This document shows positions 1 through 54,985 of a stretch of 54,985 nucleotides of DNA, in pieces. Position 1 is the first letter of the stretch; each line of letters starts with the position of its first letter. Origin of the DNA: Bacteroidaceae bacterium (GTDB lineage Bacteria > Bacteroidota > Bacteroidia > Bacteroidales > Bacteroidaceae); NCBI GenBank assembly GCA_017534535.1, contig JAFXVZ010000007.1, forward strand, positions 1 through 54,985. Reading direction: 5' to 3'. The translations under genes were made by a program, and so were the position numbers. A model generated the notes under the pieces. That model made no database searches. It was not told the origin of the DNA and saw only the letters and a list, made by a program, of their open reading frames with translations.

Positions 1-51
1 AGCAAAGGACTGAAAATCCTTGTGTCCCCGGTTCGATTCCTGGTGACACCA
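1..51 (+). tRNA. tRNA-Phe (GAA), 3' part only
   Basis: The window opens inside a tRNA. The anticodon stem AAGGA/TCCTT encloses the loop CTGAAAA, so the anticodon is GAA (Phe). A T arm with TTCGATT loop follows, with one mismatch in its stem, then the 3' acceptor strand TGACACC and discriminator A at 51. CCA is not encoded. The 5' half lies outside the window. A terminator hairpin follows at once. Confidence 0.9.
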
Positions 52-80
52 CAATCATAGAAAGAGTATTAGTTTGCAGA

Positions 81-124
81 TAAAATTCCTGGACGACGCA
101 AGAAGTTCAGGATTTTATTTTTTT
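81..124 (+). terminator. Terminator of tRNA-Phe
   Basis: Stem TAAAAT(t)CCTGGAC (81-93) pairs with GTTCAGGATTTTA (104-117 region) around a ten-base loop, with one bulge and one G-T pair, and a T tract follows at 118-124. It lies between tRNA-Phe and the glycosidase gene, which argues against the longer reading frame that would start at 74. Confidence 0.8.
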
Positions 125-141
125 ATCCCATTCCTTTTACT

Positions 142-149
142 TATCTTTG
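142..149 (+). promoter_or_regulatory. -7 box of the GH78-like gene
   Basis: TATCTTTG matches the Bacteroidota -7 element TAnnTTTG, 24 bases before the ATG at 173. No convincing -33 TTTG was found. It sits downstream of the tRNA terminator and supports the 173 start. Confidence 0.55.
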
Positions 150-172
150 TCAAAATTAATAAATCCAATATC

Positions 173-2575
173 ATGAAAAAAGTAAGCGCTTTTCTCTTAG
201 CCCTGCTACTCTCCATGGGCTTGTCGGCACAGATTCACCTGCCCGGCTACAACCAGCATCTTATCAATCCGGATTTAATGACAAAAGCATGGAAAGCCCA
301 ATGGATTTCCGCAGATGATCCGAATCTCAGCGACTATGGTGTGTATCATTTCCGTAAGACGCTCAGTCTGACAGAGAAACCACAGCAGTATATCATCCAT
401 GTTTCGGCAGATAACCGATATAAGTTGTATATTAATGGACAACTGGCTTCCTTAGGTCCTGCCCGTACTGATATCAAGAACTGGAATTTCGAGACTGTAG
501 ATATTGCTCCATACCTTAAGGCTGGCGACAACCAGATAGCTGCCATAGTGTGGAACTTTGCCAGTCAGAAGCCTGTGGCACAGATGTCTGCAGGCTCTGC
601 CACCTTCATTGTGCAAGGAAACACTGAAGCTGAGAAAGGCATCAATACCGACAGTAGTTGGAAAGCCATTCGCAACACAGCCTACTCACCCATCGCAGTG
701 GGTTATGGCCAAGTGCTTTGCTACTATGCAGCTGGTCCCACTGAGAAGATTGAAGCCGGCAAGTATCCTTGGGGATGGGAACAGGCTGGATTCGATGACA
801 GCCAATGGAAGAAAGTAAAGACCGGTATGCCAGGTGAACTCAAGGGTGCACAAGACAGCTACAGTCTGCCGCTCATCCCCTCTCCTATTCCACAGATGGA
901 ACGCACACCTATGCGTCTGGCTTCCGTCCGCATTGCCGAAGGTGTTCAGGTTCCAAGTGGGTTCCTAAAACAACCTATAAGCCTGACCATCCCTGCCAAT
1001 ACGCAGGCGAAGCTATTGCTCGACAATAAGGTTCTCACCACAGGCTATCTCAACCTGCTCTTCAGCAAGGGCAAAGGTGCGGAGATTCACATCGGTTATG
1101 CCGAGGCACTATACGAAGTAAACGAGAAAGGTCGCAACTCCGGAGCCAAAGGCAACCGCAACGAAGTGGATGGCAAACTCTTCGTAGGCTATGAGGATGT
1201 CATCACTGCCGACGGAGGCTCAGAACGCTTGTTTACCCCACTCTGGTGGCGAACATGGAGATATGTGCAACTGAGCATCAAGACAACCGAAGAGCCATTG
1301 GAAATCAAAGATATAAACTATATTTTCAGTGCCTATCCTTTCCAGTTGGCAAGTACGTTTAATGCCCCAGGCAACGACCTGTTCAACCAACTGATTGAAG
1401 TAGGTTGGCGCACAGCCCGACTCTGTGCCAATGAAACCTACATGGACTGTCCGTACTATGAACAACTCATGTATTTTGGCGATACCCGCATCCAAACCAT
1501 GCTGACCATGTATAACACACGCGATAAATATATGGTGAAGAATGCCATTGAGATGGGTCGTCACTCCATGAATAACGAAGGCATTACGTTGAGTCGTTAT
1601 CCCGATGACCTGGGACAACTGATACCATCTTACGCCTTGTCGTGGATCGGAATGATTTACGACTATTGGATGATGCGTGGCGATGAAGCTTATGTAAAGA
1701 CGTTGTTACCTGCGGTTCGTAGTATCTTGGCTTGGTATGAGTCATTCCTGAAAGAAGACTACAGCTTGAACAGGATACCCTACTGGTATTTCTGCGATTG
1801 GGCAGAAGGCTTCCCTCGCGGTGTGATACCTCGTGAAGACAATGGTAACTCAGCCTTCCAGGACTTGATGTATCTCTTGGCTCTTGATGAGACCATCAAA
1901 ATGGAAGAAGCGATGGGTATAGAGGGTATGGCAGACCATTATGAGGAAATTGCCGAAAATATCCGCAAGGACTTCAATGCCAAGTATTGGGACGCAAGTA
2001 GGAAACTCTATGCTGACACACATGATAAGAGGAACTACTCGCAACACTCTAACATTTTAGCTATCTTGGCTGGTATTGTGAAAGGCAATGATGCCAAGCT
2101 GTTGTGCGAGCGTATCTTGCAAGACAAGAGTCTGAATCAGGCAACCATCTATTTCCAGTATTACTTACACATGGCGATGGATAAGGCAGGTATCAGTGAT
2201 CAGTTATTGGATCATATCTCTACCTATACAGACTTGTTCAAGGTGGGACTATCTACAGCAATGGAATCGCCCGAACCGAGTCGCAGCGACTGCCACGCCT
2301 GGAGTGCCAGTATGAACATTGAGTTCCTGCGTATGGTACTGGGTATCCACAGTGATGCACCCGCTTTTGGTAAAGTGTTGATTACACCTGCATTGGGTAA
2401 GCTGATGGAAGCAAGTGGTTCGATGCCTCATCCGTTGGGGGAAATCCAAGTAAACTATAAGAAGGGTCAGAAATTGGAGGCCACCATCACCTTGCCTCAA
2501 GGTCTGACTGGCACATTACGTTATCAGGGTAAAGACTACGAATTGAAAGGTGGTGTTAACTCATTCAGATTATAA
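173..2575 (+). CDS. Secreted GH78-like glycosidase (alpha-L-rhamnosidase related)
   Basis: Predicted exported glycoside hydrolase of 800 aa, probably releasing terminal rhamnose or a similar sugar from plant or host glycans. The signal peptide is MKKVSAFLLALLLSMGLSAQ. An N-terminal beta-sandwich (about residues 50-150) resembles the rhamnosidase N domain, and the (alpha/alpha)6 barrel covers about 390-720. The motif DCPYYEQ at 425-431 is the family motif carrying the candidate general acid E430. A SDCHAWSA motif lies near the end of the barrel, followed by a C-terminal beta domain. The ATG at 173 was chosen because an in-frame start at 74 would run through the tRNA terminator and lacks the signal peptide at its N terminus. 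No SusC/SusD pair lies beside it, so it is an isolated gene rather than part of a polysaccharide utilisation locus. Substrate specificity cannot be read from sequence. Confidence 0.75.
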   Translation: MKKVSAFLLALLLSMGLSAQIHLPGYNQHLINPDLMTKAWKAQWISADDPNLSDYGVYHFRKTLSLTEKPQQYIIHVSADNRYKLYINGQLASLGPARTDIKNWNFETVDIAPYLKAGDNQIAAIVWNFASQKPVAQMSAGSATFIVQGNTEAEKGINTDSSWKAIRNTAYSPIAVGYGQVLCYYAAGPTEKIEAGKYPWGWEQAGFDDSQWKKVKTGMPGELKGAQDSYSLPLIPSPIPQMERTPMRLASVRIAEGVQVPSGFLKQPISLTIPANTQAKLLLDNKVLTTGYLNLLFSKGKGAEIHIGYAEALYEVNEKGRNSGAKGNRNEVDGKLFVGYEDVITADGGSERLFTPLWWRTWRYVQLSIKTTEEPLEIKDINYIFSAYPFQLASTFNAPGNDLFNQLIEVGWRTARLCANETYMDCPYYEQLMYFGDTRIQTMLTMYNTRDKYMVKNAIEMGRHSMNNEGITLSRYPDDLGQLIPSYALSWIGMIYDYWMMRGDEAYVKTLLPAVRSILAWYESFLKEDYSLNRIPYWYFCDWAEGFPRGVIPREDNGNSAFQDLMYLLALDETIKMEEAMGIEGMADHYEEIAENIRKDFNAKYWDASRKLYADTHDKRNYSQHSNILAILAGIVKGNDAKLLCERILQDKSLNQATIYFQYYLHMAMDKAGISDQLLDHISTYTDLFKVGLSTAMESPEPSRSDCHAWSASMNIEFLRMVLGIHSDAPAFGKVLITPALGKLMEASGSMPHPLGEIQVNYKKGQKLEATITLPQGLTGTLRYQGKDYELKGGVNSFRL

Positions 2576-2589
2576 AGGAATGATTTGAC

Positions 2590-2675
2590 AATTATCTTAC
2601 GAATTACGAATATCTAAGATAGACAATGTTTTTTATACACTTTCTATTCGTAAGATATTCGTAAGTTCGTAAGAT
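2590..2675. repeat. Left inverted-repeat arm of the VirE-like module
   Basis: An AT-rich arm built from the decamer ATCTTACGAA (2594-2603) and its reverse complement TTCGTAAGAT (2647-2656, 2666-2675; partial copy 2658-2665). The outer 21 bases (2590-2610) are a perfect inverted copy of 5641-5661, and the inner part (2646-2675) matches 5574-5603 in inverse orientation with few mismatches. The arm can also fold on itself: 2594-2604 pairs with 2646-2656. It lies 10 bases past the stop codon of the VirE-like gene. Confidence 0.8.
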
Positions 2676-2685
2676 GGCTTGTTAA

Positions 2686-4779
2686 TCACAGCAAAACAAC
2701 CTTGTATTCACTGGTGTTCTTGCCACGTCGGAAAGGCAATTCAGGCATGTTCTTCAAGAATCGTCCAAAAGCAGTCAATGACATATTGAAGTTCTTATCA
2801 TGTACATTCCTGATATGCTTCAGGATATCTGTAGGTGACATCCACTTTCCTTCATCACCATAATTTGCTGCTCGGAAATACTCGCTGAAGAGCTGTTCCT
2901 GTTCTTCCATCTGCATGAATGCGCGGTTGGACTCCATGATTTCCTTGACCTCATCCTCCGTAAACCAGTATGGCAACTTCTGGTCAAGTTCAGCAACCGC
3001 CTGGGCATAGAGCTGGGTGTAGTCGATGGGCGTTACAGTATCAATGGGGGCCGTCAGCTCCACGCAGAGGAAGCGGCGACTGCCCGTAGGGTCTGTCAGT
3101 AAGTCACTTACGTTGCTCGTACCGATAAACGAGGCATAACGGCGCTTCTCATTCACGGAATCCGTGAACAACTTACGCTGTTTGCTGTCCGTGCGCTGCA
3201 GTAGGTTCTTCAGGTAGCCGTTCTGCGAATGCTTCGTCAGCTGGTCGAACTCATCGATGTTCACCAGCAGGTAATGGCTGATGGTCAGGTCGATGTCACG
3301 GCGGTTGCCGAAGTCCAGCTGGTCAGTGAAGCCGAACGATAGCTCAGGCGGCAACAACAATCGGCAGAAAGTAGATTTGCGCCATCCCTGGCGACCAATG
3401 ATGACGGGCGCCACACTATTACCATACTGACTGTTCCATCCCCTCCACTGAGCTACCAATCCGCGGAACCAGATGCGGAACCACTTGTTCCAATGCGGGT
3501 TGTCGTTCTTGACACGATTTGCCATCGCACCAATATGATCCTTACCGTCCCACAGGCCATGCAGGTTGGATAGGTAGTCGTCAACGGGATTGTAGTCAGC
3601 CACGTCCGTCGATTTCACATAACGCAGCAGGTCGCGCTCTGTTACCCCGATACCCCTGCGACGAGCCTCCAGGATCATCTTGCTCAGCCGGCGCTCGTCG
3701 ATGGGACGGAAGGTGGGACTCCAGGAGTTGTTGTCTCGGTATTCGGGAACCTCCTTCAACACATTGTACCTCAATACATAGCGGTCGCTCATGTAGTGGT
3801 GGAACAACAGCTCCATCTGCTGGGTCTTGTTATAGGTAGGCTGCGAGGCGTACTTCTCGCCATAGGCATCATAGACAGTTTCGTAAATGGAGCGGACAGT
3901 CTCCTTGTCCATAGCCCCTACCGCCAGTGCGCCGGCATGCTTGATGGCCTCCTCCTTGGGGAAGCCCGCCAGGCAGCACTCCTTCGCCACTGCCCCGATG
4001 AACAGTTCCGTATCGGTATCGATGGTGCGAATATCCAGTTTCTTCAGTGCCATGTTCACGAGGATGCGGAAACGCTTCTCGAACTCCTCATAGCTGTCGG
4101 GGCCAGGCTCATAGCGCTCCAAAGGATTGCCCACCGCATTCTCCTCGGTATCGGAGAGCGTGATGTAGTAATCCATGTTCACCTTCAGGGGATAGGCATC
4201 CGGGGCAAAGAACGGCTCGGGGTCGTAGGTCATGCGGAAGCTCTGCTGCAAGGTGGGGTCCTCGCGGGTGATGTGGTAAGACACCACGCCGCTGTAGGTG
4301 GTGTATGCCAGGTAATATGCCTGTTCGTGGAAACGGGCGATGTCCCCGATTCCCGAAGGCAAGGAACCGTCTGGCAGGGAAACCCTTACCAGTATCTTGA
4401 CACTCTTGCCCGTGCTGCCTGTGAAAGCGGCATAGGTAGATGGCAGCGACTGCGCCAGCCGCTTCACGGTCTCAACTTCCTGCAGGTTAGCCAACTTGCT
4501 GACATTCAGCAGCACCAGGCCATTGTACTCCTTCAGTTCCATTTCCGAGGTGCCATGTTTCTTCCAAACACCAGCTACGGAGATGCGAGGGAGCTTCTGC
4601 AGGGCCTGCTGCACGAAGCCGGCACCTAAGGATTCCATCACGGGCAATTCCTGACGGAACCTGCTCACGGGCTTGCTCTTCATTTCGGTCATAATAAACT
4701 CCATCATCGCCTCAGGAGTCAAGGTCTTCAACGAGAGGGTTCGGGCCTCATCGTTGGTACGAATCAATGTAAACTTCAT
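2686..4779 (-). CDS. BT4734-like/VirE-domain protein (primase-helicase-like ATPase)
   Basis: 697 aa. The N-terminal part (about 45-200) resembles the BT4734-like domain, with FTGSTGKSVKILVRV (119-133) like the SGxGxK strand of archaeo-eukaryotic primase folds. The middle and C-terminal part is a VirE/VapE-type P-loop ATPase: GxxGWRKST at 462-470 (K468), acidic NIDEFD at 507-512, GTSN at 553-556 and an arginine finger in GSRRF at 566-570. A DUF3874-like winged domain occupies about 630-697. This resembles primase-helicase fusions of plasmids, phages and satellites, so DNA unwinding or priming is inferred, not shown. The Walker A glycine before the lysine is replaced by arginine. The start at 4779 is the only good ATG after a weak -7 box. 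The 22-bp repeats begin about 50 bases upstream. The inverted-repeat arm follows the stop. Confidence 0.8.
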   Translation of the reverse strand: MKFTLIRTNDEARTLSLKTLTPEAMMEFIMTEMKSKPVSRFRQELPVMESLGAGFVQQALQKLPRISVAGVWKKHGTSEMELKEYNGLVLLNVSKLANLQEVETVKRLAQSLPSTYAAFTGSTGKSVKILVRVSLPDGSLPSGIGDIARFHEQAYYLAYTTYSGVVSYHITREDPTLQQSFRMTYDPEPFFAPDAYPLKVNMDYYITLSDTEENAVGNPLERYEPGPDSYEEFEKRFRILVNMALKKLDIRTIDTDTELFIGAVAKECCLAGFPKEEAIKHAGALAVGAMDKETVRSIYETVYDAYGEKYASQPTYNKTQQMELLFHHYMSDRYVLRYNVLKEVPEYRDNNSWSPTFRPIDERRLSKMILEARRRGIGVTERDLLRYVKSTDVADYNPVDDYLSNLHGLWDGKDHIGAMANRVKNDNPHWNKWFRIWFRGLVAQWRGWNSQYGNSVAPVIIGRQGWRKSTFCRLLLPPELSFGFTDQLDFGNRRDIDLTISHYLLVNIDEFDQLTKHSQNGYLKNLLQRTDSKQRKLFTDSVNEKRRYASFIGTSNVSDLLTDPTGSRRFLCVELTAPIDTVTPIDYTQLYAQAVAELDQKLPYWFTEDEVKEIMESNRAFMQMEEQEQLFSEYFRAANYGDEGKWMSPTDILKHIRNVHDKNFNMSLTAFGRFLKNMPELPFRRGKNTSEYKVVLL

Positions 4780-4815
4780 TACTTAGTTAATGGTGTTATG
4801 TAATTAATTGATGTT

Positions 4816-4823
4816 CAATATTA
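4816..4823 (-). promoter_or_regulatory. Possible -7 box of the VirE-like gene
   Basis: On the minus strand TAATATTG matches TAnnTTTG at seven of eight positions, about 37 bases before the ATG. The expected -33 region would fall inside the first 22-bp repeat unit (4833-4854), so the repeats could act as operators of this promoter. No TTTG is visible there. Confidence 0.3.
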
Positions 4824-4832
4824 GTAGAGTCC

Positions 4833-5008
4833 ACTCCTGTCCGTTGGCATCGGACTGCCGGTCAGATGTAGTGTGACTATCGGTCAGATGTGCACTGACC
4901 GCCGGTCAGACACCAACAGACTGACGGTCTTACACCATCAGACCGAAAGGCTTATGGTTTCAGACCAGCGGGCATACGCCACCAGACCAGTGGGCAGTAG
5001 GTATAAGA
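4833..5008. repeat. Eight degenerate 22-bp tandem repeats (iteron-like)
   Basis: Contiguous units of exactly 22 bases at 4833, 4855, 4877, 4899, 4921, 4943, 4965 and 4987. Shared positions are a 5' CNNNCGGTCAGA-like half and a 3' end in CAGA or TGA. Units 2-5 (4855-4942) are best conserved, while the first and last are weak. There is no spacer between units. 22 is not a multiple of three, so these are not a protein repeat. They fill the gap between the DUF6078-like stop (5026) and the VirE-like promoter. Direct repeats of about two helical turns beside a replication-type gene resemble plasmid iterons or operators. Confidence 0.8.
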
Positions 5009-5025
5009 CAACCGTAGGCATTACA

Positions 5026-5457
5026 TTACCAGTTGATGATCTCCGTGTATTCATCGTACTTCACAGGCTCATTGATGCCGTTGTTCTTGAAGATTCGCTG
5101 GATGATCTCCTGCTCTTCCGGCCAGATGGGGCGCTTCTTGTTGTAAATGCGGTAATAAGTGTACTTACCGAAATAGTCCTTCACGCTGTGATATAGCAAG
5201 TCGTGCTTAATGGAGGGTACATAGTCGAAGATGTGACTGATGCCGTAAGCTACGCTGACAGGTTCGTCGGAACGGTAGAACGGACAGCTGTCGGTAACAT
5301 CTTCCACCAGATAAGGATTGACGATAGTGATGAACCGCATGTTCTTACGATGTTCCTGTGATGCGTGATGACGCAGACAGGTTTCCTTCAATGGGCATTC
5401 GTTACGAAAGCATACCTCGTAGTTGGCAGGCATGCCGGACAAAATCTTTTTGGTCAT
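5026..5457 (-). CDS. DUF6078-like four-cysteine protein
   Basis: Small protein of 143 aa, resembling the DUF6078 family known from Bacteroidota, function unknown. Four cysteines at 16, 21, 27 and 58, two followed by proline (CP), plus His30/31 suggest a metal or Fe-S site. The C-terminal half is rich in Tyr, Ile and Lys. The ATG at 5457 was chosen over one 60 bases upstream: the longer N terminus (MYICKPFAKG...) is AT-rich leader sequence and lies too close to the -7 box at 5507-5514. It is transcribed toward the 22-bp repeats and then the VirE-like gene in the same direction, so the two may be co-transcribed, though 246 bases separate them. Pairing with a VirE-like gene inside inverted repeats suggests a joint role. 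Confidence 0.65.
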   Translation of the reverse strand: MTKKILSGMPANYEVCFRNECPLKETCLRHHASQEHRKNMRFITIVNPYLVEDVTDSCPFYRSDEPVSVAYGISHIFDYVPSIKHDLLYHSVKDYFGKYTYYRIYNKKRPIWPEEQEIIQRIFKNNGINEPVKYDEYTEIINW

Positions 5458-5506
5458 AAAAACAATATTAAAAAGGTTAATAAATATGCCTTTCGCAAAA
5501 GGCTTA

Positions 5507-5537
5507 CAAATATACAAAATTTGAAGGCCTTTGTCAA
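5507..5537 (-). promoter_or_regulatory. Promoter of the DUF6078-like gene
   Basis: Minus strand: TTG (5535-5537), 20 bases, TATATTTG (5507-5514). It matches TTTG-N19-21-TAnnTTTG and places the transcript start about 40 bases before the ATG at 5457. Confidence 0.6.
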
Positions 5538-5573
5538 GTGTTTGGGCAAGAAATTTTTCATTTTTCGTAAAAT

Positions 5574-5661
5574 ATCTTACGAACTTACAACCATCTTACG
5601 AATAAGATAACACATAAACAACTTATCTTATCTGCAAATTTTCGTAATTCGTAAGATAATT
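5574..5661. repeat. Right inverted-repeat arm of the VirE-like module
   Basis: Mirror of 2590-2675: ATCTTACGAA at 5574-5583 and 5593-5602, with TTCGTAAGAT at 5648-5657. The outer 21 bases (5641-5661) are the exact reverse complement of 2590-2610, and the central ~35 bases diverge. It lies upstream of the DUF6078-like promoter. Confidence 0.8.
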
Positions 5662-5718
5662 TGGAAAATCATTTTCATTATTAATCTCTACCTACTATGA
5701 ACTGCTTGAAAGAGTGTG

Positions 5719-5748
5719 TTGTGGTAAGAGGAAAAACAACTATCTTCG
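5719..5748 (+). promoter_or_regulatory. Promoter of a candidate small RNA
   Basis: TTG (5719-5721), 19 bases, TATCTTCG (5741-5748), one mismatch from TAnnTTTG. No reading frame of note follows, but a strong terminator does, 41 bases later. Confidence 0.4.
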
Positions 5749-5754
5749 CATCCT

Positions 5755-5819
5755 CAATATAGCTTATTCTGTTGTGAAAACATTAGGTAGCCCTCGTCCT
5801 TTATCGGGGGCTTTTTTTT
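5755..5819 (+). ncRNA. Candidate small RNA of about 65 nt
   Basis: A promoter-like sequence (5719-5748) is followed by a short non-coding stretch and an intrinsic terminator: AGCCCTCG (5789-5796) pairs with CGGGGGCT (5805-5812), with one wobble and an eight-base loop, then eight T. The expected transcript runs from about 5755 to 5819. It could be an sRNA or the remnant of a lost tRNA unit. No homology is claimed. It sits just outside the right inverted repeat. Confidence 0.4.
5789..5819 (+). terminator. Intrinsic terminator
   Basis: Eight-base-pair GC-rich stem (5789-5796 with 5805-5812), eight-base loop, then a run of T to 5819. Nothing protein-coding precedes it on the plus strand. Confidence 0.75.
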
Positions 5820-5864
5820 GTCCTCATAGATCAACATAATATAAGCTATTGACTGCACACATCA

Positions 5865-5884
5865 CTGACCCTGCCACGGGTCAG
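5865..5884. other. Small perfect hairpin in gene-free stretch
   Basis: CTGACCC (5865-5871) and GGGTCAG (5878-5884) form a 7-bp stem with a six-base loop and no T run. The stretch 5458-6178 holds no protein gene: it contains the DUF6078-like leader and promoter, the right repeat arm, the small-RNA candidate, this hairpin and tRNA-Arg. Confidence 0.4.
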
Positions 5885-5893
5885 CTAACAAGC

Positions 5894-5945
5894 AAAAAAG
5901 AGGGAAACATTTGAAAGCAAGCTTTCATGTCTCCCTCTTTTTTTT
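5894..5945 (-). terminator. Terminator of tRNA-Arg(TCT)
   Basis: A long stem with AAAAAAGAGGGA at 5894-5905 and TCCCTCTTTTTT from 5932, extended by GAAAGC/GCTTTC near the loop. On the minus strand the hairpin ends in T residues just after the tRNA 3' end. It is symmetric enough to work in both directions. Confidence 0.8.
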
Positions 5946-5949
5946 CTTG

Positions 5950-6023
5950 TGATTCCGCCGCGATTCGAACGCGGGACCCACAGCTTAGAAGGCTGTTGCT
6001 CTATCCAGCTGAGCTACGGAACC
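5950..6023 (-). tRNA. tRNA-Arg (TCT)
   Basis: 74-nt cloverleaf. Acceptor GGTTCCG/CGGAATC with discriminator A, anticodon stem ACAGC/GCTGT, loop CTTCTAA, anticodon TCT. The T arm CCGCG/CGCGG has the standard TTCGAAT loop. The acceptor stem is the same as in the two tRNA-Arg(ACG) genes near 39300. CCA is not encoded. Confidence 0.95.
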
Positions 6024-6058
6024 TCCATGTAAATACAACAATGTCGATTTTTCGGGTG

Positions 6059-6089
6059 CAAAGGTAAGGCTTTTTATCCGAATTACAAA
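6059..6089 (-). promoter_or_regulatory. Promoter of tRNA-Arg(TCT)
   Basis: Minus strand: TTTG (6086-6089), 19 bases, TACCTTTG (6059-6066), ending 35 bases before the tRNA 5' end. A full match to the Bacteroidota consensus. Confidence 0.75.
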
Positions 6090-6178
6090 CTTTCCACCAA
6101 GTTTTTTTGCAATACCTGGTTTATCGTAATAAAATAATGCTTATCTTTACGGCATAAAAAACTAAAACGAATTGAGCT

Positions 6179-6892
6179 ATGAAGAAGAATTTCTTTTCTG
6201 TTTTGTCTTGTACCTTATTGGGTATCATGATGACGATGGTCTATATGCCAAATGCTAAAGCCCAAAACTTTGACATCAATGACCTGAAAACATGGGCAAA
6301 CTATGAGCGATATGCCGAGGCTAACCAATCGGTGAGCAACCCTATTGCTGTATTTATGGGTAACTCTATTACGGACAATTGGGCTCGTATGCATGAGGCA
6401 TATTTTACTGAGAATAATTTCGTGGGACGTGGTATTAGTGGACAAGTAACTGCCCAGATGTTAGCCCGTTTCCGTGCTGACGTGCTAAACCTGCATCCAA
6501 AGGTGGTAGTAATTATGGCAGGTACCAACGATGTGGCTCGCAATCAGAAATACATACCTGTAGAGCATGTGGCAGGCAACATCATCTCGATGGTGGAACT
6601 GGCTATTGCACATGGTATCAAACCCATCATTCTGAGTATATTACCCGCTAACAAATACGGATGGAGGCCAGAAATTACTGACTCTACTCAACAGATTCTA
6701 CAAATCAATGCAATGCTGGAAAGCTATGCGAAGCTGAATGGTATAAGCTACATCGATCTCTTCAACCTGATGAAGGATGAGAACCAAGGGTTGCCTAAGA
6801 AGTATTCTTCTGATGGCGTGCATCCTAACCTGGATGGCTATGCCATTATGGAGCCGATTGTGAAGGCTGAGATTTTACGTTTAGCTCGCTAA
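6179..6892 (+). CDS. Secreted SGNH/GDSL-type esterase
   Basis: 237 aa with signal peptide MKKNFFSVLSCTLLGIMM...NAKA. SGNH hydrolase blocks are all visible: GNSITDNW (block I, serine nucleophile), a glycine in RGISGQV (block II), GTND (block III) and DGVHPNLDGY (block V, Asp-His). Such periplasmic enzymes remove acyl or acetyl groups from lipids, peptidoglycan or glycans; the substrate here is unknown. A -7-like TATCTTTA lies at 6142-6149. The stop codon overlaps that of the convergent receptor gene by four bases (shared CTAA). Confidence 0.85.
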   Translation: MKKNFFSVLSCTLLGIMMTMVYMPNAKAQNFDINDLKTWANYERYAEANQSVSNPIAVFMGNSITDNWARMHEAYFTENNFVGRGISGQVTAQMLARFRADVLNLHPKVVVIMAGTNDVARNQKYIPVEHVAGNIISMVELAIAHGIKPIILSILPANKYGWRPEITDSTQQILQINAMLESYAKLNGISYIDLFNLMKDENQGLPKKYSSDGVHPNLDGYAIMEPIVKAEILRLAR

Positions 6893-9261
6893 AACTTATA
6901 ATAGAGGCTTAGCAAGATATTTCGTGGGCGGATTTCGTAAGATGAATACGATTTAGTAAACATCTCGGAATCCGCCAGCGTGTAATTATATGTTTTCTGA
7001 TTTAGGATATTCTTAGCAGAAAGGATGAATTGCCAAGCATCATTGATGTTATACTCTGCCTTGCAATCAAACAATACCAAATGCTTCGACACGTCATCAG
7101 TAAATTCTGTATAGTAATGCTCACCCAGCACACTGAAGTTCAGTTTCTTCCACGGAGAGAAGATCATCTCCAACGTCTGTGTATAACTCTGCGAGTTAGT
7201 TGAGGTGTCAAACTCATCCATTTTTATGTGGGTGGTGTTATATTCCAACTTATACACCACATTCCACCATGAATTGAGGCGACCATTGATATAAGGTGAT
7301 ACAGAAATGGTGCTACTGGTAAATGGAATCTCTGTACCATTACGTTCCATCACGTCTTTCGACAGATTACTCCTGATACTGATACCTATCTTACCTTTCA
7401 ATGACTCGATACCCTTACTGATGTTGGCATTCGCTTCCCACCAATCTGAATGATACTTGCCTTCACCATAACCCTTGATGAAATAACCATTATCAATACT
7501 CATAATTTCAGACAAATAAGTATCAGATCCCCAATATGATAAGTCCACATTAACGAATACCGAGGATTTAGGATGACTATATCGTCCTGCCAACTCCAAA
7601 GTGGTATTTCGATAGCCCCTAAAACCAGGATAGCCCGCATTGATGGTATAGTAATCACTGAACAACATACCGGGATAGAGGTTCATGCGCTTGCGCTCGT
7701 TGGATTTCAATGCTGCCTCCAATGAAAGCGAAAGGTTTTTAGAAGCCTCATACTTGACTGAGAAAGCAGGCGAGAAATAGACTTTAGATTTGCTGATATC
7801 CAAAGCAGTTGGTTTATTCTTCAAATTATAATGCCCATATTTCAAAGGGAACTTCAGCTCTGCCTGCATTTTGTCAGTTATAAAGGTAAACGACAAGCCT
7901 GTATAAGCGTTAAAGATATTGGTCTGTGAGTCTATGTTAGGGATTTCTAGCGGATTGAAGCCAGCCAACTGCATATCGAGCGAACGGAAATTGACTGTAG
8001 CTCCACCTTCTAATGAGATTGTGAGGTACTTACCAGTTTTGCGGTCAATCATCGCCCCAACTTCCGCATAAGCTGAACTCGATTTGATGTTTTGCTTGAA
8101 AGTTTCCTCCTGCTGCTTCACATGCAACTCCTGAGGTCTAAGGTACAAGCCCGCATTGGCGTTGAGGGTGAGGATGCTCTTCCCCAAGTGGTGCTTGAAG
8201 ACAAAATCATCCTTTAGAAACAGTGGTTTGGACTCAGCCAACTGGTCGTTGTTGAAGGTACCCGTAATTGTTTTATCCACATCATACCACTCTGTAGCAA
8301 AGCTCAATTGGTTACGCAGGAATTGCTTATCTGTATTGGAAAGCAAGATGATATCTGCCTGGATATCGTGCTGATGGCTCTTAGCCTGCTCACCCATGAT
8401 ATGCTCCATCGTTTCGTTGCCATTCAAGAAATAGGTAGTCTCGTCAAAACTGGATGCGGTGAGGCGATCTGTGTGGTAATACAAGTTGAGACTCAACTGA
8501 TAATCGTTGTTGAGCTTCCAAGATGTTCCCAAATTGGCGATGGCACTTCTATTAAACCTCACCCGCTCAGGAGAAAGAGGTGCCAAAGTAGGTTGTACGT
8601 TAAGAAAGTTCTTTAAGCTGAAGTCAATGCCACTACCACCATATATACTATTAGACATCATCCAATCTTCCTCAATACCACCAAAGCCATTCAGCACACC
8701 CGCAAAGTTCAAACCCGTATTATCAGCCTTAAACTGCAAGGTGGTCTGCATCTTACTACCCAAATTAATAGCGTTGAGATCTGTATTCACCAACAAAGGC
8801 TTGAATCCCAGTCCACCCTTCATGGAACCCGACCACTGAGACTCTCCTCCTTCCTTCAGGATTACATTGATAGAGGCACTATTGCTGTATTGCATACCTT
8901 TCATCACCTTCATTACTATGTGGTTTTCAGTAATCTCGACACGTTCCACATCCTCAGGCTTCATATTATATACAGGGTCACCCGTTTGTAGGATGTCCAT
9001 ACCATTCACATATATCTTCTCGATAAACAAACCATTATAACTAAATGAGGTGTTTCCATCAAAGGTCATATCTGAGATGCCTGGCATCTTCTTCAGCACA
9101 TCCTCCAACTTCTTGTCGCGAATATCAGTGAAGCTCTCCACATCATAGCTCACCGTCTTTTCCAGACCGTCGTTGCCCACAGCTGTAACCATATCCTGCG
9201 CCCAAAGATAAATGGGAGCCAGGAATATCAAGCACCATAAACATCTCAAGCGTTTTCTCAT
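6889..9261 (-). CDS. TonB-dependent receptor-like outer-membrane protein
   Basis: 790 aa, signal peptide MRKRLRCLWCLIFLAPIYLWA. A plug-like domain (about 35-140: LEDVLKKMPGIS, IYVNGMDIL, VERVEITE) is followed by a long beta-barrel rich in alternating aromatic strands that ends in Phe (LLSLYYKF), the usual barrel signal. The carboxypeptidase-like N-terminal domain of SusC-type receptors and an obvious TonB box are absent, so TonB dependence is uncertain. The ATG overlaps the stop of the GH13 gene by one base (TAATG), so the two are translationally coupled. No SusD partner lies nearby. It may import a sugar, metal or peptide, or only carry the fold. Confidence 0.7.
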   Translation of the reverse strand: MRKRLRCLWCLIFLAPIYLWAQDMVTAVGNDGLEKTVSYDVESFTDIRDKKLEDVLKKMPGISDMTFDGNTSFSYNGLFIEKIYVNGMDILQTGDPVYNMKPEDVERVEITENHIVMKVMKGMQYSNSASINVILKEGGESQWSGSMKGGLGFKPLLVNTDLNAINLGSKMQTTLQFKADNTGLNFAGVLNGFGGIEEDWMMSNSIYGGSGIDFSLKNFLNVQPTLAPLSPERVRFNRSAIANLGTSWKLNNDYQLSLNLYYHTDRLTASSFDETTYFLNGNETMEHIMGEQAKSHQHDIQADIILLSNTDKQFLRNQLSFATEWYDVDKTITGTFNNDQLAESKPLFLKDDFVFKHHLGKSILTLNANAGLYLRPQELHVKQQEETFKQNIKSSSAYAEVGAMIDRKTGKYLTISLEGGATVNFRSLDMQLAGFNPLEIPNIDSQTNIFNAYTGLSFTFITDKMQAELKFPLKYGHYNLKNKPTALDISKSKVYFSPAFSVKYEASKNLSLSLEAALKSNERKRMNLYPGMLFSDYYTINAGYPGFRGYRNTTLELAGRYSHPKSSVFVNVDLSYWGSDTYLSEIMSIDNGYFIKGYGEGKYHSDWWEANANISKGIESLKGKIGISIRSNLSKDVMERNGTEIPFTSSTISVSPYINGRLNSWWNVVYKLEYNTTHIKMDEFDTSTNSQSYTQTLEMIFSPWKKLNFSVLGEHYYTEFTDDVSKHLVLFDCKAEYNINDAWQFILSAKNILNQKTYNYTLADSEMFTKSYSSYEIRPRNILLSLYYKF

Positions 9262-10946
9262 TACATTTTAATCTTCAACAGTTTAGCACTATAGCCAGGT
9301 ATTACAATATCCATCGCATGACTGGGTGACACATTGATATATTCACTCTTGCCTGATAGCAACTCCTGTGCCTTGACGTGCTCCATCTCAGGCATTTTGA
9401 AATAATCAAATAGATGTACGGGCAGGTTGACAGCAATATCAACAGGGTCTTCATCGAAGTTGACAATAACGAAAATCACCTCTTTGTCAGCTTTACGTAC
9501 AAAAGAGAACTGACGATGCTCATTGTATCGCCAACCTCCAATATTAGCATAAGTGAGATCAAAAAACAGACCTTCACGGATAGCAGCCTCGTTATTGCAA
9601 AGGTTCAACACACGAGTATAGACTTTCTGCAGAGCCTTCTCTTCAAAAGTAAGCTTCTTACCATCAAAAGTTCCTGCATTGTACCATCGGCGCAAGGTGT
9701 CAGGACTCCAATAGTCGAAGATTGTAGTACGACCGTCAAGTCCGCTGAAGCCTTCCTCGTCCATGCCAGCCTCACCCAACTCCTGACCTGCATAGAGCAT
9801 CATCGGGTTAGTATTCAGACAAGCGGAAACCACCAAAGCCGGAATGGCTTTACGCGGATCATCAGCAAAGTAACGAGAGCCGATGCGTAGTTCGTCGTGA
9901 TTTTCCAAGAAATTCAGTATGTGATCTTGGATATCACCCACCTGTTGCCAACATCCACTAATGGCGGTTGCAGACTGACGGTTCTGAATGATGGCAAAGA
10001 GATTGTCATACAACCCCACCTTATCATAAAGATAATCGAAATGACCACGATAGATATAATCGCGATATTGTGCTGGGTTATAGACTTCTGCAATAAACTC
10101 AATACCTGGATGTTGAGCCTTGACTTGAGGTATCGCCCACTCCCAGAATTCCACAGGCACCATCTCCGCCATATCACAACGGAAACCGTCGATGTTCTTG
10201 CCTGCCCAAAAGAGTAGGATATTCAGCATCCTGTGCCAAGTATCTGGTTCAGGGGTAAAATAGCGTTGCCAACCATTCATGTAGTCTATACCATAGTTTA
10301 GCTTCACTGTTTCATACCAATCATTCACGCCAGGATAAGCATCGAACTTATCGTTACCCGTAGCCTTGGCTGGATATTCGTGATAAGGCAATGCCGCCTC
10401 ACCCTGCATATCGAATTGTCCTTGTAACTCCGTGTTGGGAATGTAATAGAAATTATTAGTGGGATTGAATGCAAAAGAGGTATTATCCGTTACTCCAAGC
10501 TGCTTCTCCCCAGCGGGTAGTTGGTCGCTATGATATTGGCGGGCCACATGATTGGGTACAAAGTCGATAATCATCTTCAGTCCGGCTTGATGAGTGCGCT
10601 CAACCAATGTCTCAAACTCCAGCATACGACCTGGTACATCCATCGCCAAGTCTGGATCCACGTCATAATAGTCTTTGATTGCGTATGGAGAGCCTGCCTT
10701 ACCCTTCACTACCGCTGGGTGATCGGGCTGGATGCCATAACGTGAATAGTCTGTCTGAGTGGCATGTTCTATCAAACCTGTGTACCAAATATAATTAGCA
10801 CCTAACTCTTTGATTTTCTTCAATGCTAAAGGTGTGAAGTTGGCCATTTTTCCACATCCGTTTTGGCGAATGCTTCCATTCCTCACACAGCGTTCGTTTT
10901 GGTTGCCAAACAATCGAGGCAACACCTGATAAATTATCTTTTTCAT
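9261..10946 (-). CDS. Cytoplasmic alpha-amylase family (GH13) enzyme
   Basis: 561 aa without signal peptide, so cytoplasmic. The GH13 barrel motifs are in order: DFVPNH at 128-133, GFRCD with nucleophile D258, FIAEVY with acid/base E287, and ENHD with D351. A C-terminal beta domain covers about 470-561. It acts on alpha-glucosidic bonds; hydrolase versus transferase cannot be told. It is the first gene of an operon with the receptor-like gene, linked by the shared TAATG. The unusual Cys-rich early segment (residues 20-32, ERCVRNGSIRQNG) is not a standard GH13 feature. Confidence 0.85.
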   Translation of the reverse strand: MKKIIYQVLPRLFGNQNERCVRNGSIRQNGCGKMANFTPLALKKIKELGANYIWYTGLIEHATQTDYSRYGIQPDHPAVVKGKAGSPYAIKDYYDVDPDLAMDVPGRMLEFETLVERTHQAGLKMIIDFVPNHVARQYHSDQLPAGEKQLGVTDNTSFAFNPTNNFYYIPNTELQGQFDMQGEAALPYHEYPAKATGNDKFDAYPGVNDWYETVKLNYGIDYMNGWQRYFTPEPDTWHRMLNILLFWAGKNIDGFRCDMAEMVPVEFWEWAIPQVKAQHPGIEFIAEVYNPAQYRDYIYRGHFDYLYDKVGLYDNLFAIIQNRQSATAISGCWQQVGDIQDHILNFLENHDELRIGSRYFADDPRKAIPALVVSACLNTNPMMLYAGQELGEAGMDEEGFSGLDGRTTIFDYWSPDTLRRWYNAGTFDGKKLTFEEKALQKVYTRVLNLCNNEAAIREGLFFDLTYANIGGWRYNEHRQFSFVRKADKEVIFVIVNFDEDPVDIAVNLPVHLFDYFKMPEMEHVKAQELLSGKSEYINVSPSHAMDIVIPGYSAKLLKIKM

Positions 10947-11027
10947 ACTAACATGTTTTTCATAATTAAAATAGCAAAGTGATTATTCATTATTGCCAAG
11001 TAAGATCTCAATAATGCAAAGACAATT

Positions 11028-11789
11028 TCAATTGTCAATAATCGCTTTTGCAGTTTGATACCCCAACTTAAATATCTCATCTGCCTTCTCCAAATCCATA
11101 TTACTGAAGCCGGAGAGGTTCACAGGTTCAATGAGCACATCAGCCAGTGCCCTCTCCTTCATCGCATTAGCACGAAACATCAGGTGATAGGTTCGCTCCG
11201 CAATGTTGATGATGTTCATCTTGCTTTCAGGACGCGGCATTGGACTCACATTGATTGCATAAATCTTATGACACTCTTCTCGTATAGGTGTTACAGGCAG
11301 ATTCATCAGTACGCCCCCATCAACATAGTGGACACCATCTATCACAATTGGTGAGAACAAGACGGGCATACAGCATGATGCCGCCACACAAGAAGCAATT
11401 TCGCCCTCACGGAAAAGCACCGTCTGACCGTAATCCAAGTCGGTGGCAGTGACCACTATCGGCACAGGCAACAGTTCCAACCTTTGACGCTTCAAATGCG
11501 ACTTGAGGAATTCTTGCAGCTCTTCCAAATCAAAGAAACCTGTAGTGGGCAAAACCAGTTTAGTGAGGTCAGTGAACTTTAGTCCTTCAAAAAACTCCAG
11601 CACCTGATAAGGCTCATTGCCGTCGGCATAAAGCACCCCCACCAACGCCCCCGCACTTGTTGCGCTGATAATCTGTGGACGAATGTCGTGCTCAATCAAA
11701 GCCTGTATAGCACCAAGGTGTGCAAAGCCTTTGATAAAGCCTCCACTGAGCACAAAACCAGTCTGATATTTCACGTCTATACCCATCAT
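11028..11789 (-). CDS. Patatin-like phospholipase family protein
   Basis: 253 aa. The patatin fold is indicated by a Gly-rich oxyanion loop (SGGFIKGFAHLGA, about 15-27), the nucleophile motif ATSAG with Ser45, and DGG with Asp157. The first residue of the usual GxSxG motif is Ala instead of Gly, a variant. Such proteins hydrolyse acyl chains from phospholipids. No signal peptide or membrane segment is seen. The ATG at 11789 was chosen over a TTG at 11792; the next codon is also ATG. Divergent from pheT, with 123 bases between. Confidence 0.8.
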   Translation of the reverse strand: MMGIDVKYQTGFVLSGGFIKGFAHLGAIQALIEHDIRPQIISATSAGALVGVLYADGNEPYQVLEFFEGLKFTDLTKLVLPTTGFFDLEELQEFLKSHLKRQRLELLPVPIVVTATDLDYGQTVLFREGEIASCVAASCCMPVLFSPIVIDGVHYVDGGVLMNLPVTPIREECHKIYAINVSPMPRPESKMNIINIAERTYHLMFRANAMKERALADVLIEPVNLSGFSNMDLEKADEIFKLGYQTAKAIIDN

Positions 11790-11868
11790 CAAACCTTAAT
11801 TATTCAATTTACTCTGCTAAAGTAATCAATTTCTTGCGATTTTAGTGCCTCTTTCAGAAAAAATATGC

Positions 11869-11876
11869 TAACTTTG
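11869..11876 (+). promoter_or_regulatory. -7 box of pheT
   Basis: TAACTTTG, a perfect TAnnTTTG, 36 bases before the pheT ATG. No clear -33 element at 19-21 bases. Confidence 0.6.
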
Positions 11877-11912
11877 CATGATTTTTGGTGATAACAATAA
11901 ATTTTCAATGAT

Positions 11913-14375
11913 ATGAATATCTCTTATAACTGGTTAAAAGAGTTTGTTGATTTCGACTTAAAGCCATTGGAACTGGCTGATGCACTGACTTCTATCGGTT
12001 TGGAAGTGGGTGGCGTGGAAGAGATTCAGGCCATCAAGGGCGGACTGGAAGGTTTGGTGATTGGCGAGGTGCTTACTTGTGAACCTCACCCCAATTCAGA
12101 CCACATGCACGTAACCACTGTGAATTTAGGCAATGGTGACCCTGTGCAGATTGTCTGTGGTGCACCTAATGTAGCAACCGGACAGAAAGTAGTGGTGGCT
12201 ACCATCGGAACCAAACTCTATGATGGTGATGACTGCTTCACCATCAAGAAATCCAAACTTCGTGGCATCGATTCATGTGGTATGATTTGTGCTGAGGATG
12301 AAATAGGCATTGGTACAGACCACTCTGGCATCATCGTACTGCCTGAAGATGCAGTGGTAGGAACTCCTGCCAAAGATTATTACAACATCAAGAGTGATTA
12401 TGTACTCGAGGTGGACATCACGCCTAACCGTGCTGACGCTTGTTCACACTATGGTGTAGCTCGCGACCTCTATGCTTACTTAGTTCAACGGGGTATCCCA
12501 ACTCAACTACATAAGCCGAGTGTGGATGCTTTTAAAGTGGATAATAATGACTTGGATATCAGCGTGACTATTGAGAACGGGGATGCTTGTCCTCGATATG
12601 CTGGCATAACCATAAAGGGTGTAACTGTAAAAGAGAGTCCTGATTGGTTGCAGAACCATCTGCGCATGATTGGCCTCCGTCCTATCAATAACATTGTAGA
12701 TATCACCAATTACATTCTGTTTGCTTACGGACATCCTATGCATTGCTTCGATGCTGATAAAATTAAGGGTAACCAGGTGATTGTAAAGACCTTGCCTGAA
12801 GGTACACCTTTCATAACCCTGGATGGTGTGGAGCGTAAGTTGAGCGATCGCGACCTGATGATTTGCAACGCAGAAGAGCCTATGTGTATTGGTGGTGTGT
12901 TCGGTGGCTTGGAGAGTGGAACAACCCAGGAGACGAAGAATGTGTTCCTCGAGAGTGCATACTTCCACCCTACTTGGATTCGCAAGACAGCTCGTCGTCA
13001 CGGATTGAGTACCGATGCTTCTTTCCGTTATGAGCGTGGCATTGACCCAAACAATACCATTTATATTTTGAAGTTGGCTGCCCTGATGGTGAAGGAGCTG
13101 GCTGGCGGTGAGATTTCTTCTGACATTAAAGATGTTTCTTGCAAGGACTTCCCTCCTTTCCGTGTAGAAGTAACTTACAAGCGTGTGAACGACCTGATTG
13201 GTAAATCCATTCCTGTTGAGACGGTAAAGAGCATCGTGAAAAGTTTAGAGATGGAGATTGTGGCTGAGACCGCTGAAGGATTGACTCTCGATGTACCTCA
13301 GTATCGCGTGGACGTACAACGTGACTGCGATGTGATTGAAGATATTCTGCGTATTTATGGTTATAACAACGTAGAGATCCCTACCACCTTGAAGTCAAGT
13401 TTGGTTGCTGAGACAGAGACTGATAAGAGTAACAAGCTGCAGAATCTGGTAGCTGAACAGTTGGTGGGTGCAGGCTTCAACGAGATCTTGAACAACTCGC
13501 TTACGAAGGCTGCTTACTATGACGAGTTGACTTCTTATCCATCTGCCAACTTGGTAAGACTGATGAACCCGCTTAGTAGCGACTTGAATGTGATGCGTGA
13601 GACGATGCTGTTTGGTGGTTTGGAGACGATTGCTCGCAATGCGAACCATAAGAATCCCGACTTGAAGTTGTTTGAGTTCGGTAATTGCTATTACTACCGC
13701 GAGGAGAAGCGAAACGAGGAGAAGGCTTTGGCTCCCTATTCAGAGAGCTATCACTTGGCTTTGTGGCTCACAGGTAAGGACAAGCAGGGTTCTTGGATCC
13801 ACGGTGACGAAGAGAACAATGCTTACATGCTGAAAGCTTATATTGAGAATATCTTCGGTCGTATGGGTCTGCGTATGCGTGACCTTGTAGTTGAGAATCT
13901 GAAGACCGACATCTATGCTTCCGCTATTGTTATCAAGACACAGGGTGGCAAACGTTTGGCGATGATTGGTTCTGTAACCCGTAAGATCCTGAAGCAGTTC
14001 GACATCGACAATTCAGTGTATTATGCTGACATCAACTGGATTGAGGTATTGCGTAGCATCCGTTCTCATAAGGTGAGCTTCAAGGAGTTACCTAAGTTCC
14101 CAGCTGTACGCCGTGACTTAGCGCTGTTGGTTGACAAGAGTGTGCAATTTGCCCAGATCGAGAAGATTGCCTTCGATTCTGACCGTAAACTCATCAAGTC
14201 CGTTAACTTGTTTGATGTATATGAGGGCAAACACCTAGAGCCAGGCAAGAAATCGTATGCTGTCAGCTTTACTCTCCAAGATGAAACGCAGACCTTGAAC
14301 GACAAGGTCATTGATAAGGTGATGCAGAAGCTTATCAAGAACCTGGAGGAGAAAGCAGGAGCAAGACTGAGATAA
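11913..14375 (+). CDS. pheT: Phenylalanine--tRNA ligase beta subunit
   Basis: 820 aa, full length for bacterial PheT. Charges tRNA-Phe as an alpha2beta2 enzyme with PheS, which is not in this window. N-terminal EMAP-type tRNA-binding domain (about 40-150, HPNSDHMHV and GAPNV), B3/B4 editing domain (about 210-370), B5 domain (about 400-480), synthetase-like core, and C-terminal ferredoxin-like anticodon-binding domain (about 725-820, FPAVRRDLALLV). The start MNISYNWLKEF is the conserved one. The yebC gene follows after 93 bases. Confidence 0.98.
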   Translation: MNISYNWLKEFVDFDLKPLELADALTSIGLEVGGVEEIQAIKGGLEGLVIGEVLTCEPHPNSDHMHVTTVNLGNGDPVQIVCGAPNVATGQKVVVATIGTKLYDGDDCFTIKKSKLRGIDSCGMICAEDEIGIGTDHSGIIVLPEDAVVGTPAKDYYNIKSDYVLEVDITPNRADACSHYGVARDLYAYLVQRGIPTQLHKPSVDAFKVDNNDLDISVTIENGDACPRYAGITIKGVTVKESPDWLQNHLRMIGLRPINNIVDITNYILFAYGHPMHCFDADKIKGNQVIVKTLPEGTPFITLDGVERKLSDRDLMICNAEEPMCIGGVFGGLESGTTQETKNVFLESAYFHPTWIRKTARRHGLSTDASFRYERGIDPNNTIYILKLAALMVKELAGGEISSDIKDVSCKDFPPFRVEVTYKRVNDLIGKSIPVETVKSIVKSLEMEIVAETAEGLTLDVPQYRVDVQRDCDVIEDILRIYGYNNVEIPTTLKSSLVAETETDKSNKLQNLVAEQLVGAGFNEILNNSLTKAAYYDELTSYPSANLVRLMNPLSSDLNVMRETMLFGGLETIARNANHKNPDLKLFEFGNCYYYREEKRNEEKALAPYSESYHLALWLTGKDKQGSWIHGDEENNAYMLKAYIENIFGRMGLRMRDLVVENLKTDIYASAIVIKTQGGKRLAMIGSVTRKILKQFDIDNSVYYADINWIEVLRSIRSHKVSFKELPKFPAVRRDLALLVDKSVQFAQIEKIAFDSDRKLIKSVNLFDVYEGKHLEPGKKSYAVSFTLQDETQTLNDKVIDKVMQKLIKNLEEKAGARLR

Positions 14376-14468
14376 TTGAAATTTTTCATTGTCAATTTCA
14401 TAAATCGCTTTGCGACTATGAATATTTGCATTGCAATTTTGATTTAAATTAACTAAACATAAATACCA

Positions 14469-15200
14469 ATGGGAAGAGCGTTTGAATATAGAAAAGCTGC
14501 TAAGCTGAAGAGGTGGGGCCACATGGCTAAGACCTTCACCCGTCTGGGCAAGCAAATCGCCATTGCTGTAAAGGCTGGCGGTCCAGAACCTGAAAACAAT
14601 CCTACGTTGCGTTCACTCATCGCCAACTGTAAGCGTGAGAATATGCCGAAGGATAACATCGATCGCGCCATCAAAAATGCGATGGGCAAAGATCAAAGCG
14701 ATTACAAGAGTATGACTTATGAAGGCTACGGCCCTCATGGTGTGGCTATCTTCGTGGATACACTGACTGATAATCCTACCCGTACGGTGGCTGATGTACG
14801 TTCAGTGTTCAACAAGTTCAGTGGTACCCTGGGCACCATGGGTTCTCTGGCATTCTTGTTCGACCACAAGTGTGTGTTCACCTTTAAGAAAAAGGATGGC
14901 CTCGATATGGATGAGTTCATCCTGGACATGATTGATTACGACGTTGACGAGGAGTACGATGTTGACGATGAAGAAGGAACCATCACCATCTATGGCGATC
15001 CTAAGAGCTATTCTGCTATCCAGAAGCGCCTGGAGGAGCAAGGTTTCGAGGACGTTGGTGGCGACTTTACATACATTCCTAACGACCTGAAAGATGTAGC
15101 TCCTGAACATCGTGAAACTATCGATAAGATGGTGGAGCGTCTGGAGGAGTTCGACGATGTCCAGAATGTTTATACCAACATGAAACCTGAAGAAGAATAA
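14469..15200 (+). CDS. YebC/PmpR-family (TACO1-like) protein
   Basis: 243 aa. The conserved N terminus MGRAFEYRKAAKLKRWGHMAK and the three-domain YebC layout are present (HHSPN-type basic start, then TYEGYGPHGVA and an acidic DVDEEYDVDDEEGT stretch near 155-175). Family members act as DNA-binding regulators or, as shown more recently, help ribosomes through stalling sequences. Which of these applies here is unknown. It lies directly after pheT, and its 3' end meets lptG head-on across a palindromic terminator. Confidence 0.92.
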   Translation: MGRAFEYRKAAKLKRWGHMAKTFTRLGKQIAIAVKAGGPEPENNPTLRSLIANCKRENMPKDNIDRAIKNAMGKDQSDYKSMTYEGYGPHGVAIFVDTLTDNPTRTVADVRSVFNKFSGTLGTMGSLAFLFDHKCVFTFKKKDGLDMDEFILDMIDYDVDEEYDVDDEEGTITIYGDPKSYSAIQKRLEEQGFEDVGGDFTYIPNDLKDVAPEHRETIDKMVERLEEFDDVQNVYTNMKPEEE

Positions 15201-15201
15201 C

Positions 15202-15361
15202 AATTGACAATTGACAATTGACGATTGACAATTGACGATTGATTATTGACGATTGACAATTAACAATTGACTATTAATGCATATTTATATAAAGAGTAGA
15301 GTTGATAATTTCAACTCTACTCTTTATAATTGTCAATCGTCAATCGTCAATTGTCAATTGT
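15202..15361. repeat. Inverted arrays of CAATTGAC-type repeats around a terminator
   Basis: Left of the central hairpin, short units of the CAATTGACAATTGACGATTGAC type are strung together (15202-15270). On the right (15329-15361) the same motif appears in reverse complement (GTCAATCGTCAATTGTCAATTG). Together they make a long imperfect palindrome of about 160 bases around the terminator between the convergent yebC and lptG genes. Similar low-complexity strings are common in Bacteroidales intergenic DNA. Confidence 0.75.
15288..15328. terminator. Bidirectional terminator between yebC and lptG
   Basis: A perfect stem: AAAGAGTAGAGTTGA (15291-15305) with TCAACTCTACTCTTT (15311-15325), extended by TAT/ATA to 18 pairs, with a five-base loop TAATT. 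The A and T flanks allow function on both strands. Confidence 0.85.
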
Positions 15362-16545
15362 TATTTCGGTGCCCTACGATACAAGAAAAACGCAATAAAA
15401 GCGTAGAGAATATTCGGAATCCACACAGCGATAACAGGAGGCATATTGCCGTTAACCGCAAACGTAGAAGAAACTGTCTGGAACAAGATATAACTGAAGC
15501 TCAGGCCTAAGCCAATACCTAAGTTCAAACCCATACCGCCCTTCATCTTTCGCGATGACAACGAAGCACCAATCAACGTCAAGATAAACGACGCAAATGA
15601 CATTGCAATTCGTTTATGATACTCTATCTCAAACTCTTTCGTATTTGACAAGCCCCTCGCACGTTGCCTGTCAATATATTCACTCAACTCGGGATTCGTC
15701 ATCATCTCCTGCTGATTCTGCATCAAAATCAAGTCATCTGGTGTTAACTTGATCAACGTATCAATACGATTACCTCTCTTAATGACCTCACGCTCACCCC
15801 CCAACTCACGAATCATATAATCCCGGGCTGACCAATGATTAGCATGTAATGTATCATACACAATCGTACGAGCAGTCATGTGCGACACAAGCTGTTTACC
15901 ATCAAACTTATCCAGCGAAAAACGATAACCCGTCTTGCGATTATCTTCATAACGCTCAATATAAGCCACAACATTAGTATCCACCTGCATCTGAATATTG
16001 CGAGCAGTATTCGTCTTACGCTCCTTGTAATACTTATCCTCAAAATTGATGCGCGTCACACTGCCCTTCGGGATAATGTAAGCCCCCAGGAAAAATGTCA
16101 CAATAGAGATAATCGCAGCAGACACCATATAGGGACGCAACATACGCTTAAAGCTCATACCTGTGGAGAACATCGCAATAATCTCAGAGTTTTCCGCCAT
16201 CTTTGCAGTGAAGAAAATCACGGCGATGAACACAAACAACGGACTGAATAGATTGGCAAAATAAGGTATGAAATTTTGATAGTAATCGAAAATGATTGCG
16301 TTCCACGGAGCCTCGTGCTGCATGAAACGATCCATCTTCTCGTTGAAGTCAAATACCACCGCAATGGAAATAATCAGAGCAATAGCGAAAACATAAGTAC
16401 CCAAGAACTTCGCCATGATGTAGTAATCAAGACGCTTCAAATACTTGTGCGGCATCAAGTTCCATAGGCTTTGAGCCCAAGCATGATTCTTCAACCATTG
16501 CTCGAATTTGTTTTTCCATCCTCCTATGTTCCAGAACTTTCCCAT
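15361..16545 (-). CDS. LptF/LptG-family permease (YjgP/YjgQ)
   Basis: 394 aa inner-membrane protein of the lipopolysaccharide export ABC transporter. Three N-terminal membrane segments (about 45-70, 95-115, 135-165), a periplasmic jellyroll-like region (about 170-300) and three C-terminal segments (about 305-390) fit the LptF/LptG topology. The motif ENSEIIAMFSTGMSFKRML is the coupling region contacting the ATPase LptB. Its start overlaps the tgt stop (TAATG), so lon-tgt-lptG behave as one minus-strand unit. LptF versus LptG cannot be decided; lptG is the more usual name next to tgt. Confidence 0.88.
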   Translation of the reverse strand: MGKFWNIGGWKNKFEQWLKNHAWAQSLWNLMPHKYLKRLDYYIMAKFLGTYVFAIALIISIAVVFDFNEKMDRFMQHEAPWNAIIFDYYQNFIPYFANLFSPLFVFIAVIFFTAKMAENSEIIAMFSTGMSFKRMLRPYMVSAAIISIVTFFLGAYIIPKGSVTRINFEDKYYKERKTNTARNIQMQVDTNVVAYIERYEDNRKTGYRFSLDKFDGKQLVSHMTARTIVYDTLHANHWSARDYMIRELGGEREVIKRGNRIDTLIKLTPDDLILMQNQQEMMTNPELSEYIDRQRARGLSNTKEFEIEYHKRIAMSFASFILTLIGASLSSRKMKGGMGLNLGIGLGLSFSYILFQTVSSTFAVNGNMPPVIAVWIPNILYAFIAFFLYRRAPK

Positions 16546-17675
16546 TACAATCTCTGTGATACTTGTTCAACCATCTTAGGCTTCCACGAAGCGAAATCGC
16601 CTGCGATGATATGCTTCCTTGCCTCACCCACTAGCCATAAGTAGAACGCCAAGTTATGCAGCGATGCTATCTGCATAGCAAGCAGTTCCTGAGCATGGAA
16701 CAGGTGCCGCAGGTATGCTTTGCTATACATCATATCCACCTTCGAAGCACCGTCCTCCTCGATAGGTGAAAAATCAAACTCCCACTTCTTATTCTTCATG
16801 TTGATGATTCCCTGCTTGGTAAATAACATACCGTTGCGACCATTACGGGTAGGCATTACACAGTCAAACATATCAACCCCACGCTCTATCGACTCTAAGA
16901 GGTTCGCAGGAGTGCCCACACCCATCAGATAACGAGGCTTGTCCTTGGGAAGGATGCCATTTACCAACTCAATCATCTCATACATCACCTCTGTAGGTTC
17001 ACCCACAGCCAGACCACCAATCGCATTGCCTTCAGCTTCCTTAGAAGCTATATACTCAGCCGATTGCGTACGTAGGTCACGATACACACAACCTTGCACT
17101 ATGGGGAACAACGACTGGTGATAGCCATACTTCGGCTCCGTTTCCCGATAGCGTTGGATGCAACGATCTAACCAACGATGCGTGCGTTCCATCGATGGCT
17201 TTGCGTAAGCGTAATCTGCAGTACCAGGTGTACATTCATCGAACGCCATGATGATATCAGCACCTATACTGCGTTCAATATCCATCACCTTCTCAGGAGT
17301 AAAAAAAAGTTTACTGCCATCTATATGCGAACGAAATTCCACACCTTCCTCTTTCATCTTACGGATGCCCGTAAGTGAAAACACTTGGAAACCACCGCTA
17401 TCCGTTAACATGGGGCGATCAAAAGCATTGAACTTATGCAGGCCTCCCACCCTTTCCAAGACCTCCAATCCTGGCCTCAGATACAGGTGATAAGTATTGC
17501 CCAAAATAATCTGAGCCTTCACATCGTCTTTCAAGTCAGTCACCTGTACGCCCTTAACAGAACCTACCGTACCCACAGGCATAAAGATAGGTGTCTCTAT
17601 TTGACCGTGAGCAGTGGTTATAAGTCCTGCACGCGCATTGGTCTTGCTATCAGTATGTTGTAACTCAAAAGTCAT
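16545..17675 (-). CDS. tgt: tRNA-guanine transglycosylase, lacking the zinc cysteines
   Basis: 376 aa. Exchanges guanine 34 for the queuosine precursor in tRNAs with GUN anticodons. Catalytic features: TDSGGFQVF (general acid/base Asp92), the GGLAVGE substrate loop, and FDCVMPTR with nucleophile Asp271. The usual C-terminal zinc site (CxCxxC plus His) is altered: the stretch DGASKVDMMYSKAYLRHLF replaces the cysteine loop, while the His in SLHNLAFY is kept. A start one codon upstream (17678) is equally possible. Coupled to the permease gene downstream, and 33 bases from lon upstream. Confidence 0.93.
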   Translation of the reverse strand: MTFELQHTDSKTNARAGLITTAHGQIETPIFMPVGTVGSVKGVQVTDLKDDVKAQIILGNTYHLYLRPGLEVLERVGGLHKFNAFDRPMLTDSGGFQVFSLTGIRKMKEEGVEFRSHIDGSKLFFTPEKVMDIERSIGADIIMAFDECTPGTADYAYAKPSMERTHRWLDRCIQRYRETEPKYGYHQSLFPIVQGCVYRDLRTQSAEYIASKEAEGNAIGGLAVGEPTEVMYEMIELVNGILPKDKPRYLMGVGTPANLLESIERGVDMFDCVMPTRNGRNGMLFTKQGIINMKNKKWEFDFSPIEEDGASKVDMMYSKAYLRHLFHAQELLAMQIASLHNLAFYLWLVGEARKHIIAGDFASWKPKMVEQVSQRL

Positions 17676-17708
17676 CATATATTCAATAAATAATGAACAT
17701 TAAGGCAC

Positions 17709-20186
17709 TTAATCTTCATCTTTTCTATTATGTTCCTCCTCAACAGTCAACTCTATAGGATCTGCCACTTTCTCTTTCAGCAACGCCAAATCGAAAACTT
17801 CCTTCACATCCTTCACAAAGTGGAAAATGAGGCCTTCCAAGTATATCTGCTGAATATCCTCTATGTTTTTGCGGTTGGCTTCACTCAAGATAATTTCCTT
17901 GATACCAGCACGTTTAGCCGCCAATATCTTCTCTTTGATACCACCCACAGGCAGCACCTTGCCACGCAATGTAATCTCTCCCGTCATCGCCAAATTCGCC
18001 TTAACCTTACGTTGTGTCAACGCTGATGCCAAAGAAGTGGCCATTGTGATACCAGCCGACGGACCATCTTTAGGAACAGCACCTTCTGGCACGTGGATAT
18101 GGATATCCCACTGGTCAAACACGCGCACATCAATACCCAAGAGTTGAGGATGAGCCTTGATATATTCCACCGCCAACATAGCCGACTCCTTCATCACATC
18201 ACCTAGGCTACCTGTCAAGGTAAGTTTGCCCTTGCCTCGGTTCAAACTGGTCTCGATAAACAAAATCTCACCACCAACTGCTGTCCACGCAAGGCCTGTC
18301 ACAACGCCCGCATAGTCATTGCCCTGATACTTATCGCGGCTATACTCCTGTACACCCAAGTAGTTGCGCAAGTCAGCAGGTTTCACCTCAGTCTTCTCCA
18401 GCACGCCATCTTTTGCATATTGGAGTGCCATCTTACGCAGCACCTTACCAATCTTCTTCTCCAGTTCACGCACACCACTCTCACGCGTATAATCTTCGAT
18501 AATAGCCTCTATCGTAGCTTTAGGGAACTTTACATCACCCTTCTTCATACCATTGGCATCCAGTTGCTTAGGCACCAAATGCTTACGGGCAATCTCTATC
18601 TTCTCCTCGGTGAGGTACCCACTCAGTTCTATAAGCTCCATACGGTCTAAGAGAGGCTGAGGAATGTTCTGCAGGTTGTTCGCTGTAGCGATGAACATCA
18701 CCTTTGAGAGGTCGTAATCCACATCCAGATAATTGTCGTGGAATGTGCCATTCTGCTCTGGGTCAAGTACCTCCAGCAATGCAGATGAAGGGTCGCCGTG
18801 CACGTCAATGCCCAACTTATCCACCTCATCCAACACAATCACGGGATTCGACGAGCCAGCCTTGATGATGCCTTTGATAATTCTGCCTGGCATCGCACCA
18901 ATGTAGGTTTTACGATGGCCACGAATCTCCGCTTCATCATGCACCCCACCAAGTGACATACGTATATATTTGCGTTTCAATGCCGAAGCGATAGATTTAC
19001 CCAGCGAGGTCTTACCCACTCCAGGAGGGCCATACAGGCAAATGATGGGCGACTTCATATCACCCTTAAGCTTCAGGACAGCAAGATGTTCCAGGATGCG
19101 CTCCTTCACCTTATCCAGTCCGTAGTGATCCTTATTTAGCACTTTCTCTGCGTTCTGAATATTCAGGTTATCAGTGGTATAGATACCCCAAGGCAGACTC
19201 ATCATCGTCTTAAGATAATCTACCTGCATACTGTATTCAGGTGATTGCTGATGCATCTGCTCCAGCTTATCCACCTCCTTGAGAAACGTTTTCTTCACAT
19301 CCTCGCTCCACTTCAGCGAGTTGGCCTTCTTACGCATTTCCTCAATCTCCTGACGCGATCCGTTGCCTCCCAGCTCATCCTGGATGGTTTTGATCTGCTG
19401 TTGCAGGAAATACTCACGCTGCTGCTGGTCAATGTCCTCACGCGCCCTCATCTGTATAGAAGCCTTAATTTCACCCAGTTGTACCTCGCGTGTAATCAAT
19501 TCCAGTAAGCGGTATGCACGGTCTTTTAGTGAGTCTATCAACAGCATTTCCATCTTCTCATCCTTCTTCAACGGCAGGTTAGCACATAGGAAATCTACCA
19601 AGAAAAGAGAACTGTTGATGTTCTTAACCGCATAAGCTGAATCGGGTGGTACCATATCCGACAGGCGAATATACTTGTATGCAGCATCTTTCACCGCTTC
19701 GACCAACGCATTGAATTCCTTATCGTCTTTATTACTTAAGATATCCTGCAAGGGAGCCACCCTACCCTTGAGATATGGTTCAAATTCAGTAAGTTCCAAT
19801 AGCTTGATACGTCTGAATCCCTGTACGATAACGGTGGTGGTATTGTCGGGCAACTGCAACATACGCAAAACCTTTGCCACCACACCCACCTTGTGGAGGT
19901 CACTTAGTTCTGGGGTTTCTATCTCTGATTGTTTCTGACAGAACACGCCTATCTGCATTCCCTTGCGTTCTGCCTCTTTCACCAGTCGTAATGATGCTTT
20001 CCTGCCTATGGTTACGGGCATGATCACACCAGGGAAAAGCACCAAATTCCTTACTGGCAGGATGGGTATCTCCTCCTTCACTTCTATGCCCATAAATTTT
20101 TCATCTGAACTTCCATCAAGATCTGTGAACACGGAAATCACATTCTCTTGTCTGTTTTCTTCGTCGTTAAACAAGTAATTATTCAT
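17709..20186 (-). CDS. lon: ATP-dependent protease Lon
   Basis: 825 aa. Degrades damaged and regulatory proteins in the cytoplasm. N-terminal substrate-binding domain (about 35-240, with IPILPVRN), coiled helical segment, AAA+ module with GPPGVGKTS (Walker A) and [11 protein letters not shown] (Walker B), and the C-terminal S16 protease domain with the Ser of KDGPSAG and the Lys of [14 protein letters not shown] as dyad. Start MNNYLFNDE at 20186 is preferred over an in-frame ATG 36 bases upstream (MARKLDKKGRK), because a -7-like box at 20252-20259 then leaves a normal leader; the longer form is not excluded. First gene of lon-tgt-lptG. Confidence 0.96.
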
Positions 20187-20251
20187 CGTCTTTCTACCTT
20201 TTTTATCTAATTTTCGTGCCACATATATGGCAAAAGCCTACAAAAAGCGTG

Positions 20252-20259
20252 TAAAGTTA
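20252..20259 (-). promoter_or_regulatory. Possible -7 box of lon
   Basis: Minus strand TAACTTTA, seven of eight positions of TAnnTTTG, 66 bases before the preferred lon start. Confidence 0.35.
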
Positions 20260-20345
20260 CTGCTATTTATTCATTTTCCCACCCTCTATCATCTTAAAAA
20301 ACAAAAAACAGGGTGAAAAAACAGCAGAAATAGCTGAATAATCCA

Positions 20346-20353
20346 TAAATTTG
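20346..20353 (+). promoter_or_regulatory. -7 box of trmN6
   Basis: TAAATTTG, a perfect TAnnTTTG. It overlaps a possible TTG start at 20351 and ends 9 bases before an ATG at 20363, which makes the ATG at 20378 the likely start. Confidence 0.6.
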
Positions 20354-20377
20354 CACCAATTAATGGGATTAACCGAT

Positions 20378-21106
20378 ATGTCAAACGCTTTTTTTCAGTT
20401 TAAGCAATTCACCGTATGGCACGACAAATGCGCCATGAAGGTAGGTACAGACGGAGTGCTGGCTGGTGTCCTTACGCCTACAGGGACTCATCGTCGCATC
20501 CTTGACGTAGGAACAGGCAGCGGGCTTATTGCCCTGATGTTGGCACAGCGTTTCACCATGGCTGAGATAACCGCCATCGAGATTGACCCAGAGGCTGCCC
20601 AACAGGCCCGTGAGAACTTCGCCGCATCCCCTTGGCAGAGCCGACTTACACTGATAGAGGGCGATTTCAACAACTTCGTCTCTGAAGAGCCTTTCGACCT
20701 AGTCATAAGCAATCCCCCCTACTTCACCGATGCCCTGAAAGCACCCGACAAGCAGCGCAGTATGGCTCGACATAATGACACTCTGAACTACCACCAGCTG
20801 TTCCTGCAGGTCCGCAGATTGCTGCAACCAGATGGCATTTGTTGCCTGATTATCCCTGCTGAAGCAGAAGCTTTCGTGCAGCAGATGGCTGAGCGTAACC
20901 ATTTCTTCCCCAAACATATCACCCATATTTACACTAAGCCCGGCAAGCCTTGCCGCAGGGTGTTCATTACCTATTGGCGCGGTGCCGAGCCTGACTTGTA
21001 TTATCCGGGAGATTGCCAGCAAGACGAGCTCTACCTGATGGATACCCAGAGCCAATACTCTCCTGCCTATAGATCCCTCACTGAGGATTTTTACTTGAAA
21101 TTGTAA
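20378..21106 (+). CDS. trmN6: tRNA1(Val) (adenine(37)-N6)-methyltransferase
   Basis: 242 aa SAM-dependent methyltransferase. The start MSNAFFQFKQFTVWHDKCAMKVGTDG matches the conserved TrmN6/YfiC N terminus. Motif I is LDVGTGSGLIALML, and the N6-adenine motif NPPY is present (SNPPYF). It methylates A37 of the valine tRNA in the family's characterised members. Longer starts at 20351 (TTG) and 20363 would lie on or just after the -7 box. Divergent from lon. Confidence 0.88.
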   Translation: MSNAFFQFKQFTVWHDKCAMKVGTDGVLAGVLTPTGTHRRILDVGTGSGLIALMLAQRFTMAEITAIEIDPEAAQQARENFAASPWQSRLTLIEGDFNNFVSEEPFDLVISNPPYFTDALKAPDKQRSMARHNDTLNYHQLFLQVRRLLQPDGICCLIIPAEAEAFVQQMAERNHFFPKHITHIYTKPGKPCRRVFITYWRGAEPDLYYPGDCQQDELYLMDTQSQYSPAYRSLTEDFYLKL

Positions 21107-21167
21107 TAGTTGTCAATTTTCAAGGGAAGATGGCTGATGACCTCTCAAAAAAGGTGACATCTACATT

Positions 21168-22100
21168 TTACTTCAATAGTTGGAGTTCCAGTCCGCGCTG
21201 CGTTCTGGTCAGGTTGCCCATACCAGGATAAGGCACGTGCATGCCAGCCACTGTGAGACCCTGGCTCTCCAGCCAGTTCAGCACTTGGGCACGGCTCTCT
21301 GCTGCCTTAACTGGATCAATGTCGTGGCGTGTAGGTATCTCAGGATGTGGCACCTGCACGGTGGGGAAGTTAATCAGGTCGCCCCAGATAAACAGCTTGC
21401 TGCCGCCATTCTCCACCAAATAGCACGTGTGTCCCGGTGTGTGACCATAGCTGGCTATGCTCTTTACGCCAGGTATCAGTTCTTCCATCTTCTCTGCCTG
21501 CTGAGGCTCAAACAGGTGCAGCTTGTCCTTGTAAGCCTCTACCACTGCTTGTGCGCCCGCAAAGCCGCGCTGCTGTCCCTCGGGCAGTGAAGCCTGTATC
21601 TTCTTGTCTGTCCAGTAAGCCACCTCTTTCTTTGAGATGTACAGCTCAGCATTAGGGAACACCCGCTGTCCGTCCTTCATCAGTCCGCCAATATGGTCGC
21701 CATGCATGTGTGTCAGCAGCACCATGTCCACCTGCTCATGACTGATGCCCTCTTTAGCCAGGTTCTCCACCAGATGAAATCCCATGCCGCTATCCACTAA
21801 TATGTTCTTGCCGTTCAGCTTCAACAGGAAGATGTTGAATGCACTACCAGCCTTGCCCGTGGGTACAAACTCCTTGATGATTTCTTCCGATGCACCAATC
21901 AGCACGCTCGGGTCACCCGTGTTCTGTCCGTCGCTCAGCAGCACTACCTCCGTACTGCCCAGCGGGTAGTGGTAGATCAGCTGTTCTATCTCATTATCAC
22001 TTTGTTCAGTTGCCACGCTCTCGCTCTGGCTTGCTTTCTGCTTGCAGCCCTGCAGGCAGAGTAGGCCCATCATCAGGGCCATGATCCATGTTCTTTTCAT
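21168..22100 (-). CDS. Exported metallo-beta-lactamase-fold hydrolase (lipoprotein)
   Basis: 310 aa. The N terminus MKRTWIMALMMGLLCLQGC is a lipoprotein signal (lipobox LQGC), so it is probably membrane-anchored and facing the periplasm. Zinc ligands of the MBL fold are visible: THMHGDHIGG, a later His in GHTPGHTCY, and Asp in FIWGDLINF. Members range from lactonases to general hydrolases, and the substrate here cannot be read. Its promoter lies at 22157-22187. Convergent with trmN6 with no clear terminator. Confidence 0.82.
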   Translation of the reverse strand: MKRTWIMALMMGLLCLQGCKQKASQSESVATEQSDNEIEQLIYHYPLGSTEVVLLSDGQNTGDPSVLIGASEEIIKEFVPTGKAGSAFNIFLLKLNGKNILVDSGMGFHLVENLAKEGISHEQVDMVLLTHMHGDHIGGLMKDGQRVFPNAELYISKKEVAYWTDKKIQASLPEGQQRGFAGAQAVVEAYKDKLHLFEPQQAEKMEELIPGVKSIASYGHTPGHTCYLVENGGSKLFIWGDLINFPTVQVPHPEIPTRHDIDPVKAAESRAQVLNWLESQGLTVAGMHVPYPGMGNLTRTQRGLELQLLK

Positions 22101-22156
22101 ATTATCTTATTATTAATTATTATTATTCACACGTTAGTTCTCAATTATTTTATTTG

Positions 22157-22187
22157 CAAACATAGCAAATTATTTTGGGTTACACAA
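22157..22187 (-). promoter_or_regulatory. Promoter of the MBL-fold lipoprotein gene
   Basis: Minus strand TTG (22185-22187), 20 bases, TATGTTTG (22157-22164); the start codon is 57 bases on. Confidence 0.6.
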
Positions 22188-22255
22188 ATTATTGGGATAA
22201 AAACAAAAAAGGTGGTGATTAGATTTGAAATACTAACGAATTAAAAAAATAATTG

Positions 22256-22263
22256 TATATTTG
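22256..22263 (+). promoter_or_regulatory. -7 box of the nhaC-like gene
   Basis: TATATTTG, a perfect TAnnTTTG. It ends only 8 bases before an ATG at 22272, so the ATG at 22290 is the more likely start. Confidence 0.6.
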
Positions 22264-22289
22264 CAGACAAAATGATATTAGAGTCCAAA

Positions 22290-23597
22290 ATGACAGGAGA
22301 AGAGAAAGACATCAAAGCTAAATATAGAATTCATGGATGGTTAGCCCTGAGTCCTATGGCGGTATTCCTTTGCCTCTATCTGGTGACCTCCATCATCCTA
22401 AACGACTTCTACAAGATTCCAATTACGGTGGCGTTTCTGTTCTCTTCGTGCTATGCAGTGGGCATCACCAAAGGACTCCCAATGGAGGATCGCATCAGTG
22501 TGTTCTCAAGAGGAGCAAGCGACAAGAGTATCTTACTGATGGTGTGGATATTCATCCTAGCTGGTGCGTTTGCACAAGGGGCGAAACAGATGGGTGCTAT
22601 TGACTCGATTGTAAACTTGACATTAACCATCTTGCCCGGTAATCTGCTGCTGGCAGGTATCTTCCTGGCATCGTGTTTCATCTCTTTGTCTATCGGCACC
22701 AGTGTAGGAACAATTGCGGCTTTGGTGCCAGTAGCCAGTGGACTGGCGGCAAAGACGGGTATCGACCTACCCTATATGACGGCAGTGGTGGTGGGCGGTT
22801 CGTTCTTCGGCGATAACTTGTCGTTCATCAGCGATACCACAATTGCCGCTACTCAGTCGCAGGACTGCCTGATGCGGGATAAGTTCCGCGTGAACATACA
22901 AATCATTCTGCCCGCAGCAGTAATATCACTCCTTATATATTTTATACAAGGTATGTCGTTGGAAGTGACTCCTGATGTAGGCGAAGTGAACTGGCTACGG
23001 GTGATACCTTATTTATTGGTTTTGGGCTTGGCACTATTCGGGGTGAATGTGATGCAGGTGTTGCTGATAGGCTTAGCAGCTACGGGTATCGTGGGTACGC
23101 TGACGGGTACACCATTCTTCGACTGGTTTGCAGCGATGGGCGAAGGTATCTTGGGTATGAGTGAGCTTATCATAGTGACACTATTGGCTGGCGGCATGCT
23201 GGAAATGATTCGTTTTAACGGAGGTATTGCATTTATCATCAAGAAGATGACGAAACATATTAAAGGAAAACGTGGGGCGGAAATGAGCATCGGCGCATTG
23301 GTGGGAATGGCGGATTTGTGCACAGCAAACAATACCATCGCTATTATAACCACCGCTCCCATTGCGAAGCAGATATCGCAGCAGTTTGGGTTGGATAAAC
23401 GCAAAGTGGCAAGCATTTTGGATACATTCTCTTGTATGGTGCAAGGCATCATCCCATACGGGGCACAAATGCTGATAGCCTCAGGACTGGCAAGTATCGC
23501 CCCCGTGAGCATCATTGGTTCTCTTTACTATCCTTTCTGTGTAGGTTGTTGTGCCATCTTGGCGATTTTGTTACGTCTGCCGAGGAAATATACATAA
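22290..23597 (+). CDS. NhaC-family Na+/H+ antiporter
   Basis: 435 aa integral membrane protein with about ten to eleven hydrophobic segments. Features of the NhaC family include GTSVGTIAALVPVA, VVGGSFFGDNLSFISDTTIAATQ (the conserved GD and SDTT region, around residues 175-200) and a conserved C-terminal half with ADLCTANNTIAIITTAPIAKQIS. It exchanges sodium for protons across the inner membrane and helps in pH and salt balance. Start 22290 was chosen from the -7 position; the ATG at 22272 would leave almost no leader. Confidence 0.88.
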   Translation: MTGEEKDIKAKYRIHGWLALSPMAVFLCLYLVTSIILNDFYKIPITVAFLFSSCYAVGITKGLPMEDRISVFSRGASDKSILLMVWIFILAGAFAQGAKQMGAIDSIVNLTLTILPGNLLLAGIFLASCFISLSIGTSVGTIAALVPVASGLAAKTGIDLPYMTAVVVGGSFFGDNLSFISDTTIAATQSQDCLMRDKFRVNIQIILPAAVISLLIYFIQGMSLEVTPDVGEVNWLRVIPYLLVLGLALFGVNVMQVLLIGLAATGIVGTLTGTPFFDWFAAMGEGILGMSELIIVTLLAGGMLEMIRFNGGIAFIIKKMTKHIKGKRGAEMSIGALVGMADLCTANNTIAIITTAPIAKQISQQFGLDKRKVASILDTFSCMVQGIIPYGAQMLIASGLASIAPVSIIGSLYYPFCVGCCAILAILLRLPRKYT

Positions 23598-23612
23598 AAA
23601 ACTCAGGAATTA

Positions 23613-23644
23613 TTTGGCTAAGTCGGAGAAAACCACTACCTTTG
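23613..23644 (+). promoter_or_regulatory. Promoter of rpsP
   Basis: TTTG (23613-23616), 20 bases, TACCTTTG (23637-23644), a full consensus match, 62 bases before rpsP. The -33 box lies 16 bases after the antiporter stop. Confidence 0.75.
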
Positions 23645-23706
23645 CACCCGCTTTTACGAGATAAAGGCATTACAGATTTTTTAATTAAACATTTAACAAA
23701 CAAATT

Positions 23707-24243
23707 ATGGCAACAAGAATTAGACTGCAAAGACATGGTCATAAGAACTACGCGTTCTATACTATCGTCATTGCCAATGCACAAGCTCCACGTGATGGAA
23801 AGTTCATTGAGAGAATTGGTACTTATAACCCTAACACCAATCCTGCCACTGTAGAATTGAAGTTTGACCGCGCACTGTATTGGGTTAATGTAGGTGCACA
23901 GCCAACTGACACTGTACGCAACATCATGTCTCATGAGGGCGTTTACCTGATGAAGCACTTGCTGACAGGTGTGAAGAAGGGTGCTTTCGATGAGGCTGAG
24001 GCACAGAAGCGTTTTGAGGCTTGGAAGAAAGACAAGCAGAATGGTCTGAAGGCTGTGGCTGAGAAGGCTGCTGCTGACAAGAAGGCCGTTAACGAGGCTC
24101 GTCTGGAAGCTGAGAAGAAGGTTAACGAGGTAAAGGCTAAGGCACTGGCTGAGAAGAAGGCTGCTGAAGAGGCCGCTAAAGCTGCTGAGGAAGCTGCTAA
24201 GGCTGCTGAAGAGGCTGCTGCTGAAGCTCCTGCCGCTGAATAA
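23707..24243 (+). CDS. rpsP: 30S ribosomal protein S16 with long Ala/Glu/Lys tail
   Basis: 178 aa. The first ~80 residues are the S16 fold ([29 protein letters not shown]), and residues 80-100 a conserved bacteroidal extension. From about 105 to the end runs a tail of Lys, Glu and Ala ([27 protein letters not shown]), predicted as helix or coiled coil. Typical S16 of other phyla is 75-90 aa. Long tails are known in Bacteroidota S16, so it is probably not an artefact. Own promoter and terminator, so monocistronic. Confidence 0.96.
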
Positions 24244-24266
24244 AGCTAATCATTGCTAAAAAGTAC

Positions 24267-24298
24267 AACCTTCCCGATCCAATCGGGAAGGTTTTTTT
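24267..24298 (+). terminator. Terminator of rpsP
   Basis: Perfect 12-bp stem AACCTTCCCGAT/ATCGGGAAGGTT (24267-24293) with a three-base loop, then seven T. Confidence 0.9.
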
Positions 24299-24330
24299 GT
24301 GTCTGCCCTCCTATATATTGCCAATGATTG

Positions 24331-24362
24331 TTTGTTCAATTCATAAATAATAATTACCTTTG
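24331..24362 (+). promoter_or_regulatory. Promoter of the TlpA-like gene
   Basis: TTTG (24331-24334), 20 bases, TACCTTTG (24355-24362), 35 bases before the ATG. Confidence 0.75.
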
Positions 24363-24397
24363 TTCCCAAATAGACTAAAGATAATGGATTAAGTGAA

Positions 24398-25492
24398 ATG
24401 AAAAAGTTATTTTACGTGGGTGCGCTGGCTGCCCTTACAGCTTGCACAGGAAACAATGGATACACCATCAAGGGTGAAATTGCTGATGCTCAGGATGGTG
24501 ACTCTATTTTCCTGGTGGAGATGAGCGGCAGGCAGTCTGCTAAACAGCAAGGCACCATAATCAAGAACGGCAAGTTCGAGTTCAAGGGAGAGCAAGCTAA
24601 TCCAGAACTGAGATACCTGATGTATCAACCTGGAACTGAAAACGACCAGGCAATGGATTTCTTCCTGGAGAACGGAACTATCATGGTGAAGATGAGTACC
24701 GATGTTACATCCGCCACAGGTACACCTAACAACGACGCTTACCAGCAGATTCGTGACGAGATTTACGACATCCAAGAACAGATGAACGATGTCTATGAGA
24801 AAATTGCCAACGAAGAGGACATGAGTGACGAGACTCGCGCCAATATTGAAAAGCTGAGTGCAGAGCTGGAGGACAAATATGTGAGCGTGCTGGTTAAAGG
24901 TGCCAAGAACAACGCTACCAATGAGGTGGGCATGCACATGCTGAAGAATTTCTACTTTTATATGAACACACCCGATCTAGCGGAGATTGTGCAGCAGATT
25001 CCTGATAAATTCCTAAAAGACGAAAGTATCAATAGAATCAAGGAAGTGGTAACGAAGCTGACAGCTACGGAAGTAGGTAAAAAATTCACGGACTTCGAGT
25101 TAAAGGACCCCGACGGCAAACCTGTAAAGTTGAGCGACTACGCAGGCAAGGGCAAGGTGGTGCTTGTGGATTTCTGGGCTAGCTGGTGCGGACCTTGCCG
25201 GCAGGAGATGCCAAATGTGGTTAAGGTGTATAACCAATATAAGAAGAAGGGATTCGAGATTGTGGGCGTTTCACTGGATCAGACAGCAGAAGCTTGGAAG
25301 AAAGGTATTGCTGACCTGAACATTACTTGGCCCCAGATGTCGGACTTGAAATATTGGCAGTGTGAGGCAGCTGCTATCTATGGCGTGAGTGCTATCCCCC
25401 ACACAGTACTAATTGACAAGGATGGTACTATCCTGGAACGTAACCTCAGGGGCGAGAAGCTGTATGAGAGAATAGCAGAATTATTAGATTGA
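24398..25492 (+). CDS. TlpA-type thioredoxin lipoprotein with DUF4369-like N domain
   Basis: 364 aa. Signal MKKLFYVGALAALTAC with Cys16 as lipid-bearing residue. The N-terminal domain (about 20-130) resembles DUF4369; a helical linker follows (130-220); the thioredoxin-like domain (about 225-364) carries FWASWCGPC with Cys264 and Cys267 and the cis-Pro in SAIPHT. Such membrane-anchored thiol oxidoreductases reduce or shuffle disulfides in the periplasm. The esterase gene follows after 22 bases, so both probably share a transcript. Confidence 0.88.
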   Translation: MKKLFYVGALAALTACTGNNGYTIKGEIADAQDGDSIFLVEMSGRQSAKQQGTIIKNGKFEFKGEQANPELRYLMYQPGTENDQAMDFFLENGTIMVKMSTDVTSATGTPNNDAYQQIRDEIYDIQEQMNDVYEKIANEEDMSDETRANIEKLSAELEDKYVSVLVKGAKNNATNEVGMHMLKNFYFYMNTPDLAEIVQQIPDKFLKDESINRIKEVVTKLTATEVGKKFTDFELKDPDGKPVKLSDYAGKGKVVLVDFWASWCGPCRQEMPNVVKVYNQYKKKGFEIVGVSLDQTAEAWKKGIADLNITWPQMSDLKYWQCEAAAIYGVSAIPHTVLIDKDGTILERNLRGEKLYERIAELLD

Positions 25493-25514
25493 CGATTATT
25501 TAAATTAAAACAAT

Positions 25515-26711
25515 ATGAAGAAAGTATCATTGACTTTGATGGCACTGTTGGCAACCTCATTTGCATTTGCACAGCAGGCATTGTTCGGAGGCGCAGGGGT
25601 TGTGTCTCCAGAAATTCACCCTGACAATACGGTGACATTCCGTATTGTAGCTCCTAAAGCCGTTGTTGTTCAAGTTACTGGCGATTTCTTGCCTACACAG
25701 AAACAGACTGTAAAGTTTGGTGACAACGAAATGGAAATTGAAGCTACTGGTGTGGCTGACCTCACAGAGAAAGATGGTGTATGGGAATACACTACCCCAC
25801 AACCTGTAGCACCAGAGTTCTACACCTATCACTTCCTGATTGACGGTCAGCGTGTGATTGACATGAACAATGTGTATGTGAATCGAGATGTATCAACACT
25901 AAGCAGCATCCTGCTGATTGGTGGTGGTCGTTCAGACCTTTATAAAGTTAACGCTGTTCCTCACGGCACAGTAGCCAAGCGCTGGTACACTCAAGATGGT
26001 CTTACCCGTCGTCTGAGCGTTTATACCCCAGCTGGTTATGAAAACAGCAACAAGCGTTATCCTGTATTCTACCTGCTGCATGGTATGGGTGGCGACGAGG
26101 AAGCTTGGCTAACACAGGGTCGTACTGCTCAGATTTTGGATAACCTCATCGCACAGGGTAAGGCTGAGCCAATGATTGTGGTGATGACTAACGGCAACGT
26201 ATCTCAAGAGGCAGCTCCAGGTGAAACTTCTGCAGGTTTCGTTCCTCCTTCAATGAACCTGCCTAAGACAATGGAGGGTTCCTTCGAGAGCAGCTTTATG
26301 GATGTGGTGAAGTTCATTGATGCCAACTATCGCACCATTGCTAAGAAGCAGGGTCGTGCTATCGCAGGTCTGTCAATGGGTGGCTTCCATTCAAAGTTCA
26401 TCTCTCTTAACAATCCTGATACCTTCGACTATATCGGTTTGTTCTCTGCAGCGCTGGGCGTTACTGACCCTAACATTTCTCCTATTTATATGAATGAGGA
26501 TGCAAAGCTGAAGACTCAGTTCAGCAAGAAGCCTGCCCTCTACTGGATTGGTATCGGTAAGACTGACTTCCTGATTCAAGCCAACAATGCTTATCGTCAG
26601 AAGTTGGATGATCTGGGCTATAAGTATCAGTATATGGAGACTGATGGAGGTCATATCTGGCGTAACTGGAGAATTTACTTAACCGAGTTTACCCCTCTGT
26701 TGTTCAAATGA
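25515..26711 (+). CDS. Secreted CE1-type esterase with N-terminal E-set domain
   Basis: 398 aa, signal peptide MKKVSLTLMALLATSFAFAQ. The N-terminal domain (about 25-130) is an immunoglobulin-like E-set/CBM48 type (TVTFRIVAPKAVVVQVTGDF). The C-terminal alpha/beta hydrolase has the oxyanion region LLHGMGGDEEAW, the nucleophile elbow GLSMGG, an Asp in GKTDFLIQ and the His in GGHIWRNW. Related enzymes release acetyl or feruloyl groups from xylan; activity on arabinoxylan or similar glycans is inferred. It lies behind the TlpA-like gene. Confidence 0.87.
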   Translation: MKKVSLTLMALLATSFAFAQQALFGGAGVVSPEIHPDNTVTFRIVAPKAVVVQVTGDFLPTQKQTVKFGDNEMEIEATGVADLTEKDGVWEYTTPQPVAPEFYTYHFLIDGQRVIDMNNVYVNRDVSTLSSILLIGGGRSDLYKVNAVPHGTVAKRWYTQDGLTRRLSVYTPAGYENSNKRYPVFYLLHGMGGDEEAWLTQGRTAQILDNLIAQGKAEPMIVVMTNGNVSQEAAPGETSAGFVPPSMNLPKTMEGSFESSFMDVVKFIDANYRTIAKKQGRAIAGLSMGGFHSKFISLNNPDTFDYIGLFSAALGVTDPNISPIYMNEDAKLKTQFSKKPALYWIGIGKTDFLIQANNAYRQKLDDLGYKYQYMETDGGHIWRNWRIYLTEFTPLLFK

Positions 26712-26745
26712 ATAATGAATAATGAACAATGAATAATGAATAATA
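26710..26745. repeat. AT-rich short tandem repeat
   Basis: Imperfect repeats of AATGAATAATGAACAATGAA type between the esterase stop and the ASCH-domain gene. Such strings are frequent between Bacteroidales genes. No function is visible. Confidence 0.6.
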
Positions 26746-26772
26746 GCATTCAACATTCAACGGTCAACGATT

Positions 26773-27534
26773 ATGAAAGCAATTTGTATGCCACAGCCTT
26801 GGGCATCACTGATTTGTGCAGGCCTGCAGGATGTGATGAGTATGGCGTGGAAGCCTAAGGAGAATCCTGGTAAGATAGCCATCGTAGCCACGAAGATGCA
26901 GATTCCTGCGGAATACCATCAGGCATTACCTTCCTGTTGGTCGTATCGCATCGACAACTACCTGCTAATGGGTCAACTCCCTGCCCTCACCAAGTTACCT
27001 TCTGCAGCTATCGTGGGTTATGTGGATATAACGGGCTTCTCTGAGAAAGAAGAATCAGTGTGGAGCCTGCCCGACTGTGTGAATTGGAAGTTGGCTAACC
27101 CACGCACATTCAAGCAACCTATCCCTTGCGATGCTGTGGAGCAGTTTGTTTTTGAGACCAGCCTGTTAGACGAGACTTCACTCCCTGAAACTATCGACAT
27201 TCTGCAACCTACCCTCACTGACGACGGTGTGCTGACGTTGCCACTGAATCAGCTGAAGTTTGACAGCCTGCTGGATGGCGATCAGGAGTTGGATATGAAT
27301 CTTTATGCCGATAACCGCGACCTCTTTACGGGCTATACGGGCAAGATATGGAATCCCCGCACTGTAAAGAAATTGGTAGCAGTGAGTCCTGCTGGAACAA
27401 CGCAAAGTTATGAGGTGAAGAAAACCGACCTGATTCTGGATCGTGATGACGACGGATTGCCGTTGAAGATTGAGAAGGTGGGCGGTTGGGAATACCTCTA
27501 CTATATGCTCTACACCATTGGAGATAAAATCTAA
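26773..27534 (+). CDS. ASCH-like domain protein
   Basis: 253 aa. The N terminus MKAICMPQPWASLICAGLQDV, with the QPWASLI signature and later IVGYVDITG, fits an ASCH (PUA-like) domain, which binds RNA or modified bases in some families. The usual basic-aromatic segment after the signature (KTIENRTW type) is replaced by DVMSMAWKP, so activity may differ. The C-terminal half (about 130-253) has no motif I recognise. It stands 26 bases before prs and may be in its operon. Confidence 0.6.
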   Translation: MKAICMPQPWASLICAGLQDVMSMAWKPKENPGKIAIVATKMQIPAEYHQALPSCWSYRIDNYLLMGQLPALTKLPSAAIVGYVDITGFSEKEESVWSLPDCVNWKLANPRTFKQPIPCDAVEQFVFETSLLDETSLPETIDILQPTLTDDGVLTLPLNQLKFDSLLDGDQELDMNLYADNRDLFTGYTGKIWNPRTVKKLVAVSPAGTTQSYEVKKTDLILDRDDDGLPLKIEKVGGWEYLYYMLYTIGDKI

Positions 27535-27560
27535 AAATCAATATTAATTAAAAGCATAAT

Positions 27561-28502
27561 ATGAAAGAGACTTCACCTTTTATGGTTTTCTCTGGTACCA
27601 ACTCAAGGTACCTTGCTGAGCGCATCTGCGCCAGCCTGAATTGTCCGCTTGGCAATATGAACATCACTCATTTCGCTGACGGTGAGTTCGCTGTGTCTTA
27701 CGAAGAGTCCATTCGTGGATCCATCGTGTTTTTGGTACAGTCAACTTTCCCCAACTCTGACAACCTAATGGAGTTGCTGCTGATGATTGATGCCGCCAAA
27801 CGTGCTTCTGCCAAATCTATCTGTGCAGTGATTCCTTATTTCGGATGGGCACGACAGGATCGCAAGGACAAGCCGCGTGTGTCTATCGGCGCGAAGCTGG
27901 TGGCTGATTTATTGTCGGTAGCCGGCATCGACCGCCTGATTACGATGGACTTACATGCTGACCAGATTCAGGGCTTCTTTGATGTCCCTGTAGATCATCT
28001 GTATGCATCCAGTGTTTTCATCCCTTACATTAAGTCACTCAACTTGGGCGAAAACTTGGTTATGGCTTCTCCTGACGTGGGTGGTTCTAAGCGTGCTGGA
28101 GCATATGCCAAGTACTTCGACGTGCCTCTGGTGCTTTGTAACAAGACTCGTGAGAAGGCTAATGTGGTGGCTTCGATGCAAGTGATTGGTGATGTTAAGG
28201 ACAAGGATGTGATTCTGATTGACGACATCGTAGATACCGCAGGCACCATCACGAAGGCAGCTAACCTGATGATAGAAAATGGTGCTCACTCAGTACGTGC
28301 TATCGCCAGTCACTGCGTGATGTCTGACCCAGCATCTTTCCGCATCCAGGAGTCACAGCTGGTGGAGATGGTGTTTACCGACAGCATTCCTTACAGCAAG
28401 AAGTGCGATAAGGTTAAACAGCTCAGCATCGCTGATATCTTTGCAGAAACCATCCGCCGTGTGGTATGCAATGAATCCATCAGCTCACAATACCTGATTT
28501 AA
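27561..28502 (+). CDS. prs: Ribose-phosphate pyrophosphokinase
   Basis: 313 aa. Makes PRPP from ribose-5-phosphate and ATP for purine, pyrimidine, His, Trp and NAD synthesis. Visible motifs: FADGEFAVSYEES, the flexible loop YFGWARQDRKDKPR, MDLHADQIQGFF, and the PRPP-binding loop VILIDDIVDTAGT. Full length for class I enzymes. A strong palindromic terminator follows, shared with the convergent membrane-protein gene. Confidence 0.97.
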   Translation: MKETSPFMVFSGTNSRYLAERICASLNCPLGNMNITHFADGEFAVSYEESIRGSIVFLVQSTFPNSDNLMELLLMIDAAKRASAKSICAVIPYFGWARQDRKDKPRVSIGAKLVADLLSVAGIDRLITMDLHADQIQGFFDVPVDHLYASSVFIPYIKSLNLGENLVMASPDVGGSKRAGAYAKYFDVPLVLCNKTREKANVVASMQVIGDVKDKDVILIDDIVDTAGTITKAANLMIENGAHSVRAIASHCVMSDPASFRIQESQLVEMVFTDSIPYSKKCDKVKQLSIADIFAETIRRVVCNESISSQYLI

Positions 28503-28522
28503 TTGATATCGAACGACAAAAA

Positions 28523-28558
28523 GAAAAAGAGGCACATAGAAATATGTGCCTCTTTTTC
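28523..28558. terminator. Bidirectional terminator after prs
   Basis: Perfect 16-bp stem GAAAAAGAGGCACATA (28523-28538) with TATGTGCCTCTTTTTC (28543-28558) and a four-base loop. The A/T flanks serve prs on the plus strand and the membrane-protein gene on the minus strand. Confidence 0.9.
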
Positions 28559-28564
28559 TATCTA

Positions 28565-29143
28565 CTATTTCAATTTATAATTTTCATCGTATCCTTCTTT
28601 TTCCGTCACGAAACAAGCTACAAGACCATAAGTGATCGTAGGACGTATCCAGATTTCAGTGAGCAGATAGTCTGTATATTCGTTGATGGGTTCAAGATAA
28701 ATATCATAGTTGTAGAGTGCGGCTATAACCATATCGACAATACAAATCATCCACAGGTTGCTTTTGGAGTACCTCTTCCAATTCTTCCGTGCATAAAAGA
28801 AGGTGAGCATGAGGAGCAGCAGCACAGATAATGTTAGACACACCAGATGAAGAGGAAAATAGGCCAAAGGTGGTGGAAAGAGAATGTCGCGCAACAGTAC
28901 TGTTACGCCTACGCATACTGAGCACCAGTAGTTAAACCGCTGGGTGTCAAGTTGCTTGAAGAAGTACATCCACATCATGACCAGGCAGGCTATGTAGAAC
29001 AAGTTAAGAACTAATTCTGGCCACGACTCACTTAGCCCGAAATGGTTGACTCCGTAGAGCATGATGCCCACCGAAACGATGGCAGCTACTGCGGTAATCA
29101 CGATGTCGAATATTTGGGATTTCTTCTTGAATCTTGTTTTCAT
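28565..29143 (-). CDS. Five- to six-segment membrane protein, function unknown
   Basis: 192 aa, starting MKTRFKKKSQIFDIV. Hydrophobic segments lie at about 12-32, 42-62, 75-95, 100-120, 135-155 and 170-185, with positively charged ends. No catalytic motif was recognised and it is not assigned to a family. An in-frame start 33 bases upstream (29176) gives a longer N terminus but no better signal. It lies just downstream of the TPR gene pair, on the same strand, after a 53-base gap. Confidence 0.6.
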   Translation of the reverse strand: MKTRFKKKSQIFDIVITAVAAIVSVGIMLYGVNHFGLSESWPELVLNLFYIACLVMMWMYFFKQLDTQRFNYWCSVCVGVTVLLRDILFPPPLAYFPLHLVCLTLSVLLLLMLTFFYARKNWKRYSKSNLWMICIVDMVIAALYNYDIYLEPINEYTDYLLTEIWIRPTITYGLVACFVTEKEGYDENYKLK

Positions 29144-29196
29144 ATTTGTTCTATTTAATGTCATGCCCTTGGACAAAAGCCCCTAAGCTTATTATT

Positions 29197-30426
29197 TTAT
29201 TGGTTCATCAACATCTCCATTTCATTAAACTTGTCACCCATGCTGAGGTTGTAATAAACACGATGGAGACCATTAAGCCAGAGGGTTTGGTCGTTGGGTT
29301 TGAGTTCACGGGCCTTCTCATAATACGGGAGGGCCATTTGGTAGAACGATTTTAGATTCGCCTGATCTACAGAATAACGAGGGTCTTTGATGTCTGTAAC
29401 TGCTTTGACGGAGAAATCCTGGGCCTGAAGGCAATAGACCAAACCCACATTGCTGTAGGCTTCGGCATAATCGGGATTGGCTTTAATTGAACGCTTGTAG
29501 AATGTCAAAGCATCATTGTAACGCTTCATGCTCTGATATAGGAAACCCTTGATAAATAGATAGTAATAGTTGTCAGGATTCTTCGCCAACATACCATCAG
29601 CAAACTCCAATGCCTCGTCGTATTTCTCATTTTCACCATAAAAGTCAATCAAGCTCGCAAAGAAGAAGTCGTCTTGCGGATGCTTCTCAATACCTCGTTT
29701 CAGCGTTTCCAACCAAGCTGTGGTATTGCCGTAATGCTGATGCGATTGGGCGATGAACTCCATAGCATACTGCCCTACAGTAGCATCGTCCTCTGCGAAT
29801 GGAGCGTATTTCAGAGCATTGGCATAATCTCCCACTTTCATTGCCGCAAGACTGGCGTAGTAGGCCACCTGAGTAAACACAGAATCGCGCTGCAGCAGAT
29901 TGTCTTGGGCGAACATATCACTAATGGTGAGGTCGATATAGGTCTTGAAAAAGTCGAGCGACTGTTTGAGTTTCACGGTGTCACCCTCTAAAGAGTGATT
30001 ATAGTAATAGATGCCACCATTGAGCAGGTTACCTTTGTCAGCCACGATAGCTCGCTGATTATCTTTGCGATACTTATTGATTTTGCCGGGTTTCATCGCC
30101 TTCTGCGCCAAAGAGTCGCAGATAAGGAAATATTTGCTCATATTCAGCACGCTATTGTAGATGGTGAGCGTATCGTAAGGCTTGCGTAGATATGCTTTCT
30201 CCATCTGCTGCTCCGCCTTGCGCTGCTGTACCCTACCCGCCACATGCCAAGTCTCCGCCAAATCCTTCGTTTCAGGGTTGACAATGATCTTGTCAACCAG
30301 CTTCTGCAGCTCCTTCACGTCACCGCTTTTGAGTGTGGCTTTGGCTTGCTTCAATACGTCTTTTTGGGCGTATGAGAAGCTAAATGGAATGATCAAGAGG
30401 ACAACAATAGCTAGAATCTTTCGCAT
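29197..30426 (-). CDS. Exported TPR-repeat protein, paralogue 1
   Basis: 409 aa with signal peptide MRKILAIVVLLIIPFSFSYA. Start 30426 was chosen over an in-frame ATG 69 bases upstream, which would prefix a non-signal sequence. The body is built of tetratricopeptide repeats, clearest at about 255-345 (YLFIKGFLYQSMKRYNDALTFYKRSI and NPDYAEAYSNVGLVY). It aligns along its length with the neighbouring 30544-31743 protein: both have the block LADTW/LAETWH..AGQVQQ, a central NLINGG/NLLNGG segment and the same C-terminal ending. Function unknown; a periplasmic scaffold is likely. Confidence 0.75.
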   Translation of the reverse strand: MRKILAIVVLLIIPFSFSYAQKDVLKQAKATLKSGDVKELQKLVDKIIVNPETKDLAETWHVAGRVQQRKAEQQMEKAYLRKPYDTLTIYNSVLNMSKYFLICDSLAQKAMKPGKINKYRKDNQRAIVADKGNLLNGGIYYYNHSLEGDTVKLKQSLDFFKTYIDLTISDMFAQDNLLQRDSVFTQVAYYASLAAMKVGDYANALKYAPFAEDDATVGQYAMEFIAQSHQHYGNTTAWLETLKRGIEKHPQDDFFFASLIDFYGENEKYDEALEFADGMLAKNPDNYYYLFIKGFLYQSMKRYNDALTFYKRSIKANPDYAEAYSNVGLVYCLQAQDFSVKAVTDIKDPRYSVDQANLKSFYQMALPYYEKARELKPNDQTLWLNGLHRVYYNLSMGDKFNEMEMLMNQ

Positions 30427-30456
30427 ATATATAAATAAGGTGTTGTTTGTGATTTT

Positions 30457-30493
30457 GAAAAGGAACCCCAAAAGTGTGTGCTTCCGGGGTTCC
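30457..30493 (-). terminator. Terminator or attenuator between the TPR genes
   Basis: GGAACCCC (30462-30469) pairs with GGGGTTCC (30486-30493), followed on the minus strand by four T. No promoter is obvious between it and the next gene, so it may only partly stop transcription. Confidence 0.65.
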
Positions 30494-30543
30494 AATAATA
30501 ATTATGTTATGTGCAAAACCGTATTACGGTTTCAAGTTTCAAA

Positions 30544-31743
30544 TTAGTATGCCTGCTGTACTTCTTCGTACTTGTCAGTCATCTGCAGATTGTAGTAAAC
30601 GCTGCTCAATGCCTGCTTCCACAAACTTACGTTATCTGAAGCCAACTCACGTGCCTTCTCCAAGTAAGGCATTGCCTTCTCATAGAAGCTACGCAAAGTC
30701 TTAGCGTCTTCAGCAAACTTAGGATCGTTAGGATTAGAAGATGCAGTCTCTGAGAAGTCCTGAGCCTTCAACACCCATGACTTACCAAGCTCAGCGTATG
30801 CCTGTGCATATTCAGGATTCTTCTGGATAGCCTGCTCATACTGCTCAATTGCCTTGTCGTCATTCTTCTGCTGTGAGAACAAGAAACCCTTTACATAATT
30901 GTAGAAGTAGTTGCTTGGATCCTTAGCAATCATCTGGTCAGCGAAAGCCTGAGCTTCGTCATACTTGTCAGCTGAAGTATAATAGTCAATCATGTTAGCA
31001 AAGAAAGCCTGGTTGCCAGGGAACTTATCCAAAGCATCCTTCAGGACTGTCAACATCTGGTCGGTCTTGTTTTGCTTCTTCAGAGCCTCTACCAAGAACT
31101 CAGTTGCGTTTTGACCGTTCTCAGGATCAGCCTGAGCCATAGGAGCATACTGCTCAACTGCTGGATAATTCTCAGAACGAATACCTGCCAAAGCAGCATA
31201 GTAAGCTATAGTAGCAAATTGAGGATCAGCCTTCATGTTTTCTTTCTCAAACATAGGAGCGTCAGCTAAGCTAACGTATGTGCCAAAGAAATCCAAAGCC
31301 TTCTGATCAGAACCTTCACCGCCACCGTTGAAAGCAGCTACACCACCGTTGATGAGGTTACCCATATCAGCCTTGATAGCTGAAGCCATCTTTGAAGTGA
31401 AAGCGTTCATCTTGCCCTTCTGATCTGGCAACTGGTCAGCCTTCAAGAAATACTTAACCATCTGCAATGCAGCATTCTGCATAGCGCCCTCGTCAAAATT
31501 CTGACGCTTAACCTGGTTCTCCAGCTGCTTTGCACTGATTTTCTGCTGTACCTGACCAGCAGCATACCAAGTGTCAGCCAAATTAGCAGTCTCTGGATTG
31601 TTCAGAGCCTGTTCGATCAGTGAAGTTGCAGTAGCAAAATCACCCTTGTTAGCAGCCTTGGTAGCATTCTTAACGGCATCCATCTGTGCGAAAGCACTAC
31701 CTGCCACCAAAACAAAAGCCATAGAAACAAATAACTTCTTCAT
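30544..31743 (-). CDS. Exported TPR-repeat protein, paralogue 2
   Basis: 399 aa, signal peptide MKKLFVSMAFVLVAGSAFAQ. TPR-like helices throughout; the best repeat pair is near 265-330 (YNYVKGFLFSQQKNDDKAIEQYEQAI, NPEYAQAYAELGKSW). It lies 27 bases after gyrA on the same strand, so it is probably co-transcribed with it. The arrangement gyrA-TPR is familiar in Bacteroidales. Low Cys content and no catalytic motif point to an interaction role. Confidence 0.8.
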   Translation of the reverse strand: MKKLFVSMAFVLVAGSAFAQMDAVKNATKAANKGDFATATSLIEQALNNPETANLADTWYAAGQVQQKISAKQLENQVKRQNFDEGAMQNAALQMVKYFLKADQLPDQKGKMNAFTSKMASAIKADMGNLINGGVAAFNGGGEGSDQKALDFFGTYVSLADAPMFEKENMKADPQFATIAYYAALAGIRSENYPAVEQYAPMAQADPENGQNATEFLVEALKKQNKTDQMLTVLKDALDKFPGNQAFFANMIDYYTSADKYDEAQAFADQMIAKDPSNYFYNYVKGFLFSQQKNDDKAIEQYEQAIQKNPEYAQAYAELGKSWVLKAQDFSETASSNPNDPKFAEDAKTLRSFYEKAMPYLEKARELASDNVSLWKQALSSVYYNLQMTDKYEEVQQAY

Positions 31744-31770
31744 ACTTTAAAAATTTAATTATTAATACTT

Positions 31771-34320
31771 TTATTCATCACTATTATCTATATCAGTCTG
31801 AGTGTCCATTTCTGTATTCTCTGGCTGGATATTTTCCATTTCATTAGCACTCTGCTCAATCTCCTCTTCCTCAGCTTCCGACATGACTTTGCATACTGAG
31901 CCAATCTCGTCATTGCGCTTCTCGAGGTTAATGAGACGAACGCCTTGGGTTGCACGACCCTGGATTCTCACATCAGCTACCTTCAGGCGGATAGTAATGC
32001 CCGACTTGTTGATAATCATCAGGTCATTCTCCTCCGTTACCGTCTTGATGGTTACCAATTTACCCGTCTTCTCGGTGATATTCAAGGTCTTTACACCCTT
32101 GGCACCACGATTGGTCTTGCGGTAGTCTTCAATGTCAGAGCGCTTACCATAGCCCTGCTCAGATACCACCATGATGGTTTCGTTCTCAGAATCCTTCACG
32201 CAAACCATACCAACTACTTCATCCTGGCCGTCGTCATCGAGCGTCATACCGCGAACACCAGTAGCTGTTCTACCCATTGGACGTACTAACGTTTCATTGA
32301 AGCGGATGGCACGACCGTTCTTGTTCGCCATAATAATCTCATTGTCGCCATCAGTAAGGCGTACCTCAATCACCTTGTCGCCTTCCAAGATATTGATGGC
32401 ATTCACACCATTCTGACGTGGACGTGAATACTCCTCCAAGCAGGTCTTCTTGATAATACCATTCTTCGTACAGAACACTATGTAATGACTGTTATTGAAT
32501 TCCTGATCTGCAAGGTTCTTTACACGCAGATATGCTGTAACCTTATCATCAGCTTCGATGTTCAACAGGTTCTGGATAGCACGTCCCTTGGAGGTCTTGC
32601 CTTCATTAGGAATTTGGTAAACCTTCAACCAATAGCACCTTCCCTTCTGCGTGAAGAACATCATGGTGTTGTGCATCGTTGCTGGGTAGATATGCTCTAC
32701 AAAGTCCTCATTGCGTGTATTAGAGCCCTTAGATCCAACGCCACCTCTATTCTGGGTGCGGAACTCATGCAATGGCGTACACTTGATGTAACCCATATGA
32801 GATATGGTAATAACCACTTCATCATCTGGGTAATAGTCTTCAGGATTGATATCGCCATCCAACAAACTAATCTCAGTCTTACGCTCGTCACCATACTTCT
32901 CCTTTACCTCGATAAGCTCATCCTTGATGACCTTGCGGCATACCTCCTCATCGGAAAGAATCAACTCATAGAACGCTATCTTCTTTTCAATCTCTTCATA
33001 CTCAGCATGCAGCTGCTCCTGCATCAGTCCAGTGAGCTGGCGCAGACGCATTTCTACAATAGCCTTTGCCTGTATCTCATCCAGTTCGAAACGCTTCATC
33101 AAGCCTTCGATAGCATCGTTAGGCGACTTGGCTGCACGGATGATGTGCACCACCTCGTCGATGTTGTCACTGGCAATGATCAACCCTTCAAGGATATGCG
33201 CCCTCTCTTGTGCCTTTGCCAAGTCATACTTTGTACGACGAATTACCACCTCATGACGATGCTCGATGAAATATTTAATCAGGTCGCGCAAAGTCAGCAA
33301 ACGTGGTCTTCCATGTACCAATGCTACATTGTTAACGCTAAAGGATGTCTGCAACTGCGTCAACTTGTACAATTTATTTAATAATACATTAGCGTTGGCG
33401 TCTCTTTTAACATCTATTACGATACGCATACCCTCACGATCGCTCTCGTCGTTGGCGTTGGCGATGCCGTCAATTTTTTTTTCGTTAGCCAAATCAGCGA
33501 TGTATTTGATGAGTTCAGCCTTGTTGACACCATAAGGGATTTCACTTATGACAATCTTGTCATGAGTGCCACCAGTCTCAATGTCAGCCTTGCCACGCAC
33601 CACAATGCGTCCCCTACCCGTTTCGTAAGCATCGCGGATACCACTAGTACCCAAGATGATGCCACCTGTTGGGAAGTCAGGACCCTTAATGTATTGCATC
33701 AGTTCTTCAGTTGTAATGTCGTTGTTATCAACATAGGCAACACAGGCATCAATAACTTCGCTGAGGTTGTGTGTTGGCATATTGGTAGCCATACCAACGG
33801 CAATACCAGAGGCTCCATTCACAAGCAAATTAGGAATGCGTGTTGGCATTACGGTTGGTTCCAGCTCCTCATTGTCGAAGTTGGGCTGCATGTCAACTGT
33901 ATCCTTGTCGAGGTCCTGCATCATCTCCTCACCAATTTTACGCAGTCGGCACTCGGTATATCGCATGGCGGCAGGGCCGTCACCATCTACAGAGCCGAAG
34001 TTACCCTGTCCGTCAACAAGCATGTAACGTAGAGCCCAAGGCTGAGCCATACGCACCAGTGCTCCATAGACTGATGAGTCACCATGTGGATGGTATTTAC
34101 CCAACACCTCGCCTACCACACGTGCACATTTCTTATATGCCTTGTCAGAGGTGTTGCCTACTTGTTTCATACCATACAAAATCCTGCGATGAACAGGCTT
34201 GAAACCATCTCTTACATCAGGCAGAGCACGAGCCACAATCACAGACATGGAATAGTCTATGTATGAGGATTTCATCTCCTCCTCGATGTTTACTTTTATA
34301 ATTCTGTCTTGGTCAATCAT
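31771..34320 (-). CDS. gyrA: DNA gyrase subunit A
   Basis: 849 aa. Introduces negative supercoils with GyrB. The catalytic Tyr121 lies in [10 protein letters not shown]. The quinolone region reads [10 protein letters not shown]: Ser82 corresponds to E. coli Ser83, and Gly86 to E. coli Asp87. The C-terminal domain (about 500-815) wraps DNA and carries a GyrA-box variant [10 protein letters not shown]. The last ~35 residues are acidic (EAEEEEIEQ...). Divergent from clpC; the leader is long and AT-rich. Confidence 0.98.
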
Positions 34321-34469
34321 TTAGTAAATTTAAAAATTACACTTTAAGGCTTTATACAAAAAACCGTGTAAAATTACTACTTTTTTGTGACATACAAAAG
34401 CGATTTTGGTAAAAAAAAAATTATGGCACAATATTTGTTACGATTATGCGGGGATATGAAACATTTTCG

Positions 34470-34477
34470 TATCTTTG
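34470..34477 (+). promoter_or_regulatory. -7 box of clpC
   Basis: TATCTTTG, a perfect TAnnTTTG, 43 bases before the ATG at 34521. No clear -33 element. Confidence 0.6.
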
Positions 34478-34520
34478 CAAAGCGTATTGTTTATTTTTAA
34501 TTTTAGAGGTATAAAGATAC

Positions 34521-37052
34521 ATGGAGAACAGATTTACAGAAAGAGTAACAAACATCATCCATTTCAGCAAAGAAGAGGCTAACAGACTCAGGAACAGCAG
34601 TATTGCACCTGAACATCTGTTACTGGGCATTTTACGTGAAGGCGAAGGCAAAGCGATAGAACTGCTGAAAAATCAACATGTGGACTTGCTGGAGTTGAAG
34701 ACCAGCCTGGAGGAGATGCTGAAGATGAATGCCACGACAACACAGACAAATAATGACGATGTGCCATTTAACGCAGAGACGAGTCGCATCCTGCGCATCA
34801 GTTTGCTAGAGGCGCGATTGTTGAAAGACAACCAAGTGGATACGGAGCACTTGCTGCTAGCTATCCTTAAAGATAATAATACTACTGCAGCCAACACACT
34901 GAATGACTGTGGGATGGATTACCGAAATGTATTAAATTTGCTGGTAACGAAACCAGCTGAAACGCAAGATGGTATGGGCTATACAGAAGACGACGATATG
35001 GACGAAGAGGATGAGGAGGGAGATAGCTACAGTTCTCCAAGCCAACCAACTGGCAATCAACAGTCTGCACAACAGAAAACATCTACTATCCATAAGCAGG
35101 GCGATACCCCCGCACTGAACAACTTTGGAACTGATATTACCAAGGCTGCTGCTGAGGGTAAGCTTGACCCTGTGGTAGGGCGTGAACGTGAAATAGAGCG
35201 TGTAGCACAAATCCTTAGTCGCCGCAAGAAAAACAACCCGATTTTGATTGGTGAACCTGGCGTGGGTAAGTCTGCCATTGTGGAAGGGCTGGCCCTCCGT
35301 ATCGTGGAGCAGAAGGTATCGCGTATGTTGTTCAACAAGCGTGTGGTGATGTTGGATATGGCTGCCGTAGTAGCTGGAACAAAGTATCGCGGACAGTTTG
35401 AAGAACGCCTGCGTGCCATTATAAAGGAGCTGCAAAACAACCCTGACATCATCTTATTTATTGATGAAATTCATACGATTATAGGAGCAGGTGCAGCTTC
35501 TGGTTCTATGGATGCAGCCAATATGCTGAAGCCAGCTTTGGCAAGGGGTGAGATTCAGTGCATTGGTGCTACAACAGTGGATGAGTTTAAGAAATCTATC
35601 GAGAAAGATGGAGCATTGGATCGCCGTTTCCAGAAGGTGATGGTGGAGCCTACCACCCCTGACGAGACGCTACAGATTATGCGTAATATTAAGGGCAAGT
35701 ATGAGGACCACCATAACGTGACCTTTACCGATGATGCCCTGTTGGCGTGTGTCAAGTTGACAGACCGTTACATCACCGACCGCCAATTCCCAGATAAAGC
35801 TATCGATGCTTTGGATGAAGCAGGCTCTCGCGTACATCTTTCAAATATTAGTGTGCCGCATGAGATAGAGGAGAAGGAGCACGAAATTGCTGCTGCCATT
35901 GAACAGAAGTCAGAAGCAGTGAAAGAGCAGAACTATGAATTGGCTGCCAGCTATCGCGACAAGGTGAAAGATTTGGCTGCTGAGCTGGATGAGATGAAAG
36001 CTGAGTGGGAGAAAAATCTCAAGGGTAATCGCAAAGTGGTTGACGCAGAGCAGATAGCTGATGTAGTATCTATGATGTCTGGCATCCCTGTCCAGAAACT
36101 TGCACAAGCAGAGGGTGTTCGCTTGGCAGGCATGAAAGAGGAACTGAAAAAACGTGTGATTGCTCAAGACGATGCCATCGAGAAGATATCGAAAGCTATC
36201 CTGCGTAGTCGTATCGGCTTAAAGGAACCAAATCACCCCATAGGCACGTTCTTGTTCTTGGGACCTACGGGCGTGGGTAAGACATACTTAGCGCAGCAAT
36301 TGGCTGTTTTTATGTTTGGCTCAATTGATGCTTTGATTCGTGTAGATATGAGCGAATATACTGACGAATATAATGTATCTCGTTTGATTGGAGCACCTCC
36401 GGGCTATGTAGGTTATGAAGAAGGTGGGCAACTGACTGAGAAAGTGCGTCGTAAGCCCTACTCTATCGTGCTTCTTGACGAGATTGAGAAGGCACATCCT
36501 AAGGTGTTTAACGTGTTGCTGCAGTTGCTTGATGAGGGCAGACTGACTGACAGTTTTGGCAGGACAGTAGATTTCAAGAATACGGTGATCATTATGACGT
36601 CTAACATTGGTACCCGTCAGCTGAAGGAGTTTGGTGGTGGTATCGGATTTAATGCTAGGCAGCGAGCTAATGATAAGGAGTATTCTCGCAATGTGATTCA
36701 GAAAGCACTGAATAAGCAGTTTGCTCCCGAATTCCTGAACCGAATAGACGAGATTATCACTTTCGATCAATTATCGCAAGAGGCTATCCTTCAGATTGTG
36801 GATTTGGAAATAGAAGCCCTTGAAAAACGCATTGAAGGTATTGGTTATAAGTTGGTTATTGATGATGAGGTAAAGCAGTTCTTAGGTAAGCATGGTTACG
36901 ATGTACAGTTTGGTGCTCGTCCATTGAAGCGTGCTATTCAGAATTACCTGGAAGATGAACTTTCGGAGCTGATTATCAATGAGAGTATTCCTGAGGGGGC
37001 TACGATAACTGTTAAATACAATAGCGAGGCAGATAAACTGAATTTTATATAA
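34521..37052 (+). CDS. clpC: ClpC-type AAA+ unfoldase
   Basis: 843 aa. Unfolds proteins for ClpP. Two N-terminal Clp repeats (about 5-145), an acidic linker (155-185), AAA+ module 1 with GEPGVGKSA, a middle region with a UVR-like segment (ELAASYRDKVKDLA), and AAA+ module 2 with GPTGVGKTY. GIGFNA near residue 708 is the IGF-type loop that docks on ClpP, so this is a protease partner and not a ClpB disaggregase. Own promoter and terminator. Confidence 0.93.
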   Translation: MENRFTERVTNIIHFSKEEANRLRNSSIAPEHLLLGILREGEGKAIELLKNQHVDLLELKTSLEEMLKMNATTTQTNNDDVPFNAETSRILRISLLEARLLKDNQVDTEHLLLAILKDNNTTAANTLNDCGMDYRNVLNLLVTKPAETQDGMGYTEDDDMDEEDEEGDSYSSPSQPTGNQQSAQQKTSTIHKQGDTPALNNFGTDITKAAAEGKLDPVVGREREIERVAQILSRRKKNNPILIGEPGVGKSAIVEGLALRIVEQKVSRMLFNKRVVMLDMAAVVAGTKYRGQFEERLRAIIKELQNNPDIILFIDEIHTIIGAGAASGSMDAANMLKPALARGEIQCIGATTVDEFKKSIEKDGALDRRFQKVMVEPTTPDETLQIMRNIKGKYEDHHNVTFTDDALLACVKLTDRYITDRQFPDKAIDALDEAGSRVHLSNISVPHEIEEKEHEIAAAIEQKSEAVKEQNYELAASYRDKVKDLAAELDEMKAEWEKNLKGNRKVVDAEQIADVVSMMSGIPVQKLAQAEGVRLAGMKEELKKRVIAQDDAIEKISKAILRSRIGLKEPNHPIGTFLFLGPTGVGKTYLAQQLAVFMFGSIDALIRVDMSEYTDEYNVSRLIGAPPGYVGYEEGGQLTEKVRRKPYSIVLLDEIEKAHPKVFNVLLQLLDEGRLTDSFGRTVDFKNTVIIMTSNIGTRQLKEFGGGIGFNARQRANDKEYSRNVIQKALNKQFAPEFLNRIDEIITFDQLSQEAILQIVDLEIEALEKRIEGIGYKLVIDDEVKQFLGKHGYDVQFGARPLKRAIQNYLEDELSELIINESIPEGATITVKYNSEADKLNFI

Positions 37053-37074
37053 TATCTTCCCTTTGTCACGACAA

Positions 37075-37106
37075 AATGTCAGTCTTAAACGACTGGCATT
37101 TTTTTT
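37075..37106 (+). terminator. Terminator of clpC
   Basis: AATGTCAGTC (37075-37084) and GACTGGCATT (37091-37100) form a ten-base stem with one G-T pair, then a T tract to 37106. Confidence 0.85.
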
Positions 37107-37141
37107 GCCTCTATACAAGTAAAACATTAAAACAAAAAGAT

Positions 37142-39190
37142 ATGCAAAAAGGTAATATTGGTGTAACAACCGAGAACATTTTCCCTATTATCAAGAAATT
37201 TCTGTACAGCGAGAATGAAATATTCTTGCGCGAATTAGTATCTAATGCCGTTGATGCTACCCAGAAAATCAAGACTTTATCCTCAATGGGTGATTTTAAG
37301 GGCGAACTGGGTGACCTTACAGTTAATGTTAAACTCGACAAAAAAACCATCACGATATCGGATCGCGGTATTGGTATGACAGCCGAGGAGATTGACAAGT
37401 ATATCAATCAAATTGCATTCTCTGGCGCTAACGACTTCTTAGAGAAGTATAAGAACGATGCCAACGCCATTATCGGTCACTTTGGCTTGGGCTTCTACTC
37501 TGCTTTTATGGTGGCAAAGAAGGTGGAAATCATCACCAAGTCTTGCAAGGAAGGTTCACAAGCCGTAAAATGGACTTGCGACGGTAGTCCTGAGTTTTCT
37601 TTGGAAGAAACTGATAAGCCAGGTCGTGGTACTGACATTGTACTCTACATCGACGACGATTGCAAAGAGTTCCTTGAGGAAAGCCGCATTGAGGGTTTGC
37701 TGAAAAAGTATTGTCGCTTCTTGCCTGTACCAGTGGCATTTGGCAAAAAGAAGGAATGGAAAGATGGCAAACAGGTAGAGACAGAAGAAAACAACATCAT
37801 TAACGACACGACTCCTCTTTGGACTCGAACGCCTTCTGATTTAAAGGATGAGGATTATAAAAAATTCTACTCATCACTCTACCCAATGTCTGACGAGCCT
37901 TTGTTTTGGATTCACCTAAATGTAGATTATCCTTTTAACCTCACGGGTATTTTGTATTTCCCGAAAGTGAAGAGCAATGTAGAACTGAACAAGAACAAGA
38001 TTCAGTTGTATTGCAACCAGGTGTATGTAACTGATTCTGTAGAGGGTATTGTGCCTGACTTCTTAACTCTGCTGCATGGCGTTCTGGATTCTCCTGATAT
38101 CCCTCTAAATGTGTCTCGTTCTTATCTACAAAGTGATGCCAACGTGAAGAAAATATCTACTTATATTACAAAAAAGGTGTCAGACCGCCTGCAGGATATC
38201 TTCAAAAAAGATCGCAAGCAGTTTGAGGATAAGTGGAACGACCTGAAAATCTTCATCGACTATGGTATGCTTACACAGGAGGAATTCTATAATCGTGCTA
38301 AGGATTTCGCCCTCTTCACAGATACGGATGGCAAGAATTACACATTTGATGAATACAAGACGTTAATTAAGGACAACCAGACAGATAAAGATGGTAACTT
38401 GATTTACCTGTATGCCAATAACAAGGATGAACAATATAGCTTCATCGAAACTGCTACCAACAAGGGTTATAATGTATTGTTAATGGATGGGCAATTGGAC
38501 ATTGCTGTGGTGAGTATGCTTGAGCAGAAATTTGAGAAGTGCCGCTTTACTCGTGTGGATAGCGATGTGATTGATAACCTTATCGTTAAGGAGGAAAAGA
38601 AAGCTGCTTCATTAGATGCCAGTCAGCTTGAAGCAGTTAATGCTATCTTCAAGAACCAGATGCCAAAGATGCCGAAGACAGAATTTGAGGTGATAACGCA
38701 AGCGATGGGTGAGAATAATATACCTATTATTATTACTCAGAGTGAATATATGCGTCGTATGAAGGAGATGGCGAACATTCAAACAGGTATGAGCTTTTAT
38801 GGTGAGATGCCTGATATGTTCAACGTAGTACTGAATAGCGACCATCCGTTGGTAAAGCAAGTTATCGCTGACGAGGAAACTAATTGCCAACCAAGCGTTA
38901 AGCCTATTCAAGAGCAGATGAATGCCGTGAATAAGAAACGCAACGAGTTAAAGGATCAGCAAAAAGGCAAGAAAGACGAAGAGATTCCACAGGCTGATAA
39001 GGATATGGTGAATGACCTCGATAAGCAATGGGATGAACTGAAGACTAAGAAGAATGCTGTGTTTGCTGAGTTTGCTGGCAAGAACCAACTGGTGAAGCAG
39101 CTCATTGACTTGGCTTTGCTGCAAAATGGCATGCTGAAAGGTGAGGCGCTAAGCAACTTCATCAAGCGCAGTATTGAGCTGATGAAATAA
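37142..39190 (+). CDS. htpG: Chaperone HtpG (Hsp90)
   Basis: 682 aa. Starts MQKGNIGVTTENIFPIIKKF, chosen over an in-frame start 66 bases upstream that lies within the clpC terminator. The N-terminal ATPase domain holds the Bergerat-fold motifs LVSNAVDATQK, DRGIGMT and GHFGLGFYSAFMVA. A middle domain (about 220-500) follows, then a C-terminal dimerisation domain with a charged KKDEEIPQADKD segment near 610. Folds and stabilises client proteins in the cytoplasm. Confidence 0.96.
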   Translation: MQKGNIGVTTENIFPIIKKFLYSENEIFLRELVSNAVDATQKIKTLSSMGDFKGELGDLTVNVKLDKKTITISDRGIGMTAEEIDKYINQIAFSGANDFLEKYKNDANAIIGHFGLGFYSAFMVAKKVEIITKSCKEGSQAVKWTCDGSPEFSLEETDKPGRGTDIVLYIDDDCKEFLEESRIEGLLKKYCRFLPVPVAFGKKKEWKDGKQVETEENNIINDTTPLWTRTPSDLKDEDYKKFYSSLYPMSDEPLFWIHLNVDYPFNLTGILYFPKVKSNVELNKNKIQLYCNQVYVTDSVEGIVPDFLTLLHGVLDSPDIPLNVSRSYLQSDANVKKISTYITKKVSDRLQDIFKKDRKQFEDKWNDLKIFIDYGMLTQEEFYNRAKDFALFTDTDGKNYTFDEYKTLIKDNQTDKDGNLIYLYANNKDEQYSFIETATNKGYNVLLMDGQLDIAVVSMLEQKFEKCRFTRVDSDVIDNLIVKEEKKAASLDASQLEAVNAIFKNQMPKMPKTEFEVITQAMGENNIPIIITQSEYMRRMKEMANIQTGMSFYGEMPDMFNVVLNSDHPLVKQVIADEETNCQPSVKPIQEQMNAVNKKRNELKDQQKGKKDEEIPQADKDMVNDLDKQWDELKTKKNAVFAEFAGKNQLVKQLIDLALLQNGMLKGEALSNFIKRSIELMK

Positions 39191-39218
39191 AGATTTGAAA
39201 AAAAACTGCAAATAAGCA

Positions 39219-39248
39219 TTGTCAATTCAAAAAAAGTATGTAAATTTG
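39219..39248 (+). promoter_or_regulatory. Promoter of the tRNA-Arg cluster
   Basis: TTG (39219-39221), 19 bases, TAAATTTG (39241-39248), ending 23 bases before the first tRNA. Confidence 0.7.
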
Positions 39249-39271
39249 CAGCCGTTAAACAAAAACGGACT

Positions 39272-39345
39272 GGTTCCGTAGCTCAACTGAATAGAGCATT
39301 TGACTACGGATCAAAAGGTTGTGGGTTTGAATCCCGCCGGAATCA
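39272..39345 (+). tRNA. tRNA-Arg (ACG), copy 1
   Basis: 74-nt cloverleaf, acceptor GGTTCCG/CGGAATC, anticodon stem TTTGA/TCAAA with loop CTACGGA, anticodon ACG. It differs from copy 2 in the anticodon stem by a paired change (U-A here, C-G there). Confidence 0.95.
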
Positions 39346-39371
39346 CTCCTTGATATGTTTAACTACGGTTT

Positions 39372-39445
39372 GGTTCCGTAGCTCAACTGAATAGAGCATC
39401 TGACTACGGATCAGAAGGTTGTGGGTTTGAATCCCGCCGGAATCA
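39372..39445 (+). tRNA. tRNA-Arg (ACG), copy 2
   Basis: 74-nt cloverleaf with anticodon stem TCTGA/TCAGA and loop CTACGGA, anticodon ACG. Otherwise identical to copy 1 by eye. It lies 26 bases after copy 1, so both come from one transcript and one terminator. Confidence 0.95.
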
Positions 39446-39450
39446 CAAAG

Positions 39451-39501
39451 GGAAAGAGAATCAATCTTGAAAGTAAACTTTCATCTTGATTCTCTTTTTC
39501 C
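39451..39501 (+). terminator. Terminator of the tRNA-Arg pair
   Basis: GGAAAGAGAATCAA-type arm (39451-39473) with the matching arm at 39478-39501 (TTGATTCTC then TTTTTCC). An internal mismatch lies near the loop. Confidence 0.8.
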
Positions 39502-39524
39502 TTTGTAGATTAGCCTGTAGAAGG

Positions 39525-39560
39525 GACAGGGTTCGACATAGTCAATCCTGTCGGAATCAC
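39525..39560 (+). pseudogene. Remnant of a third tRNA-Arg-like gene (3' part)
   Basis: GACAGG (39525-39530) and CCTGTC (39547-39552) form a T-arm-like stem, then the acceptor end CGGAATCAC (52-60 of that block), the same as in the Arg genes. The T loop is expanded from 7 to 16 bases by a CATAGTC-type insertion (GTTCGA...CAAT). No 5' half is recognisable upstream. A hairpin with a T tract follows. A tRNA decayed by deletion and insertion is the likely reading. Confidence 0.5.
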
Positions 39561-39568
39561 AAAACCAG

Positions 39569-39605
39569 AGAAGAGAAACATGAAAACACGTTTCTATTCT
39601 TTTTT
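39569..39605 (+). terminator. Terminator behind the tRNA remnant
   Basis: AGAAGAGAAACATG (from 39569) with CACGTTTCTATTCT (39587-39600), two mismatches, then T to 39605. It resembles a tRNA-unit terminator and supports the idea of a third, decayed unit. Confidence 0.6.
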
Positions 39606-39690
39606 GCAAAATAGAGATTAGGTTAAAGGAATACCTATATTGTCAGTTGTTTCAAAAAGGTCAGTTTTAGGGGAACACTCATAATATACA

Positions 39691-39721
39691 AAAAGAGGGA
39701 GAATCACTTCTTCCTCTTTTT
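39691..39721 (-). terminator. Terminator of tRNA-Val
   Basis: AAAAGAGGGAGAA (39691-39703) and TTCTTCCTCTTTT (39708-39720) pair with one mismatch around TCAC. On the minus strand it follows tRNA-Val directly. Confidence 0.75.
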
Positions 39722-39723
39722 CG

Positions 39724-39798
39724 TAGGGACGATCGGGCTCGAACCGATGACCTTTGCAATGTGACTGCAACGCTCTAAACCATCTGAGCTACGCCCCT
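39724..39798 (-). tRNA. tRNA-Val (CAC)
   Basis: 75-nt cloverleaf on the minus strand: acceptor AGGGGCG/CGTCCCT, anticodon stem TTGCA/TGCAA, loop GTCACAT with U33 before CAC, anticodon CAC (GTG codons). The T loop is TTCGAGC. Position 32 is G, a less usual base. Confidence 0.88.
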
Positions 39799-39824
39799 AA
39801 CATGACTAGCCATCAAAATCTATG

Positions 39825-39855
39825 CAAAAGTACAGCATTTTCTCTTTTCAACAAA
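39825..39855 (-). promoter_or_regulatory. Promoter of tRNA-Val
   Basis: Minus strand TTTG (39852-39855), 19 bases, TACTTTTG (39825-39832), 26 bases before the tRNA. Confidence 0.7.
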
Positions 39856-39883
39856 ACTTTTCCTAAATTTTTTCTCAAAAAAA

Positions 39884-40258
39884 TTAAATGTCACTCACGA
39901 TGGTTCTACCAAATGGTGTCAATGCAATACCTGCAAACTTAAAGTGTTGGAGACCAAAAGGGATGCCAATAATAGTGCAACACAGCAACAAGCCAAAGAA
40001 CAGGTGTGTGAGGCAGATGGGAATACCTGCAAACAACCAAAGGATATTCATGATGGTGCTCAGGCAACCAGGTTGTCCAGGCAGGAGATCTACCCTACTG
40101 CCAAAAGGCCATAGCATCAGCAAACCCAATTTAAAAGTCTGCAAACCAAAGGGGATAAAGATGATGGTAATACAAAGTACCACACCAACCATAAAATACT
40201 CGAAGGCGGTTTCCAAACCACCACAAATAAGCCATATGATATTGCCTAATATTTTCAT
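39884..40258 (-). CDS. YccF-family inner-membrane protein
   Basis: 124 aa with a tandem of two YccF (DUF307) units, each a hydrophobic segment followed by a PFGxQxFKxxxxxxxPFG-type motif (IPFGLQTFKLGLLMLWPFG and IPFGLQHFKFAGIALTPFG). Function unknown. The purT terminator lies just upstream, so the gene is probably read separately, though no promoter is clear. Confidence 0.9.
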   Translation of the reverse strand: MKILGNIIWLICGGLETAFEYFMVGVVLCITIIFIPFGLQTFKLGLLMLWPFGSRVDLLPGQPGCLSTIMNILWLFAGIPICLTHLFFGLLLCCTIIGIPFGLQHFKFAGIALTPFGRTIVSDI

Positions 40259-40280
40259 AATACTATATGATTATTAAGTT

Positions 40281-40314
40281 AAAAAACGGCAACTGTCTTC
40301 ACAGACGGTTGCCG
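40281..40314 (-). terminator. Terminator of the DUF4301-purT operon
   Basis: CGGCAACTGTCT and AGACGGTTGCCG (40287-40314) pair with one mismatch. On the minus strand the hairpin is followed by six T (40281-40286). Confidence 0.85.
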
Positions 40315-40450
40315 CTACACATTTTCATGCTTTACTATGAATCAACTAAAAGTTAAATTTTCGCAACTAAGATAGTGCATTTATTTCATTTATCCAAATA
40401 ATGGAGCAGAAATTTTTATTTTTTTTCATTTGTAAAGCTTGAACATATCT

Positions 40451-41620
40451 TTAGCAAACCTTCACCAACGATGCTAAGCGTTTGCACTTATCACGCAAAG
40501 GAGTCAAATCTGTGCCCAAAGGAGCCGTTGCCAGTACCACACCCATTCTTCTATGGAGCCTAGCCACTGGTTTGCCGAAAATACGCAAATCGGTATCATC
40601 TTCACGTAAAACATCCTCCAAACCTGTATAGTCTGGCTCTGATTGTTTCACGATATCCGACAAAATTACAGCACTGGCTCCATTTTTATATTGCTTAATG
40701 GCTGGTATCGGCAAGCCTAACACCGTACGTGCGTGCAACTCGAACTCACTGAAGTTTTGGCAACCGCTCAAAGTAACCATACCCGTATCATGCGGGCGAG
40801 GTGACAGTTCAGAGAAATACACACCATCCTTGTTACTGATAAAGAACTCCACACCCCAAATACCAGCACCTGTGAGGGCACCCGTCACCTTAGCAGCCAT
40901 ATCTTGAGCTGCTTGCAGATGCTCTGGTTTCATTGGCATAGGCTGGAAACTTTCACGATAGTCGCCACTAATCTGCACATGTCCGATAGGCGAACAGAAA
41001 AGTGTAGGACGACCAAACTGTTGAGTTACCGTTAGCAAAGTAATTTCATAGTCGAAGTGAATGAATTGTTCCACAATCACTTCCTTAATATCACCTCGAG
41101 CTCCTTCACTGGCTTCTTTCCAAGCCTGCTCCAAATCCTCTGGGCGTTTTACCACCGATTGACCATGACCAGATGATGACATCAACGGTTTGATGACACA
41201 AGGGAAGCCAATAACCTCAGTAGCCGCTTTTAATTCTTCCATATTCTTGGCATAGCGATAGTTGGCAGTCTTGACACCCAACTCCTTAGCTGCCAAATCA
41301 CGAATGGCTTTGCGGTTCATGGTGTAGTTCACGGCACGGGCACTAGGAACCACTTGAATGCCTTGCTTCTCGAAATCGAAGAGACGCTCCGTGCGGATGG
41401 CCTCAATCTCTGGCACAATGATATCCGGATGATGCTTCTCAACAACCTTTTGTAGAGCATCGCCATCAAGCATGCTGAACACCTCAAACTCGTCGGCTAC
41501 CTGCATGGCAGGAGCACCTGCATACGCATCACACGCCACCACATGCTGACCCAGTCGCTTAGCAGCGATGGTGAACTCCTTGCCAAGTTCACCAGATCCT
41601 AACAACAATATCTTCTTCAT
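40451..41620 (-). CDS. purT: Formate-dependent GAR transformylase
   Basis: 389 aa ATP-grasp enzyme that makes formylglycinamide ribonucleotide from GAR, formate and ATP, the third step of purine synthesis. N-terminal nucleotide-binding region [14 protein letters not shown] (the conserved GSGELGKE), then [11 protein letters not shown], the ATP-grasp core with [11 protein letters not shown], and [12 protein letters not shown] near the C terminus. Full length. Its ATG overlaps the stop of the DUF4301 gene (ATGA), indicating translational coupling. Confidence 0.97.
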
Positions 41621-43146
41621 TGATGTGCTTCTCTCAACAAATCGTTTACAACTTTTACTGGATTAAATGTAGATACAGGCACTTCCACAAATACTGTGTT
41701 CCAGTCACTCATGGCACCATTCCACAAGCCTGGCAATTCCAATGCCTTCAATTCACGACCATTCTTTGACTTCTGTGAGATGAAGCCAGTGGCTTTATCC
41801 ACATATTTAGGAAGGTCAAACTTATTGCCTTGGAAATCCTTGATAGCACATACCAGATCTACAGGATTAAAGTGAGTGCCCTGCTCGAACAAAGCCTTCT
41901 TTTCCGGATCACTCATATCAATCTGAGAGCTTTCCAAAATCTGTGAAGAGATAGTGCCATCAGGGTTGTAAGCCAGGAATGGACCACCACCGGGCTCACC
42001 CAAATTCTTCACCATACCACAAACACGCATTGGGCGATTCAACTTCTTCTTTAAATAAACCACCAACTCAGAATCCTCCATGTTTTTAGTATCGGGATGC
42101 TTGCAGAACAACTGCTTCTGAACGAACTGTAGAATATCCAACACTTGTTCGTGAGAATACTTGCCACTCTCCAGAAGTTGTAGATACTGGAATGCCTTCT
42201 GTTGCAAGGTAATCAGTACGCCAGCCAATACTTTCTTATAGATTACCGTATCGCCACGCATGCGGTCACTCGTCACATTGTCGATATTTTTGATGAACAC
42301 AATGTCGGCATCGAGGTCGTTCAAGTTCTCAATCAGAGCGCCATGACCACCCGGACGGAACAACAACTCACCATTCTCCTCGCGGAAAGGTTCATTGTTC
42401 AAATCCACAGCAACAGTGTCGGTACTTGCCTTCTGCTCAGAGAAAGTGATGTCGTAGTCCACACCGAACTTCTGCGCATAACCTTCTGCAGTCTCTTTAG
42501 CCTTATCCTCAAACAATTTGCGATGGTTAGGTGAAACAGTGAAATGTACATTCACCTTGCCGTTCTTATTGGATGCATAAAGGGCACCCTCTACCAAATG
42601 CTCCTCCAATGGAGTGCGATTGCCACGAGTATAGTGGTGGAACTTCAGTAAGCCCTTAGGTAGATTACCATAATTCAAGCCATCTTCCTTCAATAATGCA
42701 GCCACCACTTTCTTGTAGCTACTTTCAGCCATCAATGCATCAATACCCTTGCCATAGAGTTTCTGACAAGTAGCATTCAAATCATCGAAGAATGCAAATT
42801 TGTGGATATCAGCAAAGAATGTCTTCTCATATGCTTTCGTGGGCTCATTGTAGTCAGCATCCAAGAAAGCAAACAAATCTTTGAACATACGGCTGGCTGC
42901 ACCAGACGCAGGTACAAATTTAACCACACGCCTCTCAACAGAAGAAGACGTGTAGATATCCCATGCCTTGAGATACGCATCCACATTCACGGGTGACAAA
43001 TCCATGATTCCATTAGACACCGAAGCCGCTGCATAGAGCTTCAAAAATGGGAAACCATGCTCAAAACACGCCAGCTCTTCAGCCAGCTTCTCCTCAGAAA
43101 TGCCCTTTTTTTCGAGCAAGTCCTTGTCTTTTTGTGTTAACATCAT
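41617..43146 (-). CDS. DUF4301-family protein
   Basis: 509 aa, cytoplasmic, family DUF4301 of Bacteroidota, without assigned activity. The segment [16 protein letters not shown] near residue 75 resembles the Gly-rich signature of sugar nucleotidyltransferases, so a nucleotide-sugar role is conceivable; this is inference. Conserved stretches include [13 protein letters not shown] and [14 protein letters not shown]. First gene of the operon with purT (four-base overlap). Two adjacent ATG codons (43146, 43143) are possible starts. Confidence 0.8.
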
Positions 43147-43178
43147 ATTGATTCAAGTTTTATTATATTCACGAATAG

Positions 43179-43208
43179 CAAATATAGGGAGAATTCCGCA
43201 CATTTCAA
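43179..43208 (-). promoter_or_regulatory. Promoter of the DUF4301-purT operon
   Basis: Minus strand TTG (43206-43208), 19 bases, TATATTTG (43179-43186), 33 bases before the start codon. Confidence 0.65.
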
Positions 43209-43291
43209 TCTTGAAAAGCAAAAAAATTCTCTTTTTATGTGTTTTTTTTCGTGATGGGGTGTTTTTTCATAGGTGGAGAAGAAAAAAACAC

Positions 43292-43299
43292 TAATTTTG
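43292..43299 (+). promoter_or_regulatory. -7 box of the metallophosphoesterase gene
   Basis: TAATTTTG, a perfect TAnnTTTG, 34 bases before the ATG. The -33 region is not clear. Confidence 0.55.
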
Positions 43300-43333
43300 C
43301 ACCATATTAATTTAAAGAGACTAAACAAACGAG

Positions 43334-44437
43334 ATGAGATTTCAATTTATGCTATTCCCCGTACTGGTGTTATTAGTGGTAATTTACATCTATTACCGCA
43401 TCTGGCACATCTTGCCCCTAAGTCAACTGATGAAGTGGCTCGTCACCCTAGCAATGCTCCTACCCGTTGGCTTGTTCTTTGCATATATAGCGAGTCGTAA
43501 CGACAATGCCTCTCTGTGGGTGAACCAAGTGTTTTCAATTGTCAGTACGTCGTGGATGATTATACTGCTCTATTTATTGATGACTTTCTTTGTGACCGAT
43601 ATCGCCCGTCTTTGCATACCCGCCATTCGCCCATGGTTCAACAATAGTTGGGTGGGAACTTTGGGCATCTTGGCTTTCATGGTGGTGACTTTTGTGGGTG
43701 GCAACCTATGGTACCATCACAAGGTGAGAGTGCCTTTGAATGTTCAGATTGACAAAGTAATGAAGCCAATAAAGGTGGTGGGCATCAGCGACCTGCACTT
43801 AGGATACACCATTGGTAAAGGGGAATTGGCCAAATGGGTGGAGATGATTAACAAAGAGCAAGCTGATGTGATTCTCATAGCAGGCGACCTGATTGACAGC
43901 AATGTGGTACCGGTGGAAAAGCAACGCATGTATGAGGAGTTGGGACAACTGAAAGCTCGCTACGGAGTGTTTGCCATCTTAGGCAATCATGACTATTATG
44001 CCGACAATGAAAAGAGCGAGGCATTGATTCGGAAAGCTGGTATCCACTTGCTGAAAGACAAAGCTGTGCTGGTAGACGATGCGTTTTATGTGGTAGGTCG
44101 TGATGATCGTGCCAACGACCAAAATCGCAAATCACTGAATGAATTGACTAAAGACTTGGATCACACAAAACCCATCTTGCTGATGGATCATCAGCCTTAT
44201 CATCTAGACAGAACTGAAGCTGCCGGTATAGACTTCCAGCTCTCTGGCCACACACACCATGGACAGATATTCCCCATCAATCTGGTAACCGACCAAGTGT
44301 ATGAGAAATCGCATGGTTATCTCCGCAAGGGCAATACCCATATTTACGTCACTTCGGGCATCGGTCTTTGGGGTGGCAAGTTCAGAATTGGTACTCAAAG
44401 TGAGTATTTGGTACTAGAAATGGCTGGTCTTAAATGA
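43334..44437 (+). CDS. Membrane-anchored calcineurin-like metallophosphoesterase
   Basis: 367 aa. Four hydrophobic segments lie in the N-terminal 135 residues, then a calcineurin-type catalytic domain of about 145-367 with all metal motifs: DLHLG, GDLID, GNHDYY, and SGHTHHGQ. It resembles the YkuE-type family, in which phosphodiester or UDP-sugar substrates have been found; the substrate here is unknown. The stop codon lies inside a terminator-like hairpin. Confidence 0.87.
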   Translation: MRFQFMLFPVLVLLVVIYIYYRIWHILPLSQLMKWLVTLAMLLPVGLFFAYIASRNDNASLWVNQVFSIVSTSWMIILLYLLMTFFVTDIARLCIPAIRPWFNNSWVGTLGILAFMVVTFVGGNLWYHHKVRVPLNVQIDKVMKPIKVVGISDLHLGYTIGKGELAKWVEMINKEQADVILIAGDLIDSNVVPVEKQRMYEELGQLKARYGVFAILGNHDYYADNEKSEALIRKAGIHLLKDKAVLVDDAFYVVGRDDRANDQNRKSLNELTKDLDHTKPILLMDHQPYHLDRTEAAGIDFQLSGHTHHGQIFPINLVTDQVYEKSHGYLRKGNTHIYVTSGIGLWGGKFRIGTQSEYLVLEMAGLK

Positions 44438-44446
44438 CCAGCCATT
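44419..44446. terminator. Hairpin spanning the metallophosphoesterase stop codon
   Basis: Perfect 11-bp stem AATGGCTGGTC (44419-44429) with GACCAGCCATT (44436-44446) around TTAAAT. It covers the last codons and the TGA at 44435-44437. T tracts are weak, so function as terminator is only likely. It sits between two convergent genes. Confidence 0.55.
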
Positions 44447-44457
44447 CTTAACTTTGA

Positions 44458-44661
44458 TTAATATGCCTTAAAAAACTGCCTGTCGCCTTCCTCAATGATT
44501 GAGATTCGGTCTTCACGAGCCAGCCATCCGATTGCGAAAGCCAAGTCATTGGCTTGCAAATTCGACTGGACAATCATGTCGATAAAGGTCATCGGCGTCG
44601 CGGCTTTTGTCAGCATAACCCAGATTAATCTGGCATTTTTAGCGATTCTATCTGCGTTCAT
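44458..44661 (-). CDS. Small winged-helix protein (DUF2582-like)
   Basis: 67 aa, a complete winged helix-turn-helix unit: IAKNARLIWVMLTKA helix, then TFIDMIVQSNLQANDLAFAIGWLAREDRI with recognition helix, and a wing EEGDRQFF. Matches the winged-helix DUF2582 family common in Bacteroidota. A DNA- or protein-binding role is likely, with no target known. Monocistronic and convergent with the metallophosphoesterase gene. Confidence 0.8.
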   Translation of the reverse strand: MNADRIAKNARLIWVMLTKAATPMTFIDMIVQSNLQANDLAFAIGWLAREDRISIIEEGDRQFFKAY

Positions 44662-44812
44662 AAAGCAAAATGTTTAAATAATATCATATCGTGTTTCTTC
44701 TTTTTCCACCCGCAATTTAGTAATTTTATTCGTCACCTCCAAATTTTTACATGAAAAAATTCATTATTTAAGCATTTTTGATTAACTTGCACTCAAATTA
44801 AAGAAATGCACC

Positions 44813-47029
44813 ATGACAGGACAAAATTTCTTCACGCCTGAGGAGAGAAAGCTCTTCCTGGCGCTCTATCATAAACTGCTTCGACTGACAGGCGACTCGT
44901 TTTTACCTGCCGATGTACGCAAGCTCAAAACACAGCTCGTCAGATCTATTGAGTCTGGTAAGCTTCAACGCGACATCTTCGTCTTGAACCCTCTTCTGAA
45001 GAGCGTTCAGACCGCCATCATCGTTGCCGATGAAATTGGCATGAAACGTGCATCGGTTATGGGTATCATGCTACATGAGTCGGTAAGTAGTGGAGTTTGC
45101 TCCATCGATGATGTAGAACACATCTTTGGTTCTGACGTGGCAGGCATCGTGCGTGGACTGATTCGTGTACAGGAGTTGTATGTCAAAAGTCCGTCGATAG
45201 AATCCGAGAATTTCCGCAAGTTGCTACTTACCTTTGCAGAGGATATGCGCGTAATTCTCATTATCATAGCTGATCGAGTGAACATCATGCGACAGATTCG
45301 TGACGTGGAGAACGACGAAGCCCGTTTGCAGGTAGCCAACGAAGCAGCATACCTTTATGCTCCCCTAGCCCATAAGCTGGGTCTATATGCTTTAAAGTCG
45401 GAGCTGGAAGACCTCTCGCTGAAATATACCGAGCACGATATGTACTACCATATCAGGGAGAAACTCAATGAAACGAAAAAAAGTCGCGACGCATATATCG
45501 AGCGATTCATACAACCTTTACAAAAGCATTTAGAAGAAGCCGGACTGAAGTTCCACATCAAGGGCAGAACGAAGTCCATCCACTCCATCTACCAGAAGAT
45601 GAAGAAGCAGAAGTGCCCCTTCGAGGGGGTTTATGACCTCTTCGCTATCCGTGTGATTTTGGATTCACCATTGGAGAAGGAAAAGATGCAATGCTGGCAG
45701 GTGTATAGCATCGTGACGGATATGTATCAGCCGAATCCCAAGCGATTGCGTGATTGGCTTTCAGTACCAAAGAGCAATGGCTATGAGTCATTGCATATCA
45801 CAGTTATGGGACCTGAAGGCAAATGGGTAGAGGTACAGATTCGTACGGAACGCATGGACGAGGTGGCGGAACGAGGCTTAGCTGCCCACTGGCGCTACAA
45901 AGGCATCAAGGGCGAGACGGGACTTGACGATTGGCTCACCTCTGTGCGTGAAGCACTGGAGAGTTCTGAAGGGACAGGCCTTGAGGCAATGGATCAGTTT
46001 AAGATGGATCTGTATGAAGACGAGGTGTTTGTGTTTACCCCCAAGGGGGACCTATACAAACTTCCAAAGGGTGCCACAGTGCTCGACTTTGCCTTTATGA
46101 TTCACACCAAACTGGGGTGCAGTTGTACGGGTGGCAAGGTTAATGGAAAGAATGTGCCCATTCGTCAGGAACTGAAGAGTGGTGACCAAGTGGAGATTAT
46201 GTCATCGGCATCACAAACTCCCAAACAGGGATGGCTGAAGATAGTGGTCACCTCGAAAGCTCGCACGAAAATCAAGCAGGCATTGAAGGAAACGGAAGCT
46301 CGTCAAAGTGCCTTTGCCAAGGAGGAATTGGAGCGTAAGCTGAAGAACCGCAAGATTGACTTCGACGAGTCTATCATGATGCGTGTCATCAAACGTATGG
46401 GCTATAAAATCATCACGGATTTCTACCAGCAGATTGCAAACGGTAATATCGATACCACTCGCATCATCGACGAATATGTAGAGCAGCTGCGACGTGAGAC
46501 AGAGAATGTTGAGACTCAGACACGAACCGCTGAAGGCTTCAGTCTGCAAATGATGGATGGTACAGAAGAAAATGCTCGTGAGGATGTGCTGGTTATCGAC
46601 CAAAATCTCAAGGGTATACAATATCAGTTGGCACAATGTTGCCACCCTATCTATGGAGACGATATCTTTGGTTTCGTGAGTATCAAACGAGGGATTATGA
46701 TTCACCGCATGAACTGCCCGAATGCACATGATATGCGTGAGCGATACGGTTATCGCATTGTGAAGGCTCGATGGGCTGGAAAGTCGGTGGGTTCACAATA
46801 CCCAATCACCCTGATGGTAGTAGGAAATGACGATATCGGAATCGTGACGAACATCACTTCTATAATAAATAAGGAAGATGGCATCACTTTGCGAAGCATT
46901 GGCATTGAGGCGAATGATGGCTTGTTCAATGGACAACTCACAGTAATGGTGAGTGATACGTCGAAGTTGAACGCCCTGATTAAGAAACTGAAAACCGTTA
47001 AAGGAGTAAAGAACATTAGCAGAATATGA
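44813..47029 (+). CDS. Long RelA/SpoT homologue with degenerate hydrolase domain
   Basis: 738 aa (p)ppGpp enzyme. The N-terminal HD domain (about 45-200) is degenerate: the family HDxxED site reads HESVSS at 88-93, so hydrolysis is probably lost. The synthetase domain (about 240-365) is intact, with GRTKSIHSIYQKM, the YDLFAIRVI strand, and SNGYESLHITV plus EVQIRT. Then TGS (about 405-465), a helical region with the CCHPIYGDD zinc-finger segment at 609-617, and an ACT domain (about 665-738). This is the layout of RelA-like synthetases. It overlaps dgkA by four bases (ATGA). Confidence 0.9.
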   Translation: MTGQNFFTPEERKLFLALYHKLLRLTGDSFLPADVRKLKTQLVRSIESGKLQRDIFVLNPLLKSVQTAIIVADEIGMKRASVMGIMLHESVSSGVCSIDDVEHIFGSDVAGIVRGLIRVQELYVKSPSIESENFRKLLLTFAEDMRVILIIIADRVNIMRQIRDVENDEARLQVANEAAYLYAPLAHKLGLYALKSELEDLSLKYTEHDMYYHIREKLNETKKSRDAYIERFIQPLQKHLEEAGLKFHIKGRTKSIHSIYQKMKKQKCPFEGVYDLFAIRVILDSPLEKEKMQCWQVYSIVTDMYQPNPKRLRDWLSVPKSNGYESLHITVMGPEGKWVEVQIRTERMDEVAERGLAAHWRYKGIKGETGLDDWLTSVREALESSEGTGLEAMDQFKMDLYEDEVFVFTPKGDLYKLPKGATVLDFAFMIHTKLGCSCTGGKVNGKNVPIRQELKSGDQVEIMSSASQTPKQGWLKIVVTSKARTKIKQALKETEARQSAFAKEELERKLKNRKIDFDESIMMRVIKRMGYKIITDFYQQIANGNIDTTRIIDEYVEQLRRETENVETQTRTAEGFSLQMMDGTEENAREDVLVIDQNLKGIQYQLAQCCHPIYGDDIFGFVSIKRGIMIHRMNCPNAHDMRERYGYRIVKARWAGKSVGSQYPITLMVVGNDDIGIVTNITSIINKEDGITLRSIGIEANDGLFNGQLTVMVSDTSKLNALIKKLKTVKGVKNISRI

Positions 47030-47397
47030 GTTACGATTTCAAGAAACAAATGAGGAGTTTTAAGTTTGCTTGGAAAGGCATCATAACTTGTGCGGGCCAC
47101 GAGCAGAACATCACGTTTCACTTGTTGGCTGCCTTAGTGGTTGCAATGGCAGGCATTTTCTTTGGTATTACCAAGGCAGAGTGGCTGGCTGTCATCATCT
47201 GCATCGGCATGGTGATTACAGCTGAACTGTTCAACTCTGCTATAGAACGACTGGTGGATATGGTGTCGCCTCAATGGCAGAGTATTGCTGGTGAAGTAAA
47301 GGACATTGCCGCTGGTGCCGTACTCGTGACAGCCATAGCAGCAGCTATCGTCGGACTGATAGTATTCGTCCCCTATTTGCTCAACATCTTCAGTTAA
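47026..47397 (+). CDS. dgkA: Diacylglycerol kinase (prokaryotic type)
   Basis: 123 aa with three membrane segments (about 30-50, 55-75, 95-120). It carries the DgkA catalytic motif AELFNSAIERLVD and the second motif GEVKDIAAGAV. Phosphorylates diacylglycerol or undecaprenol to recycle lipid at the inner membrane. Its ATG overlaps the relA-like stop, so expression is coupled. The pairing of a stringent-response gene with a lipid kinase is notable but unexplained. Confidence 0.92.
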   Translation: MSYDFKKQMRSFKFAWKGIITCAGHEQNITFHLLAALVVAMAGIFFGITKAEWLAVIICIGMVITAELFNSAIERLVDMVSPQWQSIAGEVKDIAAGAVLVTAIAAAIVGLIVFVPYLLNIFS

Positions 47398-47451
47398 TAG
47401 AGTACAACTCCTCTTTTTGCTGTTATAATTGTAATAATTCTGCCAAACCGA

Positions 47452-48414
47452 TTATTTCCTCACACGCTTCTTACGGAAATATGGCAAGGTTATCAACGAG
47501 AAAGCCAACAAGGAAACTAGTATCGTAACTAAACTGTTAATCAAAACATTCTCCACATGCTCTCCTACTACCATGCCCACAATTAAGCCTGTCATCATTG
47601 CCAATTGCATAGTGGTGTTGGCAGTACCTCGCTGACAATGGTGCGAGAGTTTGACAAACATCCTGGTCAATGGCACTACACCAATGGCCAGAGCCAATAA
47701 GGCAACCGTACATATCCACGTATATGGTGGCAACAGACTAGTGGTCATGCCTATACCTATAGCCAATGCACACACATTGATGGCAGGCAACCATGCTTTG
47801 GGTAAGAAGAAACGGTCAAGGTTCAAAAGCCCTACTCCTTCAGGAGCGCGGAAAGGCACATAGACACACGACTCTGCTACCAGACACCCTGCCCAAAGAA
47901 TCAATGCCCCATACACTATTTGCTGAAAATCCACCACCAAGTACAATTTCGACAACAGGAAGCCTACCAGCAATCCCAATGCCCCAGAGAAGGCATACAT
48001 GCGGTTCCCCGCACCTCGGCGCTGCGACTTGGTTATGTCAATTGCAACGGTGATGCCAGCGGTAGTGGCTATTCCAAACAAGGCTCCAGCCACAGTGTCC
48101 AATGTCCAAAGTTGCCACGCTTGAGTGACCATCGTTGAGCCAAAGGCACATAAACCCAAGCCTATAGTAGAAGCCATCAATACGTGATTACGCCTGTAAA
48201 CATCGCCCAAATAGGCATGCAATGGTCCAATACCAATCATGGCAACGACGAACAGCAACATCGTGACCATCATGTTAAATCTATCAAGACCAAACAAATA
48301 GCCCTCTGCTGACAAAACGGGTAACAAAGTCCATACCCCCGCATAAAGCAAAAAGTTGGAAATACAGATGAGCCAGAAATCTAGCGTCATCAGTTTATGT
48401 GTACCTTCTTTCAT
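47452..48414 (-). CDS. Short MFS-type transporter
   Basis: 320 aa, shorter than the usual ~400 of the major facilitator superfamily. About ten hydrophobic segments can be counted. The loop-2 region reads GPLHAYLGDVYRRNH, a variant of the MFS GxLaDrxGRr motif. The C-terminal half is compact and the end basic (KKRVRK). Substrate unknown. The first 20 bases overlap the HAD gene; an internal ATG at residue 9 (MTLDFWLI) would remove the overlap. Confidence 0.7.
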   Translation of the reverse strand: MKEGTHKLMTLDFWLICISNFLLYAGVWTLLPVLSAEGYLFGLDRFNMMVTMLLFVVAMIGIGPLHAYLGDVYRRNHVLMASTIGLGLCAFGSTMVTQAWQLWTLDTVAGALFGIATTAGITVAIDITKSQRRGAGNRMYAFSGALGLLVGFLLSKLYLVVDFQQIVYGALILWAGCLVAESCVYVPFRAPEGVGLLNLDRFFLPKAWLPAINVCALAIGIGMTTSLLPPYTWICTVALLALAIGVVPLTRMFVKLSHHCQRGTANTTMQLAMMTGLIVGMVVGEHVENVLINSLVTILVSLLAFSLITLPYFRKKRVRK

Positions 48415-49054
48415 ACCAATTCATGAGTTTATCGAACGAAAAATCAAGGTAATCGCGTAATATATAGTGGCAATATGGAGAAATGGATTCAGCCGAATTG
48501 GTAGTAGCCAATCCCACCACAGTAGCTCCTGATGCCATACCAGACTTCAATCCGTTGAACGAGTCCTCAAAAACAAAGGAATGCTTTGCATCGGTATCAA
48601 AAAGCTTCATACCCAACAAATAACAATCGGGGTCTGGCTTCGACTTAGTGAACATCTCAGCGGTTAAGATTCGGTCGAACATTTGCTCGATTTCAGGATG
48701 TGCCTCATACACGGCAGCCATCTTCCCTTCATCGGAACTAGTCACCACGGCAGTCATCACGCCATGGGCTTTCAAGTCTGCCAAAAAGGTTTCGAAACCA
48801 TCTACATATTCATATTTCATATGCTGTTCGAAGTTCTTCAGCTTTTGGTCAATCTCAAGCTGAGCCTCAGGTAAAAGATTGAAATATGTATGGAAGATAT
48901 TGGTAAGGGTTTGACCCTTGATAATCTGTTCCAAGTTGTCATGTTGTAAGTATTCCACCCCTATCTGGTGCCAGAAAATGCTGTACTGTGATTCAGTGTC
49001 CATCACCACTCCATCGAAGTCAAACAATGCCGAAAATCTCTCGTTCGTATTCAT
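48395..49054 (-). CDS. HAD-superfamily phosphatase
   Basis: 219 aa, beta-phosphoglucomutase-like subfamily. Motif I DFDGVVMDTE (nucleophile Asp), motif II VVTSSDEG, motif III lysine in KSKPDPDCYLLG, and motif IV EDSFNGL are all present. A helical cap lies at about 20-85. It probably removes phosphate from a small sugar or nucleotide. The stop overlaps the start of the transporter gene, suggesting co-expression, perhaps with uptake of a phosphorylated or related compound. Confidence 0.88.
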   Translation of the reverse strand: MNTNERFSALFDFDGVVMDTESQYSIFWHQIGVEYLQHDNLEQIIKGQTLTNIFHTYFNLLPEAQLEIDQKLKNFEQHMKYEYVDGFETFLADLKAHGVMTAVVTSSDEGKMAAVYEAHPEIEQMFDRILTAEMFTKSKPDPDCYLLGMKLFDTDAKHSFVFEDSFNGLKSGMASGATVVGLATTNSAESISPYCHYILRDYLDFSFDKLMNWYERRYT

Positions 49055-49105
49055 AAAAAACTTACCTATTGTTCATTTCGGGTGCGAAATTACAAAGAAA
49101 ATTCT

Positions 49106-49113
49106 TATCTTTG
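49106..49113 (+). promoter_or_regulatory. -7 box of the small membrane-protein gene
   Basis: TATCTTTG, a perfect TAnnTTTG, 29 bases before the ATG at 49143. It rules out the longer reading frame from 48918. Confidence 0.6.
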
Positions 49114-49142
49114 CAACAAAATCGCTAAAAACGTTCAAGAAT

Positions 49143-49595
49143 ATGGAAGAGAAGATCAAACAGACGGTGGCTACTATGAAGCGCAATTTCGCTTATCTTT
49201 GGTTTGCGGCATTGTTGATTGTCATCATTGGTGAGACGGGTGGATTTGACCTCACTGGAGCTTATGCAGACAATGTGCGTGCAGTGTATTTCACTGAGAC
49301 AGTGGTAATTCTGCTCACAGCTTGTTGTGTTCCTGCTGCTCTGAAGTTCTTCGGTTGGATGAAGAACAAGAAATTGGATAGCATAGCCAGTACAGAGGCA
49401 GCTTTGAACCAATACTTGGTTTGGAGTTCCATAAGAATATTGCTGCTCGCCATGCCTGTTGTGACTGGTGTTATTGGTTACTACCTCATGCAAAGCACCT
49501 CATGCATTCTCTGTGCCTGCATCGCCCTCACCGCATCGCTGTTCTGCATACCCTCAGAGAAACAAGTACGCAAGGATTTGATGATTGACAAGTAG
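49143..49595 (+). CDS. Small membrane protein, unknown function
   Basis: 150 aa starting MEEKIKQTVATMKRNFAYLW. Four hydrophobic segments at about 18-33, 45-65, 90-112 and 113-135; a Cys-rich segment CILCACIAL lies in the last. No motif was recognised. An in-frame start 225 bases upstream would overlap the HAD gene on the other strand and lacks a promoter. Confidence 0.6.
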   Translation: MEEKIKQTVATMKRNFAYLWFAALLIVIIGETGGFDLTGAYADNVRAVYFTETVVILLTACCVPAALKFFGWMKNKKLDSIASTEAALNQYLVWSSIRILLLAMPVVTGVIGYYLMQSTSCILCACIALTASLFCIPSEKQVRKDLMIDK

Positions 49596-49682
49596 AATTT
49601 GCACACACATCTTTCTTTTGTGCAGATTTTCAGTCTCTTATGTGCTATAAATTGTTAAATGAAGATAATTAGACCACAACAA

Positions 49683-49714
49683 TTGGCTAGAATCCTTTTT
49701 TTCCTGTATATTTG
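49683..49714 (+). promoter_or_regulatory. Promoter of fabD
   Basis: TTG (49683-49685), 21 bases, TATATTTG (49707-49714), 31 bases before the ATG. Confidence 0.65.
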
Positions 49715-49745
49715 CAGTCCAAACTAATTTAATAAGGTATAAGAA

Positions 49746-50633
49746 ATGAAAGCATTCGTATTTCCTGGACAAGGAGCCCAATTTACGGGCATGGGTAAAG
49801 ACCTGTATGAGTCTTCACCATTGGCAAAAGAATTATTCGACAAGGCAAACGATATCCTCGGTTTCCGTATTACAGACATCATGTTTGAAGGTACCGACGA
49901 AGAGCTAAAACAGACAAAGGTAACTCAGCCAGCAGTCTTCCTACACTCTGTAATTTCCGCACTCTGCATGGGTGATGCTTTCCAGCCAGAGATGACCGCT
50001 GGTCACTCGCTGGGCGAGTTCTCTGCTCTGGTAGCAGCTGGTGCCTTGAGCTTCGAGGATGGCCTCAAGCTGGTGTATGCCCGTGCAATGGCTATGCAGA
50101 AGGCCTGCGAGGCGCAGCCATCAACAATGGCAGCCATTATCAACCTGTCCGATGAAAAGGTAGAGGAGATCTGCCGCCAGGTGTCTGACGGTGGTGAGGT
50201 AGTGGTAGCAGCCAACTACAACTGCCCTGGTCAGATTGTGATTTCCGGCTCTATCGAGGGGATCAATCAGGCTTGCGAACTGATGAAGGCTGCTGGTGCT
50301 AAGCGTGCATTGCCGTTGAAGGTAGGTGGCGCGTTCCATTCTCCGCTGATGCAGCCTGCTAAGGAGGAGCTGGAGGCAGCTATCAACGCCACCAAGTTCA
50401 ACACCCCTAAGTGCCCTGTTTATCAGAATGTAGATGCACAACCACACACCGACCCTGAGATTATCAAGGCTAACTTAGTAGCTCAGCTTACCGCTCCTGT
50501 TCGTTGGACACAAATCGTGGTGAATATGTTGGAAGATGGTGCTGACGACTTCACAGAATGCGGTCCTGGTGCTGTACTTCAGGGCTTGATTCATCGCGTT
50601 AACAAGGATGTATCAGCTCATGGAGTTGAATAA
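49746..50633 (+). CDS. fabD: Malonyl-CoA:ACP transacylase
   Basis: 295 aa. Transfers malonyl from CoA to acyl carrier protein at the entry to fatty-acid elongation. Motifs: FPGQGAQFTGMGK at 6-18, the nucleophile elbow GHSLGE, ARAMAMQKACE with the substrate Arg, and GAFHSPLM with the catalytic His. Full length. First gene of a three-gene transcript with the EamA transporter two bases downstream. Confidence 0.96.
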   Translation: MKAFVFPGQGAQFTGMGKDLYESSPLAKELFDKANDILGFRITDIMFEGTDEELKQTKVTQPAVFLHSVISALCMGDAFQPEMTAGHSLGEFSALVAAGALSFEDGLKLVYARAMAMQKACEAQPSTMAAIINLSDEKVEEICRQVSDGGEVVVAANYNCPGQIVISGSIEGINQACELMKAAGAKRALPLKVGGAFHSPLMQPAKEELEAAINATKFNTPKCPVYQNVDAQPHTDPEIIKANLVAQLTAPVRWTQIVVNMLEDGADDFTECGPGAVLQGLIHRVNKDVSAHGVE

Positions 50634-50635
50634 CT

Positions 50636-51532
50636 ATGGATAAGAAAGTTAATGGCCACGCCGCCGTTATATTGGCTAACGTGATATTCGGACTGGGAGT
50701 TCCCATCACTAAGTATCTGCTTGGCGAGTGGGTTACTCCTATGGTCTATATGGCACTTCGTTGCATCGGTGCCGCATTGATATTCTGGGCAATTGCCGCT
50801 TTCCTCCCCAAAGAGAAGGTAGAGCACAAAGACCTGATTGTGATTATGCTGGGTGGTCTCACGGGCTTCGTGATTTCCCAAACTCTCACGGCTTGGTCAC
50901 TCAACTTCACCAGCCCTGTATATTATTCTCTCATCGCTACCTTAGTACCTATTGGCACCATGCTCTTGGCCGCTGTGTTCCTGAAGGAAGGCATCACGGG
51001 AATCAAGCTCTTAGGTGTATGTTTGGGCATTGCTGGTGCAGCTTTGTTAGTGTTAGTGAAGTGGCAAACCGAGGCTGGCAGCAATGACCTCTTGGGCATC
51101 TTTCTGGCGCTGATGAGCTTGCTCACATGGGTGATTTACCTAATCATCACCAGTAAGGTATCGGCGAAGTATAGTGCCGTTACTCAGATGAAGTGGACCT
51201 TCCTGGTATCTACCATTGCCGTGCTACCGTTTGCTTGGAACGAATTCAGTCAGACCAAGCTATTCAGTGGAGGCTACGGATTCTCTGACGGACTGATGGG
51301 TATTGGTGGTATGGCTTTTATCGTAATCTTTGCCACCGTACTCGGCTATTTTATGATTCCTTACGCTATGAAATACCTCCGTGCTACAACCGTCAGCATC
51401 TATACGAATCTGCAACCCATTGTCGCTTCGCTCATAGCGATAGCCATCGGACAGGACATCTTCACTTGGGATAAACCTGTTGCTGCGGTTTTGGTACTGC
51501 TGGGTGCTTATCTGGTGACGCAGAAAAAATGA
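50636..51532 (+). CDS. EamA/DMT-family transporter
   Basis: 298 aa with ten hydrophobic segments arranged as two five-segment EamA units (about 10-140 and 155-298). Typical features include VIFGLGVPITKYLL, a Pro-rich segment near the start of each unit, and the conserved second-unit end GAYLVTQKK. Exporter of small metabolites is the usual family role; the substrate is unknown. Starts two bases after fabD. Confidence 0.87.
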   Translation: MDKKVNGHAAVILANVIFGLGVPITKYLLGEWVTPMVYMALRCIGAALIFWAIAAFLPKEKVEHKDLIVIMLGGLTGFVISQTLTAWSLNFTSPVYYSLIATLVPIGTMLLAAVFLKEGITGIKLLGVCLGIAGAALLVLVKWQTEAGSNDLLGIFLALMSLLTWVIYLIITSKVSAKYSAVTQMKWTFLVSTIAVLPFAWNEFSQTKLFSGGYGFSDGLMGIGGMAFIVIFATVLGYFMIPYAMKYLRATTVSIYTNLQPIVASLIAIAIGQDIFTWDKPVAAVLVLLGAYLVTQKK

Positions 51533-51538
51533 ACTGAT

Positions 51539-52018
51539 ATGAAAACATTCAAGAGAAAACTGATTAAGGGCACTAACTGGGCGCTGGCTGGCTTAATGAG
51601 TTTGCTGGGCTTCAACTGTAGCGGCTGTGGCTCTGTGGGTCCCGCCACCGAATATGGATCTCCCCATGCTGAGTACAAGGTTATGGGCGTCGTTAAGAAC
51701 GAGAATGGAGAAGTACTGAATGGTATCCGCATTACGGTACCTGAGATTCTAATGAACGATGCTAATGGCAACGAGGATTTAAAGCTTGTCAACGACACAG
51801 TTTATACCGATGAGCAAGGTAAGTTCTTGTACGGGCAGACCCAATACTTCCCGTTGGATAATGTGCAAATGAAGCTGGAGGTTGATGACCCCACAGGCGC
51901 TTTTGAAGCCATCTCTGACAGTGTGCAGTTCAATCGTTCAGAGCTCTCCGGTGGCAAAGGTTGGTTCTATGGCACCGCCTTTAAAGTCAAAGACTTTATC
52001 TTGAAGCAGAAGAAATAA
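51539..52018 (+). CDS. rSAM-associated putative lipoprotein
   Basis: 159 aa. An N-terminal hydrophobic segment ends in FNCSGC with Cys27 and Cys30, followed by a PATEYGSPHAEYKV block. This layout matches the lipoprotein partner of the rSAM/lipoprotein system of Bacteroidota, in which a radical SAM enzyme normally lies next door. Here no radical SAM gene occurs up- or downstream within the window. The C-terminal part (about 60-159) looks like a carboxypeptidase-type beta domain (VMGVVKNENGEVLNGI). Starts six bases after the transporter gene. Confidence 0.7.
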   Translation: MKTFKRKLIKGTNWALAGLMSLLGFNCSGCGSVGPATEYGSPHAEYKVMGVVKNENGEVLNGIRITVPEILMNDANGNEDLKLVNDTVYTDEQGKFLYGQTQYFPLDNVQMKLEVDDPTGAFEAISDSVQFNRSELSGGKGWFYGTAFKVKDFILKQKK

Positions 52019-52026
52019 TAAAACAA

Positions 52027-52057
52027 GGAGGGGGAAAGAAGCAAAATTGCCCCCTCC
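52027..52057 (-). terminator. Hairpin between the lipoprotein and BspA-like genes
   Basis: Perfect eight-base stem GGAGGGGG (52027-52034) with CCCCCTCC (52050-52057). On the minus strand a T-rich tail follows, so it may end the BspA-like transcript; on the plus strand it lacks a T run. Confidence 0.55.
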
Positions 52058-52098
52058 CCCCTCCAGCCATGAATGTGGAAGGAAAAAAAGTATATCTT

Positions 52099-54609
52099 TT
52101 ATTCGGCAGCTACGATTCTATCAGCATACTCGCTCCATCCTGAGGCTTCTTTATAGTCAGCTACAGAGCCGGCAGGAACATAGATTACAAAACCACTCGA
52201 ACTGACAAATACATTAGAACCCATTTTTGGAGGAACGGTGGCCCAACAGTAAACACTTTCCAGATGATTGCAAGCGGTAAATGCATTCGATACGATAGAA
52301 GTTACACTGGCCGGTATATTGATTACTTCAAGGCCAGAGTTTTGGAAAGCAGCACCATCAATGGTAGTCAAACCTTCTGGCAACTGAATAGTAGTCAGGG
52401 CAAAGCACTGTGAGAAACAAGTTCTCGGCAAGGTTTTCAAATTAGCTGGCAGTTTAACAGTGGCAAGACTTTCACAATCATAGAAAGTACCCAACATACC
52501 CAAATCCATCACGCCATCTGGTATCTCGATGCTGGTCAAACTGTGGCAGTAACTGAAAGCAAAATAACCGATGGACGTCAGATTTTCCGGTAACGTCACT
52601 TCCCTCAAATTATACTGTTCAGAAAACATTTCACGAGGCAGTGACCTCAAGGAAGTGAAATACTGCAATTCGTTGAATGACGTGATTTCCACCGCATTAT
52701 CACCCATTACGCTACGCCTTCCTGAGAAGATTGAATAATCTTCATCATATTGACTATTATGAATGGTAGGAATCTCAGTCACAGCAGCTGCTTCCCTATA
52801 GCTCACCTTCCCGTCACCATCCAAATCGAAATACTTCACGCAGAGGGTTTCCACATTAGCATCAGCAAAGCTGATGACTTCACCGCCCGAAATGCTCTTG
52901 ATTCTGTCGGCATAGTCACTCCAGCCAGCTGCAGTTTTGTAAGCATCTACTGAGCCATCAGGCACATAGATGGTAAGTGTTGTTCCGTTACCAAGTCCAT
53001 TCGCGCCCAAAGATGGCGGATTGACAGCTAGACAAGTGACGTTTTCCATCTGGGGATTTTCATTAAAGGCAGCATAACCGATCTCAGTCAAAGTGGATGG
53101 CAGCAAAACGTCTTTTAAGAAACGACATCCACTGACCGCCATCAAACCGATAGTTTTCACTCCCTCTGGAATGGCAATACTTGTTATACCTGATCCTTGG
53201 AAAGCAAACAAATCAATACTTTCCACACTATTTGGTATAGAAACTTTTTCCAAATTCCTACAAGCACTGAAAAGACCCATACTAATAGTTGTCACACCTG
53301 ACGGTATCACAGCTTCAGTTATTTTGGTAATCTGGAAAGCATACTTATCAATAAATGTTACACCCTTTGGTATCTGGATAGTTGACAGACTTTGACACCG
53401 ACCAAATGCATTATCACCAATGGATTTCACGTTATCTGGCAATTTCACTTCAGCCATTGATACTTGGTCAAGGAACATATTAGCAGGAATTGCCTCCAAA
53501 GACCTAAAATAATACAGCTCATTGAAAGACAAAATGTTAACAGCCTTATCACCTAACCTTCCAATGCCGGCAAAAATAGGATACTGAAAACCATCAACAC
53601 CTTCAATGGTGGGAATCTCAGTCACCGCATACGCTTCTGCGTAGCTCAGGAAACCATCACCGTTCGTGTCGAAATACCGCAAGCAAAGTCCTTCCACGCC
53701 TTGATCAGCAAAATGAATGTAGTCGCCATCCACATTCAACCTCGTAAGGCTGTAGATTTCACCACGCTTGATCTCCACGTTCGAACCTGTGGGCTTCTTA
53801 TAGCTTATCCTTGTCCCACCTTTGTCATAGCCATTGACCTCTACGGTAAAACCATTCACAAAGGTCATAGGAGGCAAGTTGAAATAGATGCTCTCCACGT
53901 TAGTGTTCAAAAGCAGGTCGCGAACACTGCCACCCAGCTTCTTATTGGCCGACTGACCAGCGTCAACCACAAACACTGGCTCGTCGGCAGTCAGGTCGAT
54001 GGTCCCAGTGCCATACAGCACCTCATCGTTGTTGCCATACAGATACACCGACTCCAGTCTGTAGATGCCTGTCAGGTTGACATTAACCAAGCCCGTCACC
54101 TGCTTGAACAGCATGTTTTCGCCCGTGCTCACCGCCACCATCGGAGTCTTGATGTCTTCATATAATCCGAAATCATTCGCTGGAAGCGAGGCGTGAATCA
54201 GCGTGATGCGCTCCTTATCTTGTGAAAAGTATTGGTCTTCATTTGGATAATAGGCATAGAACTCAGTGCCATAGATCTCCTTGCCGCCGAAGACAGCCGT
54301 ATTGCTTTCGTACTGGATGGCGTCACTACCTACCTTAGTCATGAAAGTCTGTGCCGTTGGCTCCAAGTCACTGAACACGGTAATCGCATCCTTTTCATTC
54401 CAAAACACGCGTTTCTTACCCTCCTCGCCTGTTTGGCCGAGGAAAGCTCGTGTATCAGCGGTTTCGCTAATGGTAGCCGTGAAGGAAGAAATCTTCTTCA
54501 CCCCCGCTTCTGTCTTGTAGTCAGCAAACTCATCGTTGCTGCAGGCTACCAATCCAATCGTCAACAGGATGACCCCGAGAGACATCCCCCAAATTTTCAG
54601 TGTTTTCAT
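52099..54609 (-). CDS. BspA-like leucine-rich-repeat surface lipoprotein with internal duplication
   Basis: 836 aa. Lipoprotein signal MKTLKIWGMSLGVILLTIGLVAC, lipid Cys23. Residues about 40-300 resemble fimbrillin-like domains (RVFWNEKDAITVFS, EFYAYYPNED, RGEIYSLT). Two similar modules follow, each opening with an EF-hand-like calcium loop (FDTNGDGFLSYAEA from 314; FDLDGDGKVSYREA from 595), then BspA-type LRR_5 repeats (IPDGVxxIGxxAFxxC) and closing with YVPDGSVDAYKTAAGWSDYADRI-like text. The modules start 281 residues apart. Start 54609 was chosen over an in-frame ATG 93 bases upstream because of the -7 box and signal. Probably surface-exposed, for adhesion. Confidence 0.83.
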   Translation of the reverse strand: MKTLKIWGMSLGVILLTIGLVACSNDEFADYKTEAGVKKISSFTATISETADTRAFLGQTGEEGKKRVFWNEKDAITVFSDLEPTAQTFMTKVGSDAIQYESNTAVFGGKEIYGTEFYAYYPNEDQYFSQDKERITLIHASLPANDFGLYEDIKTPMVAVSTGENMLFKQVTGLVNVNLTGIYRLESVYLYGNNDEVLYGTGTIDLTADEPVFVVDAGQSANKKLGGSVRDLLLNTNVESIYFNLPPMTFVNGFTVEVNGYDKGGTRISYKKPTGSNVEIKRGEIYSLTRLNVDGDYIHFADQGVEGLCLRYFDTNGDGFLSYAEAYAVTEIPTIEGVDGFQYPIFAGIGRLGDKAVNILSFNELYYFRSLEAIPANMFLDQVSMAEVKLPDNVKSIGDNAFGRCQSLSTIQIPKGVTFIDKYAFQITKITEAVIPSGVTTISMGLFSACRNLEKVSIPNSVESIDLFAFQGSGITSIAIPEGVKTIGLMAVSGCRFLKDVLLPSTLTEIGYAAFNENPQMENVTCLAVNPPSLGANGLGNGTTLTIYVPDGSVDAYKTAAGWSDYADRIKSISGGEVISFADANVETLCVKYFDLDGDGKVSYREAAAVTEIPTIHNSQYDEDYSIFSGRRSVMGDNAVEITSFNELQYFTSLRSLPREMFSEQYNLREVTLPENLTSIGYFAFSYCHSLTSIEIPDGVMDLGMLGTFYDCESLATVKLPANLKTLPRTCFSQCFALTTIQLPEGLTTIDGAAFQNSGLEVINIPASVTSIVSNAFTACNHLESVYCWATVPPKMGSNVFVSSSGFVIYVPAGSVADYKEASGWSEYADRIVAAE

Positions 54610-54638
54610 AGCGCGAGTCAATTTGTTTATATTCGATG

Positions 54639-54646
54639 CAAATATA
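54639..54646 (-). promoter_or_regulatory. -7 box of the BspA-like gene
   Basis: Minus strand TATATTTG, a perfect TAnnTTTG, 29 bases before the ATG at 54609. Confidence 0.6.
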
Positions 54647-54780
54647 AATATTTTTCTGATAAAAACATAATTTTTACACTCTTTTTTTATGGGGAGGGTC
54701 ACACCATATATATTGCCTTATTCATTCTTCACACTTAATGTCCAATTACTCATACCTAACTATTACTTTGTGTAAGTCCG

Positions 54781-54812
54781 AGCATCAGAGCATCAGAGCA
54801 TCAGAGCATCAT
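54781..54812. repeat. 8-bp tandem repeat (AGCATCAG x4)
   Basis: Three exact AGCATCAG units (54781-54804) and a fourth AGCATCAT (54805-54812). The repeat covers the stop codon of the partial gene on the minus strand. Confidence 0.85.
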
Positions 54813-54985
54813 TTATGTTTTTCTCTTTTTCAGCATCAAGAAGGGGCGAGGTGAGCTTATATCCTTTTGTCATGACCGCCTTTCCGGAGGTTCCTTCTGT
54901 CACCGCTTTCATAAACGGAGCCACCTCCTCCTTCGGCACAAGTATCCGGGTCGTGACGTGATCCGTATATTCGCTGTCCAGGATC
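54793..54985 (-). CDS. C-terminal fragment, probable YigZ/IMPACT family (DUF1949-like end)
   Basis: About 63 codons of the 3' end; the rest lies beyond the window. The translation runs ILDSEYTDHVTTRILVP, then EEVAPFMKAVTEGTSGKA, then GYKLTSPLLDAEKEK and ends NDALMLstop. It resembles the DUF1949 end of YigZ/IMPACT proteins (EY..V..RI.VP....F). The stop TGA at 54793-54795 falls inside the 8-bp tandem repeat, so the last codons come from the repeat. Family assignment is tentative. Confidence 0.4.
   Translation of the reverse strand, partial: ILDSEYTDHVTTRILVPKEEVAPFMKAVTEGTSGKAVMTKGYKLTSPLLDAEKEKNINDALML

Follow-up and report, generated by a model that had tools for sequence, protein, structure and literature searches.

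The window analysed here is a 54,985-nucleotide stretch of a Bacteroidaceae genome (contig JAFXVZ010000007.1 of GCA_017534535.1, positions 1 to 54,985). Between a GH78 gene on the left and a tRNA-Arg gene on the right it holds a compact block in which genes and a repeat array are boxed in by inverted repeats (Table 1). In the outer arms (2590-2613 and 5638-5661), 96% of 24 nt are complementary, including a perfect core of 21 bases, while no inverted match in 1000 shuffles exceeded 13. The inner arms pair at 90% over 31 nt (2645-2675 with 5574-5604), and a gapped comparison joined outer and inner parts into a single arm pair, 2579-2675 with 5574-5673 (100 columns, 78%, E ~1e-14). An earlier note, made from the sequence alone, had described such arms enclosing only a BT4734/VirE-type protein, eight 22-bp repeats and a four-Cys DUF6078 protein, and had proposed a compact element lacking a transposase. 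This description holds: C16, C21, C27 and C58 of DUF6078 are invariant in 25 aligned sequences, and no recognised transposase was found in the two window proteins with Pfam, NCBIfam or PHROGs. Likewise, a profile search returned no Y1 domain in the proteins of the element, and no integrase, satellite regulators or packaging genes lie between the arms, where the gene content is two. PADLOC returned matches to a PrimPol profile (1e-27) and, weakly, to an RT-associated VirE profile (2.5e-6); the region between the window arms contains neither a cas nor an RT gene. In an Rfam scan of window positions 2000-7000, tRNA alone reached threshold.

Table 1. Features of the vapE block, in window positions.
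Feature	Position	Strand	Content	Method
Left hairpin arm	2579..2675	+	Outer motif copies pair with inverted inner copies	Repeat comparison and folding
VapE-type protein, 697 aa	2686..4779	-	BT4734-like_N, VapE-like helicase domain, DUF3874	
Array of eight 22-bp units	4853..5028	.	Iteron-like	Period analysis
DUF6078 protein, 143 aa	5026..5457	-	Four invariant Cys	
Right hairpin arm	5574..5673	-	Inverted copy of left arm	Repeat comparison and folding

The window block is a member of a widespread Bacteroidales family. A genus search found a VapE relative (E 1e-30) in 113 of 158 genomes and a DUF6078 relative (E 1e-5) in 124 of them; a scan of genome contigs returned no DUF6078 relative. Inverted repeats flank vapE at 21 of 33 genus loci, counted with the length limit unset (L029 matches over 28 bp and L017 at E 0.001), versus none of 30 control RecD2 loci. 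The corresponding count for named genomes is 29 of 80 loci, including two whose repeats do not resemble arms (L270, 233 bp; L271, at contig ends), versus none of 60 random window spans; among named-genome loci with at least 1.5 kb on both sides it is 25 of 62. The two locus sets overlap (for example L008/L197 and L006/L257), and a flanking pair was not found at 12 of the 33 genus and 51 of the 80 named-genome VapE loci, nor at the C20 VapE homologue of the window's own genome. Another homologue in that genome (C32; L076 7230-9722) is an 830-aa VapE-like ORF with in-frame heptamer repeats. Loci chosen for DUF6078 gave no flanking pair (0 of 33), a weak test because such loci are not long and in many cases contain just a portion of a VapE element (vapE in 14 of 33).

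The partner of vapE varies within the family: the window group has DUF6078, genome G155 and its relatives have an HU-HIG protein, and other elements have no partner gene. In the single-gene elements (L069-L074) a lone VapE of ~400 aa sits between arms 1.4-1.8 kb apart, and the BT4734 domain is absent by Pfam from both of the proteins checked (L069 and L074). DUF6078 was rejected as the core enzyme on the grounds that these elements do without it. Two further loci show other genes between arms. At L072 (373-3583) a weakly ATPase_2-like AAA gene lies between two direct-orientation arms beside a VapE element, and arms may therefore box other genes too. On plasmid pCACC737_3 (L285 4814-13234), CTTCCAC-type arms enclose HU, BT4734/BF3469, phosphatase, priA and IS1182 transposase genes over ~8.4 kb. 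Family-level matches to VapE were found in 189 phage and 47 plasmid records, all below 60% identity, with only 4 relatives among 2.9 million viral contigs and no arm pair round vapE in two phage-labelled records. A viral origin was rejected on the first two counts. Open-licence papers, which make up a part of the literature, yielded nothing on VapE-linked repeats, on DUF6078, or on VapE together with an inverted repeat in Bacteroid genomes.

The best structural match of VapE was PriRep1 (PDB 7pds), with the SaPI5 primase-helicase also matched, and its fold match to AEP proteins was weak. The idea of a replicative element, one of those put forward in the earlier note, thus stays plausible. The N-terminal domain of VapE is PF08800. 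In 24 full-length sequences, with motifs placed by us, none has both acids of AEP motif I (hhhDhD/E), the His of motif II was not seen and the Asp of motif III is kept, so that the primase motifs look degenerate. Codon comparisons (dN/dS 0.04-0.20 in 8 gene pairs, with dS >1 in several) indicate that the genes of vapE elements are under purifying selection and not decayed.

The eight units of the window array each start with GAC, at 4853, 4875 and on to 5007, and the best period is 22 (65% match; next best 39%). This period is a general property of the family. Of 90 regions upstream of vapE, 63 have 22 as their best period (43 of 69 when redundant regions are removed), versus 136 of 1800 random stretches from the same loci; some of these stretches could include part of the array. 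Of the five single-gene elements whose upstream region can accommodate an array, four agree; the exceptions in this class are L069, with period 21 and then 22, and L074, with just 48 bp upstream of vapE. The repeated letters, in contrast to the period, vary from element to element, which would be expected of iterons whose recognition changes. At SaPI origins, the iterons are specific to the Rep protein.

Beyond what the earlier note describes, each window arm folds on itself into a hairpin built from iterated TTCGTAAGA-type motifs (z -7.3 and -6.6). Arms are ~90-100 bp in size and the motif is element-specific: TCTTACGAA in the window, TTCTTCCGC in G063, ATTCCGC in G064, CTTCCAC in G101, CTTACAAC in G099, CCTTCACC in G071 and CCCTCAC in G155. 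The hairpin architecture is conserved. Outer and inner halves of the same arm pair with a score of 13.1, compared with 7.4 for halves of different arms and 7.2 for shuffled letters, a difference reached in 0 of 10000 permutations; the own inner half is the top partner in just 17 of 40 arms, a set in which L006/L257 is counted twice and L270 is included. The two arms of one element agree at 0.53, compared with 0.12 between elements (31 elements). Window and G063 proteins are 81% identical at an arm similarity of 0.10, and arm similarity correlates weakly with VapE identity (Spearman 0.22-0.26). Of 31 arms, 9 share a loop core like TATTCATCG, compared with 0.14 among shuffled arms. Because the arms form inverted pairs round vapE with matching motifs and conserved pairing, ordinary terminators were rejected as a full account of them, although single arms may also act as terminators. 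A separate heptamer-repeat hairpin (ACAATTG/GACGATT) with an inner perfect 18-bp stem lies between two convergent genes at window positions 15192-15366.

Copies of the arms are dispersed in the same genomes and carry the motif of the resident element. With the window left arm as query, three further inverted pairs of 529-591 bp were found in its own genome with no VapE inside, each consisting of an arm, a 22-bp array and an arm. Two of them lie at unrelated sites of one contig and have 89.6% identity over 606 bp, the similarity stopping near the outer motif. Gene-less elements share the array period: 22 was best in all 12 tested out of 18 gene-less or remnant loci (L150, L152, L153, L154, L158 and L159 were left out). 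The G063 VapE arm matched nine places in G063 at E 1.5e-16 or better. Two are its own VapE pair and the remaining seven are solo hairpins of ~80-94 bp, one of which (94 bp, 9.5 kb from the VapE element) is 99% identical to the VapE arm. Elsewhere the same query gave three matches in G000 (8e-7 to 9e-10), three in G101 and, in G064, nothing beyond the VapE arm, and motif specificity is therefore strong, not absolute. The CCCTCAC arm is found at additional sites in G155, G041 and G027. A gene-less element of G027 has a 300-bp interior that is 84-86% identical to the vapE-HU intergenic DNA of G027, G155 and G041, as expected of a VapE element with an internal deletion. By our reading, 8 of 11 sites in G000 and G063 lie between convergent genes and 3 between tandem genes, with one more site lacking a left neighbour. 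The earlier note had included a satellite or defence-type element among its readings; a one-off block of that kind is not supported, as the family is widespread and has its own gene-less copies, and cas and RT genes are absent between the window arms. The note had also named arms that follow unrelated genes as ordinary terminators as an outcome against its reading; arms do follow unrelated genes, but as hairpins with the family motif, several of them in inverted pairs.

Presence of the element at a given site differs between species. The RecD2/alaS gap contains a window-motif element in G000, is a plain 57 bp in G100 and holds other repeats in G063 and G082; it looks like a hot spot. The same intergenic region (L092, L098-L104) carries unrelated repeat families in some species and a plain terminator in one. 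At the EtfB site an element is present in G027, where there is also partial duplication of flanking DNA, and the gap is 58 bp in G041 and 53 bp in G005. Regions of 16 kb or shorter round four VapE relatives match the window within the block only, and the occurrence of all copies at one site, which the earlier note had given as an outcome against its reading, was not seen. The two closest GH78 orthologues (G100, 85%; G064, 81%) have no block downstream; the right flank also differs in both, so that neither offers a clean empty site at the tRNA-Phe/GH78 locus. Loss with scars occurs as well. At a VapE site common to G155, G041 and G027, G005 is without the element but retains ~47 bp of one arm, which marks loss and not a virgin site, and a 73-bp remnant is found in G041 and G155 (L153, L158) where G027 has a longer copy (L161). 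No target-site duplication was clear by eye at the sites inspected, a near-identical strain with a virgin site not being among them. Transposition events, excised forms and a nuclease were not seen in this sequence analysis.

The reading we favour, and judge somewhat likelier to be right than wrong, is that the repeats form a REPIN/MITE-like family that depends on an SF3-type initiator helicase instead of a transposase, the window block being a gene-carrying copy of the hairpin-repeat element. vapE is associated with the repeats, and VapE may bind these sites and drive their copying or mobilisation. A VapE ring would load on the 22-bp array, the iterated motif copies or both, and would melt the hairpin ends; host enzymes would then copy the exposed unit into new intergenic sites. 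Gene-less arm-array-arm copies and solo arms could be mobilised in trans by VapE if their motif fits, in a manner analogous to the proposed action of RAYTs on REPINs, although VapE has no recognised nuclease. Anatomy and fold argue for the loading and hairpin-opening steps, and we infer host copying and re-entry. Scattered hairpin ends in the absence of a recognisable transposase hint at an undescribed route of repeat spread. More tentatively, and with somewhat less than even confidence, we suggest a new mode of DNA mobility in which a nuclease-less, transposase-less SF3-type initiator helicase propagates hairpin-ended units in cis and in trans by melting and re-copying, with fast-switching, iterated recognition motifs at the ends and a fixed loading array of 22-bp period.

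The main rival, which we consider unlikely, is that the arms are ends moved in trans by an unseen transposase, such as a Y1 enzyme, with vapE as cargo. Inverted ends with gene-less copies are the usual transposon/MITE picture, and Y1 genes (PF01797) are present in G064, G101, G155 and G027. In addition, two Y1 transposase-like loci (L280, L282) are flanked by inverted repeats of iterated 14-mers in an arm-like style, and the gene between arms can also be the AAA ATPase of L072. On the other hand, PF01797 (E 1e-5) was unmatched in the arm-bearing genomes G000, G063, G099 and G041, one of which is a single contig, in a genome-wide transposase search that covered PF01797 and a G000 assembly only 89% complete. 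Moreover, VapE is the sole gene of the single-gene elements and most Y1 loci inspected have repeats of another kind. Should a hidden transposase be found, the family would fall back among known kinds. Less probable still is that these are settled, vertically inherited repeats, like many REPs, with little present mobility, serving as VapE, HU or DUF6078 sites in replication, supercoiling or 3'-end processing. The orthologous copies common to G155, G041 and G027, the decay scars, the purifying selection (dN/dS 0.04-0.20) and the intergenic places (8 of 11 between convergent genes) would all suit a host feature, but copies that are 89.6% and 99% identical lie at unrelated places and presence differs between species, which shows that movement or copying took place in the past. 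A decayed satellite or plasmid replicon trapped in the chromosome, with a PriRep-like initiator, iterons and arms that are its former ends, would account for the structural similarity to PriRep1 and the SaPI5 primase-helicase, the 22-bp array and the 189 phage and 47 plasmid matches, but is improbable given just two genes that are not decayed, the 4 relatives in 2.9 million viral contigs and the two phage-labelled records with no arm pair round vapE.

To our knowledge, every explained interspersed bacterial repeat family rests on a nuclease or transposase. The VapE family differs in that its dispersed hairpins track an initiator-type helicase gene, and if VapE drives the repeats, mobility can arise from replication initiation and host repair. 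Fast motif change under a constant architecture would also provide a natural series for studying initiator/site co-evolution. If the favoured reading is correct, it would give a role to many BT4734/BF3469 (VapE) and DUF6078 genes of gut Bacteroidales, for which we found no tested function.

Among known systems, REPIN-RAYT is a close parallel. In the REPtron, the gene of the Y1 HUH transposase TnpA-REP is flanked by its REPs (PMC6006769). The same source describes a gene between hairpin repeats, a motif family for each gene and copies dispersed between genes, single or paired (PMC6006769), all of which the VapE family resembles, down to hairpins scattered between genes and matching those that flank the resident gene. 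Unlike REPIN-RAYT, however, the VapE element has no Y1 domain, its gene encodes an AAA+ helicase that often has a degenerate AEP-type domain, and its arms are made of iterated motifs and accompanied by a 22-bp array. As with MITEs and their autonomous TIR transposon, the gene-less derivatives retain the ends of the gene-carrying copy together with its internal non-coding sequence. Terminal inverted repeats are likewise shared with IS elements and TIR transposons, but the gene-carrying VapE copy has no recognised transposase and a target duplication was not found. PriRep1 and SaPI-type initiator-helicases (PDB 7pds, 7ola) are matched in fold (7pds), and the 22-bp array may correspond to an iterated origin that VapE would bind; unlike PriRep1, SaPI and PICI systems, the VapE element has no island, integrase or packaging genes, is boxed by hairpin arms and has these arms dispersed. 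The BT4734-like AEP family, for which motif I is given as hhhDhD/E (PMC5862659), shares PF08800 with the N-terminal domain of the window VapE, but motifs I and II look degenerate here and the single-gene elements checked are without the domain. CRISPR- or RT-associated PrimPol/VirE defence differs in that the VapE-DUF6078 unit lacks both cas and RT genes. Each of these kinds failed a test that defines it, and we therefore place the VapE-arm family outside them.
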